Origin: Bacteroidia bacterium
Lineage (GTDB): Bacteria; Bacteroidota; Bacteroidia; Chitinophagales; Chitinophagaceae
Length of the DNA: 64,000 nt
Direction: 5' to 3'
NCBI GenBank assembly: GCA_030427635.1
Contig: JAUIBA010000005.1
Coordinates: 1-64,000, forward strand
How positions within the stretch are numbered: the first letter of the stretch is position 1; each line of letters opens with the position of its first letter. A program made the position numbers and the translations under genes. Positions 1 through 64,000 of the stretch are shown here, one piece after another. A model generated the notes under the pieces. The model did no database searches, was not told the DNA's origin, and was given only the letters and a program-made list of their open reading frames with translations.

Positions 1-180
1 CGTCTAAGCATCAGTCTTATTGCTGGCAGGTTGCTCTCCAGCAGAGCCCGCTTCCTCTTCAAACTGACAGCCGTATATTAAATATATTTTCGCTAAAATT
101 CACCAACCATTTTTGGCCTCATTACCCAAAATCTGTATAACCTGGAAGTTTTCTGTCCGGGGAAAGGAGTAAAAGGCAGC
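1..180. other. Left-edge non-coding stretch
   Basis: I see no complete gene here. On the minus strand a 31-codon open tail ends with a stop at 4-6 and has a protein-like, Glu/Ala-rich end, but it is preceded directly by an in-frame TGA and has no start codon. It may be the remnant or frameshifted tail of a gene, or chance. Confidence 0.4.
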
Positions 181-627
181 TTATTTTTTGGCTGCTTTTT
201 TCTCCTTTTGCGTTTTCACAAGACGCGACACCCCCTTGTACGAGAGTTCTATAGCTTTCCACTTCAGATAGCTTATCAATACATCCTTACCTGCGGTAAG
301 CAAGGTGTCTTTTACCTTTTTACCTGGAGCAGGACCTTTTTGTCTGCTATTATCTGAGGGCGCATCACTATCGTCTGCCCTACGCGACAGCCAATCCTGC
401 ACAAGTCCCATAACCGGCCCTCCGAATGTACCTGCCAGCGGCATTACTTTGGATACTATACCTGACACAAACGGTATTTTACTTACAATGTCAAGGCTGC
501 TGCCAGCCTCTTCCATTAGCTCATCTATCTGCACCAGCCCCTCTTCCTCCATCTGTACACGCTGTTTTATCAGCTTGCGCTTTTCGGCCTCCAGGGCTGC
601 CATACTGTATATTTTCTTTCCGTACAT
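181..627 (-). CDS. Unknown Lys-rich protein, third gene of a small envelope operon
   Basis: I do not recognise this 148-residue protein. The first ~40 residues are highly charged and probably helical (EAEKRKLIKQRVQMEEEG), the middle (about 50-80) is moderately hydrophobic and glycine-containing, and the end is Lys-rich (QKEKKAAKK). There is no signal peptide. It lies 21 bp downstream of a holin-X-like gene and behind a YtxH-like gene, all on the minus strand, so the three are probably co-transcribed and act together at the inner membrane. Function is unknown; a membrane-associated stress role is only a guess from the neighbours. Confidence 0.7.
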   Translation of the reverse strand: MYGKKIYSMAALEAEKRKLIKQRVQMEEEGLVQIDELMEEAGSSLDIVSKIPFVSGIVSKVMPLAGTFGGPVMGLVQDWLSRRADDSDAPSDNSRQKGPAPGKKVKDTLLTAGKDVLISYLKWKAIELSYKGVSRLVKTQKEKKAAKK

Positions 628-648
628 CAGATTACAGTATTGTCAGCA

Positions 649-1002
649 TTATGAATTAGTGTCTTTTTCATCTTCTTCTGTAGTCATCACCTCTACCAGC
701 GAGTCGGCAAAGAAGCTTGTTATAGGCCTCCGCAGCAGCACTACCAGTATCAGCAGTACTACGTACACCCCTGTGGTAAGAAAAAATGACCCTACAGCAG
801 AGATACCCATATCGAGAAACACATTGGTAAGCCCGAAGCCAATGAATAATACGATGCAAAAGAGAATGAGCAGTGCTATAAGTGCAAACAGCAGATAGCT
901 GACGACACGGGCCGTGCGTCCTATCACACTTATTTTCAGTATGTCCAGGTGCAGTTCCAGGTAGCGGCTTATACGCTCCTTTACACCCGCGAAGATGCTC
1001 AT
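649..1002 (-). CDS. Holin-X-like (phage holin superfamily III type) small membrane protein
   Basis: This 117-residue protein has an amphipathic start (VKERISRYLELHLDILKISV) and two strong membrane segments, about residues 32-60 and 68-92, followed by an acidic tail (TTEEDEKDTNS). That layout matches the Phage_holin_3_6 / Actinobacterial holin-X family, which in Bacteroidota is chromosomal and not phage-linked; no phage genes are nearby. Its start is 10 bp after the stop of the YtxH-like gene and its stop is 21 bp before the next gene, so an operon is likely. The family name should not be read as proof of lytic activity. Confidence 0.75.
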   Translation of the reverse strand: MSIFAGVKERISRYLELHLDILKISVIGRTARVVSYLLFALIALLILFCIVLFIGFGLTNVFLDMGISAVGSFFLTTGVYVVLLILVVLLRRPITSFFADSLVEVMTTEEDEKDTNS

Positions 1003-1012
1003 ATTGTCTTTT

Positions 1013-1204
1013 TTATGCGTAGATGTTCTCTTCGATATCTGCCGGTGTCTTTCCCAGCTTATCCTTAATATTGTTCAGGCCGCTTTTCAGCTTTTCCATA
1101 TCCTCACGGCGCTTGTCTTTGTCGGTAGCCAGCAGGTAGCCTACTGCTACGCCTACCACTACGCCAGCAAACAGCGTAGCTACAGTGTTACTCATTTTTG
1201 CCAT
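1013..1204 (-). CDS. YtxH-like small membrane protein
   Basis: A 63-residue protein with one N-terminal glycine-rich membrane helix (about residues 8-27, VATLFAGVVVGVAVGYLLA), followed by a charged stretch (TDKDKRREDMEKLKSG) and a helical tail. This is the usual form of YtxH-domain (gas-vesicle GvpP-like) proteins. A second Met three codons in (1195) is an alternative start. It heads the minus-strand trio with the holin-X-like gene and the unknown Lys-rich gene. YtxH proteins are widespread and mostly uncharacterised, often stress-linked. Confidence 0.75.
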   Translation of the reverse strand: MAKMSNTVATLFAGVVVGVAVGYLLATDKDKRREDMEKLKSGLNNIKDKLGKTPADIEENIYA

Positions 1205-1316
1205 AAATTCTGAGATTAACTTGGTTCAGATTGTAAAGTTCACTAAAGTTATCGTATCCAGCAAACCCGGAGTGCCTATCTGCACACACAACTACCTTTT
1301 TTCACATTTTATTCTG

Positions 1317-1889
1317 TTATTTCAGGTAATAGCGGTTTTCCTCTATGTACTTTTCCACCGCCCCAGGTACAATATATTTTATTGATTTCTGCTCTTTCAG
1401 CTGTCTGCGTATGTAGGTAGATGATATGTGCAGTAAAGGAGCATCCAGCAGTTGCACCTGTGCTCCATACCTGTCCTCCACCTCAAAACCCGGCCTGTTA
1501 TATACAATGAACGAGTAGCGCTCCACAAGTGTTTCAAAGTTCTTCCACCTGGGTAGGTTCTGGAAGCTATCAGCTCCCATTACTACAGAAAACTTCTCCA
1601 GAGGAAACTTTTCTGTAAGGTAGGCCAGCGTATCAATTGTATAGGACGGCTTAGGCAGATGAAACTCCACATTACTGGCCCTGAATTTCGGATTATCCTC
1701 TATTGCAATATTTACCAGATGCAGCCTGTCGTATTCATTAAGCAATGAATGAGAGTCTTTCAGTGGATTATGTGGAGAAACAACAAACCATATCTTGTCC
1801 ACATCTGTATGGTTCACTACATGATTTGCTACAATAAGATGTCCCGTATGAACAGGGTTAAAACTGCCGAAATATAATCCGATATGCAT
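1317..1889 (-). CDS. nadD: Nicotinate-nucleotide adenylyltransferase
   Basis: NadD adenylates nicotinate mononucleotide with ATP to form deamido-NAD in the cytoplasm, a step of NAD synthesis. The 190-residue length is normal for the family. The nucleotidyltransferase signature is visible: GSFNPVHTGHL at residues 8-18 (the HxGH-type ATP site), the substrate-pocket MGADSF at 104-109, and the ISSTYIRRQL motif at 155-164. It stands alone on the minus strand, with about 160 bp of non-coding DNA separating its start from the ccmF stop and about 110 bp to the YtxH-like gene. Confidence 0.95.
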   Translation of the reverse strand: MHIGLYFGSFNPVHTGHLIVANHVVNHTDVDKIWFVVSPHNPLKDSHSLLNEYDRLHLVNIAIEDNPKFRASNVEFHLPKPSYTIDTLAYLTEKFPLEKFSVVMGADSFQNLPRWKNFETLVERYSFIVYNRPGFEVEDRYGAQVQLLDAPLLHISSTYIRRQLKEQKSIKYIVPGAVEKYIEENRYYLK

Positions 1890-2048
1890 ATAGTATGTTG
1901 TGTGACCTGGAGTTGATAAAGTACCTGTAAAAAGCCACGCAAAACTACCACATAAACCCTAAAACTCTGTTACCAAATTACTGCATTACCATACAAATGC
2001 GGAAACAGAAGCCATGATATGTTTGCCTGCACATTTGTCAACACCTGC

Positions 2049-4529
2049 TTACAGCGCCCCCTTACGAGACACAACATCAGTAATGCTGATAATAAAGCCA
2101 AATACCATTAATATTACACCTATCCACAGTACATTAATGTACGGGAATACAAGCGCCTTCAGTACTATAAAGTCATCCATAGGGTTCGTCTGTCTTACCT
2201 GCACATCTACCGTAGCAGAGTCTTTAGAATAAACATTAAGCGAACCAAACCTTGCATACAGCCCCATTGCCTCCACAGTATCATCTATCTGAATAATATA
2301 CTGCCTGTCACGCAGCACATAGATAGGCGCTATTTCCTGCTTTAATCCATTCACATCATATACCGACAGACGTGCCTTTACAGCCAGGTCTCCTTCTGCC
2401 GACTGATAACGTTTGTCTTTTATGTCATTACTGAATCCATTAAATATCATGTATCCGTTATTCAGATATACAGAGTCTCCCACCTTCTGCACCGTATGTG
2501 AGAGGTACGTACTGGTATCGTTCTTTTCTTTATCTGCAGCACTGTTGATATAAGTGAAAATATCTCTGTTCCAGTAATGCTTTGTTGAAGGATTAGCACT
2601 GAACCCTTTTTCCCCTTTCGGGTTCATAAATGCATCAGGATACAGCATAAAGCTTTCTGTAACCACTTTGGAAATACTGTCCCGCTTCTCAAACAACACT
2701 TTGTAATAGGTACGGAGGTCCTTTCCCGACACAGAGCTATCACCTATATACGTAGCCCAATACTCCCCCATAGCAACAGGCATACCACGGAACATGATTA
2801 CATTTTCCATGTTCTCCTTTATCGTTTCATTCTGAGAGTTTTTCTTTAAACCAAATGACATACCACTGGTATTCAATGATATAGCATGCTTATTGTAAGA
2901 AGAAAGTAAAATGCCCATGAGCATAATCGCAAATCCCCAGTGGGCTACAGATGGTCCCATTTTCTTCAGCTTTCCCTTCTGCACGGTAATACCATAGGCT
3001 ATGCTGGCTATTATACCAAAACATGCAGCAAACAAAAGTAACAGATGCGGGCCCGATGATATTTCCTGACCTAATGCTATGAGCGCAGTAAATACCAATG
3101 CTGCTGCCCCTGATATACCCAGCTGCTTCCCCAGCTTACGGCTATCAGTCTTTTTGTACTTCATATAGAGTACCATTGATGATAACAGGCATACAATTAT
3201 TGCTACCCATATCTGAATGTTATTGTAATGCGCTACAGGATCTGTAGGTGGCGCAAACTCTTTTCCGGTAATCCATTTTGCCAGTGGCGCCCATACCGGT
3301 ATAGAGGTTGTAATGGCAATCTCCACTGATGACAAAAACAGTATAACAGCGCCTACAAACATCCAGAACTCGCGCGAAAGCAACTCTTCTTCCGACTGTA
3401 CCCGGGGTACTTTTTTCCACCGCCACACCAGCATAGCTACAGACAATACCAGGAGTAATCCTATAACAGCCAGCAGATGGTAGGTAAGTGCCGTGCCATC
3501 ACCTGTAAATGCATGTACAGAGGTCTTGCCCAGGATTCCGGTACGGGTAAGGAATGTGGAGTACCAGATAAGCAGATGCGTAAGCAGCAATAGCACAAAA
3601 GTGATGATGAATGCCCTTTTGGTACTGCGGTATACAAGCAGTGTATGCAGGCCACCTATCAGTGTGAGCCACGGCACAAGAGATGCATTTTCTACCGGGT
3701 CCCATGCCCAGTAGCCGCCAAAATTGAGCGACTCATAAGCCCATGCACCACCCATCATAATACCTGTACCCAGTATGGCACCACCCGCCAGAGACCATGC
3801 TATAAGTGGCTTTATAAAACTCTGATAATCGCCCTTCCACAGTGCTGCTATACAATATGCAAAAGGTATAAGAGTAAGCGCAAAACCCAGGAAAAGTATA
3901 GGAGGGTGAATGACCATCCAGTAGTTCTGCAGTAGTACGTTCAGCCCGTTGCCATCTGTTACTGACCGCATATAGTCCGGAGTGGAGAAGATAGGCGCAT
4001 TCTGCATAGCATGGCGCAGCAGCATAAATGGTGTGCTGCCTATCTTAATGTCCGGCCCGAAATACAGCCCCAGTATCATAGTACAGAGCAATACCTGCAC
4101 CAGTGCAATGATGGCCATGGTACGCGATTCCAGATGCTTTGCGGTACGCATCACTACCAGGCCCAGTATAGCATGCCAGAATGTCCATAGCATAAAACTA
4201 CCCTGCTGCCCTTCCCAGAAGCAGGAAAGCAGGTATTCTGAAGGCATATCCAGCGAGGAATGCTCCCACGCATAGTGATACTCAAACAGGTGATGGGTAA
4301 TGATATAAAACAACGCACCGAAAATCATGATTACAGACAGCGCATGTGTCATGAATGACCACCGGCCCATATTCAGCCATTTCCTGCTTACAATGCTATC
4401 ATGCTCAGTACGGGCAGCAGAGAAGTAACTGAACGTACTTAAAAGTGCTGCTACAAAGGAGAGGATAACAAAAAAATGACCCAGTTGCCCGGGCCACAAA
4501 TGCTCTCCTGTATATTGAATAGTGTTCAT
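2049..4529 (-). CDS. ccmF: CcmF/CcsA-family cytochrome c haem lyase
   Basis: A large (826 residues) polytopic membrane protein of the haem-handling superfamily that joins haem to apocytochrome c on the outer face of the inner membrane. It has the tryptophan-rich haem signature GGYWAWDPVENASLVPWL (residues 271-288), CFWEGQQGSFMLW at 103-115 and the IHPP motif near 207-210. About a dozen membrane segments fill the first ~550 residues, a periplasmic domain spans about 555-790, and one last helix follows. It lies 45 bp downstream of ccmE, consistent with haem passing from CcmE to CcmF. No other ccm genes are in the window. Annotation pipelines may call it CcsA; the pairing with CcmE favours CcmF. 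Confidence 0.9.
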   Translation of the reverse strand: MNTIQYTGEHLWPGQLGHFFVILSFVAALLSTFSYFSAARTEHDSIVSRKWLNMGRWSFMTHALSVIMIFGALFYIITHHLFEYHYAWEHSSLDMPSEYLLSCFWEGQQGSFMLWTFWHAILGLVVMRTAKHLESRTMAIIALVQVLLCTMILGLYFGPDIKIGSTPFMLLRHAMQNAPIFSTPDYMRSVTDGNGLNVLLQNYWMVIHPPILFLGFALTLIPFAYCIAALWKGDYQSFIKPLIAWSLAGGAILGTGIMMGGAWAYESLNFGGYWAWDPVENASLVPWLTLIGGLHTLLVYRSTKRAFIITFVLLLLTHLLIWYSTFLTRTGILGKTSVHAFTGDGTALTYHLLAVIGLLLVLSVAMLVWRWKKVPRVQSEEELLSREFWMFVGAVILFLSSVEIAITTSIPVWAPLAKWITGKEFAPPTDPVAHYNNIQIWVAIIVCLLSSMVLYMKYKKTDSRKLGKQLGISGAAALVFTALIALGQEISSGPHLLLLFAACFGIIASIAYGITVQKGKLKKMGPSVAHWGFAIMLMGILLSSYNKHAISLNTSGMSFGLKKNSQNETIKENMENVIMFRGMPVAMGEYWATYIGDSSVSGKDLRTYYKVLFEKRDSISKVVTESFMLYPDAFMNPKGEKGFSANPSTKHYWNRDIFTYINSAADKEKNDTSTYLSHTVQKVGDSVYLNNGYMIFNGFSNDIKDKRYQSAEGDLAVKARLSVYDVNGLKQEIAPIYVLRDRQYIIQIDDTVEAMGLYARFGSLNVYSKDSATVDVQVRQTNPMDDFIVLKALVFPYINVLWIGVILMVFGFIISITDVVSRKGAL

Positions 4530-4574
4530 TGAATAATTTGAAAAAGCTACAATTCAGTCATATAAAAGAACTCA

Positions 4575-4967
4575 CTAGCCGTTACCTACAGCAATCTGAT
4601 CTTTTTTGTATTTGGATGGGCATTTCATCTGAATGCGGGAACAATGGAAAGTTTCGCCATCCATGTATCCCATCATTACTATCTGCTCAGACTTTTCAAT
4701 ATCTCTCGGTTTTTCACCATTGAAAATAACCTTACTCTTATTACCAGCCTTATCTGTAGCAAAAAATGTAAAATGGTTTGCATCTACTTTGGGGTCGTAA
4801 TGCATAGCCTGAGTAGTATCCAGATTGCCTATTATGTAATAGCTTTTACGGGGCTCTCTTGCAGCAGATTCAAAGGTTTCGTATGAGCTAAAATCGCCGA
4901 ATATGCTGATAAGTGCAGCAATTGCTGCCATAATAAGAACTAATAAAACAATGTGTGTCTTTTTCAT
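4575..4967 (-). CDS. ccmE: Cytochrome c maturation haem chaperone CcmE, CxxxY variant
   Basis: CcmE is a periplasmic haem chaperone anchored by one N-terminal helix (residues 5-24 here). The 130-residue length and OB-fold-like body fit the family (IGNLD, HFTFFATDK, VIFNGEKP, VMMGYMDGETF). In most CcmE proteins haem is bound covalently by a histidine in an HxxxY motif; here the equivalent site reads KCPSKY, giving Cys116 and Tyr120 (codon of Cys at 4620-4622). The Cys-type motif is known from the variant system described in archaea and some sulphate reducers. It precedes ccmF by 45 bp in the same direction. A minus-strand TAACTTTG at 5028-5035 may be its -7 element. Confidence 0.85.
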   Translation of the reverse strand: MKKTHIVLLVLIMAAIAALISIFGDFSSYETFESAAREPRKSYYIIGNLDTTQAMHYDPKVDANHFTFFATDKAGNKSKVIFNGEKPRDIEKSEQIVMMGYMDGETFHCSRIQMKCPSKYKKDQIAVGNG

Positions 4968-5150
4968 CCTCTTTTCCTGTTATGTTCCAGAAACATACGG
5001 GCATTACCCTATATTCTGGCAATGCCGCAAAGTTAATGCATACATGACTATGAAAATGCAGCAACGACTTGCAGTTGTCAGTGAATTGTCTTTTTCTGAA
5101 ATTCCCTGTCTGAAGTTGTTTTGTTAAGCAATTCAGGAATGTGAAAGATT

Positions 5151-5384
5151 TTATGAGAATAGCTTTTCTGTATACCGTCCCCGCTCTGTAAGCGAAATGG
5201 TCTTATTGCGCATATCGTACTTTATCAGACCCAGATCCTGAAGAAAGTCCAGATAAAAGTCCAGATTCTCATGATATGGTTGTTCTATTTCACTCTTAAG
5301 ATATTCCCAGCAGTCGGCATAAGGTGCATTTACCCTTGTACATTTTCGGCGAATGGTATCAAGTACAACATTGAAAATATTCAT
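5151..5384 (-). CDS. Small unknown protein, possibly winged-helix
   Basis: An unrecognised 77-residue protein. The second half (FLQDLGLIKYDMRNKTISLTERGRYTEKLF) has the look of a winged-helix wing: a helix ending in DLGLI, a short beta hairpin and a LTERGR tail, as in small transcriptional regulators or their fragments. It has no signal peptide or membrane segment. It lies 183 bp upstream of ccmE on the same strand with its own start, so it need not be co-transcribed. The coding assignment rests on a clean open frame and plausible composition only. Confidence 0.6.
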   Translation of the reverse strand: MNIFNVVLDTIRRKCTRVNAPYADCWEYLKSEIEQPYHENLDFYLDFLQDLGLIKYDMRNKTISLTERGRYTEKLFS

Positions 5385-5606
5385 AGAAGACTCAGGAGTT
5401 TTTGCGAGTGAAACAGATATATGTAAAGTTATGGGATTGTTACAACAATGAACAAATAATTTATTTTTAAATTACAAAGAGCCAATTAACATTTGTACGA
5501 TAAGTAAAAAGGGACAATCGATTGCTGTAAACAAATACCAGGCATATCGTTAAATCTGCCAGCTATCAATACCCCAGAATAGTTACGGTTATTAACTTCG
5601 CGGGCC
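5385..5606. other. Divergent intergenic region
   Basis: AT-rich stretch of 222 bp between a minus-strand unknown gene and the plus-strand HAD phosphatase; it should hold both promoters. TTAACTTCG just before the HAD start is a weak match to the -7 element. Nothing else stands out. Confidence 0.4.
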
Positions 5607-6254
5607 ATGATACAAGCTGTAATATTTGATATGGATGGCCTGCTGCTGGACACAGAGCCGCTGTGGGGTACCAGCATGCTGGAGGTAGCAGGTAAAAACA
5701 ATATTCCTATCACCCGTGAAAAATTCAGAGAAACTACCGGACTGCGCATATATGAAGTTACCGAGCATTGGGCGGCATACTACCCCTGGGAGGGCAAAAG
5801 TGCTGCTGATGTGGCAGAGGAAATACTGGACCATATTATTGCATCGGCCAGAGATAACGCTACCGTAATGAGCGGTGTAATAAAAACACTGGAATTACTG
5901 AAGCAAAAAGGCCTGAAAATAGGTCTGGCATCATCTTCTCCGTCCAGAATGATAAATGAATTGGTAGCACACTTTGGCCTTACACACTACTTTGATGTCA
6001 TTACCTCTGCCGATGTGGTGGAGCTGGGCAAGCCTCACCCCGCTGTGTTTCTCCACTGTGCACGCTCACTTGGTGTACGCCCTACCGACTGTATGGTACT
6101 GGAAGACTCGGTAAATGGGATGATAGCAGCCATTGCTGCCCGTATGAAAGTAACCGTCATACCCGCTAGCCACGACTACAACGACCCCAGATTTCTACTA
6201 GCAGATAATAAACTGGTGAGCATGGATGACTTTAATGAGTTATTACTCCGATAG
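5607..6254 (+). CDS. HAD-superfamily sugar-phosphate phosphatase (YniC/beta-phosphoglucomutase-like)
   Basis: A 215-residue cytoplasmic HAD hydrolase. Motif I is FDMDGLLLDTEPLW (nucleophile Asp8, acid/base Asp10), motif II is the Ser of GLASSSP, motif III the Lys of LGKPHPAVF, and motif IV LEDSVNGMIAA. The helical cap between motifs I and II (residues 16-85) places it in subfamily I, closest to 2-deoxyglucose-6-phosphatase YniC/HxpB and beta-phosphoglucomutase. The exact substrate cannot be read from sequence. It precedes an alpha/beta hydrolase gene by 50 bp on the same strand and may be co-transcribed with it. Confidence 0.85.
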   Translation: MIQAVIFDMDGLLLDTEPLWGTSMLEVAGKNNIPITREKFRETTGLRIYEVTEHWAAYYPWEGKSAADVAEEILDHIIASARDNATVMSGVIKTLELLKQKGLKIGLASSSPSRMINELVAHFGLTHYFDVITSADVVELGKPHPAVFLHCARSLGVRPTDCMVLEDSVNGMIAAIAARMKVTVIPASHDYNDPRFLLADNKLVSMDDFNELLLR

Positions 6255-6304
6255 TTCATCTTTTTTTGAAAACTACCTTAATTTTCTGACTAAATTTTAC
6301 TCCT

Positions 6305-6997
6305 ATGGAAAGCTTATTGTTACTTCATGGAGCTGTGGGCTCAGGTGCCCAGCTGCAGCCTCTGGCCAGTCGCCTTGCCACACTGTACGATGTACACATA
6401 ATTACATTCTCAGGTCATGGAGGCTCTCCTATGCCTCATTCAGCTTTTTCCATACAGATGTTTGCTGCAGATGTGCTCAACTACATGAGTAAAGCCGGCA
6501 TAGAAAAAGCATGCATATTCGGGTACAGCATGGGAGGCTATGTAGGCATGTATATGGCACGCCACTATGCCGACAAAGTAAGTAAAATAGTTACGCTGGC
6601 TACTAAGTTCTACTGGGATGCTGCCATTGCTGCTAAAGAAGTGCAGATGCTGGACCCTGCAAAAATTGAAACAAAACTCCCGTCCTTCGCCGAAACACTG
6701 GAAAAAAGGCATGCTCCCGAAGACTGGAAAGATGTACTGAAGCGTACCGCACTTATGATGACAGACCTGGGTAGTGACAATGCGCTGAAGACTACCGACC
6801 ATGCCGCTATACACGTACCATCCCTGCTCATGCTGGGTGACCGTGACAAAATGGTATCAATAGAAGAAACACTTGCTGTATACAGAGCGCTGCCATCGGC
6901 ACAGCTGTGCATACTGCCAGGTACACCCCACCCCATAGAGCAGATGGATATAGAGCTGGTATCATCATTAGGTATCCGCTTTCTCACCAGCCACTAG
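6305..6997 (+). CDS. Alpha/beta-hydrolase fold protein
   Basis: A 230-residue cytoplasmic alpha/beta hydrolase. The oxyanion-site HGAVGSG (residues 8-14) and the nucleophile elbow GYSMGG (Ser75) are clear; the acid is probably Asp179 or Asp181 in LGDRDKMV and the base His209 in GTPHP. The cap region is short. This resembles small carboxylesterases and MhpC/MenH-like hydrolases, but the substrate is not evident. It follows the HAD gene closely and its end overlaps the open frame leading into the BlaI-type repressor, although that gene's true start is about 95 bp further on. Confidence 0.85.
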   Translation: MESLLLLHGAVGSGAQLQPLASRLATLYDVHIITFSGHGGSPMPHSAFSIQMFAADVLNYMSKAGIEKACIFGYSMGGYVGMYMARHYADKVSKIVTLATKFYWDAAIAAKEVQMLDPAKIETKLPSFAETLEKRHAPEDWKDVLKRTALMMTDLGSDNALKTTDHAAIHVPSLLMLGDRDKMVSIEETLAVYRALPSAQLCILPGTPHPIEQMDIELVSSLGIRFLTSH

Positions 6998-7040
6998 CCT
7001 GCCTTTCTGTTAAAGAATATCTAAAAGGTATTCTCCTGTT

Positions 7041-7086
7041 TTTGTTTACGAAAATATTCGTAGGTTTGCTTACGAAACAATTCGTA
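7041..7086 (+). promoter_or_regulatory. Promoter of the blaI-M56 pair with two repressor-like dyads
   Basis: Two copies of the inverted repeat TACGAA-N4-TTCGTA lie at 7047-7062 and 7071-7086, with starts 24 bp apart. A Bacteroidota-type -7 element TAGGTTTG (7061-7068) sits between them, with a TTTG at 7041-7044 as a -33 candidate (16-bp spacer, a little short). The repressor gene starts at 7093, seven bases after the second dyad. BlaI/MecI proteins are known to bind dyads in their own promoters, so these are probably autoregulatory operators. The repeats are seen; the binding is inferred. Confidence 0.75.
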
Positions 7087-7092
7087 GAACAG

Positions 7093-7482
7093 ATGCACAT
7101 GAGTAATACGATAAAGCCTACTGAAAGTGAGCTGGAGATATTAAATATACTCTGGGAGAAAGGCCCATCCACAGTACGTGATGTACATGGTGAGCTGGAA
7201 AAGAATAAAGATGCCGGCTATACTACTACCCTGAAGCTGATGCAGATAATGCATGACAAAAAGCTGCTGAACCGTGACACCGGCGCCAAAAGCCATGTAT
7301 ACACTGCTGCCGTGTCGCAGCAAAAGACGCAGGGCCAGATGGTGAAGCGCTTCATTGATAATGTGTTTAATGGTTCGGCATCACAGCTGGTTATGCAGGC
7401 CCTGGGCAATCATAAAACAAATAAGGAAGAACTGGAGGAGATAAAAAGATATCTGGAGGAGATGGAGAAAAAACAGAAATAG
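7093..7482 (+). CDS. BlaI/MecI/CopY-family transcriptional repressor
   Basis: A winged-helix repressor of about 129 residues. The open frame extends further upstream, but the family begins at ...IKPTESELEILNILWEKGPSTVRDV, so the Met at 7093 (or 7099) is the start; the upstream part also overlaps the operators. LNILWEKG, TTTLKLMQIMHDKKLL (recognition helix) and the dimerisation tail with alternating Glu/Lys are typical. It lies 26 bp upstream of an M56 membrane protease gene, the standard BlaI-BlaR1 layout in which the protease relieves repression. No beta-lactamase gene is present nearby, so the regulon is not resistance by evidence here. The two TACGAA-N4-TTCGTA dyads in front suggest autoregulation. 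Confidence 0.92.
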   Translation: MHMSNTIKPTESELEILNILWEKGPSTVRDVHGELEKNKDAGYTTTLKLMQIMHDKKLLNRDTGAKSHVYTAAVSQQKTQGQMVKRFIDNVFNGSASQLVMQALGNHKTNKEELEEIKRYLEEMEKKQK

Positions 7483-7508
7483 TCCTGACAACAGCAAAAC
7501 CTGATATT

Positions 7509-9551
7509 ATGAACACCATATCTGCTACATCACTTACTATATCATTTACATATGCCTTACTGTTTTCCCTCTTGCAGGGAGCCTTACTGTATGGAATATT
7601 ACGGGTGCTGCTCCGGGCATTCCCCGCATCGGGAGCCAGAGTGCGTTACAATCTCTCTTTCAGTACACTTATAGCACAGCTCATCTGGTTTGCCGATACA
7701 TGGGTAAGCCAGTATAACAGGCTGGCAGGTGTAACCGTATATGTAATGCCTGCCACAACCGGCAACCATGCAGATACTGCCAACCCAATGGCAGTGAGTA
7801 CAGCACCAGACATACAGTTTGATTTGCTGAAAGAATACCTGCCACAGTTGTCGGCATATATTCCTTATATTATTACTGCCTACTGTGCAGGTCTTATTAT
7901 TATGCTGCTACGGTTTGGTGTAAATGTATGGCGCACCCGGTCTATGACGCTTAATGCCCTGCCACACCCATCTGCACACTGGGATAACTTTATAGATAGG
8001 TGGTCAGCACATCTGGGCATTAACAAGCAGGTAAAACTGCTACTGTCTGCCGATATCAATGTACCCGTAATGCTTGGCTGGTTGAAACCTGTAATACTCA
8101 TTCCCGTAGCCACTATCAGTAATCTGAGCACAGAGCAGACAGAGGCCATCATTATGCATGAGCTGGCCCACATAAGACGTCATGACTATCTGCTCAATAT
8201 TATACAGACTACCATAGAAACCATTCTTTTCTTTAACCCTTTTGTATGGCTCACATCGCGCATAGTAAGAACAGAGCGGGAGCACTGCTGCGATGATATA
8301 GTAGTGGAGTGTGCCGCAGACCCTATGCATTATGCACGGGCACTCACATTACTGGAAGAAGACAGAATCAACAGCCTGGCCCTGGCAGCAACGGGCAATA
8401 AGAATCAATTACTTAACAGAATAAAAAGAATCATGGAAATGAAAAAAAGAGATGCCACACAACGCAGGTCTCCGCTAATAGCAGTAACCGTTACTGCCGT
8501 ATTGCTGGCTGGCTCACTGGTTATTTTCAAGCCATCGCTTGCCCAGAAGGCCGACAAGGGAAAAAATGATACGGCAAAAAAGACTACCACTACCAAAACG
8601 GTAACAAAAAGTGATGACGGCAAAAAGAAAACAATAACAAAAACCACAACCGTTATCAACGATGATAACAAAAGTGGCAATGCTGTGAAAAGCGTAAAGG
8701 TGAAAGTGTATAGTGATGGGGATGATGATGCTACCGCCAATATCATTGTTACCGATGGGGATAACGGCACCAGAAAAGAAGTACGCAAAACGATGGTGTA
8801 CACGCGCCCCTCGGCACACGGACACGGGCAGACGATAATAATAGATAAAGGAGAGCTGCGCAAAGAGCTGAAAAGCGTGAAAAAGGAAATGATAATGGCA
8901 AAAAATGAGCTGGAGTCAATAGATTGGGAAGAGATAGGCCGGGAAATATCAGATGCACTGGAAGAAGTAGGCCGGGAACTACATATTGAAGATCTGGGCA
9001 ATGAAATAAAGATTGAGGTAAGGAAAGAGGGCAAAGAAATGCACAGAGCAATGGCTGAAGCAAGAAGAGATGCTGCTGAAGCCCGTGCTGAAGCTCATAG
9101 CGAAATAGCTGAAGCAAGGCGTAAAGAAGCACTAACCAGGGCCAAAATGGCAAGAGAAAGGGCTGAAGAGCACCGTGCAGAGGCTGAAGCAAGGCGCAAA
9201 GAAGCTCACAGCGAAATAGCTATTGCAAGGCGCGAAGCAGCACACGCCAGAGCTGACAGGGCAAGAGAAAGAGTTGAAGTGCGACATATAGAAGCCGACC
9301 GGGTGCGCGAAATGGCAAATGCCGGTACATTAAAATCAGAGGATATAGAAAGTATGCTCAGCAAAATGGAGCATGATGGCCTCATTAGCCGCAGTAAAAA
9401 ATTCAGAATAGAAAAAGACGGAAATGAACTGTTCATTAACGGCCAGAAACAATCGGACGCCGTACTGCGCAAATACAAAGGCTACCTGAAAGGTGAGGAA
9501 ATTGTCATAAAGGGAAATAAGAATAGCCTTTCTGTAAATATCAGTGACTAA
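7509..9551 (+). CDS. M56-family (BlaR1-like) membrane metallopeptidase with long charged helical tail
   Basis: A 680-residue inner-membrane zinc protease and likely partner of the repressor 26 bp upstream. The N-terminal half has four membrane segments and the zinc site HELAH (residues 217-221) within MHELAHIRRHD, then EREHCCDD downstream. A fourth membrane helix lies near 325-345 (LIAVTVTAVLLAGSLVIF). Outside it there is no penicillin-binding sensor domain. Instead there are a Lys/Thr/Asp-rich linker (about 345-430) and a very charged helix (about 500-607) built of repeats like AEARRKEAHSEIAEAR, then a short C-terminal domain ending VNISD. The sensed signal is therefore probably not a beta-lactam. 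A strong hairpin terminator follows at 9577. Confidence 0.88.
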   Translation: MNTISATSLTISFTYALLFSLLQGALLYGILRVLLRAFPASGARVRYNLSFSTLIAQLIWFADTWVSQYNRLAGVTVYVMPATTGNHADTANPMAVSTAPDIQFDLLKEYLPQLSAYIPYIITAYCAGLIIMLLRFGVNVWRTRSMTLNALPHPSAHWDNFIDRWSAHLGINKQVKLLLSADINVPVMLGWLKPVILIPVATISNLSTEQTEAIIMHELAHIRRHDYLLNIIQTTIETILFFNPFVWLTSRIVRTEREHCCDDIVVECAADPMHYARALTLLEEDRINSLALAATGNKNQLLNRIKRIMEMKKRDATQRRSPLIAVTVTAVLLAGSLVIFKPSLAQKADKGKNDTAKKTTTTKTVTKSDDGKKKTITKTTTVINDDNKSGNAVKSVKVKVYSDGDDDATANIIVTDGDNGTRKEVRKTMVYTRPSAHGHGQTIIIDKGELRKELKSVKKEMIMAKNELESIDWEEIGREISDALEEVGRELHIEDLGNEIKIEVRKEGKEMHRAMAEARRDAAEARAEAHSEIAEARRKEALTRAKMARERAEEHRAEAEARRKEAHSEIAIARREAAHARADRARERVEVRHIEADRVREMANAGTLKSEDIESMLSKMEHDGLISRSKKFRIEKDGNELFINGQKQSDAVLRKYKGYLKGEEIVIKGNKNSLSVNISD

Positions 9552-9576
9552 AATGTTTGCTTCATAAATCCCCGTC

Positions 9577-9608
9577 GGGCCTTTCGTTTGCGGAAGGCCC
9601 TTTTGTTT
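9577..9608 (+). terminator. Rho-independent terminator after the M56 gene
   Basis: Arms GGGCCTT (9577-9583) and AAGGCCC (9594-9600) close a 10-base loop and are followed by TTTTGTTTTG. It ends the blaI-M56 transcript 25 bp after the stop. Confidence 0.85.
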
Positions 9609-9633
9609 TGAGCCTGTGCTCCACCATATAGTT

Positions 9634-9641
9634 TACATTTG
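9634..9641 (+). promoter_or_regulatory. -7 promoter element of truA
   Basis: TACATTTG matches the Bacteroidota TAnnTTTG element and lies 11 bases before the truA start codon, implying a leader of only a few bases. A TTTG at 9607-9610 is a distant -33 candidate (23-bp spacer). Confidence 0.5.
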
Positions 9642-9652
9642 CAGTACTACGC

Positions 9653-10411
9653 ATGGCACGATATATACTGGAAGTAATGTACGATGGCATCTGCTTCCAT
9701 GGTTCACAGATACAGGGAGAGCTGGCTACGGTACAGCTGGCAGTAAATAAAGCTATAGCTACAATTACCAGACAAAAGGTAGAAACATTTGGAGCAAGCC
9801 GTACCGATGAAGGAGTACATGCCCTCAGCAACTTTTACCATTTCGATCTGGACATACCACTTATAGATAATTTCCTCTATAAATGTAATGCAATTATGCC
9901 AGCTGGCCTGGCAGCTATAGGTCTGTATGCTGCCACAGGTGAATTCAATGCACGGTTCGATGCACAGTCACGTAGTTACAGATATAGAATATACAGAGCC
10001 AAAAATCCATTCCTGGCAAACAGAGCCTACCATTATCCATACCGGATAGATGAGAATATCCTTAATGAAACAAGTGCCATCATAAAAGACAACACCCATT
10101 TTAAGTCATTTGCCAAAAGGAATTCACAGGTCAAAACATTTGAATGCAACATATATAATTCTTTTTGGGAGAGAAATGGAGAAGAGTTGCATTACTGTGT
10201 CACAGCCAATCGTTTCCTAAGAGGCATGGTAAGAGGGCTGGTAGCTACACAGCTGCGTGCAGCCAGGGGCAATTTCCCGGCAGAGCACATAAGCCAGATT
10301 ATATCATATGAAGATTGTACAAAAGCATTCTTCGACGTACCCGGTCATGGCTTATATCTGGAGCAGATAGCATACCCTGATGGCATAATGCAGCTTATTC
10401 AGAAAATTTAA
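9653..10411 (+). CDS. truA: tRNA pseudouridine(38-40) synthase TruA
   Basis: TruA converts uridines 38-40 of the tRNA anticodon arm to pseudouridine. The 252-residue length is normal. The catalytic motif is GASRTDEGVHALSNFYHF with nucleophile Asp52; YRYRIYRAKNPF and the late NRFLRGMVRGLVATQL (the Met/Arg-rich family motif) also match. It is a stand-alone plus-strand gene bounded by a terminator on the left and about 220 bp of non-coding DNA on the right. Confidence 0.95.
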   Translation: MARYILEVMYDGICFHGSQIQGELATVQLAVNKAIATITRQKVETFGASRTDEGVHALSNFYHFDLDIPLIDNFLYKCNAIMPAGLAAIGLYAATGEFNARFDAQSRSYRYRIYRAKNPFLANRAYHYPYRIDENILNETSAIIKDNTHFKSFAKRNSQVKTFECNIYNSFWERNGEELHYCVTANRFLRGMVRGLVATQLRAARGNFPAEHISQIISYEDCTKAFFDVPGHGLYLEQIAYPDGIMQLIQKI

Positions 10412-10632
10412 TTGAAAGTTTATAATAAACTACCACTCTTATATTTTACCTCATTATAGCTATCAACAGCAACAGAGGTGGAAAATCATACCTGATGCAT
10501 TAACTATTGTCATTAATTAAATCCCACTATAAAGGATAATAGTGACGTATATTTATAAAAAAATAGGTGTTATTCATGCAATAGTTGCATTTTTTGAGTA
10601 TTTTTCGGCATTGTTTCCTAAACTATATTGAT
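10412..10632 (+). other. AT-rich leader region of the large surface-protein gene
   Basis: About 220 bp of AT-rich sequence without a convincing gene. It should carry the promoter of the T9SS surface protein and OmpA pair. GAGTATTTTTCGGC at about 10598 is a poor -7 match. The frame open from 10585 adds 16 residues to the surface protein but lacks signal-peptide character, so I place it in this leader. Confidence 0.4.
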
Positions 10633-13600
10633 ATGAGAATAGAACATGTATCCTCCCGACCTTTTGCTGAGAAAAAGAATATTAGGCGGAAAGGTCTGAA
10701 AAAGGCTTTGCTTCTGTCGGGTATGTTTATGGTGGCTGCTCCATTGGTAACCAGTGCTCAGGTATCGCCGAGCGCGCTGAATGGCACAAATCAGTCCAGA
10801 ACTGTATGCAGCGGACTATCAACCGATATAAGCAACTGGCTGAAAGTAACTGACCCAGATATTGGTGAAACCTTAACATGGACAGTTATTACTCAACCGA
10901 GTTTTGGTGTAATAACAGGTGATGGTGCTACGGCATCTGCCGGAGGTAGCGAAGCATCCCCTACCGGCGGTATGACTTACACACCAGACCCAAGCGCTAC
11001 CAATGACGCATTCTCTGTCATGGTCAGTGATGACAACGGTGGCTCCACCCTGATTTTAGTAACAGTCACCATCAACTCGGGCCCATCTCTATCAATAGGA
11101 ACAATAGACCCGGTTTGCCAGGGTATTACATCGGCAAAATTCTCATTCTGGGGACTTGAAAATGTAGGTCCTGACACTGCAGACTTCTCTTATACCGGCG
11201 CCATGGAATCATGGACCGTACCTGACTTTGTAACCACTGTTAAGTTCGACCTTCAGGGTGCGGCTGGTGGTCATGACAGTCATCTGGGTACAGGTGGTAC
11301 CGGTAAAGGTGGCCGTGTAACTGGTAATATGGCGGTTACACCGGGCTCTGCACTTAATCTGTTTATTGGTGGCGTTGGTGCCGACGGTGTCCTCTCTGGC
11401 GTAGCTCAGGGTGGTTTCAACGGTGGCGGTAACGCTTCTTTCTATTTCTATGCATCAGGTGGTGCCGGTGGTGGTGCTACCGATATCCGCGTAGGTGGCA
11501 CGGCGCTGGCTGACCGTAAGGTAATAGCAGGCGGTGGCGGTGGTAACGGTGCCGACCTCACTGAAGTATTTATGGGTGGCGACGGCGGTGGCCTTACTGG
11601 TGGCAATAGTGTTGCCAACGTATCGGGCTCTACATCGCGCGGTGGTACTCAGGCTCTGGGTGGCGCTCCTGCTTCATATCCAGGCTGGACCTCCGGCGGC
11701 TTTGGCACACTGGGTATGGGTGGTGCTGGTAGCTCGCAGGGTATTTCCGGCGGCGGTGGCGGCGGCTATTATGGCGGCGGCGGCGGCATATGGAATGGTG
11801 GTGGCGGCGGGTCATCCTATTCTGATGTAATGACAGCATCTGGTGTTGTGCACACACGTGGCACTAACACAGGCAATGGTACTGCTACATTATATTATAC
11901 TATACCGGGCACTTACACTATTCATTGGGATGCTACAGCATTTGCAGCAGGCTTTGAAGATCAGCCAAGTCTGCCTTTGCCTGATTCAGTAATCACATTC
12001 CCGGTACCTGATGGTGTTGATGCCGGTACATATCATGCTACGCTTACTATTAATAATGGTAACTGTAACAGTCCTGAGTATCCTATTACCATTACGGTGA
12101 AACCAAAACCTGTTGTAAACAATCCAGGTAATATAGCTGTGTGCGACGGAGCAATTACTCCAGATATCACATTTACAGGTACTGCGCCCAGCGCCAGCGA
12201 CTACAAATGGGTAAACAGCAATCCTGCTATTGGTCTTGCTGCTTCAGGCGAAGGCCATATACTTGGGTTCGCTCCTGTTAACGGTACACCAATGCCGGTA
12301 GTATCTACACTTACAGTTACTCCTGTAGCTAACGGTTGTATAGGTGAGTCTGAAATATTTACAATTACCAGCAACCCTGTTCCTGAGCTGAACAGTACGC
12401 TTACACCTCCTGATGTGTGTAACAATACAATATTCAGCTATATACCAAACAGTCTTGCTCCCGGCACTTCATTCACGTGGAGCCGTGACGCTATACCTGG
12501 CATTGTAAATCCTGCCAACAGTGGTACTGACAATCCGAATGAACTGCTGACCAACAGCACAGATGAGCCTATCAATGTTCATTATGTGTACACACTTACT
12601 GCTTCATCCTGTGAGAATGTACAGGTAGTAACGGTTCCTGTTAATCCTACTCCGGTATTGACTACACCACTCACACCTGCACCACTGTGTAACAGTGAAG
12701 CATTCATGTATGACCCGATTTCTTCTTCTACAAGTGCGGTGATTACATGGAACCGTGATGCGGTAACCGGCATCAGCAACGCAGCAGCTACCGGAACAGG
12801 TTCTATCAATGAAACACTTCTTAATACTACCAGCAGCCCAATATCAGTTACATATGGTGTAACAATGACTGTAGGAAGCTGCCCTTATACAGAAAATGTA
12901 GTTGTTACAGTTAATCCTCCACTGATGCTTACCAGCGCTACATCACTGGCGCCTGTGTGCGACATGACACTGGTTACTTACACTCCGGTACCATCAGTAC
13001 CAGGTGCTGAGGTTACCTGGACACGTGACGTGGTAGCAGGTATCAGCAATGCAGCAGGAGCAGGTACAGGTGCTTTCAGCGAGGCGCTGGAAAATACAAC
13101 TCCTGACAATGTAACTGCTAAGTATGCATATCAGATTAAAGCTAACGGTTGTGTAAATACTGATACCGTTGACCTGACTATCAAGCCAAGGCCAAGACTG
13201 AGCAGCACACTTACACCATCGGACATCTGTACTAATATGTATTTCGATTACACTCCTGCCAGTCTCGTAACCGGTACTACATATGTATGGGCCCGCGACG
13301 TAAAACCTGGTATTGCCAATGGCGCTATGATGGGTGGCGGAAATGTACACGAAGTACTTATTAACACTACCGATCAGCCAATCACAGTTCCATATATCTA
13401 CACTGGTAGCGCTAATGGCTGCCACCATCAGGACACAGTGAAAGTAGTTGTGAACCCAATGCCTAAGCTGAGCAACAGCGCTACTACTGTAGCAGTATGT
13501 GACAGCGCATTGCTCACATTCACACCTACAAGCACTACACCTGGTACCGTGTTTAACTGGAGCCGTGCTTATGTAGAAGGTATCGCTAACCTTAGTGCTA

Positions 13601-14766
13601 CAGGAACTGGAAATCCTGGCGAACGTCTGGATAACACTACCTACATCTCTCTGCCTGTAACATATGTTTACACTATTACAGCAGCTGGTTGTAACAACAC
13701 TCAGAATGTAACTGTAAATGTTCGTCCTTCAGCTAAGCTGATCAAGACTACAGCAGTAACATGTAGCGGCGCTCCTTTCACTTTCGCTCCTGAAAGCTAT
13801 AGTGCTAACGTATCTTATGAGTGGAGCCGTGATACAGTTGCCGGTATTACTCCTGCTACTGCTACAGGCGAAGGTGATATTGATGATGTTCTTACACATG
13901 GTTCTTCTGATGTGGTTACTGTAGTTTATGACTATGAGCTTACTGTACTGGGTTGTACTAACAAACAGGAACTTACGGTAACAGTAAATCCTGCACCTAC
14001 AGTAGCTGTTATCGGTACTCATCCGTCAGTTACACTGTGTAACAATACAATGTATCAGAACTTCGGTGCTGCTAATCCTGCGCCATCTGGCTTTACTTAC
14101 AGCTGGTCTGCTACAAATGCAAGTGTACTTTCTACAGGTAATGGCGGCCAGTACGCAGTAGTTAACTTCACTACTCCGGGTACTGCATATGTAACACTTA
14201 CTACTAAGAACAGTACTACAACATGTACCTCTGAGTCAGTATACACTGTTACAGTAAGCGCAGGTTCAGCCAGCATACCAGATGTTATCTACCACAAAGG
14301 ACAGTTTATCTGCCAGGACAATACAATGTCCAGCTATCAGTGGGGTTATGATGATGCTGCTACTATGGACTCTGTAGTGCTGGATGGCGAAACCAATCAG
14401 AACTATACTAATGAGTTCCCTGACTTCGCTAACAGATACTACTGGGTTATCACTGACAACGGTGGTTGCATACAGAAGACCTATTACAACAGGCCTACAG
14501 GCGTTGCTGATGTAAATGATATCGAAGTAGGTATGAAGCTCTACCCTAACCCTGCCAGCAGCTATGTAAATGTTGAAGTAAGTGAAACGGTGAAAGGCAA
14601 CATTGTAATGGATGTGTATAATCTGATGGGTCAGAAAATACAGTCTGTAAATGCTGTAAACAACAAAGCACAGATTCAGATAGCTGACCTGCCTGCAGGA
14701 GCATATCTGGTAGACTGTCATAGTGATGGTATCAAAGTTGCCGCTGCAAGGTTCATTAAAAACTAA
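10633..14766 (+). CDS. Giant T9SS-secreted surface protein: glycine-rich domain plus tandem PKD-like repeats
   Basis: About 1377 residues from the Met at 10633, chosen because a classic signal peptide follows (KKALLLSGMFMVAAPLVTSAQ, residues 23-43). Layout: a cadherin/Ig-like start (45-170), a glycine-rich domain (about 186-424) resembling the Gly_rich family, with ATDIRVGGTALADRKVIAGG as its hallmark, an Ig-like domain, then six tandem ~90-residue PKD-like repeats (about 585-1120). Each repeat carries the pattern WxRDxxxGIxN and ends in VTVNPxPxL. A PKD domain follows, then a C-terminal sorting domain from LYPNPASSY to the end. It should be exported by T9SS and displayed or released as an adhesin-like protein. 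The OmpA gene starts 27 bp after it. Confidence 0.9.
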   Translation: MRIEHVSSRPFAEKKNIRRKGLKKALLLSGMFMVAAPLVTSAQVSPSALNGTNQSRTVCSGLSTDISNWLKVTDPDIGETLTWTVITQPSFGVITGDGATASAGGSEASPTGGMTYTPDPSATNDAFSVMVSDDNGGSTLILVTVTINSGPSLSIGTIDPVCQGITSAKFSFWGLENVGPDTADFSYTGAMESWTVPDFVTTVKFDLQGAAGGHDSHLGTGGTGKGGRVTGNMAVTPGSALNLFIGGVGADGVLSGVAQGGFNGGGNASFYFYASGGAGGGATDIRVGGTALADRKVIAGGGGGNGADLTEVFMGGDGGGLTGGNSVANVSGSTSRGGTQALGGAPASYPGWTSGGFGTLGMGGAGSSQGISGGGGGGYYGGGGGIWNGGGGGSSYSDVMTASGVVHTRGTNTGNGTATLYYTIPGTYTIHWDATAFAAGFEDQPSLPLPDSVITFPVPDGVDAGTYHATLTINNGNCNSPEYPITITVKPKPVVNNPGNIAVCDGAITPDITFTGTAPSASDYKWVNSNPAIGLAASGEGHILGFAPVNGTPMPVVSTLTVTPVANGCIGESEIFTITSNPVPELNSTLTPPDVCNNTIFSYIPNSLAPGTSFTWSRDAIPGIVNPANSGTDNPNELLTNSTDEPINVHYVYTLTASSCENVQVVTVPVNPTPVLTTPLTPAPLCNSEAFMYDPISSSTSAVITWNRDAVTGISNAAATGTGSINETLLNTTSSPISVTYGVTMTVGSCPYTENVVVTVNPPLMLTSATSLAPVCDMTLVTYTPVPSVPGAEVTWTRDVVAGISNAAGAGTGAFSEALENTTPDNVTAKYAYQIKANGCVNTDTVDLTIKPRPRLSSTLTPSDICTNMYFDYTPASLVTGTTYVWARDVKPGIANGAMMGGGNVHEVLINTTDQPITVPYIYTGSANGCHHQDTVKVVVNPMPKLSNSATTVAVCDSALLTFTPTSTTPGTVFNWSRAYVEGIANLSATGTGNPGERLDNTTYISLPVTYVYTITAAGCNNTQNVTVNVRPSAKLIKTTAVTCSGAPFTFAPESYSANVSYEWSRDTVAGITPATATGEGDIDDVLTHGSSDVVTVVYDYELTVLGCTNKQELTVTVNPAPTVAVIGTHPSVTLCNNTMYQNFGAANPAPSGFTYSWSATNASVLSTGNGGQYAVVNFTTPGTAYVTLTTKNSTTTCTSESVYTVTVSAGSASIPDVIYHKGQFICQDNTMSSYQWGYDDAATMDSVVLDGETNQNYTNEFPDFANRYYWVITDNGGCIQKTYYNRPTGVADVNDIEVGMKLYPNPASSYVNVEVSETVKGNIVMDVYNLMGQKIQSVNAVNNKAQIQIADLPAGAYLVDCHSDGIKVAAARFIKN

Positions 14767-14793
14767 TCTTTCAACACATTAAAATTCCGATAG

Positions 14794-16548
14794 ATGAAAA
14801 AACTGTTTTCCGTGTTGATAGCTGCCGGTGGCGTGTTATCAGCTACTGCACAGACGAATACAACCCCACCGCCCAAAGACTTCACAAAAGATGAAGACCT
14901 CAAGCGCTGGGTAATAGATATCAACGCTATGGGCGGTATTATGACTCAGGACATAACTACCACTAATCCCGTACTCAATTACAACAACGCTCTGAATTCA
15001 TCTTCAATTGGCGGCTTGAAATTTGAGAATGGTATATCCTATGGCGGTAATGCTCAGATAGGTTTCTTCTTTGACAATAAGAGCCACTTCGGTATTGGTA
15101 CCGGCCTTATGTACCTGATGCAGACAGGCGACGTTACAATGAATAATTATAACGTTGAGTTCCAGTCTACAGATGGTAAAGGAGATATCTTCAGGCAGAT
15201 AATTACTGCAGGTGGCCCTATCAAGGAGCAACTGAAGATTACAAACATCAGCATTCCATTGATGCTGAAATTCAAATACCGCTTTACTAAGCGTTCAGGC
15301 ATCAGTGCAGATGCGGGTATCCTGTACAATGTATCTCTAAAAAACGAGTACACTACAGACGCGATGTTTAATTATGAGGCTATCTACCGTCACGTAAATA
15401 CAGGTAATGGTATTACTACTGTATACGATAATGGTGCTACGCCCAATCCGTCTTCACTGCTCATTACTGCAAAGCAGTATCTGGCTACACATCCGGGTGG
15501 CGATGCAGCAGCATATCTTACTTCTCAGCGTATAGCTAATGGCTATAATGTGGGTATGAATGTTGAAGCTTCAGAGAAAACAGGTTCTGTAGATTATGTA
15601 CAGAGCTCTGTAGGCTTTATGTTCCAGCCATCATATAGCTTCTACTTCTCTGATAAGGTAGCGATGAACATAGGGGGCTACATCATGTATCAGATGTTTA
15701 CGCACTCACCTACCGGTGCACATCTTACTGACAAGCTGGGCGAGTATAACTCTTTCCTGAACAATGTCACTACTACCAATGCTACATCATATGGTGGTAA
15801 CCTGGGTGTACGCTTCTACTTCGGTAAGTTCTCTGACCGTGACCATGATGGCGTACCTAACAGAAAAGACAAATGTCCATGGGTTCCTGGTCTGCCTCAG
15901 TTTGATGGCTGCCCTGACACGGATGGTGATGGCATACCTGATTCTGAAGACTCATGCGTTGACGTACCTGGCCTGAAGCACTTCAACGGTTGCCCTGACA
16001 GCGACGGTGATGGTATCCCTAACTATGATGATGCATGTCCTTATCAGGCTGGTCCTGCTAAGTTCATGGGTTGCCCTGACTCTGATGATGATGGTATCCT
16101 CGACAGTGAAGATAAGTGTCCTAACGAAGCAGGTCCTGCATCTAACGACGGCTGTCCTATACCTCCTCCTCCACCGCCGCCACTGCCTCCGCCAGCACCA
16201 ATCCGTGAGCATGACATGAGCGAGCCTATCCTGTTTGAAATAGGAAAAGCTAAGATTCATGAATCATCGTTCCCTATTCTTGCTGAAGCAATCATGGAGC
16301 TGAATACACATGAAAATGCATTCATCATGATAGATGGTCACACCGATATCACTGGTGGTAACGCTATCAACGATGCACTTTCATTCAGGCGTGCAAATGC
16401 GGTACGTAAGTATCTCATAGACATGGGTGCTAATCCTAAGCGTCTCATTGCTGTAGGTCACGGTAGCCGTGAGCCAATAGCAGATAATGGTACTGCTGAA
16501 GGTCGTACGAAAAACCGTCGTGTAATCATGACGCTGAAACATCGCTAA
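14794..16548 (+). CDS. OmpA-family outer-membrane protein with TSP3 calcium repeats
   Basis: A 584-residue envelope protein: signal peptide (1-19), a beta-barrel-like N-terminal half (about 35-345), three to four thrombospondin type 3 repeats (about 349-456; DRDHDGVPNRKDKCP, DTDGDGIPDSEDSC, DSDGDGIPNYDDAC, DSDDDGILDSEDKC) that should bind calcium, a proline linker (IPPPPPPPLPPPAP) and a C-terminal OmpA domain (FEIGKAKIHESSF ... IDGHTDITGG ... NRRVIM) that binds peptidoglycan. It is 27 bp downstream of the giant T9SS protein and is probably co-transcribed and functionally paired with it, for instance as a periplasm-spanning anchor. Codons such as CGT, GGT and GCT dominate, suggesting high expression. 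Confidence 0.93.
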   Translation: MKKLFSVLIAAGGVLSATAQTNTTPPPKDFTKDEDLKRWVIDINAMGGIMTQDITTTNPVLNYNNALNSSSIGGLKFENGISYGGNAQIGFFFDNKSHFGIGTGLMYLMQTGDVTMNNYNVEFQSTDGKGDIFRQIITAGGPIKEQLKITNISIPLMLKFKYRFTKRSGISADAGILYNVSLKNEYTTDAMFNYEAIYRHVNTGNGITTVYDNGATPNPSSLLITAKQYLATHPGGDAAAYLTSQRIANGYNVGMNVEASEKTGSVDYVQSSVGFMFQPSYSFYFSDKVAMNIGGYIMYQMFTHSPTGAHLTDKLGEYNSFLNNVTTTNATSYGGNLGVRFYFGKFSDRDHDGVPNRKDKCPWVPGLPQFDGCPDTDGDGIPDSEDSCVDVPGLKHFNGCPDSDGDGIPNYDDACPYQAGPAKFMGCPDSDDDGILDSEDKCPNEAGPASNDGCPIPPPPPPPLPPPAPIREHDMSEPILFEIGKAKIHESSFPILAEAIMELNTHENAFIMIDGHTDITGGNAINDALSFRRANAVRKYLIDMGANPKRLIAVGHGSREPIADNGTAEGRTKNRRVIMTLKHR

Positions 16549-16571
16549 TAATTCTCAGTTTAGGAATAATG

Positions 16572-16607
16572 ACCGGGTACTCTTTTCAGAGTGCCCGGTT
16601 TCTTTTT
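16572..16607 (+). terminator. Rho-independent terminator after the OmpA gene
   Basis: An 11-bp stem with one G-T pair, ACCGGGTACTC (16572-16582) against GAGTGCCCGGT (16589-16599), 6-base loop, followed by TTTCTTTTT. Confidence 0.9.
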
Positions 16608-16678
16608 ATAGCTCCCCTGTAAAATCACTCTGGCAGCATAGTGGAGACAGGCACTCATCTTTGTATCTTGCATAGCTT

Positions 16679-18325
16679 ATGAACAGATTATTCAGTTATG
16701 GACTGCTCCTCTCTTCCGTATTATATACAGGTACTGCCATGGCTTATAAGCATGCCGATACGCTCAGAGGCTCTAACGGCAGAGGGCGTGCATGGTGGGA
16801 TGTAAAAAGTTACAATCTGCAGGTAAAGTTCGACACGGCTGCACAGAGTATTGAAGGTAGCAACCAGATATTCTTCCAGGTAAGTCATACCCCGACAGAC
16901 AGTATGCAGATAGACCTGCAGCGCCCAATGGTACTGGATAGCGCATACATTATCCCAAATGTGTTCGGGTCACGTAGGCTGAAAACCACAATTGTAAATG
17001 ATGGCAATGTATGGTGGCTGAAGCACAACTTTTCATCACTCATAAAAGATAGCCTTGCTTCTGTAGTATTATATTATCACGGCACACCCCGTAAAGCTGT
17101 CAATCCCCCATGGGATGGCGGTTTTAGCTGGCGGGAAGATAGTGCCGGCAATATGGTCATAGCAGTATCCTGCCAGGGACTGGGCGCAAGTGTATGGTGG
17201 CCTTGCAAAGATGCCCAGTGGGATGAGCCGGACCAGGGAATGCACATAGACCTCAATGTACCTGCGGGGATGTCTGCCATCAGTAATGGCCGCCTTATTG
17301 CCGACAAAACGGAAGACGCACGCAGACAGGTAACATGGGAAGTACTGAACCCAATAAACAATTATGATGTTACTTTTTACATAGGCGACTATGTTCATTG
17401 GTCTGACACTGTGATGGGAGAAAAGGGAAAACTTGATCTCAATTTTTATGTACTCAGGAACAATGAAGAACGTGCCAGAAAACAGTTTCAGGTAGTGAAG
17501 CAGATGATACACTGCTTTGAGTACTGGATGGGGCCCTACCCTTTTTATGAAGATGGATATAAGCTGGTAGAAGCCCCCTATCTGGGTATGGAGCATCAGA
17601 GTGCCGTTGCTTATGGTAATGGTTACAGGATGGGATATAAAGGTATGGATCGCTCCATGAGTGGCTATGGTCTGAAATGGGATTATATAATCATTCATGA
17701 AAGTGGGCACGAGTGGTTCGGAAACAGTATAACTGCTGCAGACATGGCCGACAACTGGATTCATGAAGGTATTACCTCCTACTCTGAAGTACTATTTACC
17801 GAGTGCCTGCTGGGTAAGGAAAAAGCATGGAAATATGGGCGAGGCCTGTGGTCTAACATAAGAAATACCGACCCTGTTATAGGACCATATGGTGTGAATG
17901 ATGGAGGAATGGGTGATATTTATGAAAAAGGTGCCGCAGTAATACAAATGATACGTGTCCTAACCAATGACGACACGAAGTTTCGTAATACGCTCAGAGG
18001 CCTTAGTAGCCGGTTCTATCATAGCATCGTCACTTCGGCACAGGTAGAGCAGTATATTACAGAAGCTACCGGTCTTAAGCTGGCTCCTTTCTTTGATCAG
18101 TATCTGCGCCATACCGATATACCCATACTGGAATATAACATTTCAGACAATGAGATAAGCTACCGTTTCAGTAATGTGGTACCAGGCTTTTCATTACCGG
18201 TAACTATATCTGCCGGTGACAAATCTGAGAAGCTGATTGTTACTGATTCCTGGCAAAAAAGAAAGTGGGATGGAGGCTATAACGTGAAATTCTCAAAAGA
18301 CTTCCTCATTAAAATAAAGAAGTAG
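16679..18325 (+). CDS. M1-family (gluzincin) metallopeptidase, secreted
   Basis: A 548-residue zinc peptidase with a signal peptide (residues 1-22, ending TAMA). The zinc site is HESGH (340-344) with the third ligand Glu363 in HEGITSYSE, the HExxH-18-E spacing of M1 enzymes. The usual exopeptidase GxMEN motif is represented by GMEHQ (303-307), so the Asn is replaced; an N-terminal-residue-binding role of that loop is uncertain. It lacks the HEAT-like C-terminal region of the neighbouring M1 gene. It converges on that gene (18380-20983) and shares a terminator with it. Likely acts in the periplasm or outside the cell on peptides. Confidence 0.9.
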   Translation: MNRLFSYGLLLSSVLYTGTAMAYKHADTLRGSNGRGRAWWDVKSYNLQVKFDTAAQSIEGSNQIFFQVSHTPTDSMQIDLQRPMVLDSAYIIPNVFGSRRLKTTIVNDGNVWWLKHNFSSLIKDSLASVVLYYHGTPRKAVNPPWDGGFSWREDSAGNMVIAVSCQGLGASVWWPCKDAQWDEPDQGMHIDLNVPAGMSAISNGRLIADKTEDARRQVTWEVLNPINNYDVTFYIGDYVHWSDTVMGEKGKLDLNFYVLRNNEERARKQFQVVKQMIHCFEYWMGPYPFYEDGYKLVEAPYLGMEHQSAVAYGNGYRMGYKGMDRSMSGYGLKWDYIIIHESGHEWFGNSITAADMADNWIHEGITSYSEVLFTECLLGKEKAWKYGRGLWSNIRNTDPVIGPYGVNDGGMGDIYEKGAAVIQMIRVLTNDDTKFRNTLRGLSSRFYHSIVTSAQVEQYITEATGLKLAPFFDQYLRHTDIPILEYNISDNEISYRFSNVVPGFSLPVTISAGDKSEKLIVTDSWQKRKWDGGYNVKFSKDFLIKIKK

Positions 18326-18353
18326 CATAGACTCAGCTACACATAATATCATT

Positions 18354-18397
18354 ATTAATGAAAAGGGTTAGCATCACTGCTAACCCTTTTCATTAAT
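18354..18397. terminator. Bidirectional terminator between convergent M1 peptidase genes
   Basis: A perfect inverted repeat with 19-bp arms (18354-18372 and 18379-18397) and a six-base loop ATCACT; the core is AAAAGGGTTAGC/GCTAACCCTTTT. It serves both convergent genes, and its right arm contains the stop codon (18380-18382) and last codons of the minus-strand peptidase. Confidence 0.92.
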
Positions 18398-20983
18398 CTC
18401 ATTCAGTGCTTTTTCCAGCTTTTCTTTTATTTCCTCATCCGGCTCTGATGCAGCAAGCTTTTTCAAAACCGGCACAATAGCGCTTATATGCGCCTGTGCT
18501 CTGGCTGCACTTTGTGCATCCTCGTCATCAGTCATGCCTTTCTGTTCAGCAACCGTCTGCAGGAAGAAACCTGCCAATGCAGAGCGGTACGCCTTCATTT
18601 CCTCATGCGCTATCATAGTACCATATAGCGATATACCTCTGACAAATGCGCCTGTATCCGCTACATTCTTCAGGTATGACCCCAAAGAAATGGCATAGCT
18701 GATTTTATCTGTACCCAACACATGTGGCACACGCTGCTCATAAAGCTGTATATCGGCATCAGCGCCATTCTTTCCTATGATCTTCCATATAGCAGTCTCC
18801 AGCGCACCTGCATGTTCTTTTGCTGGCAACTTCCGTGCCAGTATCAGGGCAGTGTCTGCATCCAGCTTATCCAGGAGCTCCAGTGCGCTTCCGGCTACCA
18901 GATACGAGCTATCCCATATAGCCGTTAAAGCTATCTCCCGGGCCGACTTGTTTTTCCATGCAGCCAGCACATCAAATGCGGCAGCACGTACATGCCTGTT
19001 ACCATCATTGGTAGCCATTTCCAGCACAGTAGATGCCCAACGACGTCTGTATTTATCGCGCTGTAACTTTTCTATTTTTTGCAGGGCAGCTTTTCTCAGC
19101 AGGTACAGCGTATCATGGAGCGCCATGTCTATTACTACCTGCGTTGCAGAGTCAGAGAAGTGCTTCGCCGCACCTGCTATTGCCAGCTTTTTACTTATAT
19201 AGCCCTTACTTCCCGCATATTGCGCCAGCCACTGCTCCGGCTTTTTGTCTTCTTTTATTTCACCTGGTAGTACATGGTCCATGTCAGGTACTATTACCGG
19301 CCTCTGTCCATTACGGTATGGGTAAGTGAATGTTTGTGTATGTGCATCTATTTTCCAGTCCGTTACAGAAACATCTGCACCATATATTACCTCCGTACGC
19401 AGCGGCAGCACATAGTCAAAAGCAGTATCCTTCTGCGCCTGTGTTACGTTTACCGTAAGCATCTGTGCCGCATCATCATAGTCATAGTTTATCTTCAGTA
19501 CCGGGTGCCCTGCATGGAAATACCATTCATTGAAAAACCAGTTCCAGTCCTGCCCCGTTGCCTCTTCTACTGCCAGCCGCCAGTGATGTGCCTCTGCTGG
19601 TTTCAGTGCATTGTGAGTAAGGTAAAGGTTCATAGCCTTATCAAAAGCTTCATCACCCATCAGATAATTCATATACCGCAGTGTAGCACCTCCTTTATTG
19701 TATGAAATGGCATCAAACAGCTGCTCACGGGAGTCATAGTTATAGCGTACCAGCTGGGGGTCACTTGCCCTGGAAGATGCTATATATAGTTGCAGGTCTG
19801 TCCATGCCAGATCTTCGCCGGATGTCTTACCATACCTGAAGCTGCGCCATAGCTGCTCGCCATAGTTGGCAAAAGATTCATTTACGGTAGTATTGGCCCA
19901 TGACTCACAGGTAACATAATCACCAAACCACTGATGGAATAACTCATGTGATACAATATCTTCATAGTCCTTATCAGCTATCTCCCTGTCTGTCTGGTCT
20001 ATAAACTCACCAAAGAGTGATGCCGTCGTATTCTCCATTGCCCCCGATACATAGTCGCGCACTGCTACCTGGCTGTACTTGTTCCAGGGATAAGACACCC
20101 CTGTCCTTTTGGAGAAAAAGTCCATCATATCGGTAGTATGCAGAAACATATTACGTGCATACTTTGCATATGCAGGCTCTACATAATAGCTTACCTCTTT
20201 CCCCTTCCAGCTGTCTTTTATTATACTGTACTTGCCCACTGCCAGCATTACTGCATATGCCTGTATAGGTTTATCCATCTTCCATATGTCGGTACGCATT
20301 CCTTTCTGGCCTTTTACCTTTTTTATCAGTGCACCATTACTCAGTGTAGTAAGGCTGTCTGGCATAGTGAGCTCCAGTTGGGTAGTAAAGCGGGTATTGG
20401 GCTTATCTATGGTTATCATCCAGTGAGAGTTTGCTTCGGTCTCTCCCTGGGTCCATATGTGCATGGGTTTATAGGGTATCCTGCCATCAGTATTGATAAA
20501 GTAAAGCCCTTTACTGTCTGTTATAGCAGCGCTCCCTTCCGATTTTGTTGCATAGGGCATAGCCGTATAGCGGAAGTACAGATGTACCGTGTCACGGGCA
20601 GTATACTTTCTGTCAAACCATATTTTCAGCTTATTATCAGCATACTCAAAGCGTAAAGCTTTTGTCTGTTTTTTCTCTACCAGCATTACACTGTCTATAC
20701 GCATACTCTGGGCATCCAGTACTACAGTGTCTGTGGGGTATATCCACGGGCGCATAGTTACCCATTCCCGGGCTGCGGCTGTGCGCTGCATGAAATCAAA
20801 TGACAGTCCTATACGGGTATGGATTATGTCCCATACAAGCGTAGCTGATGGCTGGTAGGGCGGCTTACCCGCATGTGCAGTCACCTTTATTGTATCCAGT
20901 GTTACAGAGTCGGCATCAGCTTCCTGAGAAAAAGCTGAAGTTGCTGCACCTAGTGCCAGCAGAGTGAGGATGTTTCTGAGCAT
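18380..20983 (-). CDS. M1-family aminopeptidase with C-terminal HEAT-like region
   Basis: About 867 residues from the Met at 20983, chosen because a signal peptide follows (MLRNILTLLALGAATSAFSQ); the longer frame reaches into the next gene. It has the canonical M1 motifs GAMENTTASL (exopeptidase loop) and HELFHQWFGDYV with a downstream NESFANYGEQLW Glu. The last ~270 residues are helical repeats (LQKIEKLQRDKYRRRW, AAFDVLAAWKNKSA) of the HEAT-like type found in aminopeptidase N relatives. Probably a periplasmic peptide-trimming enzyme. It converges with a shorter M1 paralogue and ends within a shared terminator. Confidence 0.93.
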   Translation of the reverse strand: MLRNILTLLALGAATSAFSQEADADSVTLDTIKVTAHAGKPPYQPSATLVWDIIHTRIGLSFDFMQRTAAAREWVTMRPWIYPTDTVVLDAQSMRIDSVMLVEKKQTKALRFEYADNKLKIWFDRKYTARDTVHLYFRYTAMPYATKSEGSAAITDSKGLYFINTDGRIPYKPMHIWTQGETEANSHWMITIDKPNTRFTTQLELTMPDSLTTLSNGALIKKVKGQKGMRTDIWKMDKPIQAYAVMLAVGKYSIIKDSWKGKEVSYYVEPAYAKYARNMFLHTTDMMDFFSKRTGVSYPWNKYSQVAVRDYVSGAMENTTASLFGEFIDQTDREIADKDYEDIVSHELFHQWFGDYVTCESWANTTVNESFANYGEQLWRSFRYGKTSGEDLAWTDLQLYIASSRASDPQLVRYNYDSREQLFDAISYNKGGATLRYMNYLMGDEAFDKAMNLYLTHNALKPAEAHHWRLAVEEATGQDWNWFFNEWYFHAGHPVLKINYDYDDAAQMLTVNVTQAQKDTAFDYVLPLRTEVIYGADVSVTDWKIDAHTQTFTYPYRNGQRPVIVPDMDHVLPGEIKEDKKPEQWLAQYAGSKGYISKKLAIAGAAKHFSDSATQVVIDMALHDTLYLLRKAALQKIEKLQRDKYRRRWASTVLEMATNDGNRHVRAAAFDVLAAWKNKSAREIALTAIWDSSYLVAGSALELLDKLDADTALILARKLPAKEHAGALETAIWKIIGKNGADADIQLYEQRVPHVLGTDKISYAISLGSYLKNVADTGAFVRGISLYGTMIAHEEMKAYRSALAGFFLQTVAEQKGMTDDEDAQSAARAQAHISAIVPVLKKLAASEPDEEIKEKLEKALNEINEKG

Positions 20984-21053
20984 GAAGCAATAACGTATAC
21001 AACAAAAGTAATCAAAGGAAGTGATGACTTGTATCCCTCTCTCAGGGGTATCA

Positions 21054-21575
21054 TCATGGCATATCTGTAATATCGTCAGCCTCTTCATCTACAGTTCGGA
21101 ATGTAAAGAAGCGTTGTGACAGATAGCTCAGTACGGCTACAATAACACTGATGAACACATATGACACATCGGCACGCACCATGGGCAGCAGAATGGCAAA
21201 GGTTTTAATCAGCACATAGTTCAGAAGAATAAATGTAGCTGTTGCCAGTGCATACCGGAACAGCTGTTTGCGTCCACGGAGATTTGACTCCGGAAAAACT
21301 ATATAGCGGGACAGTATAAAGCCAATAGGAAACCCTACAAAAAACGAAATTATCTGTGCCCCGATAGGAGCTGTAATAAATACATCGCCATATATATGCG
21401 TACTCTCTCTCTTCAATACAATATTGTAGGAAAGTGAATATACAGCAATAGTAAGCAAGGTATTAGAGCCACCGCATGCCAGATAGCGAAATGTCTGTAA
21501 GGGTATGAAACGGGCAAATGGCTTATAGAAAAAGTCTATAATACCGTTGATGATATTTCGGGCAGCAGTTAGCAA
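21054..21575 (-). CDS. GtrA-like four-helix membrane protein
   Basis: A 173-residue protein with four membrane segments (about 27-47, 65-88, 97-118, 128-148) and family motifs FRYLACGGSNTLL near the start, FPIGFILSRYIVF in the middle and SYLSQRFFTFRT near the end. GtrA proteins help move lipid-linked sugars, or act with glycosyltransferases, at the inner membrane. It sits between the PqqB-like and M1 genes on the minus strand. A minus-strand TATATTTG (21592-21599) 16 bases before the start is a good -7 element, so it may have its own promoter. Confidence 0.88.
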   Translation of the reverse strand: MLTAARNIINGIIDFFYKPFARFIPLQTFRYLACGGSNTLLTIAVYSLSYNIVLKRESTHIYGDVFITAPIGAQIISFFVGFPIGFILSRYIVFPESNLRGRKQLFRYALATATFILLNYVLIKTFAILLPMVRADVSYVFISVIVAVLSYLSQRFFTFRTVDEEADDITDMP

Positions 21576-21591
21576 GACTTAAAAATTGTCG

Positions 21592-21599
21592 CAAATATA
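21592..21599 (-). promoter_or_regulatory. -7 promoter element of the GtrA-like gene
   Basis: Minus-strand TATATTTG matches TAnnTTTG and is 16 bases upstream of the start codon. No clear TTTG was found at the -33 position. Confidence 0.5.
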
Positions 21600-21628
21600 G
21601 CACATTTCAGTACCGGGTGCAGTAGAAA

Positions 21629-22570
21629 TCACAACTTCTCTCCCTGCACAGCTATGTTGAATCCTGCATCCCGCACCTGTTTACGTGCAGCCTCATCCCA
21701 CAACAGCGCATTGGTATGATTGAAGTGAATAAACCAGATGCGTGCAGCCAGATTTGCATTACGTCCCTCAAAAAGGCTCATAGTTTCAGAAATAAACGGA
21801 TGTGGCACTTCGGCCATGCTTCTTCCTTTGAGCTCCCCATCCCTGTAAAATGTACCATCTACCAGTACCACATCAGCCTGTTCGGTTACAGATGCCAGTT
21901 CGTGCTCCCATAGCTGCCATTTATTTATATCCGGTATAAATACATACTTCCTGCCTCCGGCACTTATTCCATAACCTGCAGTTTCTGAATATTCATCACG
22001 ATGTGGAACTGTAAATGCAAACACACCACATTGCTCCGACAGCTTCAGCATGGTTGTACTATCTTTCATTGTTTTCCGGCAAGGCATGTTCTGCAGGCTT
22101 ATGTTACCCAGTGATACCAATTGGCTCCAGGGGCCGTTTTGCTCCAGATAGTTACGCATACGGGGCAGAGTATATACTGGCACACCTTTAGCACCCAGCA
22201 CCTCACGGCCCAACTGCATGAGCCCGGTATAGTGTCCTATGTGTGCATGTGTCAGGAATATGCCATCGGGCAGATATCTGTACTTTCCCGCAGTTAGCTG
22301 TCTGAAATAGTGCAGTTGTTCTTTTATATCCGGTGTAGCTTCAAAGAGCCACCATTTACCCTCGGCCGAGTCTGTTAAAGCAAGCGCAGTCACATACCTG
22401 CGCATTGATTCATGTTGCCATGCCTGCTTACAACAGTCTTTACTGCATCCGGCATGGGGGTATCCACCGTCCTGAGCTATACCGAGCACTATTACAGAAT
22501 AGCGCCCGGCATAACAGGATATTGCTACAGATAATAATAATGATGTCAGTATAAAACGTAAGCCCCGCAT
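21629..22570 (-). CDS. PqqB-like metallo-beta-lactamase-fold hydrolase, exported
   Basis: A 313-residue protein with a signal peptide (residues 1-22) and a metallo-beta-lactamase fold. The metal site is THAHIGHYTGL, a variant of HxHxDH with Ile-Gly in place of the second half, as in PqqB-like proteins; VLGIAQDGGYPHAGC at the N-terminus and HFNHTNALLW near the end are also PqqB-like. No other PQQ genes are present, so a PQQ role is unlikely to be shown here. Its start codon lies 10 bp from the left end of an IS1595 element. Before that insertion, the tonB stop would have been about 32 bp upstream, so the native promoter or operon link has probably been displaced. Confidence 0.85.
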   Translation of the reverse strand: MRGLRFILTSLLLSVAISCYAGRYSVIVLGIAQDGGYPHAGCSKDCCKQAWQHESMRRYVTALALTDSAEGKWWLFEATPDIKEQLHYFRQLTAGKYRYLPDGIFLTHAHIGHYTGLMQLGREVLGAKGVPVYTLPRMRNYLEQNGPWSQLVSLGNISLQNMPCRKTMKDSTTMLKLSEQCGVFAFTVPHRDEYSETAGYGISAGGRKYVFIPDINKWQLWEHELASVTEQADVVLVDGTFYRDGELKGRSMAEVPHPFISETMSLFEGRNANLAARIWFIHFNHTNALLWDEAARKQVRDAGFNIAVQGEKL

Positions 22571-22572
22571 AA

Positions 22573-22580
22573 ATCAAATA
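22573..22580. repeat. Left target-site duplication of the IS1595 element
   Basis: ATCAAATA directly abuts the left inverted repeat and is repeated exactly at 25202-25209. Eight base pairs is the duplication length known for the IS1595 family. Confidence 0.93.
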
Positions 22581-22602
22581 GGTAACTATACCCACTTACA
22601 CG
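22581..22602 (+). repeat. Left terminal inverted repeat of the IS1595 element
   Basis: Begins GGTAACTATACCCAC; pairs with 25180-25201 with one mismatch (position 15) over 22 bp. It is likely the transposase binding and cleavage end. Confidence 0.93.
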
Positions 22603-22620
22603 TAAATGAAATTTAATTGC

Positions 22621-22646
22621 CATAAGTAGCAAAATGGCTACTTATG
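22621..22646 (-). terminator. Hairpin at the end of the 46-residue gene
   Basis: Perfect 10-bp stem CATAAGTAGC / GCTACTTATG with loop AAAATG; it contains the TAA stop of the minus-strand gene (22642-22644). The following minus-strand sequence is AT-rich but not a pure T tract, so it may terminate weakly. It could limit transcription out of the element into the adjacent PqqB-like gene. Confidence 0.55.
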
Positions 22647-22785
22647 ACTTTTTCTTAGGCTTGCTGTTAGCATCCTTCACAACAGCATCTATAAAGTCCA
22701 TAAACGTACCATTGACCTTTAATGACTGTTCTTCTTTCACACTTTTTGAGGGTGTGGGCTTAGATGTCTTTTTTGCCTTTGACAT
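22642..22785 (-). CDS. 46-residue unknown protein at the left end of the IS element
   Basis: An unrecognised small basic protein. I start it at 22785 (MSKAKKTSK) and not at the upstream Met, because the upstream 13 residues are hydrophobic and Cys-rich and overlap the divergent gene. The N-terminus is Lys/Ser/Pro-rich, then LKVNGTFMDFIDAVVKDAN and a Lys-rich end (KPKKKS). Small proteins of this layout, with one short amphipathic segment and a KPKKK tail, recur in Bacteroidota accessory DNA as I recall, without known function. A minus-strand TACATTTG at 22790-22797 lies four bases before the start, implying a nearly leaderless message. Confidence 0.6.
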   Translation of the reverse strand: MSKAKKTSKPTPSKSVKEEQSLKVNGTFMDFIDAVVKDANSKPKKKS

Positions 22786-22818
22786 ATCGCAAATGTAACA
22801 ATTAAATACAGCAAACAC

Positions 22819-23679
22819 ATGCAAACTATTGCTATTTTTATGCCGAGTGAGTACTTTACACCTGTTATGTCACCAAAACTCAAAGAAAAACTACGGCTTT
22901 GTAATGATGTTCTACAGGCTTTGTCGATCGAACAACCATACGTGGGTAATTACCCATCGCGATACCGCCAACTGGAGAATGAAGAAAATGAATTACCAGT
23001 TTGGGAGAAGTCGTGGATAAGCGCCCATATTGGAGTACCCTTAGACCTGCTTAACGATGCTATATTTATACTCGAAAATGATGAGTATATAAAAGTAAAG
23101 GGTGACTTATTATACCTCACTAAAAAAGGGAAAATATTCTTAATCAAAGAAGATGGGTATGACTATGGGCAAAATGAACCATTACCTGAACTTAATGTAG
23201 CTGATTTCATATTCAAAGACGGTATGTATATACCAAAACCAAAAGAAGAGCAAGAAATACGCTACCAATCGAAAATGTCAAAAAAGCAACGAACAACCCT
23301 CACAAAGTTTCTGAAAACAAATCAACTCGTAAATGACCCCGCCAAATTTGTCGCATTTCTTAATGGTGAAAATAACGGTGAAGGGATAGAAATAGTTGAC
23401 AACAACGATAACCTAACCGCAGTAACGCTTCTATTAAAAGAACTGCGCTCACGCAATCTAATTCAATTGAATTTTGGTAACGAGTTTAGAGAGTTTTTTA
23501 CCTCTAAAGTTCGTCCTTTCTCTATCCTACAAGGCAAAGAACAAATTGAACAATTTAGAAAGGAACTGAGAAAGCACAAGAACAAAGAATGGCTGGAAAG
23601 CCCGACAGCAAAGAACTTAGATACCCTTCTTAAGGCCTTAATTACCGCAGGTATCACAGTATTTGTCATTCCCCTTTAA
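22819..23679 (+). CDS. 286-residue unknown passenger protein of the IS element
   Basis: I do not recognise this protein. Residues about 15-115 look like a winged-helix unit (LCNDVLQALS ... WISAHIGVPLDLLNDAIFILENDEYIKVKGDLLYLTKKGKIFL is two helices, then a beta wing), the middle is acidic and linker-like with many Lys, about 170-235 is a second helix-rich domain, and the C-terminus is a short hydrophobic stretch (LKALITAGITVFVIPL), possibly a membrane anchor. The start is uncertain; Met17 (22867) is an alternative that would leave more room for divergent promoters. It is divergent from the 46-residue gene by 33 bp and lies 120 bp upstream of the tRNA-like gene. Confidence 0.7.
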   Translation: MQTIAIFMPSEYFTPVMSPKLKEKLRLCNDVLQALSIEQPYVGNYPSRYRQLENEENELPVWEKSWISAHIGVPLDLLNDAIFILENDEYIKVKGDLLYLTKKGKIFLIKEDGYDYGQNEPLPELNVADFIFKDGMYIPKPKEEQEIRYQSKMSKKQRTTLTKFLKTNQLVNDPAKFVAFLNGENNGEGIEIVDNNDNLTAVTLLLKELRSRNLIQLNFGNEFREFFTSKVRPFSILQGKEQIEQFRKELRKHKNKEWLESPTAKNLDTLLKALITAGITVFVIPL

Positions 23680-23765
23680 ACAGTTTGCACATTCTCAAAA
23701 GGGACATTTCAAACGCTTTTTTAACCGATAAACTACACTAACCTTTGGCATATCAAAACGAAAAA

Positions 23766-23787
23766 ACCACCTGCTCTAACAAGTGGT
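23766..23787 (-). terminator. Possible leftward terminator beside the tRNA-like gene
   Basis: ACCACCTG (23766-23773) pairs with CAAGTGGT (23780-23787) with one mismatch and a six-base loop. Read leftward it is followed by TTTTTTCGTTTT. It would stop transcription coming from the right, possibly antisense to the transposase. Confidence 0.45.
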
Positions 23788-23799
23788 CAATTCATTGAT

Positions 23800-23871
23800 G
23801 CGCCTGTAGTTTAATGGTCAAAACGGCTCCCTACTAAGTTGCTGATTTCGGTTCGACCCCGAACGGGCGCA
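23800..23871 (+). tRNA. tRNA-like gene with degenerate anticodon arm (would-be anticodon ACT)
   Basis: Seventy-two bases fold as a tRNA: acceptor GCGCCTG/CGGGCGC (one T-G pair), D stem GTTT/AAAC with GG in the loop, T stem TTCGG/CCGAA with loop TTCGACC, and discriminator A; T8, A14, G18-G19, T33, T54-T55-C56, A58 and C61 equivalents are all kept. The anticodon stem GCTCC/GTTGC has two mismatches, and the loop CTACTAA gives anticodon ACT, which should read AGU but on a short-variable-arm body unlike tRNA-Ser. One change from CTTCTAA (tRNA-Arg UCU) would explain it. CCA is not encoded. It lies inside the IS1595 element, 38 bp before the transposase. It may be a pseudo-tRNA, or a tRNA mimic. Confidence 0.7.
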
Positions 23872-23909
23872 CTACATAAAAGTACAAATTTCACAAACAC
23901 ACACCAAAA

Positions 23910-24932
23910 ATGGATTTCCCTTTTAAGACACTACAAGAATTCAACGAGTTCTTTAAGGACGAAAAGACCTGCTACGAGTTCTTAGAACAGCAACGCTGGG
24001 GCGGTACGCCTGTTTGTCCCCATTGTGGAAGTGTAAAGACACCTTACAAAGTAAAACCACGCGGCATGTTCAAAGATATACCGTCTTACAGATGTGCAGA
24101 GAAAGAATGTGACTTGCCTTTCACGGTTCGTACCGGAAGTATATTTGAGGGCAGCAAAATAGAATTGCGCAAATGGTTCCAGGCAGCATACGAAATTACC
24201 ACCAGCAAAAAAGGGATCAGTTCTGTAGAACTGGCAACACGGATCGGGGTAAGCCAAAAAAGTGGGTGGCTTTTAAACCACAAAATACGTAGCATGTTAC
24301 AAATGACGGCAACCACGCAGTTAGGTGAAAATGGCAACCATGTACAGGCCGATGAAACGTATGTGGGTGGCAAGAACAAGAACCGTCACAAGGATAAGAA
24401 AGTAGAAGGTTCACAAGGGCGTAGCGCGGCAGATAAAACGCCGGTGGTTGGCCTGATTGAAAAAGGTGGCCGGGTAATGACCTTCGTAACCGAGAACACC
24501 AACGCAGAAACCCTAAACCAAATAATTGAGGAAAATGTATGCGCAGGAGCCACCATTGTAACAGATGCTTACCGCTCCTATTCAACCATTGGTAACGCAT
24601 ACAACCACATCACCGTGAAGCACGAAGAAGGTGGATATGTGACAGAGCGAAACGGGCACAAGTTCCACACGCAGAACATCGAGAATTTTTGGAGCCAGTT
24701 AAAGCGTGGCTATGTCGGCATTTACCACTACATGTCACCTCAACACCTGCACAGGTATTGTAACGAATTCGCAACAAGATACAACATGAGAGGCGTAAGC
24801 AACCTATCCCGTTTCCTGTTCGTTATAAACAATAGCAACACAGAGCGCATTACTTACCGTACTTTAACTCCTAATATAGCAAACCCTAATCACCCAAAAA
24901 GAAAGTTACCCCCTACCAACTCTAGGCTTTAG
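23910..24932 (+). CDS. IS1595-family transposase (ISXO2-like)
   Basis: A 340-residue DDE-type transposase. The N-terminus has the family zinc ribbon: CPHCG (residues 31-35) and a second Cys pair in CAEKECD. Then comes an HTH-like segment (ISSVELATRIGVSQKSGWLLNHKIR) and the catalytic domain with QADETYVGG (first Asp), VTDAYRSY (second Asp) and IENFWSQLKRGYVGIYHYMS (third acidic residue, Glu). The reading frame is intact and of full length. It lies within the inverted repeats and next to the 8-bp duplication expected for this family, so it is likely active or recently active. It ends in a 27-bp tail-to-tail overlap with the small minus-strand gene. Confidence 0.95.
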   Translation: MDFPFKTLQEFNEFFKDEKTCYEFLEQQRWGGTPVCPHCGSVKTPYKVKPRGMFKDIPSYRCAEKECDLPFTVRTGSIFEGSKIELRKWFQAAYEITTSKKGISSVELATRIGVSQKSGWLLNHKIRSMLQMTATTQLGENGNHVQADETYVGGKNKNRHKDKKVEGSQGRSAADKTPVVGLIEKGGRVMTFVTENTNAETLNQIIEENVCAGATIVTDAYRSYSTIGNAYNHITVKHEEGGYVTERNGHKFHTQNIENFWSQLKRGYVGIYHYMSPQHLHRYCNEFATRYNMRGVSNLSRFLFVINNSNTERITYRTLTPNIANPNHPKRKLPPTNSRL

Positions 24933-25142
24933 CTCGGCTAATACCTTATCAATCGCAGACTTTGCGGAAGCAGCATTTTCAGACACAACACTTATATATG
25001 AGGGGGCGCCGTTTCTATCTTGCACAATGTATGCGCTCTCTTTTTCTAACCCTTGCAAGAGCTTTATGTCAATGGGATCTTCCAAAACATACGGATCCCC
25101 CTGACACACATAATTCTTAATCATTCCGGTGTAATATTTCAT
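24906..25142 (-). CDS. 78-residue unknown protein at the right end of the IS element
   Basis: Unrecognised. I start at the Met at 25142 (MKYYTGMIKNYVCQGDPYV), as the longer frame would run close to the inverted repeat. The body (YIVQDRNGAPSYISVVSENAASAKSAIDKVLAELKPR) predicts two or three strands and a long helix, a compact alpha/beta fold. It has no signal peptide. Its 3' end overlaps the transposase by 27 bp on the opposite strand. Being inside the inverted repeats, it travels with the element; whether it is expressed is not known. Confidence 0.6.
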   Translation of the reverse strand: MKYYTGMIKNYVCQGDPYVLEDPIDIKLLQGLEKESAYIVQDRNGAPSYISVVSENAASAKSAIDKVLAELKPRVGRG

Positions 25143-25179
25143 ATTACAAACATAAATTAAATTTCCTAAAATCAATTCC

Positions 25180-25201
25180 CGTGTAACTGGGTATAGTTAC
25201 C
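25180..25201 (-). repeat. Right terminal inverted repeat of the IS1595 element
   Basis: Reverse complement begins GGTAACTATACCCAG and matches the left end at 21 of 22 positions. Confidence 0.93.
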
Positions 25202-25209
25202 ATCAAATA
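25202..25209. repeat. Right target-site duplication of the IS1595 element
   Basis: ATCAAATA, identical to 22573-22580, adjoining the right inverted repeat. It lies 22 bp beyond the tonB stop codon. Confidence 0.93.
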
Positions 25210-25231
25210 TACCACAATAGCATCTTTACTG

Positions 25232-26044
25232 CTACTGAAGTACAAAGTTCACAGGTATGGTGTAATATACTTTTACCGCACGGCCATTTTGTTTGCCTGG
25301 CTTCCAGCGGGGCATGCCATTTACCACACTCAGCGCCTCTGCATCACAGCCACCGCCTATACCTTTCACTACCTGTGCTTCGGTTACTGCGCCACTTTCA
25401 TCCACTACAAACCGTATCACTACCCTCCCCTCTATTCCGTTATTCCTTGCCACATCAGGATAATGTACATGGCTGCTTAGGTATTGTTGCAGATTGCCAT
25501 TAAACTCAGGCATTTTCTCTACAATTGTCAACGGTTTTTCAGGCACAGGCTCTGTAAATACAGGCATAGTGCGGTTATTCCCATCTCCACTGGTTGTTGC
25601 AATGCTTATGTCGCCATCTCCGCTGGTATCAGTTACAGTGCCGGGTACAGCATCTCTTAGGTTGTCTATAGTGGTCATGGTCTGGTTTTCTGGTACCGGG
25701 TCATTAGTTATATCCGGTTCTGTAAACCTTACAGTTGCAGGCCTTGGGGCAGGTGGAGGTGGCGGCGGTGGTGGTGCCACCGGTGGTACAGGCGGTGGTG
25801 GTGGTTCATGAGGGATATCAGTAAGTATTATAGGCCCATGGTCAGTAGTTGTTGTGGCATGTACATCGTGCTTGTTGGTTACAGCCAGCAATATCAGCAA
25901 TGCCAGCCCGCTGTACAGAATGCTAATAGCCTTGCCTACCCTGCTGCCATAGCCGCGGCGTAGCTCGTAGCTGCCATATTTTTTGTTTCTTTTCTCAAAC
26001 AGAATGTCGAGATAGTCGGCGTTCATAAGTGTTCTCGTGTCCAT
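25232..26044 (-). CDS. TonB-family energy-transducer protein
   Basis: A 270-residue TonB-type protein that links the inner-membrane proton motive force to outer-membrane receptors. It starts with a cytoplasmic segment common in Bacteroidota (YLDILFEKRNKKYGSYELRRGYGSRV), one membrane helix (about 34-55), a proline-rich periplasmic spacer (EPPPPPVPPVAPPPPPPPP) and a C-terminal TonB domain (YPDVARNNGIEGRVVIRFVVDESGAV ... RWKPGKQNGRAVKVYYTIPVNF). No exbB/exbD lie nearby. The PqqB-like gene was originally about 32 bp downstream, so the two were perhaps one transcript before the IS1595 insertion. Confidence 0.93.
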   Translation of the reverse strand: MDTRTLMNADYLDILFEKRNKKYGSYELRRGYGSRVGKAISILYSGLALLILLAVTNKHDVHATTTTDHGPIILTDIPHEPPPPPVPPVAPPPPPPPPAPRPATVRFTEPDITNDPVPENQTMTTIDNLRDAVPGTVTDTSGDGDISIATTSGDGNNRTMPVFTEPVPEKPLTIVEKMPEFNGNLQQYLSSHVHYPDVARNNGIEGRVVIRFVVDESGAVTEAQVVKGIGGGCDAEALSVVNGMPRWKPGKQNGRAVKVYYTIPVNFVLQ

Positions 26045-26143
26045 AACTCATTGTTTTAAGGTTATATACATAAGAACCATTCTTCGCCACTATTCCATAA
26101 AAGCACTGCAACATTTTTGCAGGTGTAGATGTACCATGATAGC

Positions 26144-26178
26144 AAAAAAGTAAGGGTGACCATATGGCCACCCTTACA
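26144..26178 (-). terminator. Terminator of the FKBP gene (leftward)
   Basis: GTAAGGGTG (26151-26159) and CACCCTTAC (26170-26178) form the stem, with CCATATGG in the apex. Read leftward, the next bases are TTTTTTGC, a proper T tract for the gene ending at 26204. Confidence 0.88.
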
Positions 26179-26203
26179 CAAGCAACGTTATTATTGAAAA
26201 TGA

Positions 26204-27514
26204 TTAGTCTATACCTACCAGCTCTACATCAAAAAGCAGTACAGAGTTTGCCGGTATTTTAGCTCCCATTGCATTAGGACCATATCCCAGGCCGGAAGGA
26301 ATGAAGAAAGTTCCTTTCGAACCTATTTGCAGTAAAGCTACGCCCTCATCCCAGCCTTTTATTACCTGACCCATACCCAGTGTAAACTCAAATGGTTTCA
26401 CATGACCGAATTTAGGGTCGGTATTGGAGTCAAATACATTACCGTTCAGCAGCTTTCCGGTATAGTTCATAGTTACCTTCTTGCCTTTTGCAGGATTACC
26501 ACCAAGGCCTTTCTGTGATATTGTATAATACAGACCTGATGCTGTTTTTGTAGCATTGGTAATATTATTCTGCTTCAGATATTCTCTGATTAGTTTATCA
26601 TCCTGTGATGCCTGGTCGGTAACATCAACTATCTCCATGTCAAAAACAAGAATAGAGTTAGCCGGTATCTGCGGGCTGCGGTCCTGACGACCATATGCAA
26701 GGCCCGATGGGATGTACAATGTACCTTTTGTACCCTTGCCCATAAGCTGCAGACCTTCATCCCATCCCTTTATCACCTGTCCTTTACCCACTGTCAGGTT
26801 AAAAGGCTCTACGTGTTTATAGGCAGAGTCAGTATTAGAGTCAAATACATTACCATTCAGCAGTTTTCCGGTATAGTTTACACTTGCCATCTGGCCGGGA
26901 GCGATGTTAGCGCCTGTTGCCGGCTGCGATATGGTGTAGTATAACCCCGATGCAGTACGTGTAGCCTTAATGTTATTCTTCTTAAAGTAATCTTTCAGCA
27001 GCTGCTCATCCTTACCTATCTGCTCAGCAGCCATTGTGCTGTCTGCACGGCGCTGCTCATCTTCACTTCTTACTGCTACTACATTCACTTCATATTTCAT
27101 CATCTGGCCTACACCCTGCTTCATACCTGGCATAGCCGGCTGACCGCCTTTAAGTAACGTATCCACCGGGATATGGAAAAGAGCGCTATCACCTGCAGAA
27201 AGCAGCATAAAGCCTTCCATAAGATCTCCATTGCCCTGTGACTGCCTGATAGTAACCGGAACCGGTTCTGTAGCGTTATACATTTTGCGTGAGTCAAAAG
27301 CAGTACTGTCGCCTACACTTACGTGAATGAACATCTCCACATGATCGCCCACAACTGCCTTTCTGGTACCTGTACCTTTTTTTACAATTTTGTATTGGAT
27401 ACCGCTGGGCAGTGTTTTAAAATCATCAGCAGGCTTTTTCTTTTTCTGTGCAGCTGCACTTCCGGCTATACCCACCCCTAACAGGATGAATGCAAAACGC
27501 TTCAAATTCTTCAT
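26204..27514 (-). CDS. Multi-domain FKBP-type peptidyl-prolyl isomerase, exported
   Basis: A 436-residue prolyl isomerase that should assist folding of envelope proteins. A signal peptide (residues 1-22, ending GSAAA) precedes three FKBP-like units: a divergent one (about 38-155, QYKIVKKGTGTRKAVVGDHV), and two clear ones (about 190-300 and 330-436), each with SVNYTGKLLNGNVFDSNTD-type, GQVIKGWDEGLQLMGKG-type and IPxxLxYG motifs. The last two domains are so similar that an internal duplication is evident. It follows the FKBP lipoprotein gene by 68 bp on the same strand. Confidence 0.93.
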   Translation of the reverse strand: MKNLKRFAFILLGVGIAGSAAAQKKKKPADDFKTLPSGIQYKIVKKGTGTRKAVVGDHVEMFIHVSVGDSTAFDSRKMYNATEPVPVTIRQSQGNGDLMEGFMLLSAGDSALFHIPVDTLLKGGQPAMPGMKQGVGQMMKYEVNVVAVRSEDEQRRADSTMAAEQIGKDEQLLKDYFKKNNIKATRTASGLYYTISQPATGANIAPGQMASVNYTGKLLNGNVFDSNTDSAYKHVEPFNLTVGKGQVIKGWDEGLQLMGKGTKGTLYIPSGLAYGRQDRSPQIPANSILVFDMEIVDVTDQASQDDKLIREYLKQNNITNATKTASGLYYTISQKGLGGNPAKGKKVTMNYTGKLLNGNVFDSNTDPKFGHVKPFEFTLGMGQVIKGWDEGVALLQIGSKGTFFIPSGLGYGPNAMGAKIPANSVLLFDVELVGID

Positions 27515-27582
27515 TGGTTATTTTACAGGTTAATGATGTAAATATATCACAGAGGATAAAAACAGGATGTTAAAAAAACATC

Positions 27583-28527
27583 CTATTTGTTATCAGCCTC
27601 TTTTGCCTCTACTACTTCTACATCAAAAATGAGTACTGCATTAGCCTCAATTTTGGGGCTTGGACTGTTAGGACCATATGCCAGTGGTGAAGGCAGATAG
27701 AAAGTAGCTTTACCACCTTTCTTCATCATCTGCACGCCTTCGTCAAAGCCTGGTATCATCTGTCCCATTCCTACCTGGAAACGGAGAAGGTCTGTACCAT
27801 GATGACCAATGCTTGTATCCACATTAGAGTCAAATGGCACACCTTCCAGTGTTTTACCGGTATACTTGGTACCTACCATCATTCCTTTAGTGATAGTAGC
27901 GCCGGCACCTGGTTTCTGAATTACATAATATAAACCTGACTCGGTTTTCTTTGCATTGATGTTGTTTGCCTTAAAGAAGTCCTGCAGTTTCTGATCGTCT
28001 ATCGGCATCTGAGCTGCTTTCTGTTCTTCCATTTTCTTCATCTGCTCGGCCTGGCGTGTTTCCATTTCTTTCTGGAAATCTTCTTCCGACTTTACAGATA
28101 CCAGTTTCAGTGATATTTCTATCGTATTACCCTTCTTCATCCATACAGGAAGCTGGCTCAGCTGTTCAGCAGGCATTTTTGCTATAATAGTATCACAGGC
28201 TATGTGTACCACCGCGCTATCGCCGGGAGACAGAAACGGAAATACAGCAAGCAGATCGCCTGGGTTACGGGCAGAGTCCAGTTTGGTTATCTGCGCCTGT
28301 CCCTGACGATAAGTATCGCCTACCACAGTAGTATCTACCATTGCTTTGAGGTGGAATTCGATGATATCGCCAATGGCTGCATTTTTACCTTCTACATCCT
28401 TAACGATTTTGTATTCAATATCTCTTACTTTTTTGAATCCGCCGCCACCGCCGGCACCACCGCCGCAGGCTGTAAGACCTAAAATAGCTGCACTGAGCAA
28501 TGTACCGGAAATGATCCTCTTTGTCAT
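27583..28527 (-). CDS. FKBP-type peptidyl-prolyl isomerase, lipoprotein
   Basis: A 314-residue lipoprotein with the lipobox LTAC (Cys21) followed by a glycine run, so it is membrane-anchored in the periplasm. It has a degenerate FKBP-like unit (about 35-155), a charged helical linker (KEMETRQAEQMKKMEEQKAAQ, about 165-185) and a canonical C-terminal FKBP domain (YTGKTLEGVPFDSN, GQMIPGFDEGVQMMKKG, LPSPLAYG). It lies 68 bp upstream of the second FKBP gene and 33 bp downstream of the DHH gene, all minus strand. Confidence 0.92.
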   Translation of the reverse strand: MTKRIISGTLLSAAILGLTACGGGAGGGGGFKKVRDIEYKIVKDVEGKNAAIGDIIEFHLKAMVDTTVVGDTYRQGQAQITKLDSARNPGDLLAVFPFLSPGDSAVVHIACDTIIAKMPAEQLSQLPVWMKKGNTIEISLKLVSVKSEEDFQKEMETRQAEQMKKMEEQKAAQMPIDDQKLQDFFKANNINAKKTESGLYYVIQKPGAGATITKGMMVGTKYTGKTLEGVPFDSNVDTSIGHHGTDLLRFQVGMGQMIPGFDEGVQMMKKGGKATFYLPSPLAYGPNSPSPKIEANAVLIFDVEVVEAKEADNK

Positions 28528-28560
28528 GTTCTGTTTGTTTTTATCAGGATTTTTTGTTGT

Positions 28561-29559
28561 TTATTTCGGGTGAATGTCCGACAAAATTCGTTCAAAATGT
28601 GAAATAGTTTCTTCAAAGCTCATGGTAGATCTGCCACCTGAAGCATTAAAATGCCCGCCACCATTAAAATGGAGCCTTGCAAAGTTGCTCACATCAAAGA
28701 GCCCCTTGCTACGGAATGACATTTTCACCTCATCGGCACGCTCAGTTATGAGTGTGGCAAATCGTACACCGGCTATACTGAGCGGATAGTTTACAAGCCC
28801 CTCAGTATCCCCATTCTGTACATTGAAAAGTTGCATATCCTTGCGCGAAAGTGTTATCAGGGCTGCATTATACTTCCGGTATACTTTCATGCGCTCTATC
28901 AGCACATAGCCCAGAAATCTCATACGGCTCTCACTCCACGAGTCATATACCTCTTCATGTATTCTGGTATGGTCTATACCCCGCCCCATCAGGTCTGCTA
29001 TCATAAGATGTACACTGGCGGTAGTGGCAGGAAACCTGAAAGAACCTGTATCAGTCATGGCGCCTACATACATACACGATGCCATCTCCTTAGTAATCAT
29101 AGCATTATCACCGCATATGTTTATGAAGTCATATACCACCTCACAGGTACTGCTTTTATCTGAGCGACTAATACCATATTGCCAGTAGTCGGCAGGGTGT
29201 AAATGGTGATCAAGCATTATTTTGGGCTGTGACGCTTGCTTCAGCATATCATCCATATGCTTGGTGCGGCTGAAGTCGTTGAAGTCCAGTCCGAATATAA
29301 TGTCCGCTTTGTTGAGTGCTGCGATTGCCTTATCTGACTGTGCTTCAAAATTAATCAGCTTATCGCATCCGGGCATCCATGCCAGAAAAGACGGCACATC
29401 GCTGGGCGATACCGCAGTAACATCATGCCCCCTGGCAGTAAGATAATGATAAAGGGCCAGCATGCTACCGATAGCATCACCATCCGGCTTGTGATGGGTA
29501 GTGATGAAAATTTTACGAGACTCGCTTAGTAACGGTAAGGCTGCTTCTATAGACTGCAT
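28561..29559 (-). CDS. DHH-family phosphoesterase, NrnA-like
   Basis: About 332 residues, cytoplasmic. The DHH domain carries ITTHHKPDGDAIGSMLAL near the start and the name-giving LDHH in the middle; the DHHA1 domain ends with LHFNGGGHFNASGG. These fit NrnA-type enzymes that degrade short oligoribonucleotides and dephosphorylate pAp, and also c-di-nucleotide hydrolysis relatives. I start at 29559 (MQSIEAALPLL), the second Met; the Met at 29577 is possible. It leads the two FKBP genes by 33 bp. Confidence 0.9.
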   Translation of the reverse strand: MQSIEAALPLLSESRKIFITTHHKPDGDAIGSMLALYHYLTARGHDVTAVSPSDVPSFLAWMPGCDKLINFEAQSDKAIAALNKADIIFGLDFNDFSRTKHMDDMLKQASQPKIMLDHHLHPADYWQYGISRSDKSSTCEVVYDFINICGDNAMITKEMASCMYVGAMTDTGSFRFPATTASVHLMIADLMGRGIDHTRIHEEVYDSWSESRMRFLGYVLIERMKVYRKYNAALITLSRKDMQLFNVQNGDTEGLVNYPLSIAGVRFATLITERADEVKMSFRSKGLFDVSNFARLHFNGGGHFNASGGRSTMSFEETISHFERILSDIHPK

Positions 29560-29577
29560 GTAACTATTACCCGGCAT

Positions 29578-29828
29578 AGCAGCACTGCGCTGGTTGTGTC
29601 GGGGGCTGCAAAAATATGTTTTCCATCTGTCATAACAAAAGTCAATATTTCTACGTTTTCAATACATCAAACCCGGCTGCAATATATGATGCATTGAAAA
29701 CAAAAAAATGACTGAGCTTTGTTATATCCAAGAGAATTCAAGTGCGAATAATTTAATATAAATTAATACAGGATTATATAGCATCAAGAGTGCAATTACA
29801 TTCACATTTATGAATTAATACCCGGAAC
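29578..29828. other. AT-rich divergent intergenic region
   Basis: About 250 bp of clearly AT-rich sequence between nrnA-like (minus) and the aspartyl-protease-like gene (plus). It must carry both promoters; I see no strong TAnnTTTG element, hairpin or small gene. Confidence 0.4.
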
Positions 29829-30788
29829 ATGTCACATCTGAACAAATCTGGTAACAGGCAATACTCAATTAATATATGGAAATCAGTATGTCTATTTGTC
29901 TTACTTCTGTACTCTAACATAACGTATTCCCAAAACATACAATGGATATCTTTTCAATGGCACACGGAAAATATATCCGGAAAGACATTCAAAATGGCGG
30001 CAATGTATGTTCCTGTAACTATTGATAGCCTGCCTCATAAGTTCGTCATGCAATTTGATATGGGCTCTGATGCCACTATGATATATGGAAACTCAATAAA
30101 GCCATATCTGCACAAATACGATAATCTGAAAAGTAAATTAATAAAATGGACGGATGGACGAGAGTATTACAAAGACCTGAATTTCAAAATTGGTAATACT
30201 TCATCAACTTTACGATATGTCCTGCACCAGAAAAAAGCAGGTAATACTATAAGCCGATCGGCATTGTCACAGGAAAAAGAAGTACTTATCGGCACAATAG
30301 GTGCCGATATAATAAAGAATAAAATACTGATAATAGATTACCCAAACCAAAGGATAGGAATAACCGATGAAATAACCGATGAATGGAAAAAAGGTGAGCA
30401 ACAGACCATTCGGGTAAAATATGGTAAAATAATATTCCCACTTGTAATAAACGGGCAGGTAGTGTATGTATTATTCGATACCGGTTCCAGCATATTTGCA
30501 TTAACTACATCTGCCGATAATGCAATTCCATTAAAAGAATCGGGTAATATAGACTCCTTGAAAATATACTCATGGGGGCAACAGTACATGGTTTACGGAT
30601 GCAATGTAAAAAGTGATGTTAAGTTTGGAGCATTGACACTCCCCAAAATGCCACTGTACTATGACAAATCCGGAAAAAATGCGGCAACCAGCAAGACTTT
30701 AGATATTTGGGGAATAGCCGGTAACCAATATTTCGTGCACAACATTGTTGTTATTGATATGAAAAACAATACCATGACTATTAAGTAA
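29829..30788 (+). CDS. Two-lobed aspartyl-protease-like secreted protein
   Basis: A 319-residue protein with an N-terminal signal or anchor helix (about 17-34, WKSVCLFVLLLYSNITYSQ). Two related lobes follow. Lobe 1 has FDMGSDATMIYG (Asp77-Met-Gly79) and later GTIGADIIKNKILIIDYPNQRIGI; lobe 2 has FDTGSSIFALTT (Asp217-Thr-Gly219) and GIAGNQYFVHNIVVIDMKN. The D-T/M-G loop plus a late I-D-hydrophobic strand is the retropepsin/pepsin lobe pattern, so one chain could form a complete two-Asp active site. Unlike many Bacteroidota relatives it has no PDZ domain. Composition is more AT-rich than its neighbours, which may indicate transfer. Confidence 0.75.
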   Translation: MSHLNKSGNRQYSINIWKSVCLFVLLLYSNITYSQNIQWISFQWHTENISGKTFKMAAMYVPVTIDSLPHKFVMQFDMGSDATMIYGNSIKPYLHKYDNLKSKLIKWTDGREYYKDLNFKIGNTSSTLRYVLHQKKAGNTISRSALSQEKEVLIGTIGADIIKNKILIIDYPNQRIGITDEITDEWKKGEQQTIRVKYGKIIFPLVINGQVVYVLFDTGSSIFALTTSADNAIPLKESGNIDSLKIYSWGQQYMVYGCNVKSDVKFGALTLPKMPLYYDKSGKNAATSKTLDIWGIAGNQYFVHNIVVIDMKNNTMTIK

Positions 30789-30882
30789 CGATTCGTCGCA
30801 TACAAAACCTCATTACAGACATCGCTTTCACCAAAAGAATTCAGAATATCAGCCTGGCTCCCAAATGGAATTAAACAGTATT

Positions 30883-30910
30883 GAGCCCCCGGCACGATAG
30901 CCGGGAGCCC
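30883..30910. terminator. Hairpin between aspartyl-protease-like gene and response regulator
   Basis: CCCGGC / GCCGGG core (about 30888-30906) with loop ACGATA and imperfect extension. It lies at the 3' side of both converging genes and could serve either; the T tract is poor on both sides. Confidence 0.5.
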
Positions 30911-30946
30911 TGTTGTTGAAAACAACACACATTATCAACGAGGGGA

Positions 30947-31594
30947 CTATTGCCTGTGTGTATATGCTTTATTTATTGCATCGGTACGGGAATTGACCTG
31001 TAGCTTTTCATAAATATTATGAATATGCTTTCTTACTGTTTCAATGCTTACAAATAGCATTGCAGCTATTTCTTTATATCGGTACCCTTTAGCCAGCAGG
31101 TCCAGTATTTCCCTTTCACGACCCGATAGTTTTTGCAGCTCTGTATCTTTTTGCTGTACCTCAGAATTATAAAAATACCCCATTACCTTACGGGCCACCT
31201 GGCTACTCATAGGAGAGCCTCCGTTATGCACATCCTGTATAGCCTCCAGTATTTTAGCCGTAGGTGTAGATTTGGTAATATACCCTGTAGCACCAGCCTG
31301 TAAAGCATTAAATATATTTTCAGCATCATCCAGCGATGTACACATAAGAAACTCAATACCGGGAAAGGATTTCTTTAATACCCTTACACAGTCTATACCA
31401 GATATAGCACCGGGCATGTGTATATCTACCAGTACTACATCTGCATCATGCACTGCCAGCTCCGCTATAGCATCGTCAGGTGAGGCATAGGCCGCTACAC
31501 ACAACATACCCATGCCAGGAGTATCTACTGCACTTTGCAATAGCTGGCGTGTGTGCGGTTCATCTTCTATTATGGCTACTTTTATAATACTCAT
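30947..31594 (-). CDS. NarL/FixJ-type response regulator
   Basis: A 215-residue two-component regulator. The start is at 31594 (MSIIKVAIIEDEP); the longer frame upstream lacks domain character. The receiver domain has the acidic pair in IIEDEPHTRQLL, the phospho-acceptor Asp in DVVLVDIHMPG, the Thr of MCTSLDD and the Lys of YITKSTP. The C-terminal LuxR HTH is LSGREREILDLLAKGYRYKEIAAMLFVSIETVRKHIHNIYEKL. No histidine kinase is adjacent, so its partner must be elsewhere; kinases of this type are often TPR proteins in Bacteroidota. Confidence 0.93.
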   Translation of the reverse strand: MSIIKVAIIEDEPHTRQLLQSAVDTPGMGMLCVAAYASPDDAIAELAVHDADVVLVDIHMPGAISGIDCVRVLKKSFPGIEFLMCTSLDDAENIFNALQAGATGYITKSTPTAKILEAIQDVHNGGSPMSSQVARKVMGYFYNSEVQQKDTELQKLSGREREILDLLAKGYRYKEIAAMLFVSIETVRKHIHNIYEKLQVNSRTDAINKAYTHRQ

Positions 31595-31730
31595 CTCTAT
31601 ATGATGTAAAAATAACCAGCCATAGCTGCCGGTGCAATTACACAAAAGTAGTATTTCACTACCCATGCCAATAACATGAAGGCCCACATTCTATATTGTC
31701 ATTCATATCAATGTGTTCTATCAATTGGTA

Positions 31731-31767
31731 TGCAAAAAAACGAGGCGCGCACCACGTGCACGCCTCA
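31731..31767 (-). terminator. Terminator of the TlpA-like gene (leftward)
   Basis: GAGGCG (31742-31747) and CGCCTC (31761-31766) with inner GCAC/GTGC form the stem; the leftward continuation is a run of seven Ts. It ends the transcript of the gene stopping at 31801. Confidence 0.87.
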
Positions 31768-31800
31768 TATAGACATTTCGTTATTATTACATTCTGTTTC

Positions 31801-32328
31801 CTACTTAGCTACATACTTATCAAGGTCAGATTTAGCTTCTTCCGAACGGCCATAAGTACCCAGCACTTTACCGTCGGGCCCTATAAGAAAAGCCTGAGGA
31901 ATGGACTGTACGCCATATATGGCAGCTGCTTTTGAGTCCCAGAATTTGAGATCGCTTACATGATTAGGCCATGAAAGCCCATCTTGTTTTATTGCATTGA
32001 CCCATGCATTTTTATCCCTGTCCAGTGATACGTTCAGTATTGTAAAGCCACCCTTTGCGCCTTTGAACTTCTTTCCCGAATACTCTTTATATATTCTCAC
32101 AAGGCCAGGATTGGATGCACGGCATGGTCCACACCACGATGCCCAGAAGTCTACCAGCACATAATGTCCCTTATTAAGTTCAGAAAGCTTTATAACCTTC
32201 CCCTCAGGATTAGGGAATGCCAGCTCCGGCGCTTTCATACCTGGTTTTATTACATTATTCTGGTACTGTGCATTGGCTGAGAAAATAACGCCTGCAGCCA
32301 GAGCCATTGTTGATATTAGCTTTTTCAT
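31801..32328 (-). CDS. TlpA/ResA-like thioredoxin-fold protein, exported
   Basis: A 175-residue periplasmic thiol-disulphide protein. Signal peptide residues 1-20 (ending FSANA), then a thioredoxin fold with the active site [14 protein letters not shown], the insert typical of TlpA/ResA, and the cis-Pro in [18 protein letters not shown]. Such proteins reduce periplasmic disulphides, including cytochrome c haem-site cysteines. It is monocistronic with a clear terminator. Divergent from the metal cluster's first gene. Confidence 0.92.
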
Positions 32329-32495
32329 CTTTGAGAGTGATTATTAGATTGATGTTGTAAATATATGGCACTACAAACAAATAATATGCCATCGGGCATT
32401 GCAAGGATAAAAACTACAGGTACCAACCTCATATTGTAACAGTGCTTTAACAGGCCGTGATGTTTGCTGCCAGTTTTCTTAGTTTCAGGAATCGT

Positions 32496-32503
32496 TACCT
32501 TTG
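32496..32503 (+). promoter_or_regulatory. -7 promoter element of the metal cluster
   Basis: TACCTTTG fits TAnnTTTG, with TTTT at 32474-32477 as a near -33 match (18-bp spacer). The start codon at 32510 follows six bases later, so the message may be nearly leaderless. Confidence 0.55.
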
Positions 32504-32509
32504 TAATAT

Positions 32510-32905
32510 ATGAGGCGGTTACTATCTATAGTAATTATTCTTACCTATATGGCAGCAGCCATAGGGGTAAGCGTGTCATTTCATTATTGTGGCGGGGAGT
32601 TTGCAGGCGTTCAGCTTACCAGTGTTTCAGAGCGGGGATGCTGTGGTAATGACGGAGACGACGCCTGCGGAAACTGTTGCCGGGATAAAATAGTTACTGC
32701 CTCATATAAAGATCAGCATACAATAGCCGAGCCATGGACTCCCATGGTCAATTATATATCAGCAATTGCTGCACCTGCGATATGGGACCAATATGTAAGT
32801 CAGGTTATCCATTATGCCATACCAGAGCAGTTTACTTATGGGCCTGCCCCACCCTTAATCAGGCAAATACCCATCTACCTTTTTATACGTGTATTAAGAA
32901 TATGA
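32510..32905 (+). CDS. HYC_CC_PP-type small exported protein
   Basis: A 131-residue protein with an N-terminal hydrophobic helix (residues 4-22). It contains the features that name the HYC_CC_PP family: FHYCGG (about 24-29), GCCGNDGDDACGNCCRDK (clustered cysteines, about 43-60) and APPLIRQIPIYLFIRVLRI at the end. Function is not known, but the cysteine-rich stretch and the position at the head of a cluster with four HMA domains suggest metal binding. The next gene starts 82 bp downstream on the same strand. Confidence 0.8.
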   Translation: MRRLLSIVIILTYMAAAIGVSVSFHYCGGEFAGVQLTSVSERGCCGNDGDDACGNCCRDKIVTASYKDQHTIAEPWTPMVNYISAIAAPAIWDQYVSQVIHYAIPEQFTYGPAPPLIRQIPIYLFIRVLRI

Positions 32906-32987
32906 TACCCTTCTGCGTTGCATGAGCTGAAGGATGCATGCATTATCGGCATGCGCACATTTTCTTATATCTATACATGTACTACTA

Positions 32988-33566
32988 ATGACACTTTATA
33001 TAAAAAATATGGTGTGCAACCGCTGTATAGCAGCAGTTACTACCATATTGAATGAGTCGGGCCTGCATCCGGTGCAGATGCATCTGGGAGAAGTAATACT
33101 CACTGAGAATGAGCTTACAACTACCCAGACCAATGCACTTGCTGCAAGATTACTCAATGCTGGGTTTGAACTCATAGACGACCGTAAAGGCCGGATAATA
33201 GAACGTATAAAGAATGTAGTGGTAAATATCGTACACCATACAGAAGAGCCACCGGAAGAGAAATACAGTGAATTGATATCGTCAGAATTGCATTATGACT
33301 ATTCGCATCTCAGTAAGCTGTTTTCAGAAGTGGAAGGAACTACTATAGAGCAGTTTATACTGGCTCAGAAGGCAGAGAAGATTAAAGAGTACCTCGTGTA
33401 TGATGAATTCTCTCTGGGTGAGATTGCAGTACGTATGGGATATAAAAGTGTAGCGCATCTTTCAGCTCAGTTCAGGAAGGTCACAGGACTTTCTCCCAGC
33501 CACTTTAAGAAGATAGGCGCAGCGCACAGGCGTCCATTGGACCAGACCGGTAACACCCGGCCATAA
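32988..33566 (+). CDS. AraC-type regulator with HMA-like N-terminal domain
   Basis: A 192-residue regulator. I start at 32988 (MTLYIKNMVCNRC), as the family begins with this HMA-like unit; the 18 upstream residues are not conserved-looking. MVCNRC gives two cysteines for metal binding, so this may be the cluster's metal sensor. The C-terminal half is an AraC HTH domain (YSHLSKLFSEVEGTTIEQFILAQKAEKIKEYL, FSLGEIAVRMGYKSVAHLSAQFRKVTGLSPSHFKK). The HMA-AraC arrangement is common beside Bacteroidota copper genes. The CxxC spacing is Cys-Asn-Arg-Cys. Confidence 0.88.
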   Translation: MTLYIKNMVCNRCIAAVTTILNESGLHPVQMHLGEVILTENELTTTQTNALAARLLNAGFELIDDRKGRIIERIKNVVVNIVHHTEEPPEEKYSELISSELHYDYSHLSKLFSEVEGTTIEQFILAQKAEKIKEYLVYDEFSLGEIAVRMGYKSVAHLSAQFRKVTGLSPSHFKKIGAAHRRPLDQTGNTRP

Positions 33567-33649
33567 TTACACAACTATTGCACAATACTATGTAAACAGC
33601 AGCACCTGCTTCTGGCTGACCTTTGTACTGTAAATAAAAACAGATAACA

Positions 33650-34378
33650 ATGAAACATGCATATAGTATCAAAGGTATGACCTGTACAGGATGCCTTACA
33701 ACAGTTAAAAACAGGTTGGTAAATGTATCCGGTATTACTGATGTAGCTGTCAGTCTTGCATCGCCACAGGCAGTGATAACAATGAATAGTCACATACCAC
33801 TTACCGTGCTGCAGGATGCGCTGGGGTCAGACAAGTATATCATATCGGCATATACACCACCCGCTGTTGCTGTTAGTGATGCTGCCGTCGCAGATGAGAA
33901 GCCGGCATCTATATATCCCATATTGCTCATAGCAGGGTATATAACTGGTATTAGTTTTCTCAGTGCAGTATCTGTAAATGGCACTCCCGATATGATGAAA
34001 TGGATGCAACTTTTTATGGCAGGTTTTTTCATAGTATTCTCAGGCTTTAAACTGCTGAATATTCATGCCTTTGCCGACGGGTATGCTACATATGATGTTC
34101 TTGCATCCAGGTGGCATGGGTATGGATACATATATCCGTTTATGGAACTTGGGCTGGGTATCGCTTACCTCACGGGGTTTGCCCCTGTAGTCACCAATGC
34201 CATAACACTGATAGTAATGGTAATAAGTACTACAGGTGTAGCGCTCAGCCTTTCCCGCAGGAAAAATATACAATGCGCCTGTCTGGGTACTATTATAAAA
34301 CTGCCTCTTAGCTCTGTAACGCTCACAGAGGATGTCACAATGCTGGTAATGAGTGTAGTAATGCTCATGCTATTATAA
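33650..34378 (+). CDS. HMA domain fused to a MauE/DoxX-like membrane protein
   Basis: A 242-residue fusion. Residues 1-68 are a heavy-metal-associated domain with the metal motif GMTCTGC (residues 9-15). After an Ala/Val linker, four membrane segments follow (about 90-108, 117-138, 161-190, and 219-242), with the MauE/DoxX-like LGLGIAYLTGF and a CACLG motif close to the C-terminus. It is inferred to move or relay metal, or electrons, at the inner membrane. Part of the metal cluster, 83 bp after the regulator. Confidence 0.82.
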   Translation: MKHAYSIKGMTCTGCLTTVKNRLVNVSGITDVAVSLASPQAVITMNSHIPLTVLQDALGSDKYIISAYTPPAVAVSDAAVADEKPASIYPILLIAGYITGISFLSAVSVNGTPDMMKWMQLFMAGFFIVFSGFKLLNIHAFADGYATYDVLASRWHGYGYIYPFMELGLGIAYLTGFAPVVTNAITLIVMVISTTGVALSLSRRKNIQCACLGTIIKLPLSSVTLTEDVTMLVMSVVMLMLL

Positions 34379-34432
34379 CAGGTGTCCGCACCACAATGAA
34401 TATATTATAAACAACTAAAACAAAATAAAACA

Positions 34433-34762
34433 ATGAAAAAGCTAATGGTTTTAATGACTGCCGCAATGATTTCTGTAGTAGCTCATGCGCAGAGTGTAAA
34501 AGAACAGATAAAAGTATCCGGCAACTGCGGCATGTGTGCTGGTAAAATAGAAAAAGCTGCGAAGGACGCGGGAGCAAAAAAAGCCCATTGGGATAAGGAT
34601 ACAAAAATATTATCTGTAACCTATAACGCTGGTAAAACCAGTAATGATGCAATACAGAAAAAGGTAGCAGATGCTGGCTATGATACAGAAAAGTACACAG
34701 CCGACATGGAAGTATATAACAAGCTGCATAGCTGCTGCCAGTATGAAAACAAAAGAAAATAA
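34433..34762 (+). CDS. Exported HMA-type metal-binding protein
   Basis: A 109-residue protein: signal peptide (MKKLMVLMTAAMISVVAHAQ), then one HMA fold with the binding motif GNCGMCAGKI. A further Cys pair near the end (LHSCCQYENK) may add a metal site. Likely a periplasmic copper chaperone or sponge. It is 54 bp after the HMA-MauE gene and 22 bp before the next HMA gene. Confidence 0.88.
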   Translation: MKKLMVLMTAAMISVVAHAQSVKEQIKVSGNCGMCAGKIEKAAKDAGAKKAHWDKDTKILSVTYNAGKTSNDAIQKKVADAGYDTEKYTADMEVYNKLHSCCQYENKRK

Positions 34763-34784
34763 TCTCAATCACAAAAAGACAATA

Positions 34785-35327
34785 ATGAAAAAGATAATCT
34801 TAATTGCACTCCTGCTGTGGAGCCTGCCAGGAATGGCACAGATAAAATCGGCACACCTCGTAGCAAGTGGGCTTACATGTAGCATGTGCAGCAAGGCAAT
34901 TTATAAAGCGCTGGAGGCACTACCCGCAGTTATGACTGTAGAGGCAGACATTGAACACTCAGCATATGATGTGGTATTCAAGCCCGGCTCTGATATAGCA
35001 CCCGATGAGCTAAAGAAGGCGGTAGAAGACGCGGGCTTCTTTGTAGCTGCGCTGGATATTACGGCTACCGTGAGTAATGCAGCCGTAGCTAACGATGCCC
35101 ACATTAATATAGGTGCTGCTACCTATCACTTTATTGATGTGAAAGGACAGACACTTAATGGGGATGTAAAACTCACCCTGGTCGATAAAAATTATGTACC
35201 GGCAGGCGTTCATAAAAAGTATGGCCGCAAAACCAGTATGAAATGTTTTGCCACCGGCTACATGGACTCCTGCTGCCCGCAACATGAAAAAGGTAACAGT
35301 AAAAGAATATATCATGTTACCATATAA
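34785..35327 (+). CDS. Exported HMA-domain protein with extra C-terminal domain
   Basis: A 180-residue protein; start at 34785 (MKKIILIALLLWSLPGMAQ, signal peptide); the longer frame would overlap the previous gene. The HMA domain has GLTCSMCSKAI as metal site. Beyond it a ~60-residue beta-rich region (AATYHFIDVKGQTLNGDVKLTLVDKNYV) and a tail with Cys residues (MKCFATGYMDSCCPQHEKG) follow. The tail resembles the Cys-Cys ends of the preceding protein. Probably periplasmic metal binding. Its end overlaps the next gene's frame. Confidence 0.85.
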   Translation: MKKIILIALLLWSLPGMAQIKSAHLVASGLTCSMCSKAIYKALEALPAVMTVEADIEHSAYDVVFKPGSDIAPDELKKAVEDAGFFVAALDITATVSNAAVANDAHINIGAATYHFIDVKGQTLNGDVKLTLVDKNYVPAGVHKKYGRKTSMKCFATGYMDSCCPQHEKGNSKRIYHVTI

Positions 35328-36159
35328 AGCAATGTTTGCTGCTCTGTTATGCATTTCTACAGGCAGGGCAGCAGGTCAGGAATTGTTTGTGTATTCTGAG
35401 CCTGCCAGCAATATGCCAGCACGCAGCACAGGCATACGCCTTACCAACTGGCTGATGAATGAAACATCTGGCGGCGGTATGGATTACCACCTCATACCGG
35501 AAGTAATGTGGGGGCCTAACCGTAACCTGATGATACATGCAGAAGGCTTTCTAAGTAACAGAATTGCCGGTAGTGCATTCTCGTGGGAGGGGGCAGGGCT
35601 CTATGCCAAATACAGGTTTTATAGCCGGGATGGCGTTTTTCGTCACTTCCGTATGGCTGCATTCGGTCGCGCCGCTACTAACAATAGTGCTATAGTGCAG
35701 GAGGCAATACAGGTAAACGGACTGAACAGTGGCTATCAGGCAGGTCTGGTAGCTACTCAGCTGCTGCACAAGACCGCACTATCCGTAACCGGATATTATG
35801 AGCAGGCTACAAACAACAGGCAAGGGCATGAATTTCCCGCCACCCGTCCGGGAGAAGCCCTCAGTTATATGCTTTCAGCAGGACACCTGATGCTTCCCAG
35901 GGTATATAAAAGCTATAACCAGGTAAACCTGAATCTGATGGCAGAAGTAATAGGTCAATGGCTGCCAGCCACAGGACAGCAGTATATAGACATAGCGCCT
36001 TCTGTGCAGTTCATTTTTAAAAGTCAGGCACGGCTGGATATAGGTTACCGCCAGCAGCTGTATAGCAATATGCAGCGCGCAGCCCCAAATGGCTTACTGG
36101 TACGGTTTGAGTATCTGATATTTAATATCATACGCCCTGGGCATACTGTTACCAATTAA
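35314..36159 (+). CDS. Putative outer-membrane beta-barrel protein of the metal cluster
   Basis: About 281 residues. I prefer the start at 35314 (MLPYKAMFAALLCISTGRAAGQ, a signal peptide); the Met at 35284 would add 10 residues and a 44-base overlap with the preceding gene (14 bases with my choice). The mature part alternates polar and hydrophobic residues with many aromatic girdle-like positions and ends in ...VRFEYLIFNIIRPGHTVTN. That suggests a beta-barrel, though I cannot name a family. Being the last gene of the heavy-metal cluster, it might be the outer-membrane exit, an inference only. Confidence 0.65.
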   Translation: MLPYKAMFAALLCISTGRAAGQELFVYSEPASNMPARSTGIRLTNWLMNETSGGGMDYHLIPEVMWGPNRNLMIHAEGFLSNRIAGSAFSWEGAGLYAKYRFYSRDGVFRHFRMAAFGRAATNNSAIVQEAIQVNGLNSGYQAGLVATQLLHKTALSVTGYYEQATNNRQGHEFPATRPGEALSYMLSAGHLMLPRVYKSYNQVNLNLMAEVIGQWLPATGQQYIDIAPSVQFIFKSQARLDIGYRQQLYSNMQRAAPNGLLVRFEYLIFNIIRPGHTVTN

Positions 36160-36168
36160 TCATTATTC

Positions 36169-36204
36169 CATACTACTCAGCCGGATTTCCGGCTGAGTAG
36201 TATG
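36169..36204 (+). terminator. Terminator-like hairpin closing the metal cluster
   Basis: Perfect 16-bp arms (36169-36184 and 36189-36204) with loop ATTT; core ACTCAGCCGG/CCGGCTGAGT. The T tract afterwards is weak (TCTTAT). Confidence 0.75.
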
Positions 36205-36259
36205 GTCTTATCTGTGTCATTCGTTAGTGGCTGACGCATATTTATTTTAATAGTCTTGT

Positions 36260-36267
36260 TATGTTTG
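36260..36267 (+). promoter_or_regulatory. -7 promoter element of the TPR regulator
   Basis: TATGTTTG matches TAnnTTTG and lies five bases before the GTG start at 36272, suggesting a leaderless or nearly leaderless message. No clear -33 TTTG. Confidence 0.45.
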
Positions 36268-36271
36268 CGGT

Positions 36272-37972
36272 GTGAAACTATACCAGCGTCTGATATTGTG
36301 TCTGCTACCTGTGTGTATCTGTGCCCAGGCCAGAGCCACACATATTTTACATAGACTGTTCCCGGCACAGCTTCATTATGTCGACTCTGTTTCACAGGCT
36401 ATATCCGGCAATGACAGAAGCACCAGAAAAGAAAAATTAAATCAATTCGGTAAATGGGCCGAAGACAACCACGACCGGCAGTTGAGCCTTTTGTTTCGTA
36501 TAAGTAGTGCATCACTCAGTATATGGCAGCAAAAGACAGAAGATGCACTTTTAGAGCATCAATTATTAGACCTTGTTATTGCAGCCCGTAATAATGAACT
36601 GCCGGAAGTAGAAGCAAAGGCGCTGCATACCATAGCACAATACTGGAGTAGTTTGCAGCGAAACGGATTGGCATGCAGCTACGAACTGTCTGCCTATGAA
36701 CTGTACAGGGATATGCCGCCCGAACAGTTTCCTGAAAAGCAAAAATTACTCTTTGAGCTTGCCGGCACTTATTACCGCTATGATGACGATGTAGCCGCAC
36801 TACGTCACTACACCGAAGCATTGCAGACAGAGGCCGCTGATAACGGCTTAAGAAAGACAATACAAAACAGCATTGGGCTTTGCTACCGTAAAATGAAAAT
36901 GTATGATAGTGCTGAACACTATTTTCTGCTCATATACAATGCTGCAAAAAAGGACCATGATACAGCCTGGGAAGGTATCGCTACCGGAAACGTAGGTATC
37001 ACCTATTTTTTGAAAGGAAACTACGAAGCGGCTATACCCCTCATAGAAAAGGATATCATACTCAGTACTCAGACAAAAGAGATAAGAAATGTTATAGAGT
37101 CAAAGTACATGCTGTCCCGCATATACCTGGAAAAAGGCATGCCAGGCCGGGCCGATTCAATACTGAAAGAGGCATTGACTCAGGCAGAAAACGCAAAATT
37201 CTGGCCCAATTATCCACTTGCCGAGCGTATGTATCGGCTACAGGCACGCATCCATGCAGCAAATGGCAATATGGCATGGGCTTATCGCTATGCCGACTCT
37301 GCATTGATGGCAAAAGACACCAATACCGTTCGGTACAACATTACTCATGTAGAGCAGGCAAAAGAGCGTATAGAAGTTGTAAAAAGGCAAATGGCATCGG
37401 TAGAAACTGAGTCCCGGAGACATATGCAGAAAACGATGCGCAATGGCATAGCTATTCTGCTTGTGATGCTCTCGGCAATAGCGCTTGTATGGGGCAGCAG
37501 ACAACGCCATAAAAGAAAACGGCTGCTGGCAGAAAACAACATCAGACAGAAAGAACTGCAGCATGCAGGCGAACAACTCGCATTCCTGAAACAATGTATC
37601 ATTGAAAAAAATACTTTCATTGCAGGTTTAAGAAACGAGATATCACAAACAGCGAATTCCTCACAAAGCCAGAGAATAACAGCACAGATAGAGCAGTCAT
37701 CTGCAATAGCAGAAAATCAGTGGAGCATTCTGATGAAGGCTTTTGACCGTGTACATCCTGAGTTCAAAAGCAAACTCCTTGCAGCACATCCCGATATAAC
37801 TGACGTACATATCCGGTATCTCATTCTTACAGTAATGCAATTCTCTTCCCGTGAAAAAGCTGCACTGATGGGGCTACCTCACCCCGACATTCAGATTATT
37901 GATGCCAGCCTGCGTATAAAACTGGGTATAGGAAAAGACAACCCGCTTGATGAATGGGTAGAACGCCTGTAA
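36272..37972 (+). CDS. TPR-repeat membrane regulator with C-terminal HTH-like domain
   Basis: A 566-residue protein starting with GTG at 36272; the signal peptide (MKLYQRLILCLLPVCICAQ) supports that start. The periplasmic part (about 25-375) holds several TPR repeats (AEHYFLLIYNAAKKDH, AIPLIEKDIILS). One membrane helix (MRNGIAILLVMLSAIALVWG, about 389-408) and a coiled coil follow. The C-terminal ~90 residues (FKSKLLAAHPDITDVHIRYLILTVMQFSSREKAALMGL) look like a LuxR-type HTH found in Bacteroidota TPR regulators. It may pass a periplasmic signal straight to DNA. The gene is alone between two hairpins. Confidence 0.8.
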   Translation: MKLYQRLILCLLPVCICAQARATHILHRLFPAQLHYVDSVSQAISGNDRSTRKEKLNQFGKWAEDNHDRQLSLLFRISSASLSIWQQKTEDALLEHQLLDLVIAARNNELPEVEAKALHTIAQYWSSLQRNGLACSYELSAYELYRDMPPEQFPEKQKLLFELAGTYYRYDDDVAALRHYTEALQTEAADNGLRKTIQNSIGLCYRKMKMYDSAEHYFLLIYNAAKKDHDTAWEGIATGNVGITYFLKGNYEAAIPLIEKDIILSTQTKEIRNVIESKYMLSRIYLEKGMPGRADSILKEALTQAENAKFWPNYPLAERMYRLQARIHAANGNMAWAYRYADSALMAKDTNTVRYNITHVEQAKERIEVVKRQMASVETESRRHMQKTMRNGIAILLVMLSAIALVWGSRQRHKRKRLLAENNIRQKELQHAGEQLAFLKQCIIEKNTFIAGLRNEISQTANSSQSQRITAQIEQSSAIAENQWSILMKAFDRVHPEFKSKLLAAHPDITDVHIRYLILTVMQFSSREKAALMGLPHPDIQIIDASLRIKLGIGKDNPLDEWVERL

Positions 37973-38165
37973 TTATTAACATTCATATTTCGCCCTTATA
38001 CTTTTTGGCATACTGTTTGCAGTAGTTTTATCAGAGCTTGACTGATAGAGAAAAGCTGGTTAAACTAAGTGATACTTCTTATAGTCACTTACATTGATGG
38101 TGTGTAGCATGAATCGGTTAAGACTCTCTAAGACATTTATCGTCTAACCCGAAAAATCTACTGTC

Positions 38166-38378
38166 ATGAAACACTTCGTAACCCCACCCCACGCTGCTAA
38201 AATGTTATTCATTGCATTTCCTGCATTCGTCATCAGACTTGTAAAGCACATCTCTGACCAAAAGGTACTGAAACAAAAAGCATCTGACAGGCAATACAGT
38301 ACATGCCCCAACCGCCATCCTACATCATTCATAACATCTTACAATGGTCTGCTAACCCGTAGCTGTAAAAGCATCTGA
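38166..38378 (+). CDS. Possible small ORF, doubtful
   Basis: A 70-residue frame with a hydrophobic centre (KMLFIAFPAFVIRLVKHI) that could be a short membrane or amphipathic helix, and a basic tail. It is followed 33 bp later by a strong hairpin. There is no homology that I recognise; a 63-residue frame covers the opposite strand. It could be a small protein or part of a non-coding RNA. Confidence 0.2.
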   Translation: MKHFVTPPHAAKMLFIAFPAFVIRLVKHISDQKVLKQKASDRQYSTCPNRHPTSFITSYNGLLTRSCKSI

Positions 38379-38410
38379 CACCTGAAAGGCATAGACGATG
38401 CAGTTGCCAT

Positions 38411-38449
38411 AAATAATAAAGGCACCCGTATAAGGTGCCTTTATTATTT
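38411..38449 (-). terminator. Terminator of the HU gene
   Basis: Perfect 16-bp stem (38411-38426 with 38434-38449), core AAAGGCACC/GGTGCCTTT, loop of seven; the U-rich arm is part of the stem, so it can work in both directions. Confidence 0.88.
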
Positions 38450-38469
38450 CTACTGTACCAGAGAAGGAA

Positions 38470-38751
38470 TTACTTCTTGCTACTGATTTTTGTAGAGAAT
38501 TCTTTTCCTGCCTTAAACTTGGGAACCTTGCGTGCTTTGATTTTGATAACAGCGCCAGTCTGAGGGTTACGGCCGTTACGTGCTGAGCGCTCAGATACAG
38601 AGAATGTACCAAAGCCTACCAACGTTACACGGTCACCTTTCTTCAGCGTTGTAATCACAGCATTGGTAAACGAGTCAAGCGCGTCGTTTGCCTGGCCTTT
38701 AGTGATGCCTGCATCTTTTGCAATTTTGTCAATTAACTCAGCTTTGTTCAT
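38470..38751 (-). CDS. HU-family nucleoid DNA-binding protein
   Basis: A 93-residue HU homologue. The start is at 38751 ([26 protein letters not shown]), which gives the standard family length; the longer frame runs over the promoter. [25 protein letters not shown] is the DNA-gripping beta-arm region and [15 protein letters not shown] the conserved end. HU bends DNA and organises the nucleoid. Complete promoter and terminator are visible. Confidence 0.97.
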
Positions 38752-38796
38752 AACTGTCTGTTTTTTGTTGTGAAATGATATTTTTTGTGGATAGAA

Positions 38797-38827
38797 CAAA
38801 TATACTCACGTTTGCAACACTTCCAAA
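38797..38827 (-). promoter_or_regulatory. Full Bacteroidota-type promoter of HU
   Basis: On the minus strand: TTTG (38824-38827), a 19-bp spacer, then TATATTTG (38797-38804), an exact match to the TTTG-N19-TAnnTTTG consensus. The leader to the start codon is about 40 bases. Confidence 0.85.
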
Positions 38828-38983
38828 CTATGCCACAACTTTTTTTTCCACCTGAAACCCTTGTCTGTAGCAGGTTTCCCGTTTTTTGCATCACCAGGGG
38901 GTACATAAAGGGGCAGCTAAGATACCGGGCTGCAGTATAATCTCCCCAATACTATTAACTCACCTCGCTTACAGAAGTCTGAG

Positions 38984-39286
38984 CTATATCACCTCCATTA
39001 CAGAGCGAAATGCAATGAATTTACCCGCAAAACGCTTCAATCCTCTGTCTCTCATTTCCTGCGCATGTTCATTGATGTATTTATGATACTCAGCAATAGA
39101 CGCACATGAGTATTGTGCTGAAAAAGTTACGCCGTCGGTCTCGTCCTGCTCCAGCAGCCGGCACAGCCGGGTATCAGTAAAAAGTCCTGTAGTCAGCAGG
39201 TCCGGAATATGTTCTTCCTTCATCCACTGTATCCAGTCCTGCACTATGTCATGTTCTACTTTAATAGTTACGTTATATATAATCAT
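38984..39286 (-). CDS. DUF4286 family protein
   Basis: About 100 residues starting at the second Met (39286, MIIYNVTIKVEHDI); a Met five codons upstream is possible. The pattern IIYNVTIKVEHDIVQDWIQWMKEEHIPDLLTTGLFTDTRL, then FSAQYSCASIAEYHKYINEHAQEMRD matches DUF4286, a dimeric ferredoxin-like fold typical of Bacteroidota. Function unknown. It is followed (upstream in coordinates) by an FAD enzyme gene on the same strand with about a 24-bp gap. Confidence 0.88.
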   Translation of the reverse strand: MIIYNVTIKVEHDIVQDWIQWMKEEHIPDLLTTGLFTDTRLCRLLEQDETDGVTFSAQYSCASIAEYHKYINEHAQEMRDRGLKRFAGKFIAFRSVMEVI

Positions 39287-39310
39287 ACCTGTATCATTCA
39301 TGCCATAAAA

Positions 39311-40552
39311 TTAATCAGATTGGACACATTCAGCACACATGGCAGCTGCAGCCACATAGGCGCTGCTCCATGCATGCTGAAAATTAAAGCCTCCGGTCAC
39401 ACCATCTACATCTATAGCCTCACCGGCAAAAAACAGCCCCGGCACCACACGGCTCTCCATAGTTGCAGCATCTATTTCAGATAGCTTTATACCCCCACAT
39501 GTCACAAACTCTTCTTTAAATGTTGTTTTACCCCTTACTTCATACATATCCCGCAGCAGATGCTCTGTGAGCTTATTTCTGGCTGCAGTAGTCATATCCC
39601 CCCAGCGCATCGTATCAGTAATACCACATCGTGGCAGCATATATTCCCATAGTCGTTTAGGTAACCCAAAGGGGTTACGTCCGCATATATACTGGCCACC
39701 ACTGCCGGAACGTAGGGATGCTATCTCCTGCGCCAGTGCAGCATCTGTCTGGTCGCCCAGCCAGTTGATAATGACTTTAAAGTTATACCCTGCCTCTGCC
39801 AGCTCTCTTGCCGCTATTGCAGAGGTACGCAATACCGCCGGGCCACTCATCCCCCAGTGTGTTATCAGTACAGGACCAGTTTGTATGAGCTTCGCCCCCA
39901 CGACTTTAACAGAAGCATCAGGTACACTCACCCCCATTAGCTGCGTTATGGGATGTTTGGGCATATTGAATGTAAACAATGATGGCACCGGCTTTTCTAT
40001 AGTGTGTCCCAGCGCCATAAGCCAGTTGTATTGTTCAGCTTTGGGAAAGCCCCCGGTAGCAATCAGTATTTTATCTGCATCATAAAATGTCCCATCAGCA
40101 AACTGTACACGATACCGGGGAGCGCTATCCTCAGTATTTTTCATAATACCCGCTACCGCTTTGTGGTAATACACCTGTACTTTGTTTTTTACCACCTGTT
40201 GCCATACGCAGTCAATAATGGTCTGGGAGTTATCCGTTATAGGAAACATTCTACCGTCATTTTCTGCCTTCAGTTCTACTCCACGGCTATTAAACCAGTC
40301 TATAGTATCTGTCGGGCCAAATCGGTGTAAGGTTCTGCGAAGCAGTTGTTTCCCCCGTGGGTAACGACTAAGTAATTCCTGCACATCAAAACACTGATGG
40401 GTCACATTACAGCGTCCCCCACCCGATACGCGCACTTTTTGCATGACCTTTCCTGTTTTTTCAAACAATGCTACTGTTACGCCTTCCGTATACGGAATAT
40501 TTGCAGCGGCAAAGCAGCCTGCGGCACCCCCTCCTATTATTGCTATCTTCAT
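39311..40552 (-). CDS. BaiN/HI0933-like NAD(P)/FAD-dependent oxidoreductase
   Basis: About 413 residues from the Met at 40552; the Rossmann motif IAIIGGGAAGCFAA starts right there, and the longer frame upstream is not conserved-looking. Family features include VRVSGGGRCNVTH, FTFNMP, GPVLITHWGMSGPAVL and LFFAGEAIDVDGVTGGFNFQHAWSS. The HI0933/YhiN family binds FAD; reactions are not settled. A minus-strand TATTTTTG (40588-40595) is a good -7 element. Divergent from the MFS gene. Confidence 0.93.
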   Translation of the reverse strand: MKIAIIGGGAAGCFAAANIPYTEGVTVALFEKTGKVMQKVRVSGGGRCNVTHQCFDVQELLSRYPRGKQLLRRTLHRFGPTDTIDWFNSRGVELKAENDGRMFPITDNSQTIIDCVWQQVVKNKVQVYYHKAVAGIMKNTEDSAPRYRVQFADGTFYDADKILIATGGFPKAEQYNWLMALGHTIEKPVPSLFTFNMPKHPITQLMGVSVPDASVKVVGAKLIQTGPVLITHWGMSGPAVLRTSAIAARELAEAGYNFKVIINWLGDQTDAALAQEIASLRSGSGGQYICGRNPFGLPKRLWEYMLPRCGITDTMRWGDMTTAARNKLTEHLLRDMYEVRGKTTFKEEFVTCGGIKLSEIDAATMESRVVPGLFFAGEAIDVDGVTGGFNFQHAWSSAYVAAAAMCAECVQSD

Positions 40553-40587
40553 AATTCCGGTAAGGAGCTGCTGTAGCTCCGGTAGTG

Positions 40588-40613
40588 CAAAAATAGTTTT
40601 CCCCCTACCTTTG
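40588..40613. promoter_or_regulatory. Divergent promoter elements of the flavoprotein and MFS genes
   Basis: TATTTTTG on the minus strand (40588-40595) and TACCTTTG on the plus strand (40606-40613) both match TAnnTTTG. They are ten bases apart, so initiation at one may interfere with the other. Confidence 0.5.
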
Positions 40614-40656
40614 CACACGATCATTTTCCTACTATCCGGAAAACTGGATCATTTCC

Positions 40657-41880
40657 ATGAAAAACTTAACTACCCTGTACAGGAATGCATATGCAGGGCT
40701 TGCGCCATCTACATGGTGGTTATCGCTGGTAATGCTCATAAACCGTAGCGGCACCATGGTCGTTCCGTTCATGACATTGTATCTTACGCAGTCCCGGCAT
40801 GTAAGTATCGCTAAAGCTACGTTGGTCATGGCCATATTCGGCATGGGAGCCATATGTGGCGGTATGCTGGGAGGAAAACTTACCGACAGGCTTGGCTTTT
40901 ATAATATACAACTTGCAGCGCTGCTTCTGGGAGGTGTTATGTTTATTGCACTGGGCCTCATGACACAGTACAGCATGATATGTCTGTGCACATTTCTGCT
41001 TGCCATGGTCAATGAAACTTTCCGCCCTGCCAATGCTACCGCAGTGGCACACTATAGTAATGAACAGAACAGAACCCGATGCTACTCGCTCAACAGGCTT
41101 GCTACTAATCTGGGCTGGGCGGCAGGCGGTGCATTAGGAGGCTTTATTGCCTCCCGTGACTATTCAATGTTATTCTGGATAGATGGTATTACCAATATCG
41201 CAGCCGCTGTTTTGCTAAGAATAGTTTTATCACCCTCTCGCAACAGTGCCACACCGGCCAGAAAAAGAAAGGAACACAGAGTTATTACCCATTCAGCATG
41301 GAATGACATCCCATACCTTGTTTTTGTGGTATTAACAATACTGTTTGGTATATGCTTTTTTCAGCTTTTTGCCACACTACCTGTATTCTATAAGCAAAAC
41401 CTGCACCTCACCGCCAATCATATTGGCATAACTATGGCTGTTAACGGTCTGCTCATAGCCATTCTGGAAATGCCACTGGTCTACAGTCTGGAAAACAAAG
41501 GAAACTACATGAAGCTGATAGTGGCTGGCACCATACTCGCTGGCCTCTCATTTATGATTTTCAATGTCCTGTCGGGAGCTATGTGGCTGGCTATGGTATC
41601 CACTCTTATGGTAACTGCCGGAGAAATGCTGGCCATGCCGTTTATGAACACCTTCTGGACCAGCCGCACAAACGAACATAACAGGGGGCAGTATGCCGGG
41701 CTATATACTGCGGCATGGTCTATCGCCCAGGTAATAGGCCCTTACATGGGAGGCCAGGTGGTGCAGCATAGCGGATACAGTATGCTATGGTGGCTTATTG
41801 GGTTTATTAGCTTTTTATGCGCTGCAGGCTTTCATTGGTTACGGTATAATAAAGACAAATATGCCATCCCAGCCACATAA
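40657..41880 (+). CDS. MFS transporter, about 12 membrane helices
   Basis: A 407-residue major facilitator. The first half has the signature GGMLGGKLTDRLGF between helices 2 and 3, and a conserved-looking FRPANATAVAHY; the second half repeats the layout after a cytoplasmic loop of basic residues (RNSATPARKRKEHR). Resembles multidrug-type exporters of the YceL/MdtH kind. The substrate cannot be told. Confidence 0.88.
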   Translation: MKNLTTLYRNAYAGLAPSTWWLSLVMLINRSGTMVVPFMTLYLTQSRHVSIAKATLVMAIFGMGAICGGMLGGKLTDRLGFYNIQLAALLLGGVMFIALGLMTQYSMICLCTFLLAMVNETFRPANATAVAHYSNEQNRTRCYSLNRLATNLGWAAGGALGGFIASRDYSMLFWIDGITNIAAAVLLRIVLSPSRNSATPARKRKEHRVITHSAWNDIPYLVFVVLTILFGICFFQLFATLPVFYKQNLHLTANHIGITMAVNGLLIAILEMPLVYSLENKGNYMKLIVAGTILAGLSFMIFNVLSGAMWLAMVSTLMVTAGEMLAMPFMNTFWTSRTNEHNRGQYAGLYTAAWSIAQVIGPYMGGQVVQHSGYSMLWWLIGFISFLCAAGFHWLRYNKDKYAIPAT

Positions 41881-41968
41881 CAAGCATACATGCTCAAAAT
41901 ATATGTAGCAGCTTAATGGTACAACTATCAATATTTATTTACTTTTAAGGTCTGTCAACGATGACCGT

Positions 41969-42550
41969 ATGCAGTTTGAGAACGTAAAAGAATTCATCCT
42001 GGCAAAGCTTAAAAATGAGCTTCCTGAAAACCTGACTTACCACAGTTTGGGTCATATAAAGGATGTGTACAAAGCTGCACAGCAGTTGGCAGAGCTGGAG
42101 CAGATATCCGGTGAAGACCTGACACTCTTGCTTACAGCCGTACTTTTTCATGATTCAGGTTTTCTCGTTCAGCAGAAAGAACACGAACAGCTGGGCTGCG
42201 ACATTGCACGGCAATACCTGCCGGAATACGATTATTCCTCACAACAGATAGAGCGTATCTGTGGCATGATAATGGCTACCCGTATCCCTCAGACACCTCA
42301 CAATAAGCTGGAAGAGATAATTTGCGATGCAGATCTGGACTATCTTGGAAGGGACGACTTTTTCAAAATCGGAAACTACCTCTATGATGAGCTGTGTATG
42401 TACGGGCTCATTCAGACAGAAAATGACTGGAACCAGTTACAGGTAAGGTTTCTGGAAAATCATAGTTACTTTACGGCATCAGCCCAAAAGCTACGGAAAG
42501 CAAAGAAAGAAGCGCATCTTGCACTTGTAAAATCGAAAATAACCAAATAA
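41969..42550 (+). CDS. HD-domain phosphohydrolase
   Basis: A 193-residue HD-superfamily protein. Metal ligands: His in YHSLGHIKDV, then the HD pair in LFHDSGF and a late Asp in DADLDYLGR. The fold fits small nucleotide or signalling phosphohydrolases. The next gene (YitT-like) begins seven bases later, so they are co-transcribed. Confidence 0.88.
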   Translation: MQFENVKEFILAKLKNELPENLTYHSLGHIKDVYKAAQQLAELEQISGEDLTLLLTAVLFHDSGFLVQQKEHEQLGCDIARQYLPEYDYSSQQIERICGMIMATRIPQTPHNKLEEIICDADLDYLGRDDFFKIGNYLYDELCMYGLIQTENDWNQLQVRFLENHSYFTASAQKLRKAKKEAHLALVKSKITK

Positions 42551-42557
42551 GAATTTA

Positions 42558-43430
42558 ATGAAATCTGTCAACAGCTTACCACGTGCCATAAAAGACACGA
42601 TATACACTATTGTAGGTACCCTGATTAGCGGATTTGCCCTGCAGAGTTTCCTTATCCCCAACAACTTTCTGGATGGTGGCGTTACCGGTGTATCGCTGCT
42701 CATTCATGAACTTTATCATTACAACATTGCGCTGGTAATTCTGGTACTCAACATTCCATTTATCATAGCCGGAGGTTATCATGTAAACCGGATGTTTGCA
42801 TTTAAGATGCTGGCCTGTATTATAGCGCTGGGTATATGCCTCACTGTTGTTCCCTACCCCGTCATTACATCCGACAAGCTGCTCGTATCTATTTTCGGAG
42901 GTTTCTTTCTGGGGCTGGGTATAGGTCTTGCTATGAGGGGCGGATGCGCCATAGATGGCATAGAAGTACTGGCACTATACACCCTGAAGCGTAGCAGCTT
43001 TACCATCAGTGAGATAATACTGGGGCTGAATGTTATAATATTTCTCATAGCAGCCCTCCAGCTGGGGCTGGAAACAGCACTATACTCTATGCTTACCTAC
43101 TTTACTGCATCCCGCACTATAAGCTATGTTATTGAGGGACTTGAAGAGTACACAGGCGTTACCATAATATCTGGCCAGAGCGATGAGATTAAGGAGCAGC
43201 TGGTAATGTCTATGGGAAAAGGAATCACCATATATAAAGGCGAGCGTGGCTACATGAAAGACAGCTTTGATGTACATCAGGACTGTGACATTGTATTCAC
43301 GATTGTTACCCGTCTGGAGGTGCGCAGGCTGCGTAATGTGGTACATAGCATAGACCCCAAAGCGTTCATTTTCACCAATACTATTAAGGAAGCTGCAGGT
43401 GGCGTTCTGAAACACCATAGAGGTCATTAA
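42558..43430 (+). CDS. YitT-family membrane protein (DUF161/DUF2179)
   Basis: A 290-residue protein with five or six membrane helices (first ~180 residues) and a cytoplasmic DUF2179 domain at the C-terminus (TGVTIISGQSDEIKEQLVMSMGKGITIYKGERGY). NNFLDGGVTGVSLL is the family's N-terminal motif. YitT proteins are poorly understood. It is in an operon with the HD hydrolase. Confidence 0.9.
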   Translation: MKSVNSLPRAIKDTIYTIVGTLISGFALQSFLIPNNFLDGGVTGVSLLIHELYHYNIALVILVLNIPFIIAGGYHVNRMFAFKMLACIIALGICLTVVPYPVITSDKLLVSIFGGFFLGLGIGLAMRGGCAIDGIEVLALYTLKRSSFTISEIILGLNVIIFLIAALQLGLETALYSMLTYFTASRTISYVIEGLEEYTGVTIISGQSDEIKEQLVMSMGKGITIYKGERGYMKDSFDVHQDCDIVFTIVTRLEVRRLRNVVHSIDPKAFIFTNTIKEAAGGVLKHHRGH

Positions 43431-43527
43431 CCCATTTTATGCCGGCATGTACACATATTGCGCCAGATGTTAGCCCGCTGGTGTTAATATGTTAGTATCC
43501 TTCCGTATTCTGCACCAAAGCGCATGT

Positions 43528-43535
43528 TATCTTTG
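43528..43535 (+). promoter_or_regulatory. -7 promoter element of glyA
   Basis: TATCTTTG matches TAnnTTTG and ends 27 bases upstream of the glyA start. No good -33 TTTG at 19 bp. Confidence 0.5.
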
Positions 43536-43562
43536 TGTTCCAAACTAAAGACACATCATAAT

Positions 43563-44840
43563 ATGCGACCAGACACACTGATACCTGAACTTATACAGGA
43601 AGAACTGGAGCGCCAGCGTCATGGGCTGGAGCTTATAGCCTCCGAAAACTTTACCAGCATGCAGGTAATGCGTGCTATGGGCAGCATCATGACCAATAAG
43701 TATGCCGAAGGCTATCCGGGCCGTCGCTATTACGGAGGTTGTGAAGTGGTGGATAAAAGCGAGCAGCTGGCTATAGACAGGGCAAAGGAAATGTTTGGTG
43801 TGGCATATGCCAATGTGCAGCCCCATAGCGGTGCACAGGCCAATGCAGCGCTCATGCTGGCAGTACTGCAGCCCGGCGACACTATTCTGGGCTTAGACCT
43901 CAGTATGGGAGGCCACCTTACACATGGCTCTCCTGTCAATTTTTCAGGAAAACTATATAATGCTGTTCACTATGGTGTGCGTCAGGATACGGGTCTTGTA
44001 GACTATGATATGCTGGAGCAGAAAGCCCTGGAGCATAAGCCACAGCTTATCATATGTGGTGCATCAGCCTACAGTCGCGATTGGGATTACGCCCGTATCA
44101 GAGCCGTAGCAGATAAGATAGGCGCACTCGTCATGGCCGACATTTCGCACCCTGCCGGCCTCATAGCCAAAGGTCTGCTTAGCAGTCCTTTCGACCATTG
44201 TCATTTTGTAACCACCACCACACATAAGACCCTGCGCGGTCCCAGAGGTGGCCTCATTATGATGAAGGAAGATTTTGAAAACCCATGGGGCGTAAAAGGT
44301 CCTAAAGGAGATGTGCGGTTAATGAGTCAGATGATAGATCTGGCAGTATTTCCAGGTACTCAGGGTGGCCCGCTGGAGCATGTTATTGCAGCAAAGGCAG
44401 TAGCATTTCATGAAATATTGCAGCCGGAGTTTGGGGTATATGCACAGCAGGTAGTAGAAAATGCACAGGCTATGGCACGTAGTTTTGTAGATAAAGGCTA
44501 TAACATCGTGTCTGGCGGTACAGATAACCATTTGCTGCTTATAGACCTTCGCAATAAGAACATTAGTGGCAAAAAAGCCGAAAACACACTGGTGCGTGCC
44601 GATATCACACTGAATAAAAACATGGTTCCTTTCGATGACAAATCGCCATTTATCACATCTGGCATAAGGGTGGGTGTTCCGGCTATCACCACGCGGGGGC
44701 TCAGGGAAAATGATATGGCTCATATCGTAAACTGGCTCGACCGTGTACTTATGTCGCCTGATGATGATAATGTTATTAATGCCGTTAAGGGCGAGGTAAA
44801 TGAGTTTATGCGCTCTTTCCCACTCTACCCGGAATATTAA
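43563..44840 (+). CDS. glyA: Serine hydroxymethyltransferase
   Basis: GlyA converts serine and tetrahydrofolate to glycine and methylene-tetrahydrofolate using PLP. 425 residues from the Met at 43563 ([18 protein letters not shown]); the frame extends 13 codons upstream but the enzyme starts here. Motifs: [23 protein letters not shown], and the PLP-lysine region [14 protein letters not shown] with Lys222 as the Schiff-base residue. Full length. Confidence 0.97.
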
Positions 44841-44876
44841 TAGCGTACATCTGACGTAAGCTACCCTCATTTTTAT

Positions 44877-45584
44877 ATGAAAACACTATTGGGCATATCA
44901 CTTATCATCTACTGTCTGCAGGCTACAGCACAACCTGCAGACAGTAGTATACTGCACCTCAGGTTCCGCGACGATGTTACGGGAGTTTCAGTCATACCCT
45001 CCTCACTCTCTTTTATAGCCCGTCAGCACAATATAGCTCCCCTCTTATTTATTAAAAATGCTGTTTCTCAGAAAACCCTTACCCTACCCGACGCCACATG
45101 GGATATCAGTGTGTCTGCTATCGGATACAAGCCTATGACCACATGGCTTGATCTCCATCAGCAAACCGTAAACCTCACATTTCAGCTGGTTCCCGAAGTT
45201 CCCAACCACAAAGCCGCATCAGGGTATATCAAATCCCAATGCCGTACAGACTATATGTTCGTTAGCGGATACATCACTGATAAAGTTACAGGTAGCCCAT
45301 TAGCTGGTGTAGCTATAAATACAGGTGGCAGGGAAAAGAAAAACACACAAAGTGATAGTACCGGTTATTACAGCTTGCATATTCCCCTTGCACACAATGA
45401 TGCCGATGCCCTGACCGGAAATCAGATTATTTTCAGCAAGGCAGGTTATCGGGATTGCATTATAACGCGGTTCGACATGTGGTCGGCTGGCGATATGTGG
45501 AGTAAAGTAACCTTGAATATGGGTAATGGTAGCGATACTACTTATGTTTTACAACGTAGAGAACCCGTTCTGGAATTGAAATAA
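44877..45584 (+). CDS. Exported protein with carboxypeptidase-regulatory-like domain
   Basis: A 235-residue protein with a signal peptide (1-18, ending ATAQ). Residues about 130-215 form a CarboxypepD_reg-like beta-sandwich (VSGYITDKVTGSPLAGVAINTGG ... STGYYSLHIP). The first part (25-110) may be a second diverged copy. It is 36 bp after glyA and its stop is 1 bp before the start of the SpoIID-like gene, so these two surface genes are likely a pair. Confidence 0.75.
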   Translation: MKTLLGISLIIYCLQATAQPADSSILHLRFRDDVTGVSVIPSSLSFIARQHNIAPLLFIKNAVSQKTLTLPDATWDISVSAIGYKPMTTWLDLHQQTVNLTFQLVPEVPNHKAASGYIKSQCRTDYMFVSGYITDKVTGSPLAGVAINTGGREKKNTQSDSTGYYSLHIPLAHNDADALTGNQIIFSKAGYRDCIITRFDMWSAGDMWSKVTLNMGNGSDTTYVLQRREPVLELK

Positions 45585-45585
45585 C

Positions 45586-46965
45586 ATGAGCAGAAGCACT
45601 AAACATATAATAAAAGGACTATTACTGCTGCTCTGCTTTGTAAACGGTTATCGTGCTTTGTCTCAGTGCAGCCCAGGCGGCACTATACGGGTAGGTACCA
45701 CCTGCACCTGCAACAGTTGTACAGATGTTACCGTAATGAGCCTGGAGTCATATACCGGCACAGGCCTCAACGATGAGTGGATACCATCCTGGCATACCGA
45801 GTCATTAAAGGCCGGGGCTATAGCCTACCGTAGCTATGGCGCATACCACATAGACAATCCTTACAATGGCACATATGACCTGGCTAACACTACCTGCAAG
45901 CAGGTATGGAGTGCATCCTCGTCTACAGCATGTATTTCTGCAGCGGCAGCCACTGCAGGTCAGGTGCTCACAGTGGGTACTGCTGGCCCTATTGCCCGGT
46001 CTGAATACTCAGCCGAAACCAATAACCAGGGCTGTGGAGACGGATTTACCGGCTGTAGCAGTTGCAGTAGTTCCCCCTGGCCCTGCATATCAGACCCTGT
46101 TTGCGCAGGCAAGGCACCTGCCGGTCACTGGCGGGGCATGTGTCAGTGGGGCTCTCAGAGATGGGCACAGGACGGGCAGACATATACATGGATAATTAAT
46201 CACTACTACAATCCGGCAGGCATCTATCTGTGTGCCGGCACTCCCGGCTGCACCCCGGCTACAGGCAATGATTACTGTTTTGGCCCGCCTGCACCTCAGG
46301 TGCTTACTGTAACCGGTGGCTGTGCCTCCGTTGATGGTACTACCTGTGGCGCTACACCGTCTGTTACATCTGGCAGCGGGTGCAGCAGCAGCCATACTAA
46401 TGGCAATGTCCCCGATGTATGGTATTCATTTACAGCTACAGCCCCGGGGCAAACAATAGTAGTAAACAGTGGTGCAAACTTTGATGCAGTAGTAGAGCTT
46501 TATGGTACTGCATGTGGCTCACTGCTGCTACCCTGCACCAATGCTACCGGTACAGGTGGGCAGGAATCACTCACGTGGACATCAGCAGTGCCGGGTAATA
46601 CTTATTTTATTCGTGTTTATGACTATAACGAAAATGCTAATGTTGCCATGACTGGTGGCACAACATTCAACATTTGTGTAAGTACATCTCCCTGGGCCGG
46701 CATTGATAATATAGACTCGAAAACTGAAGAACTGAATGTGTATCCCAATCCGGCATCAGATAACTTTGAGATTCATTGCAGCAATGATATAGCAGCAGTG
46801 AAGGTTATTAGCATCACAGGTATAGAACGCCCCTGTACCTTGCACAGACTGTCAGAGAAACATGTTCGTGTTACCACAGGCAATACCCCCGTAGGCATCT
46901 ACCTGCTGGAGGTCACATCCGCCGACGGGAACATCTACTATAAAAAACTGCTGATAGCTCACTGA
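45586..46965 (+). CDS. SpoIID/LytB-like domain protein with T9SS sorting domain
   Basis: A 459-residue secreted protein. Signal peptide (to about residue 27), then a SpoIID-like domain (about 45-215): SWHTESLKAGAIAYRSYGAY matches the EALKAQAVAARTYA signature, and GHWRGMCQWGSQRWAQDGQTYTWIINHYYNP matches the closing GHGVGMSQWGA... motif. SpoIID/LytB enzymes are peptidoglycan lytic transglycosylases or their partners. A pre-peptidase-like beta domain (about 235-375; SGCSSSHTNGNVPDVWYSFTA) and a T9SS C-terminal domain (LNVYPNPASDNFEI to the end) follow. Many cysteines suggest disulphides. It is immediately behind the CarboxypepD-like gene. Confidence 0.8.
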   Translation: MSRSTKHIIKGLLLLLCFVNGYRALSQCSPGGTIRVGTTCTCNSCTDVTVMSLESYTGTGLNDEWIPSWHTESLKAGAIAYRSYGAYHIDNPYNGTYDLANTTCKQVWSASSSTACISAAAATAGQVLTVGTAGPIARSEYSAETNNQGCGDGFTGCSSCSSSPWPCISDPVCAGKAPAGHWRGMCQWGSQRWAQDGQTYTWIINHYYNPAGIYLCAGTPGCTPATGNDYCFGPPAPQVLTVTGGCASVDGTTCGATPSVTSGSGCSSSHTNGNVPDVWYSFTATAPGQTIVVNSGANFDAVVELYGTACGSLLLPCTNATGTGGQESLTWTSAVPGNTYFIRVYDYNENANVAMTGGTTFNICVSTSPWAGIDNIDSKTEELNVYPNPASDNFEIHCSNDIAAVKVISITGIERPCTLHRLSEKHVRVTTGNTPVGIYLLEVTSADGNIYYKKLLIAH

Positions 46966-46989
46966 TAGATACAGTACAGAAATGACAAT

Positions 46990-48456
46990 CTACTTGTTCA
47001 TCTCATTTTCTTTGACAATCATGTCTTTCACAATTACATCCAGCTTCTTAGCCGTTTCTGACACCCCATCTATAATTACTTTATTATCGGGATCAGAATA
47101 GTCCGATACATTAAAGATATCAACAAGACCCAGTATTGTTGCTACCTGCCCGCTTACGTCATGAGAGTGACGGTATGCGAAATCACCCATAGCTGCTTTT
47201 TGCTGTGCTATATGCTGCAGATGTTTCCTTTTCTCTATAGCAAGAAGCCTGTTACGTCTCTTTTGCTGTATGAATTTATTGAGAATATACCCTATAAGCC
47301 CCAGAAGTATCACAAGCGCCAGCGCAAAAAGTAACCGCTCCTGTTTTTTGCGGGCTTTCTCCAGATAGTTGATTTTTATCTGTTTTTCCTTCAGGGCCTG
47401 CTCCCTTTCCGTTTCCAGCTGTGCTATTTTAAGCCTTGCTCTGTCCGAGTGAACAGAATCCTTATAGTTTACATGAGTCTCGTATGAAGACAATGCCTGC
47501 TGATAATTACCACTAAGACGGTAAGCCTTACTAAGCCCATCACTGAACTCTATGATATTATCCAGCTGCTCTATCTCTTTACTGATAGCAATGCACTTTT
47601 CAAAGTTCTCTATAGCACTGGTCAGAAACATCTGCCGGGTGCCTTTGGGTAATACCAATGGTGTCCTCTCTGAAGCATTGAATGTTTCTGCCATTTCCAG
47701 ATACACCTCTCCCAGATTGCCCAGATTTATAGCCATCCCACCTCTGTCGCCAAGTGCCCTGAAGATATCCAGAGCCTTGGTATCGTACTCCAGTGCCAGA
47801 ACATAGTTGCCATACTCCTTGTATACATTCCCTATGTTTCCGTAGTTTTTAGCTACGCCCTCCTTATCCCCCAGCCTGCTGAATATATCCAGAGACTTAA
47901 AGTCATATTCAAGCGCACTGTCAAAATCCTTTTTGAGGAGGTATATGATACCAATATTGCCATAATCGCCACCTATACTCAGGGAGTCTTTGATGCGTAT
48001 ATTATTCTCCAGAGATTTGCGGCCATACTCAAGGGCTTTATCATAATTACCCATTTCCTGATACAGAACCCCTAAATGGCTCACCAGCTCATTATGCATA
48101 TAAGCAGCCCCTTTCTCAGCACTCAGCAACTGTGCTTTATTAAAGTGCCTCAGTGCATTCTGGTAGTCAGACTTATACATATAATTGAGGCCAATGGTGA
48201 TATGCGCTCTGATTATATGCTCTGTTTTTTTCGCATCTACAGCTATCTGTAAAGCCTCTTCCCCATAACGCAGGCCTGCATTAGGGTCAATTGTTTTGTA
48301 TGTAGATGCCAGATCATCCAGAAGAAAAAATCTGGGTGCATCCTCATTGGTCTGTACCAGACGTTCCAGGAGAGAGTCAATGCGTGGCTGCCCACGCAGT
48401 GCGGCATGAACCCCATATGGCAGCAGTAAGATGGCTAAAAATATTACAGCTCTCAT
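46990..48456 (-). CDS. TPR protein with a lone histidine-kinase dimerisation domain
   Basis: 488 residues. Signal peptide (1-18), TPR repeats (about 30-330; ALEYDFKSLDIFSRLGDKEGVAKNYGNIGNVYKEYGNY is one), a coiled coil (about 335-375), a membrane helix (RLLFALALVILLGLIGYILN), and a cytoplasmic tail with DFAYRHSHDVSGQVATILGLVDIFN, which resembles a kinase H-box/dimerisation helix with SHD as phospho-acceptor site. The protein then ends; there is no ATP-binding HATPase domain. It could be a phosphotransfer scaffold, a truncated kinase, or inactive. Its stop is followed by the convergent SpoIID-like gene. Confidence 0.8.
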   Translation of the reverse strand: MRAVIFLAILLLPYGVHAALRGQPRIDSLLERLVQTNEDAPRFFLLDDLASTYKTIDPNAGLRYGEEALQIAVDAKKTEHIIRAHITIGLNYMYKSDYQNALRHFNKAQLLSAEKGAAYMHNELVSHLGVLYQEMGNYDKALEYGRKSLENNIRIKDSLSIGGDYGNIGIIYLLKKDFDSALEYDFKSLDIFSRLGDKEGVAKNYGNIGNVYKEYGNYVLALEYDTKALDIFRALGDRGGMAINLGNLGEVYLEMAETFNASERTPLVLPKGTRQMFLTSAIENFEKCIAISKEIEQLDNIIEFSDGLSKAYRLSGNYQQALSSYETHVNYKDSVHSDRARLKIAQLETEREQALKEKQIKINYLEKARKKQERLLFALALVILLGLIGYILNKFIQQKRRNRLLAIEKRKHLQHIAQQKAAMGDFAYRHSHDVSGQVATILGLVDIFNVSDYSDPDNKVIIDGVSETAKKLDVIVKDMIVKENEMNK

Positions 48457-48504
48457 TGACAGTTGTGAATGGGGGTAAGGATGATATTCATATTACTTTG
48501 AGGC

Positions 48505-49035
48505 CTATTTTTCTTTATAGATGCAGTTGATATAATTCATCAGCTTTTTCGATTCTTCCTCTGTCATTTTTACATCCTGCCCTGCAACTTTGAAATGGTT
48601 TATTTTTTTAGAAGCAAAGTCAGAAGCGGTTTCCGGTACTATGGGATAATATACAAAACGTATAGCCTCTGTATGGTCAGGCGTCAGGTCATGTGTTACA
48701 TCTATTGTATCATTAACTATGCTTGAATTATCCTCAAAAAATACGGTGAGATTTTTCTCCTGCTTTTCATTACGCCCGCCTTTATCGCTGATATCATATA
48801 TGTCATCCAGGCTACACTTTACTCTGAATATCAGTACAAAATTGTCAAATGGTTCATATTCATCATTACTGATAGTTCTCTTCACCCTCACCATAGGGGG
48901 CTCACTTTCATTGTATGGAGATTCAAATTCACGTACAGTGCTGCCTTCTCCCTGCCGGGTTATATCTTTACACAAATCCTGTGCTGTGGCAGTGTGGGTG
49001 GCAAGTATTGCGAGGAACACATAGAATAATCTCAT
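48505..49035 (-). CDS. Exported protein of unknown function
   Basis: 176 residues from the Met at 49035 (MRLFYVFLAILATHTATAQ, signal peptide). The mature part is beta-rich and acidic (SNDEYEPFDNFVLIFRVKCSLDDI, EAIRFVYYPIVPETASDF), ending with a helix (MTEEESKKLMNYINCIYKEK). I do not recognise a family. It lies 48 bp upstream of the TPR gene on the same strand and might be co-transcribed. Confidence 0.7.
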   Translation of the reverse strand: MRLFYVFLAILATHTATAQDLCKDITRQGEGSTVREFESPYNESEPPMVRVKRTISNDEYEPFDNFVLIFRVKCSLDDIYDISDKGGRNEKQEKNLTVFFEDNSSIVNDTIDVTHDLTPDHTEAIRFVYYPIVPETASDFASKKINHFKVAGQDVKMTEEESKKLMNYINCIYKEK

Positions 49036-49120
49036 AAAAGAATGTTTATCAAACAAAGCTAATCATATAAAACGCTTCGAACAAGAGCTTAAAATCTGAA
49101 TCCTGATAAACTGGTATACA

Positions 49121-50056
49121 ATGGCTTACTCATTACTTCATAAAGGTACAATTGCAATTTTTGGATGTATTATATCATCGGCGGTATTCTGCTCCTGTGC
49201 TTTCAATCGCATGTTTTTCCAGCCCGACCGTTTACCACAGGGAACCAAAGAAATAACAACCTATAACAGGGATACTAATGATACCGGAAAAATTATGCTT
49301 GCCGGCCCTTCTTACCAGCCTGTATTTCTGAATGGCAAGGGAGATACCATTAACCCTGGTTATAAAATCCAAAGCTGCTCTTTCAAAAGTACAAGTGGCA
49401 ATATGCTCAATGGCTGGATGTTAACACCTCATAGCATGCCCGTAAAAGCAACATTGTTACATCTGCATGGCAATGGCGGCAATATCCTTAGCCAGTTCCG
49501 CCTTATAGACAATCTGGTCACCAGGGGATATCAGGTATTTATGTTCGACTACAGTGGTTATGGCTTCTCCGAAGGGTACCCCACAGTACAAAACAACCTT
49601 ATGGATGGCATATCTGCCCTGAATTATCTAGTAGAAAGGCCAGACGTAAAGGGCACTAAAATATTCTTATACGGGCAGTCCCTGGGTGGGCACCTCAGTG
49701 CTGTAGTTGCAGAAAAAGCACAGGATAAGATTGATGGCCTCATCATGGAGGGCGCATTTTCTACACGCAAAGACATCGCTGCTCACATGGCCCGCAAAAT
49801 GTACGTCCCCGGTTTTCTGGCGCGTATGCTTGTTTCACAGCCCTACTCCGCACTAAAGTCTGTGCAGCACTTACAGAAGCCTGTACTCTTTATTCATAGC
49901 AAAGAAGACAAAGTATGCCCATACATGCAGGGCAGGAAAATGTTTATCTATGCCTCTCCGCAGAAGTCTTTCTATGCTGTAGATGGTCCCCATATCCGGG
50001 CGGTACGTATGTACCCCGATAGTATAGTAACAAAGATGGAGGCATTATATAAATAA
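49121..50056 (+). CDS. Alpha/beta hydrolase (BEM46/S33-like), lipoprotein-like
   Basis: 311 residues. The N-terminal stretch (IAIFGCIISSAVFCSC) has a lipobox-like FCSC, suggesting a lipoprotein. Catalytic features: LHGNGGN (oxyanion site), LYGQSLGGHLS (nucleophile Ser), FIHSKEDKVCP (Asp) and VDGPHIRAV (His). The family includes BEM46-type membrane-linked esterases; substrate unknown. It diverges from the preceding minus-strand gene and ends at a shared hairpin. Confidence 0.87.
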   Translation: MAYSLLHKGTIAIFGCIISSAVFCSCAFNRMFFQPDRLPQGTKEITTYNRDTNDTGKIMLAGPSYQPVFLNGKGDTINPGYKIQSCSFKSTSGNMLNGWMLTPHSMPVKATLLHLHGNGGNILSQFRLIDNLVTRGYQVFMFDYSGYGFSEGYPTVQNNLMDGISALNYLVERPDVKGTKIFLYGQSLGGHLSAVVAEKAQDKIDGLIMEGAFSTRKDIAAHMARKMYVPGFLARMLVSQPYSALKSVQHLQKPVLFIHSKEDKVCPYMQGRKMFIYASPQKSFYAVDGPHIRAVRMYPDSIVTKMEALYK

Positions 50057-50095
50057 AAAATGCCCCCACCGCTTCTCAATAATAGCTGGTGGGGG
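50057..50095. terminator. Shared terminator of hydrolase and tail-anchored genes
   Basis: CCCCCACC (50063-50070) pairs with GGTGGGGG (50088-50095). On the left side there is a run of As, giving a T tract for leftward transcripts that end after 50140. Confidence 0.75.
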
Positions 50096-50139
50096 ACTTA
50101 CTCACTCACTGCGACGTCCTTCTGTCTTCTTTACCGTTG

Positions 50140-50478
50140 CTACAGTAGCAGGATGAGTATAAGGATTATCAGTAACAGACCACCTCCCGATATGTAAACA
50201 TAGGTCGGGTGCATGTTACGCAGCTCCTTATGCATTGTTTTCAATTCTTTTTTTAAACCTTTCTTCTCTGTGGCAGAAAGCTGCCTGAAATTCATAGCCT
50301 GTATTTCCTTCACCCTGTTCTGAATGCCGGTTATACGCTGTGCCTCTGCGTTATTATTTTTTGTTCCGGCTATAGCAGGCGTTACAGCAGCCATAGTAAG
50401 CACTAAGAATAACGATAACATCATTATTTTGGCTGTTATCACATGTACTATCCTGATATTTTCTGTTAGCTTTTTCAT
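50140..50478 (-). CDS. Small paralogous membrane protein B
   Basis: 112 residues: N-terminal hydrophobic helix (residues 12-38), a charged helical region (RITGIQNRVKEIQAMNFRQLSATEKKGLKKELKTMHKELRNM), and a very hydrophobic C-terminus (YVYISGGGLLLIILILILLL) that ends the protein at the membrane. It is clearly a paralogue of the next gene (MNxRQxSATE, the same tail). Function unknown. Confidence 0.72.
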   Translation of the reverse strand: MKKLTENIRIVHVITAKIMMLSLFLVLTMAAVTPAIAGTKNNNAEAQRITGIQNRVKEIQAMNFRQLSATEKKGLKKELKTMHKELRNMHPTYVYISGGGLLLIILILILLL

Positions 50479-50538
50479 GATTTGTGTTTTATAGTGTGAT
50501 ACAATAGTATTTCTGAGAGCTATAATGCTGGCGTAGTG

Positions 50539-50880
50539 CTACAGCAGCAGTATTAGTAATATAATAATTACTATCAGTGCCGTTCCTGAAACATACACAC
50601 CTGCAGGATGGAGCTGCCGCACTTCCTTTTTCATGTCTTTCAGCTCACTCTTTACTTCAGCCCGTTCAGTGGCCGACATTTGCCTGTAGTTCATTTTACG
50701 TATCTCCATCACACGCCCTTTTATTGCTGCTATCCGGGCTTCCTTTGTTATCGCAGTGTGTGATGCTGCATTACTACTGGCAATACTTGTTGAGCACACA
50801 AGAAATAACAATGCTATGCTCATCATAATGGCCCACCATCTTCGGCCACAATAACCGGGATTCTTTACGTTCTTTTTCAT
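50539..50880 (-). CDS. Small paralogous membrane protein A
   Basis: 113 residues, with the same layout as the 50140-50478 gene: an N-terminal hydrophobic helix, RIAAIKGRVMEIRKMNYRQMSATERAEVKSELKDMKKEVRQL, and the C-terminal tail GVYVSGTALIVIIILLILLL. The tandem copies, 60 bp apart, must come from a duplication. The two could form a membrane hairpin with both ends in the membrane. Function unknown. Confidence 0.72.
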   Translation of the reverse strand: MKKNVKNPGYCGRRWWAIMMSIALLFLVCSTSIASSNAASHTAITKEARIAAIKGRVMEIRKMNYRQMSATERAEVKSELKDMKKEVRQLHPAGVYVSGTALIVIIILLILLL

Positions 50881-50988
50881 GGCAATGAGTTTTAAGTGTT
50901 AACTGATTCTGATACAAAGGTCCACCCGATACACGGATTGAGTGTTACAGATCAGTAAGCAATATTTACAAAAATCACAGGTTGCAGC

Positions 50989-51723
50989 TTAATGTAGTAC
51001 GCTGCGGAGTATAACAAGTGAGCGTATATTCCCGAAGTGTCCGGTATATTGCTGAAGGAATGCAATGTACCAGTCTATAAGACGGTATCGGGACTCACTA
51101 CCGGCAGTAAAAGATGCTATATCAGCTGTATCTGCTGCCATGAGCATTTCACTCATCAGGCGGGCATCTTCTGTAGTAGTATATGGTGCTGATGAAGGCG
51201 GGTGAGAAGAAAAGCCTCCGTCCTCTCTGTTCAGATAAGGCGTATCTTCCGCAAAACGCCCATTCAGCTCATAGCCCAGCAGACGCCCGCATTGTAATAA
51301 AAACCAAAGCGGAAAGTTAGCTACATTACTGGCTGGTGCATTGTCAAGAGATGTAAGAAAAGTGCGGGAAACTGAGAATAGCGCAGGGAAATGTGCATTC
51401 TCCGGTAGCAGCCTGAGGAGAACTTCTACAGAAAACAACATGATGCTGTTCCTCATAACATCCTGATGTATATTACTGTATATGTATGATGCGCTGAATT
51501 CTCTGATGTAGTGCATACTACGTCCTGCAGTCTCTGCTACCACCATATCCAGTATAGTACCGGGCTGAAAATATGCGGCCTTATTTTTTCCTGACGAAGA
51601 GCTGCGTACCCCCTTCACCATAAAGGCCTTCAGCCCCATTTCATTGGTAAATACAGTAACAACAAGATTGGTATCTCCATACCGCACCGGACGCAATACA
51701 ATACCCTGAGTCTTTATAAGCAT
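50989..51723 (-). CDS. recO: DNA repair protein RecO
   Basis: RecO helps load RecA onto SSB-coated DNA. The 244-residue length is normal. The N-terminal OB fold is visible (MLIKTQGIVLRPVRYGDTNLVVTVFTNEMGLKAFMVKGVR), followed by the helical half with LLQCGRLLGYELN. It has the Gly-Val-Arg loop of the family but lacks an obvious zinc-finger Cys cluster. It lies 7 bp downstream of the porZ-like gene on the same strand. Confidence 0.94.
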   Translation of the reverse strand: MLIKTQGIVLRPVRYGDTNLVVTVFTNEMGLKAFMVKGVRSSSSGKNKAAYFQPGTILDMVVAETAGRSMHYIREFSASYIYSNIHQDVMRNSIMLFSVEVLLRLLPENAHFPALFSVSRTFLTSLDNAPASNVANFPLWFLLQCGRLLGYELNGRFAEDTPYLNREDGGFSSHPPSSAPYTTTEDARLMSEMLMAADTADIASFTAGSESRYRLIDWYIAFLQQYTGHFGNIRSLVILRSVLH

Positions 51724-51730
51724 TACTGTA

Positions 51731-54019
51731 TTATTTCAGGAGCACCAGCTTCCCGGTATACGTCTCCTCGCCATTACTGTCTGAGGCAAATATGAGGTAT
51801 ACACCACTCTGAGGTTTATTCCCTTTATAGTCCAGCCCGTTCCACACTGCCTGGCCGCCCAGTGCTTTGGTACGGTACACAAGCTGTCCGTTTATGTCTG
51901 TAATACGCACATCGGCATTAGCTACCAGCCCCCGTATAGCCACGGTACCGGTATAGCCCGATGGCACAGGGTTAGGATACGAAGTCACTTCAGAATTGGT
52001 TGTCCCCCCCTCAGTAGCAGTACTTCTGTAACTCACCAGCCCCTGATCCGTACCTATGTACACATCCCCCGTCACGGCATCTACAGCTATTTTCTGAATT
52101 CTGTTTGACGGTAATGGGCTGTTATCCGTTGTAAATCTGTACACAATTTTCCCGGCATCTGGTGAAAGCAGCCATATACCATCGTCAGTACCTACCCATT
52201 TCCTGTTTGCACCATCTACAGCTATAGACCGTACATTATTATCGGCAAACAGATAGCCTGCATACTGGTCATACTGTACTACGGGAATTTCAGCATCACA
52301 CAGCTGATTGGTAGTTGCCGGCAATGTACAGTTACTCACTATACCTATTCCATTGGCAGTACCTATCCATATATTGTTATTCTTATCTACAGCAATGCAG
52401 TTCACATCATTGGAAGGCAGGTTGCCAAAACCTTTACCTGTACCCAGATGATAGGCAACATCATCCGATTTATCCAATGCCGTACCACTTGCATCATACA
52501 CATTTACACCAGACCCAAAATACCCTACAAACCATACTCTGTCATAATCATCTACTACCAGCGGCCCACCATATTCTGCATTGGCTATCTTAAACTTTGC
52601 CCACTGCTCATCAGGGGTACGTACATAGAGCTGATTATTAGGTGAGAACATCGTTGACACCCACAGATTCCCTCTGCTGTCTTTTCCCAGCCCTGCTACC
52701 TGGGCGTTCCAGTTACTCAATGCTATACTCCGGTCAAATACATCCGGAGCATGGTACAGCTTCATACTGCCATCTTCATTTATTTGAGCCAGCCCATACT
52801 TGAAAGACCCTGCATATAACACTCCTTTATCGCGCAGCAATACGCTAAAGTCTGACAGCGTATCGAATGGTCTGTAAATGCCTCCGGTATAGTACTTCCA
52901 CTTATCACCATTGTAGTTAGCTATCCCTGCATGATTATTGGAAGGCTCAAACTTCTCATTAAAGCCACCATGTGCTATCCACAGGTCACTGTTATTTGCG
53001 TATATGTCATACGAGTTTGAATTAAGTGGTCCGGTAGGCGCTACATATCCCAGCGTTTTATCATTATACTGCCTCAACAAACCACCAAACTGATCAGCTA
53101 TGTAAAGAGAGCCATCCACAAGCTGCGCTACCTGTAGCGGATGGTTACCCTTAAGTACAATAGAGTCAATACTACCATTTGTAACATCATAAATGCGAAC
53201 CCATCCGTTAAATGAAGAGCTGTCATACTCTGATATGAACAGAACATTCTGTCCCGCATCAATATGCGCTACACTTACAGGGGATGTGTATATACGCTGG
53301 GTATCACTGTTAGCCACTCTGTATACAGACTTACTATTGGATACGAATACAGCATCTCCTACCCCAGTTATCACTCTGAAATCTTTAGTGCTGTCTATAA
53401 GATCCCATATCTGAAAGTTTTGAAGCTCAGGGCTGTTCACATTTGCACGATACAACCCGGCCTCCGTTGCTGCATAAATACTGTCGCCGGAAATGTAGGT
53501 GCTGCGCACACTCATTATCTGGCTGTTTACATTAAACTCATAAGACTCTTTGATATTCTGCTTCTGAAGGTCCAGAACAATAATCCCCAGCGATGTACTC
53601 AGGTAGGCATAACCATTATGGGCATAAACATCATTGATGTTTTTAGCGCCGGCTACTGTCCTTATTTTCAACTCAGGGAGATTGTAAAATGTGTTGTCTT
53701 TGAATAAGTCAATATTACCATTTGAGTAGGCAAGAATGGCAGTCCCCGACAGCATATCATACGCTATACGCTGCATGCCTATATCAGACATACCCTCTAC
53801 TTTACTATAAGCATCTATCTGCCCGTCAAGAGCATTGAATGTGTAAAAAGCTTTTTCTGTTGCAGTATATAGTGTTGTACCATTAGCAGCAACACTTATA
53901 GCAGAGCTGTAGGATAAAAATGATCGCCAGGCGCCTATAGGCTTACCCTGCGACCATACTATTGAGACAGGGAAAAGGACGGATAAAACAACGAGCGCAA
54001 AAAGTCTGTAAAACATCAT
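51731..54019 (-). CDS. porZ: PorZ-like two-beta-propeller T9SS protein
   Basis: 762 residues with a signal peptide (ends VWSQ, residues 1-23). The N-terminal propeller starts GAWRSFLSYSSAISVAANGTTLYTATEKAFYTFNALDGQI and has AYSNGNIDLFKDN and LSTSLGIIVLDLQKQNI, typical of PorZ; a second propeller has two-component-regulator-propeller repeats (NCIAVDKNNNIWIGTANGIGIV). The C-terminus is a T9SS sorting domain (VTSYPNPVPSGYTG...). PorZ is part of the T9SS attachment complex in Porphyromonas, where it binds A-LPS. recO follows by 7 bp. Confidence 0.85.
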   Translation of the reverse strand: MMFYRLFALVVLSVLFPVSIVWSQGKPIGAWRSFLSYSSAISVAANGTTLYTATEKAFYTFNALDGQIDAYSKVEGMSDIGMQRIAYDMLSGTAILAYSNGNIDLFKDNTFYNLPELKIRTVAGAKNINDVYAHNGYAYLSTSLGIIVLDLQKQNIKESYEFNVNSQIMSVRSTYISGDSIYAATEAGLYRANVNSPELQNFQIWDLIDSTKDFRVITGVGDAVFVSNSKSVYRVANSDTQRIYTSPVSVAHIDAGQNVLFISEYDSSSFNGWVRIYDVTNGSIDSIVLKGNHPLQVAQLVDGSLYIADQFGGLLRQYNDKTLGYVAPTGPLNSNSYDIYANNSDLWIAHGGFNEKFEPSNNHAGIANYNGDKWKYYTGGIYRPFDTLSDFSVLLRDKGVLYAGSFKYGLAQINEDGSMKLYHAPDVFDRSIALSNWNAQVAGLGKDSRGNLWVSTMFSPNNQLYVRTPDEQWAKFKIANAEYGGPLVVDDYDRVWFVGYFGSGVNVYDASGTALDKSDDVAYHLGTGKGFGNLPSNDVNCIAVDKNNNIWIGTANGIGIVSNCTLPATTNQLCDAEIPVVQYDQYAGYLFADNNVRSIAVDGANRKWVGTDDGIWLLSPDAGKIVYRFTTDNSPLPSNRIQKIAVDAVTGDVYIGTDQGLVSYRSTATEGGTTNSEVTSYPNPVPSGYTGTVAIRGLVANADVRITDINGQLVYRTKALGGQAVWNGLDYKGNKPQSGVYLIFASDSNGEETYTGKLVLLK

Positions 54020-54108
54020 TCCAACTGAGTGTTGTCAAATTTAAAGAGATAACGCAATAAATATCCCGATATTGTTCATTAACATACTGTCCCCATAAAA
54101 GGAAAGTA

Positions 54109-55017
54109 TCAGGAATTAAGACCATACCAGAGCAGGTCTGCTATCGTAAAGAGTGCAAATACGACACTGGCTATACCATTCGTATTGGCAAATGCTATTC
54201 CTACCTTACTCAGATCATCCGGCTTTACCAGCCTATGCTGATAGATAAGTAGAAAAACATAAAATGCAGCGCCGGCCCAGTATAGCAGGTGCAAATGTCC
54301 CTGTATGCCTGCAGTAATTATGAGTGCTGCAGAAATAATATGCAGTAGGGAAGATACTTTCAGTGCATTTACCACACCCAGTGCCGCAGGTATGGAGTGC
54401 AACTTGTTCCCCCTGTCAAATTCCTCATCCTGTAATGCATATATTATATCAAAGCCCGCTACCCATGTAAGCACCGCAAAAGAAAAAAGCAGTGGGAATA
54501 CTGCAAACTCCCCGGTAACGGTAAGATATGCCCCTATGGGTGCCAGAGATAGCCCTACACCCAGTACCAGATGGCATAAAGCTGTAAAACGCTTGGTATA
54601 ACTGTAAAACAACACTACAAACAGTGCAACAAACGACAGGCTGAAGCAGGCTGTATTTATAAACCAGGTAGTTAATACAAAAAGCAGGCTGTTTATAATG
54701 GTGAATGTAAGCGCGCCTGTAGGAGAAATGACACCCGCCGGCACCTCTCTGCGTGCCGTACGCGGATTCAGCGCATCAAAGCGTCTGTCCAGATATCGGT
54801 TGAATGCCATTGCTGCACTACGTGCAAAAACCATACACAACAACATCTTTAGCAACAGCCCCCAGCTAAACGGTGACTGTGCACCGCTTGCATGCAAATC
54901 CATAACCCCGATTGTAAATCCGATACAGGCAAAAGGCAACGCAAAAATCGTGTGGCTGAACTTTATCAGGGAAAGATAACGGCCAATAACACCAGGTTGC
55001 TTCACTACAGACTCCAT
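54109..55017 (-). CDS. UbiA-family prenyltransferase (4-hydroxybenzoate polyprenyltransferase-like)
   Basis: 302 residues, eight or nine membrane helices. The two Asp-rich Mg/prenyl-diphosphate motifs are NRYLDRRFD (residues 73-81) and DEEFDRGNKLHSIP. It is of the UbiA/4-hydroxybenzoate type. In Bacteroidota, menaquinone is the usual quinone, so it may be the MqnP-type prenyltransferase of the futalosine route or a ubiquinone-like enzyme; the window has no other quinone genes. It lies four bases after the DUF1573 gene. Confidence 0.88.
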   Translation of the reverse strand: MESVVKQPGVIGRYLSLIKFSHTIFALPFACIGFTIGVMDLHASGAQSPFSWGLLLKMLLCMVFARSAAMAFNRYLDRRFDALNPRTARREVPAGVISPTGALTFTIINSLLFVLTTWFINTACFSLSFVALFVVLFYSYTKRFTALCHLVLGVGLSLAPIGAYLTVTGEFAVFPLLFSFAVLTWVAGFDIIYALQDEEFDRGNKLHSIPAALGVVNALKVSSLLHIISAALIITAGIQGHLHLLYWAGAAFYVFLLIYQHRLVKPDDLSKVGIAFANTNGIASVVFALFTIADLLWYGLNS

Positions 55018-55021
55018 CCGC

Positions 55022-55549
55022 TTAATTTATGTCAGCTTCTATACCTATTGATACCGATTCTGGCAATGAGTTGGCATGTACAATAATATTCTTCCGCTGA
55101 AAACCAGACTTCCCTGCAGTATTAAAAACAACAGTTATTTCCCCATCTGCCCCCGGTGCTATTGCCTCCTCAGGATAGTTAGGCACTGTACAGCCACAGG
55201 TCACGTCTGTTTTTGCTATCATCAGTGGATGAAAACCGGTGTTTTTAAATCGAAATACGTGTGTAAGTGTTTTTCCCTCCGGCTGCTTACCAAAACTATA
55301 CTTAGTTTCATAAAACTGCATGGTAGTCTTTGGCATTTCTGCTACTCTCTGGCTACGGGTTCTTGTCTGCTCCGGATATATTTCCCCACGGTACACCTCA
55401 CCGTCCTTACTGTAAAATATCCCTTCTCCCCCACCTCTGAATCTTCTGAATAATGCATTACGGCTCACCCCGGTAAGTTCTATTATTACAAGTGTAAATA
55501 CAGAAAGGGTAAGTACTGTAAGCAATATGGCACGGTAGTTTTTTTCCAT
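55022..55549 (-). CDS. DUF1573 domain protein with N-terminal membrane helix
   Basis: 175 residues: one N-terminal membrane helix (about 8-28), a linker, and a DUF1573 domain (about 88-175; YSFGKQPEGKTLTHVFRFKNTGFHPLMIAKTDVTCGCTVPNYP). The fold is Ig-like, common in Bacteroidota. A minus-strand TATCTTTG (55572-55579) is a good -7 element. It overlaps the usual operon path to the ubiA gene, four bases downstream. Confidence 0.85.
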   Translation of the reverse strand: MEKNYRAILLTVLTLSVFTLVIIELTGVSRNALFRRFRGGGEGIFYSKDGEVYRGEIYPEQTRTRSQRVAEMPKTTMQFYETKYSFGKQPEGKTLTHVFRFKNTGFHPLMIAKTDVTCGCTVPNYPEEAIAPGADGEITVVFNTAGKSGFQRKNIIVHANSLPESVSIGIEADIN

Positions 55550-55571
55550 CTGAGCCTTTTATATGCGACTG

Positions 55572-55579
55572 CAAAGATA
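55572..55579 (-). promoter_or_regulatory. -7 promoter element of the DUF1573-ubiA pair
   Basis: TATCTTTG on the minus strand, about 22 bases upstream of the start codon. Confidence 0.5.
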
Positions 55580-55637
55580 AGTATTAATAAATGTTGGGAC
55601 AGTTAATCACAAACCATTAGCAAACAGATGAAAACCG

Positions 55638-57929
55638 CTAGTGCAGGATAGTAAATTTGCTGTAAAACCGCTCAGCCCCAGCATGTACTACACATATATA
55701 CATGCCTGCCGGTAAACTTCTGGTCATAAGCTGAGTATTGTTATACAACACCGGTGCTGTCCTGGACATACATTCACGTCCTGTCATATCAATCACCGAC
55801 ACCTGCAGCTCCCTTACTTCACTGTCATGAATACCCTTCCATGAAATATTAAGAAAATCACCGGCAGGATTAGGATACACGGATATAGAAGCGCCGCTGG
55901 TATACGTGGGTACCTGTGCATCATATACCTTCCGCTTATATATTTCTAATCCTCCACGAATATTTCCCTTAATAAGCACATAATTACCACTACCATCTAT
56001 ATCTCCCACCGTTACCGCCGACCGGCGATTGTTGTAGATACCATATGCAGGATGGCTATACACATTGTAGGTAGAGTCTATCCAGGCATACTGACCATCT
56101 ATAAGCGTATAGGTCATAGTAGTATCTCCTGAGCCTATCCCATCAAACTGGTAAATGTTACCAGAGTTACTACCCAGTAGCAGATACTCGGTCCCCGATG
56201 GGTCTATCTTACCTACAAATGGTGTTGAATAGATACCAAAATTCTGCACGGGGTCTGCTTTTGCACTACCCAGTTTTACATTAATAAGCTTTAACCTGAT
56301 AGTACCGGGCGTAACAGAAACATTTCGGTAGTAAGACACATAACCAAAAATACTGCCTATCAGCAGGTCTGGTTTGCCATCTTTATCTACGTCATAAATA
56401 AATGGAGCCGCATTTCCGGTCAAATCTATTACAGTACCATTCTCATCCGTCAGTTCCAGCTGCACCAGTTGCCAGTCAGGTATCACATCGTCACTTGCAG
56501 CCATGTTTTTAAAGTATGACAGCCGCCCGTTCGTGTGCCCCAGCAGCAGGTCTTTTTTTCCATCTCCGTCTATATCTCCCACTGCCGGTGCCGCACCCTG
56601 AAAGTTATAAGACGATATACCCGATAAATCTTTTGTCTCCAGCGTGAAGGATGGATTCCCAGGGGTGCTGGTATTTACATACAGAGACATTCTTGCTGTA
56701 AGTGTGCCATCAGCATTCCTGTATCCGTCTGCACCTACTATCAAATCCTGTTTGCCGTCTTTATTATAATCAAACAATACCGGATAGCTCCCCGACCCTA
56801 CATCTATAGTACGGTCAACCAGGAAGGTATCTGACTGAAACTGCCAGTCAGGTGTACCCGATGTAGTATTATTCTTATAGTACCATATGCAGTTATAATT
56901 ATCTGAGCCATTGCCGGAGTTGGGAGAAATAAGTAAGTCTTTTTTACCATCCTGGTTCACATCTACATTAAATGCTGCCGGCCACGATAGCATACTTACT
57001 TTCTTTCCTGCTGTCTGCCACAGTGTGTCCTGCTCCACAAGCGTATCTATCGGGTATGTAAAATCTGCTTTGCCGTTTCTTATAAATGTCATCTCATTCC
57101 ATGACACACTCCCGTTCAGGTACTCCACATCACCATCATTATCCCAGTCAAAGAGGCAAATAGTATTACCCGGATGTGTTTTCTTCCCGCTTTCCCTTAA
57201 TAGTCCGCTATTGCTGCAGGTATATCCCAGAGAGTGCTCCCTGTAAAATCCCTGGTACACTTTTCCCCAGCAGCGGTCCACCAGCTTTACTCTTATACTG
57301 TCACAGGGCAGCCCATCTTCCACACGCATATTTCTATGCAGATACATATAGCCTCCCGTTATATAGTAAGAAACAAAATCCAGGTCACCATCCCCGTCCA
57401 CATCAGCTATACCCGGAATGTCAGATGGGTTTACAAATGCCTGGCTGGGGCCACCTGCTGTTAAATCGTTATAGTAATACAGTGATCTGTAAAAACTGAA
57501 ACACAGCTGATTACCTGCGTTATAATACCCTTTATGTGCTGCAATTCCATCTGGTCCACGCTCAAAAAGGTCTGCAATCCCATCACAGTTATAATCCAGC
57601 AGATACATATAACTATTTACGGAGGGGAAATTAAGGGCATACTGCGGAGCATACCGGTATACCGGCAGGCCAGACTCAGTACCCGTATTGATAAAGGTAG
57701 ATACACCCAGTCCCCGCTCAAATGTTACAAGATCCTGTACCCCATCATGGTTCAGATCCGCCATACCAAACTCCGGATTGTTGAATCCGCCACACCATGG
57801 TATAGTCAGCTCATGACCATAGGCATATACTTTTACAGTAGTATCATGCTGATAGTATTCCTGTGCATAAACCCGGTCTGCAGCTATTGCTATGATACCG
57901 GCAGTCAGGAACGAAATTATTGAACGCAT
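55638..57929 (-). CDS. FG-GAP/VCBS-repeat T9SS surface protein
   Basis: 763 residues: signal peptide (1-22), then a beta-propeller with at least seven FG-GAP/VCBS Asp loops (DLNHDGVQDL, DYNCDGIADL, DVDGDGDLDF, DVNQDGKKDL, DYNKDGKQDL, DIDGDGKKDL, DVDKDGKPDL), each likely to bind calcium, and a T9SS sorting domain (VYPNPAGDFLNISW to the end). Likely an adhesin or integrin-alpha-like surface protein. Alone between the DUF1573 and SDR genes on the minus strand. Confidence 0.9.
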   Translation of the reverse strand: MRSIISFLTAGIIAIAADRVYAQEYYQHDTTVKVYAYGHELTIPWCGGFNNPEFGMADLNHDGVQDLVTFERGLGVSTFINTGTESGLPVYRYAPQYALNFPSVNSYMYLLDYNCDGIADLFERGPDGIAAHKGYYNAGNQLCFSFYRSLYYYNDLTAGGPSQAFVNPSDIPGIADVDGDGDLDFVSYYITGGYMYLHRNMRVEDGLPCDSIRVKLVDRCWGKVYQGFYREHSLGYTCSNSGLLRESGKKTHPGNTICLFDWDNDGDVEYLNGSVSWNEMTFIRNGKADFTYPIDTLVEQDTLWQTAGKKVSMLSWPAAFNVDVNQDGKKDLLISPNSGNGSDNYNCIWYYKNNTTSGTPDWQFQSDTFLVDRTIDVGSGSYPVLFDYNKDGKQDLIVGADGYRNADGTLTARMSLYVNTSTPGNPSFTLETKDLSGISSYNFQGAAPAVGDIDGDGKKDLLLGHTNGRLSYFKNMAASDDVIPDWQLVQLELTDENGTVIDLTGNAAPFIYDVDKDGKPDLLIGSIFGYVSYYRNVSVTPGTIRLKLINVKLGSAKADPVQNFGIYSTPFVGKIDPSGTEYLLLGSNSGNIYQFDGIGSGDTTMTYTLIDGQYAWIDSTYNVYSHPAYGIYNNRRSAVTVGDIDGSGNYVLIKGNIRGGLEIYKRKVYDAQVPTYTSGASISVYPNPAGDFLNISWKGIHDSEVRELQVSVIDMTGRECMSRTAPVLYNNTQLMTRSLPAGMYICVVHAGAERFYSKFTILH

Positions 57930-58065
57930 ATATAAGGGTCTTATCTATAAAGTTAAGACAATATTCCATGAGCGCCACTTCCCGTTAATGACAAAATTGA
58001 AAATGATACCCAATAGATTATAAACAACACAAGCCTATCATTAAAATATTAACTGAGCGCAATTT

Positions 58066-58884
58066 TTATTTCTTTTCATACCGTACCAGTGGTGAGTCTG
58101 GCTCGTTCAGAAAGTGTTTGTATACCAGCTTATCTGCCAGAGAAGGAAATAGTTTATTCATCCATACCGTGAGTTTACCCTGTCCGGTCATAACCACAGT
58201 ACGTTTTCTTTCGGCTATAGACCGCAGTATAATAGCTGCACACTCTTCAGCACTCATCAGCTTCTGCTCATCCAGTGGTGTCTCTGATTGTACAGAGCCA
58301 TCAGCAGTACGTGCCACATTTCTGATGTTGGAAGAAGTAAACCCCGGGCACACCCACATTACATGCACTCCCGTATGCAGCAGCTCCGTTCTCAGTGCCT
58401 CCATAAAACCCTGCATGGCAAACTTTGATGCAGAATAGCCGGTACGTGCAGGCAGTCCTCTGTAGCCCGCTATAGAAGACACACTACATACTACGCCCTT
58501 TGAAGATAGTAAATGCGGCAGCGCAGAGCGTGTACAGTTCACCGTACCCCAGAAGTTGATATCCATTAGTTCTCTTATCACTTTGGGCTCAGCCTCTTCA
58601 AACAGTGCTCTCATGGTAATGCCGGCATTGTTTATCAGCACATCTACCCGCCCCCATGCTTTTACTACCTCATCAATGAACCGGGTACAGTCATCCTCCC
58701 GGCTTACATCTGCCTGTACATAGAGTATACCGGCCACATCGCCAAAAGTGCTTTTCAGCTTCTCCATATTACGCGCACATACCGCCACCTTCGCACCTTC
58801 TTTCAGTGCCTGCTCTGCCAGCGCCTTTCCTATACCTGATGATGCGCCTGTTACCGCTACTACTTTATTCTGGTAAAAACTCAT
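58066..58884 (-). CDS. Short-chain dehydrogenase/reductase
   Basis: About 272 residues from the Met at 58884, supported by a TATCTTTG promoter element at 58894-58901 which overlaps the alternative start at 58896. Cofactor motif TGASSGIGKA; active site NNAGI, Ser in VSSIAGY and YSASK. Classical SDR, probably NADPH-dependent (a basic residue in CARNMEK). Substrate unknown. Confidence 0.92.
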   Translation of the reverse strand: MSFYQNKVVAVTGASSGIGKALAEQALKEGAKVAVCARNMEKLKSTFGDVAGILYVQADVSREDDCTRFIDEVVKAWGRVDVLINNAGITMRALFEEAEPKVIRELMDINFWGTVNCTRSALPHLLSSKGVVCSVSSIAGYRGLPARTGYSASKFAMQGFMEALRTELLHTGVHVMWVCPGFTSSNIRNVARTADGSVQSETPLDEQKLMSAEECAAIILRSIAERKRTVVMTGQGKLTVWMNKLFPSLADKLVYKHFLNEPDSPLVRYEKK

Positions 58885-58893
58885 AGATACCTG

Positions 58894-58901
58894 CAAAGAT
58901 A
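58894..58901 (-). promoter_or_regulatory. -7 promoter element of the SDR gene
   Basis: Minus-strand TATCTTTG, nine bases before the start at 58884; this decides the start choice. Confidence 0.5.
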
Positions 58902-58919
58902 TCTGGTTGTATGGGATTA

Positions 58920-59882
58920 TCAGCTACCACGGGCGGGTCTCATCTGGGCAATTCGCGGGCGTATCAGCCGAAGCGTTTGTAATACTACCGACAATAATAT
59001 AAGGGACATACCCGACAGGAAGCCAACGTTTATAGTTCTGCCCCCATCCAGAAATATAAGCTCCCGGTTCTCATTGTAGAAGAAAAAAGCCAGTAGTATT
59101 CCATATACAGGCTCCAGATTTACCGACAGTGTAGCAGTAAATGAAGATAAAACACGTAATGCGCTCAATGCCAGCGACTGTGCCCATACCGTACAGCACA
59201 GACTCAGTACTACCAGCCATATAATATCATTTTTATACCAGCTGCCTTCCGTAAGCGGGGCCGTTTGTGGTAGCAGACTCATATCCGGCCTGAAATAGAG
59301 AAGTATAGGCAGGGCAATGGAAATTACCCCCCAGCCGGCCGACATCTCATAAAACACCATTGTTCGCGGCGGATATTTATCGGCTATCTGCTTGTTATAT
59401 ATTGTAAACACAGAGCTTAGCAACGCTGCCAGTATACCGGCCAGTATACCCCATGCATAAAACTGCTGAAACTGATAGATAAGATATACCCCCACTATCG
59501 CCAGCATACCCAGTAGTACTTCCTTTATTTCCAGTTTCCCCCTATTAATTATAGGGTCAGATAACGGAGTGAAGATACTGGCAGTGGAAAGGCATACCAG
59601 CGCTATAGATACATTAGCCAGCTTTATGGAAGCATAAAAAGATATCCAGTGCGCCCCCATAAGCCCACCTATCAGTATGAGCTTACGCATATCATCCCGG
59701 CCTATCCTTACCCATTGTTTGCGCCAGGTAAGTATAGCTGCCATAAAAACAGCGGTCAGTAGCATACGATACCATACCAATATCGGCGCATCCAGTGATA
59801 TCGCCCTGCCCAGGATTCCTGTAAAACCCCACAATAAAACCGCCAGATGCATCTGAATCAGGGCCTGCCTCATATTCTGCAT
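58920..59882 (-). CDS. DMT-superfamily (EamA) transporter
   Basis: 320 residues with ten membrane helices arranged as two EamA repeats (first about 5-145, second about 160-305). Near the second repeat's end are LEPVYGILLAFFFYNENRE, the usual motif. Likely a small-metabolite exporter; the substrate is not evident. Alternative start at the third codon (Met4). It precedes the SDR gene by 35 bp. Confidence 0.9.
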   Translation of the reverse strand: MQNMRQALIQMHLAVLLWGFTGILGRAISLDAPILVWYRMLLTAVFMAAILTWRKQWVRIGRDDMRKLILIGGLMGAHWISFYASIKLANVSIALVCLSTASIFTPLSDPIINRGKLEIKEVLLGMLAIVGVYLIYQFQQFYAWGILAGILAALLSSVFTIYNKQIADKYPPRTMVFYEMSAGWGVISIALPILLYFRPDMSLLPQTAPLTEGSWYKNDIIWLVVLSLCCTVWAQSLALSALRVLSSFTATLSVNLEPVYGILLAFFFYNENRELIFLDGGRTINVGFLSGMSLILLSVVLQTLRLIRPRIAQMRPARGS

Positions 59883-59913
59883 ATTGAAGAATGTATATAC
59901 TTACAGATGCTGT

Positions 59914-61260
59914 TTAATGTTTCGTCAGCGATAATGAAATGAAAAATGTACTACCCTTACCATATTCACTCTCAAACCATATATCCCCCATTTGATAGTC
60001 CATATACTCCTTACACATCAGTAGTCCCAGCCCTATACCTTTTTCTCTGTTGGTACCATATGTAGAGCGGGTTTTAAGCGTAAAAAGTCCGGCCTGCATT
60101 TCCGGCGGTATTCCTATACCGGTATCCTTTACTGATACTATCGCTTTATCTGCCGTGGTTTTTACAGCTACAGAAACTTCTCCTCCGGTATTGGTAAACT
60201 TAATAGCATTATTCACAAGATTGCGCAGTACTATATGCAGCATATCCCTGTCGCATATTACCTCTATTGAGGGAGAAATAGAATAGGTGAGCTTTATGCC
60301 TTTACGTGCTGCTATTGATATCTTATTCTTTGCTACATCTTCTACAAAGTCACGCAGGTTCTGTACAGAAAGGTTTACCGTCACACCATGCATTTGGGAC
60401 TTTGCCCATGTCATCAGGTTCATTAACAAGTCTGCGGTGTATTTGGTCTGCTCCAGCAGCTCCTCCTGTATTACCTGACGCTCACTTTCATCCAGCATAT
60501 TACCAGACAGCATTTCCAGAAAACCCTTTATAGAATCCAGTGGCGACTTAAGGTCATGTGATATAATGGAAAACAGTTTATTTTTCTCATTATCTACCTG
60601 TTCCAGTCTTTCATTCTGTGCCGATATCTCCTCATTCTGGCGCACAATGGCCAGCGAACGTTCATCTGCTTCTTTGGCCTTGGCATCATAAAAGTTACGC
60701 AAGTGCCTGGTTACAGAGTATATAAACGCTATTCCAATGAGCACATTCACAGAAAGATCTACAAACCTTGCATTCTTATCGGGATATGTATCCGGTACCA
60801 ATGCAGGATTATAATACTCTATCCATATCAGTGTTATCAGAATAAGCAGGTGCAGTACTATCCATAATATGTGATACCTTTTATCACTGATAGTAATAAG
60901 TAGCACAAAGCTCACAAAGAACAATTCTATTGTTGGCCCATAAGTGCCGGAATTGAGGAAATAATTCAGTATCAGCGCGCCATAGCTACACACGGCAAAC
61001 ACAATAACCCCGAATGTATAACGCTTACGTACTTTACCCAGATAGTAAATAACAGACAGTACAGCTATAAGGCATATAAGAACCCATGTCATTGTTGCCT
61101 GACTGATATATATATCAGCAAATACACATAACACCAGCAGGATAAATGATATAACACAGACATAGTTGAATGCCCGGTTTTCCAGAGAATACTCCTCAGG
61201 AGCTCCAATCAACTTTTTCCAGATTGCTTTCAGGCTGCTGTTCTCAGAAAAACTGCTCAT
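59914..61260 (-). CDS. Membrane sensor histidine kinase
   Basis: 448 residues. Six membrane helices fill about 31-185 (7TM-like sensor without a clear extracellular domain), a coiled coil (about 190-225), then HisKA with SIISHDLKSPLDSIKGF (phospho-acceptor His235) and HATPase with NLVNNAIKFTNTGG (N box), KDTGIGIPP (G1) and GIGLGLLMCKEY (G2). No adjacent response regulator, so an orphan. Confidence 0.95.
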   Translation of the reverse strand: MSSFSENSSLKAIWKKLIGAPEEYSLENRAFNYVCVISFILLVLCVFADIYISQATMTWVLICLIAVLSVIYYLGKVRKRYTFGVIVFAVCSYGALILNYFLNSGTYGPTIELFFVSFVLLITISDKRYHILWIVLHLLILITLIWIEYYNPALVPDTYPDKNARFVDLSVNVLIGIAFIYSVTRHLRNFYDAKAKEADERSLAIVRQNEEISAQNERLEQVDNEKNKLFSIISHDLKSPLDSIKGFLEMLSGNMLDESERQVIQEELLEQTKYTADLLMNLMTWAKSQMHGVTVNLSVQNLRDFVEDVAKNKISIAARKGIKLTYSISPSIEVICDRDMLHIVLRNLVNNAIKFTNTGGEVSVAVKTTADKAIVSVKDTGIGIPPEMQAGLFTLKTRSTYGTNREKGIGLGLLMCKEYMDYQMGDIWFESEYGKGSTFFISLSLTKH

Positions 61261-61426
61261 CTATCTCAACAATTTTTACCAGATCAATAACCCGGATGGA
61301 TAATGGGTATTAGCAAAGTGTACGATTTAAAAAAAACGTCACAATATTACTTCGTATGGACGGATTAATCAAATGACAACATAAAATACAGATAACAATC
61401 GCTATAAGACGCTGACATGCTCAGTT

Positions 61427-62791
61427 TCAGAACTCACTGCTTTCCTCTTCCTCTACATTCCTCATATTATTGATGGTAACCTTTACCCTGGTTATTCGCA
61501 TCTTTTCTACTGCCAGCACAGTAAAGTCATACTGCTGATACTGGACTGCATCATTTACAGAAATAAACTTGCCTGATATCTCTAATACAAGCCCTGCAAG
61601 TGAGTCACTCTCTCCCCTCACCTTGTCAAACTCATCAGAAGGTATGCCTATCACCCGGCACACATCATTTATTAAGGTTTTTCCTTCAAACACATAGTTA
61701 AGGTCATCCAGCTTCTTGTACTGAAGGTCTTCTTCATCAAATTCGTCCTTTATATCACCTATGATTTCCTCCATTATATCCTCCAGAGTAATGATACCCG
61801 AAGTACCCCCAAACTCATCCACAACTATGGCAAAATGCTGTCGCTTGGTCTGAAACTCCTTCAGCAAATCTTCAATAAACTTACCCTCATGTACAAAAAA
61901 CGCAGGACGCATCAGTGTATGCCAGTCAAAGTCGTCCTCATCTATATGGGGCAGAAAATCCTTTGTATGAATCATGCCCGCTATCGTATCCAGATTTTCT
62001 TTGTACACAGGCAGGCGGGAATACCCTACTTCAATGCAGTATTTCCTCACCTCTGAAAATGTCATGTCAAAATCTATACCGCTCACATCCAGCCGGGTAC
62101 GCATTATCTGCCTTGCAGTAATGCTACCAAACTTAAGGATACCTTTAAATATATTTACTTCTTCCTTGGTAGCAGTATGGCCTACAGTAAGCTCTATGGC
62201 ATGCTCAAAATCTTCAGAAGAGATATTTGAGGTACGTGTTCCTATCCTTCCTTCTATAAATCGGGTAGAAGATACCAGCACCTTACTCACCGGACTGAAC
62301 ATCCATGTCATAGCCTGCAGAACCGGCGCCGAGAACAGAGCCATACGCAGGTTATTCTGTGTGGCATAGACCTTTGGCAATACCTCACCAAACAGTACAA
62401 GCAGAAAAGTAACACATATTACCTGAACAAAAAATGCTACTACCGGGTCAGTAGTAGGTGGCAGCAGAGCATGCACCAGCACATCTGTAGTTATAACAAC
62501 AGCAATATTGATAAAGTTGTTTGCCACAAGAATAGTGGCCAGCAGCTTCTTGGGTTGCTCCAGTAGCTGTGCCGCTGTCCTTGCGCTACCTTTCTCATTG
62601 GTTTTAAGGAAGTTTATATCCTTTGCCGATAGCGAGAAGTATGCAGTCTCAGCACCTGCAGTCATTGCGGTGAGTAACAGCAATACGATAATGACTATAA
62701 TTAGGATAGTGGCGCCTGACGGTGAAAATGTCGTGCCGGATGCGTTGAGAAGAAACGGAATAAAATTCGTGTCACCTTCGGAGCTTTCCAA
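61427..62791 (-). CDS. gldE: GldE-like gliding-motility-associated CNNM/CorC-type membrane protein
   Basis: 454 residues. The N-terminal DUF21 domain (three or four membrane helices, about 25-195) is followed by a pair of CBS domains (about 215-345; IMRTRLDVSGIDFDMTFSEV, VDEFGGTSGIITLEDIMEEIIGDI) and a C-terminal CorC_HlyC domain (about 355-440). In Bacteroidota the GldE gene lies beside ssb and mutY, as here; GldE supports gliding and T9SS in flavobacteria. Without gldD in view, a CNNM-type ion transporter is the alternative. Confidence 0.85.
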   Translation of the reverse strand: MESSEGDTNFIPFLLNASGTTFSPSGATILIIVIIVLLLLTAMTAGAETAYFSLSAKDINFLKTNEKGSARTAAQLLEQPKKLLATILVANNFINIAVVITTDVLVHALLPPTTDPVVAFFVQVICVTFLLVLFGEVLPKVYATQNNLRMALFSAPVLQAMTWMFSPVSKVLVSSTRFIEGRIGTRTSNISSEDFEHAIELTVGHTATKEEVNIFKGILKFGSITARQIMRTRLDVSGIDFDMTFSEVRKYCIEVGYSRLPVYKENLDTIAGMIHTKDFLPHIDEDDFDWHTLMRPAFFVHEGKFIEDLLKEFQTKRQHFAIVVDEFGGTSGIITLEDIMEEIIGDIKDEFDEEDLQYKKLDDLNYVFEGKTLINDVCRVIGIPSDEFDKVRGESDSLAGLVLEISGKFISVNDAVQYQQYDFTVLAVEKMRITRVKVTINNMRNVEEEESSEF

Positions 62792-62875
62792 GTGTGGTTA
62801 TGTTTGGTAATGCATCAAAATTAAAAAAAGGAATGAAACCTGAAAAAGTTTCTTTTTGCGGTAGTTCATATCCAG

Positions 62876-63328
62876 TTAAAATGGCAAATCATCTCTTGTC
62901 ACATTTGGCCCAGACGATGAACCATCATAAGACATATCTCCGAAATTATTATTGTCAGAACCGGTAGACTCACCCGATTGGCTTTCATTATGCTCCTTGC
63001 GCTTATCCAGCATTACAAGATTGTCACCTATTATCTCCGTACTAAACCTTCTGTTTTTGTCCTTGTCCTCCCAGGTACGGGTGCGTATACGTCCTTCCAG
63101 GTATATAAGGCTTCCTTTATGCAGATACCTTTGTGCCAGCTCCGCAAGACCTCTCCACAGCACTATTGTATGCCATTCGGTTTGCGAAACAAGATTACCA
63201 TTTCTGTCTTTGTACGTTTCTGTAGTTGCAAGGGGGAATTTGGCTACCGCAATATTTCCTTCCAGATGTTGTAAATCAGGCTCTTTTCCCAGATTTCCGA
63301 TCAATACTACCCTGTTAACGCCTCTCAT
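62876..63328 (-). CDS. ssb: Single-stranded DNA-binding protein
   Basis: 150 residues: OB fold (MRGVNRVVLIGNLGKEPDLQ ... WHTIVLWRGLAELAQRYLHKGSLIYLEGRI), then a disordered Ser/Gly/Asn tail ending in the protein-contact tip DDLPF. SSB covers ssDNA and recruits repair factors such as RecO. Between mutY and gldE on the same strand. Confidence 0.97.
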   Translation of the reverse strand: MRGVNRVVLIGNLGKEPDLQHLEGNIAVAKFPLATTETYKDRNGNLVSQTEWHTIVLWRGLAELAQRYLHKGSLIYLEGRIRTRTWEDKDKNRRFSTEIIGDNLVMLDKRKEHNESQSGESTGSDNNNFGDMSYDGSSSGPNVTRDDLPF

Positions 63329-63375
63329 AAGAATACTTTTTTGCCTCTATAAGTTATAATTTCGATATCACCAAT

Positions 63376-64000
63376 CTAAAAGTATAAATTATTTCTTAAA
63401 AAAGAAAGCACAGTTTTAGGAAAGGCTAACTTATTTATTTGGCTTACTCTTATCCACATCCCATCATTACCGGGCACTTCTGCACGCTTGTCAAAATCCA
63501 TAATATAGAAATTACTATGAATTAACTGATGGGTCAGCCGCTGCCTGAACGAACCCGAATGAATGACATTACTTATGCCTAAATCATTGATTTTAAAAAA
63601 CTTATCAGACACTAATTCAGAAACCTCGACAGGAGATTCTGTCTCTATCAGATATGGCTCATGAAGGTCGGCCCATATATCACCACCCGCTCTTTTTCGT
63701 ATCCATATTTCATCAGAAAACCTTAGTAACAGATAGTTAAAATAACGAGGCCTGACCACAAGTTTTTTTGATTTTACGGGAAATTCTGAAGTTGCCCCCC
63801 GCTGAAATGCATAACATCTGGCCGAAAGTGGACATTCCTTGCATAAAGGTGCCGCAGGTGTACACACCGTAGCGCCCAGGTCCATTATTGCCTGGTTATA
63901 TCCTGCACTGTTCTTTTTATCCAGTAACTCTGTGGCAAGGGCTGCAAACAGTTTCCTGCCCTCTGTAGTATCATATGGGGTATCTATACCCCTGTAGCGG
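63376..64000 (-). CDS. mutY: Adenine DNA glycosylase MutY, partial (C-terminal part)
   Basis: The frame continues to the window edge (64000) with no start, so about 207 C-terminal residues are seen. The [4Fe-4S] cluster is present with CTPAAPLCKECPLSARC (spacing C-6-C-2-C-5-C) after NQAIMDLGATV. The rest is the MutT-like NUDIX-fold domain that reads 8-oxo-G (SKKLVVRPRYFNYLLLRFSDEIWIRKR). MutY removes A opposite 8-oxoG. ssb follows 47 bp downstream. Confidence 0.93.
   Translation of the reverse strand, partial: RYRGIDTPYDTTEGRKLFAALATELLDKKNSAGYNQAIMDLGATVCTPAAPLCKECPLSARCYAFQRGATSEFPVKSKKLVVRPRYFNYLLLRFSDEIWIRKRAGGDIWADLHEPYLIETESPVEVSELVSDKFFKINDLGISNVIHSGSFRQRLTHQLIHSNFYIMDFDKRAEVPGNDGMWIRVSQINKLAFPKTVLSFLRNNLYF

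Follow-up and report, generated by a model that had tools for sequence, protein, structure and literature searches.

Is a tRNA-like gene that has a broken anticodon arm and lies inside an IS element a captured host gene in decay, or an RNA that the element uses? The question is raised by a gene in the window, that is, the whole 64,000-nucleotide stretch of Bacteroidia bacterium DNA analyzed here. A first-pass annotation had considered a tRNA mimic used by the element and had taken a decayed tRNA-Arg(UCU) to be the simpler explanation; of these two readings, the mimic is the one favored by the comparisons described below.

The tRNA-Like Gene and Its Anticodon Arm

ARAGORN makes a single tRNA call in the whole window, a tRNA-Ser(act) at 23800–23872, and the gene matches Rfam RF00005 over the entire covariance model with 52.8 bits (cut-off 29; E 1.7e-8), confirming the tRNA-like gene annotated at first pass. 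By folding energy alone the gene does not stand out (z −1.3; 22 of 200 shuffled sequences do equally well), and support for it comes from the covariance score and from its relatives. The landmarks T8, A14, GG, TTCGA and the T stem are present as first annotated, as are the anticodon ACT and two mismatched anticodon-stem pairs (29-41, T.T; 30-40, C.T). The host genome also encodes a tRNA-Arg(tct) and a tRNA-Ser(gct) of its own.

23800..23871, + strand: tRNA-like RNA with anticodon ACT, short variable loop and A73, CCA not encoded (ARAGORN, Rfam, covariation)
23826..23842, + strand: anticodon arm, GCTCCCTACTAAGTTGC, with the same letters in the window, L034 and L035; two stem pairs mismatched

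The IS1595 Element

The tRNA-like gene sits within an intact IS1595-family element (22581–25201) and ends 38 nt upstream of the transposase start. Its carriage by an IS element, proposed at first pass, is borne out by inverted repeats (22581–22615 and 25167–25201) and a perfect 8-bp duplication, ATCAAATA; duplication of 8 bp is a trait of the IS1595 family, and both transposase domains (PF12762 and PF12760) score above their cut-offs. The element is single-copy in its own genome, where the sole other DNA match is 54 bases long.

22573..22580, no strand: left 8-bp target-site duplication, ATCAAATA, matching 25202–25209 exactly
22581..22615, + strand: left terminal inverted repeat, beginning GGTAACTATACCCA, 83% complementary across 35 nt
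22819..23679, + strand: passenger ORF of 286 aa, with a weak winged-helix hint (best Pfam match HTH_45, E 0.018, under the cut-off)
23910..24932, + strand: IS1595-family transposase of 340 aa (zinc ribbon PF12760, E 1.4e-11; ISXO2-like DDE PF12762, E 1.1e-39)
25167..25201, − strand: right terminal inverted repeat, pairing with 22581–22615
25202..25209, no strand: right 8-bp target-site duplication, ATCAAATA, matching 22573–22580

Passenger ORFs differ among elements (window, 22819–23679; L033, L034, L035, L124, L087), and those of L034 and L124 have a similar C-terminus by eye. None of six passenger ORFs of IS1595 elements reaches a Pfam cut-off (best E 0.0065, in L034).

Conservation among the Closest Elements

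Three elements (L033, L034, L035) with transposases 78–82% identical to that of the window also have the tRNA-like gene, at the corresponding position. Both sides have changed in 10 of 20 base pairs across the four elements; the alignment is small (four sequences), and slid versions of it reach no more than 2 pairs of this kind. Pairing is complete (100%) in the acceptor, D and T helices and 70% in the anticodon helix; a regular 5-bp anticodon stem is lacking in the window, L034 and L035 (2/5 pairs unpaired), and the stem is paired in L033. Between the window and L035, a comparison picked after the alignment had been seen, the anticodon arm (columns 28–44) has 0/17 differences and the rest 16/55 (one-sided Fisher p 0.007). 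The anticodon loop CT[A/G]CTAA (CTACTAA or CTGCTAA) is common to all four.

The window gene is probably not a dying tRNA, because it occupies the same slot in three relatives, shows compensatory changes in the acceptor, D and T stems, and is best conserved in its anticodon arm. Decay of a tRNA-Arg(UCU) is thus not the favored explanation, given the co-changed pairs and the full pairing of those three helices. The earlier suggestion that selection had held the acceptor and T arms but not decoding does not agree with these data: covariation is found in the acceptor and T stems of the aligned elements, but the drift expected in the anticodon arm is not. The arm probably departs from that of a host tRNA because it has another job, being matched by a predicted antisense RNA in a wider set of elements.

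Occurrence beside IS1595 Transposases

Transposase loci were sampled from the genome contig collection, the window's family, the window's order, Saccharibacteria and further regions, and were scanned with a tRNA covariance model, R1 (303 distinct sources; 314 entries, 11 doubled), which includes the IS tRNAs of the window and L033–L035. With L001 (the window's own element) and L002 excluded from 274 loci, 272 distinct loci were scanned, of which 259 had room upstream; neither L198 nor L304 enters this count, the space being too short or the distance above 450 nt. A tRNA match lies within 450 nt upstream on the transposase strand in 22/259 distinct loci, compared with 0/259 on the opposite strand upstream, 3/257 on each strand downstream and 0/254 at 450–900 nt upstream (upstream versus downstream on the same strand, Fisher p 1e-4). 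Among these 22, L213 proved to be an ordinary tRNA-Leu with no module and was dropped from the working set. A second model built from IS tRNA-likes, R2, added L148, L233, L285 and L290; its source sequences are rich in G3:U70, and its four additions, all with G3:U70, are biased to that extent.

The working set comprises 29 tRNA-likes beside IS1595 transposases, 15 from Bacteroidota (window, L033, L034, L035, L087, L124, L132, L148, L161, L171, L198, L271, L304, L307, L343) and 14 from Saccharibacteria (L190 = L095, L191 = L094, L210, L224, L225, L226, L233, L239, L249, L252, L255, L285, L287, L290). All except L271, which is downstream, lie 16–434 nt upstream of the transposase match (28/29). 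Inverted repeats and a perfect 8-bp target duplication enclose fourteen of them; for the remaining 15, often with little flanking sequence, no such element ends were found. An alternative method recovered the 8-bp duplication in 11 elements (L307 being new), and L087, L224 and L304 are from the first method alone. Presence of the tRNA-like gene is patchy among close transposase relatives: a transposase tree (265 proteins, 21 labeled) requires at least 15 label changes, a rough picture in which the window row was entered as module-less and there was no shuffled control. A tRNA-like gene ahead of the transposase was found in none of 12 plasmid or viral loci (4 plasmid, 8 viral-contig); the two tRNAs in L350 lie elsewhere.

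Several neighboring features were observed in this survey. L141 has an ordinary-looking tRNA (1854–1928, minus strand) 72 nt past the end of the IS1595 transposase match, with no antisense module apparent. L178 (4970–5040) and L179 (5075–5145; both in reverse-complement coordinates) give weak R2 matches outside the slot, both with G3:U70 and each preceded by an antisense-type hairpin; their 5′ ends, GGGGGCTGTTCTGG and GGGGGATGTTCTGG, resemble a tmRNA start, and modules may occur away from transposases. In L124, L132 and L198, the motif TTTTGGCAC(G/A)-N4-TTTGGA, which we take to resemble a sigma-54 promoter upstream of the transposase, lies between the tRNA-like gene and the transposase. Four of the 274 loci (L217, L219, L223, L240; Saccharibacteria IS1595) have a different structured RNA in the same slot, 130–166 nt before the transposase, with a 10–11 bp stem, an internal loop, a second stem with a 9-nt loop and the end TGGCCA, followed by an A-run and a GC hairpin; it has no Rfam match up to E 1.

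Antisense RNAs Predicted Opposite the Anticodon Arm

In 15/29 tRNA-likes (12/25 of the first set and 3/4 later finds), a stretch of 10–17 nt from the anticodon arm is repeated on the same strand, within the searched 300 nt upstream or 200 nt downstream of the tRNA-like gene (minimum 10 nt). All of the copied stretches fall within tRNA positions 24–45. Ordinary tRNAs have a match of at least 10 nt in 4/35 cases, all four being repeats of tRNA sequence. The copies are element-specific: the 12 compared match their own tRNA over 10–17 nt and other tRNAs over 5–7 nt at best. Read on the opposite strand, each copy is preceded by a promoter-like box and followed by a GC-rich hairpin with a T-run (by eye). 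The box of the Saccharibacteria elements takes the form of an extended −10 (TGCTATAAT, TGCTAAAAT, TGCTACAAT), with at least 7/8 matches in 8/10 elements versus 1.5% of shuffles. This copy type is predicted to encode an RNA of about 45 nt, in which a 10–17 nt seed with perfect complementarity to the anticodon arm is followed by a terminator.

The arrangement of the module varies. The antisense unit is upstream of the tRNA-like gene in L124 and L132, and the whole module is downstream of the transposase in L271. L224 has an apparent deletion between arm and copy that places the antisense −10 inside the tRNA; an intact antisense unit is absent from it and from L198, L304 and L307 (4/29), the last three having neither a copy nor the full-antisense arrangement described below. 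In Saccharibacteria elements such as L191 and L239, the tRNA-like gene is preceded (by eye) by a TATAAT-like box, then a leader and a hairpin of terminator type with a T-run, and attenuation of the mimic is possible.

No separate arm copy is present in the window, L033, L034, L035, L087, L161, L171, L343, L148 or L271. In each of these ten the tRNA is bracketed, as read, by a TAnnTTT[A/G] box past its 3′ end and a minus-strand terminator just past its 5′ end. In all ten, the window included, these signals predict an antisense RNA to the whole tRNA; those of the window are as follows.

23761..23788, − strand: predicted intrinsic terminator, GACCACTTG-TTAGAG-CAGGTGGTT then T-run, score 12, starting 11 nt from the tRNA 5′ end; in the same place in L033, L034 and L035
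23877..23884, − strand: predicted −7 box, TACTTTTA, 4 nt past the 3′ end called by ARAGORN; would set the start of the predicted antisense RNA
23761..23873, − strand: predicted antisense RNA of about 110 nt, whole-tRNA complement plus terminator, inferred from the box and terminator signals

We take TACTTTTA to resemble the Bacteroidota promoter box TAnnTTTG. A −7 box lies within 30 nt in 9/9 full-antisense elements versus 0.81 expected, in a set chosen after the pattern was seen and leaving out L271, where the box is further off. With a strict terminator definition whose threshold was also set once the pattern was seen (score at least 10, start within 20 nt), 8/25 IS tRNAs (window, L033, L034, L035, L161, L171, L343, L271) have a terminator versus 0/35 host tRNAs; with a loose definition there is no excess (10/25 versus 13/35).

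Possible Charging and Decoding of the tRNA-Like RNAs

G3:U70 is present in 14/29 tRNA-likes, 13 of them with A73 (L198 has T73). L224, in which the acceptor is unpaired, is left out of the G3:U70 count, which changes 11/26 to 10/25. In two hosts, G3:U70 occurs in tRNA-Ala alone (1/31 and 1/33 distinct tRNAs examined, of 42 and 44 Rfam matches). The identity table of PMC9976931 gives A73, G2-C71, G3.U70, G4-C69 and G20 for bacterial alanine, with no anticodon determinant in that table, and includes A20, C35, U/G36 and A/G73 for bacterial arginine (PMC9976931). None of the 14 G3:U70 tRNA-likes has an Ala anticodon (ARAGORN where called, the remainder by eye); ARAGORN reads gaa in L087, tcc in L124, atc in L161, tga in L198 and gcg in L233, and L225 and L191 are irregular. 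Ala-type anticodons occur without G3:U70 in L095 (agc, ARAGORN) and L239 (GGC, by eye). The G3:U70 mimics would be charged by AlaRS, and we consider it somewhat more likely than not that the mimic is aminoacylated.

The window gene has G3-C70 and so lacks the alanine signal. Its group, without G3:U70, keeps C35, U36 and A73, which makes ArgRS a candidate, and its members are perhaps charged by that enzyme; with A34 or G34 they would read the Ser codons AGU/AGC. Position 20 is T in the window, and A20 is found, as read, only in L035 within the group. Because both G3:U70 and A20 are absent, charging of the window RNA is uncertain. The window, L132, L148, L171 and L343 have irregular arms with no normal 5-bp stem by eye, which makes their decoding doubtful. 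L171 and L148 also have an irregular D arm and keep the acceptor and T arm, a layout like that of the alanine minihelix.

A separate group of tRNA-Arg(UCU)-like units was observed in tandem, about 138 nt each and missing the 5′ acceptor strand, in L386 (480–1000; in the window's genome, G000:C1:179979-180499) and L006 (1150–1250). Their anticodon arm contains a CCTGCCTGCCGGCAGGCAGG palindrome, successive units are separated by a terminator-like hairpin, and ahead of the true tRNA-Arg(tct) there is a further copy with a similar palindrome.

A Probable Mobile Pair of RNAs

The locus very probably encodes an IS-borne pair of RNAs, a tRNA mimic and an antisense RNA against its anticodon arm. The evidence at the level of sequence is the tRNA fold, the covariation, the place in transposing elements (14/29), the duplication of the arm and the promoter- and terminator-like signals of the antisense strand, from which we infer RNA production, charging, harm and masking. 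In the proposed mechanism, the element would make both the mimic and an opposite-strand antisense RNA, the latter either as an RNA of about 45 nt from a separate arm copy (15/29) or as a whole-tRNA antisense RNA (the window type). The antisense RNA would cover the anticodon arm and thereby block decoding or mark the mimic for decay, and free mimic would be charged and cause mistranslation, or jam ribosomes or synthetases. The mimic would often be alanine-accepting with assorted anticodons; in the window group it would have the body of an Arg tRNA and read Ser codons. If the element were lost, the short antisense RNA would be gone first and the stable mimic would remain, which is the logic of addiction.

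The likeliest use appears to be that of an RNA-only addiction (toxin–antitoxin) module, through which the element would be retained by its host, although we place it a little short of an even chance. The same tentative standing, at the upper end of that range, applies to the explanation as a whole: a mobile RNA pair in which a chargeable mimic is silenced by an arm-masking antisense RNA, perhaps as an addiction module. Slightly more tentative is the proposal of a new class of RNA-only addiction module in IS1595 elements of Bacteroidota and Saccharibacteria, in which a mis-chargeable mimic would harm translation unless a dedicated antisense RNA covers its arm. Several observations count against the explanation as a whole: the Ala-type anticodons of L095 and L239, needless for a pure mistranslator; the window element itself, which has no separate copy and antisense-strand signals alone; the uncertain charging of the window RNA; the arms with no normal stem; the loose terminator count; the four elements that lack an intact antisense unit; and the patchy presence among close relatives, with none upstream of the transposase at the plasmid and viral loci.

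Alternative Explanations

The best-surviving alternative is control of transposition or insulation, in which the tRNA would be a processing barrier (RNase P/RNase Z) that keeps transcripts from reading through into the transposase, and would be tuned by the antisense RNA. IS elements are known to restrict transcription that enters from outside, and the gene has a fixed site just upstream of the transposase on the same strand. However, in several Saccharibacteria elements a promoter for the transposase itself follows the module (by eye), and a barrier does not need an arm-specific antisense RNA. Control of the transposase is made less likely by the variable module order (L124, L132, L271) and by the short matches of the seed to the transposase mRNA, 5–7 nt in 13/15 elements and 9 nt in L226 and L287. 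We regard insulation as unlikely.

A sponge, in which the small RNA targets host tRNAs or mRNAs and is soaked up by the tRNA-like RNA, is less probable still. A decoy would need the same-strand duplication, and tRNA fragments can serve as sponges, e.g., the 3′ETS of leuZ; but the seeds differ from element to element so that no common target fits, and the longest arm match to host tRNAs is 9 nt for L190 (versus 33 tRNAs) and 7 nt for the window (versus 31), in two hosts and part of their tRNAs.

Candidate targets for the antisense RNA were also tried separately and rejected. For the transposase mRNA, the longest seed match is 5–9 nt versus shuffle means of 5.7–6.5 in the 15 copy-type elements. 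Host tRNAs match the arm over at most 9 nt (two hosts). As for a guide in target choice, the target duplications are unlike the arms by eye.

That the gene is a working extra tRNA supplementing decoding of element or host, with the antisense RNA as dosage control, is quite improbable: L095, L033, L226 and L255 have regular-looking arms with U33 and a 7-nt loop (by eye), but several other arms are irregular, synthetase signal and anticodon disagree in 14/29 (G3:U70, no Ala anticodon), and a supplementary tRNA does not require a dedicated antisense RNA. Least probable of all is a captured host tRNA, tRNA-Arg(UCU)-like, decaying without function, for which the stem mismatches, a Ser anticodon on a short-variable-arm tRNA and the genome's own Arg(tct) and Ser(gct) tRNAs would speak, but which is opposed by compensatory acceptor-, D- and T-stem changes across four elements, by an arm more conserved than the remainder and by recurrence in the same slot of distant elements.

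Relation to Known Systems and Implications

The proposed mimic–antisense pair has parallels in several known systems. IS10 RNA-OUT, an antisense RNA of an IS element, is transcribed from a promoter of its own next to the transposase, and the RNA predicted here is likewise IS-encoded, with a predicted promoter, and adjacent to a transposase; its target, however, would be a tRNA-like RNA, the transposase mRNA being matched by the real seeds scarcely better than by shuffled ones. In T-box leaders, which have a specifier loop and an antiterminator that binds the tRNA 3′ end, a non-coding RNA base-pairs with a tRNA anticodon, and here too the anticodon would be read by base pairing, but by a short, free, terminated RNA opposite the arm copy, with the anti-anticodon as its 5′ end, rather than by the 5′ leader of a gene; no T-box was found in the window at Rfam cut-offs. 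Like tmRNA and the tRNA-Ala minihelix, some of these RNAs keep G3:U70, A73 and the T arm and lose the anticodon arm and sometimes the D arm (L171, L148; L178 and L179 outside the slot), and L225 gives a weak score against the tmRNA model (23.5 bits, below the cut-off of 47). Unlike in tmRNA, no mRNA-like domain was seen, and the window group lacks G3:U70.

Carriage of a structured RNA by an IS is shared with IStrons, which combine an IS with a group I intron; as outlined in PMC4227781, theirs is a self-splicing intron, whereas here it would be a tRNA/antisense pair (PMC4227781). The accessible text of PMC12737573 describes type VIII toxin–antitoxin systems as RNA–RNA systems, CreTA being one in which CreT targets translation and ties up tRNA-UCU (PMC12737573). 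A parallel to type VIII systems would be that both partners, as predicted here, are RNAs and that the host is addicted to the locus. As far as that text describes CreTA, the difference is that CreA is a crRNA-like guide of Cascade, whereas here a plain antisense RNA would have an anticodon-arm seed, its partner would be a tRNA mimic and toxicity is proposed (PMC12737573). A literature search gave no tRNA-like/antisense pair in an IS element among the matches listed, with most subscription journals outside its coverage, and this is no proof of novelty. The IS-borne tRNA/antisense pair would stand beside type VIII if addiction holds. We know of no published IS-borne pair of this kind that spans two phyla.

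The predicted presence of the pair in two distant phyla, Bacteroidota and Saccharibacteria, is of note even without the addiction step. If the proposed reading is true, simple IS elements would be able to carry RNA cassettes beside the transposase, and such cassettes would be a natural source of anti-anticodon RNAs and mistranslating tRNAs and could explain odd genome calls of the tRNA-Ser(act) type. A selfish RNA pair would then have tRNA itself as its effector, and its specificity would lie in the anticodon arm and the antisense RNA to that arm.
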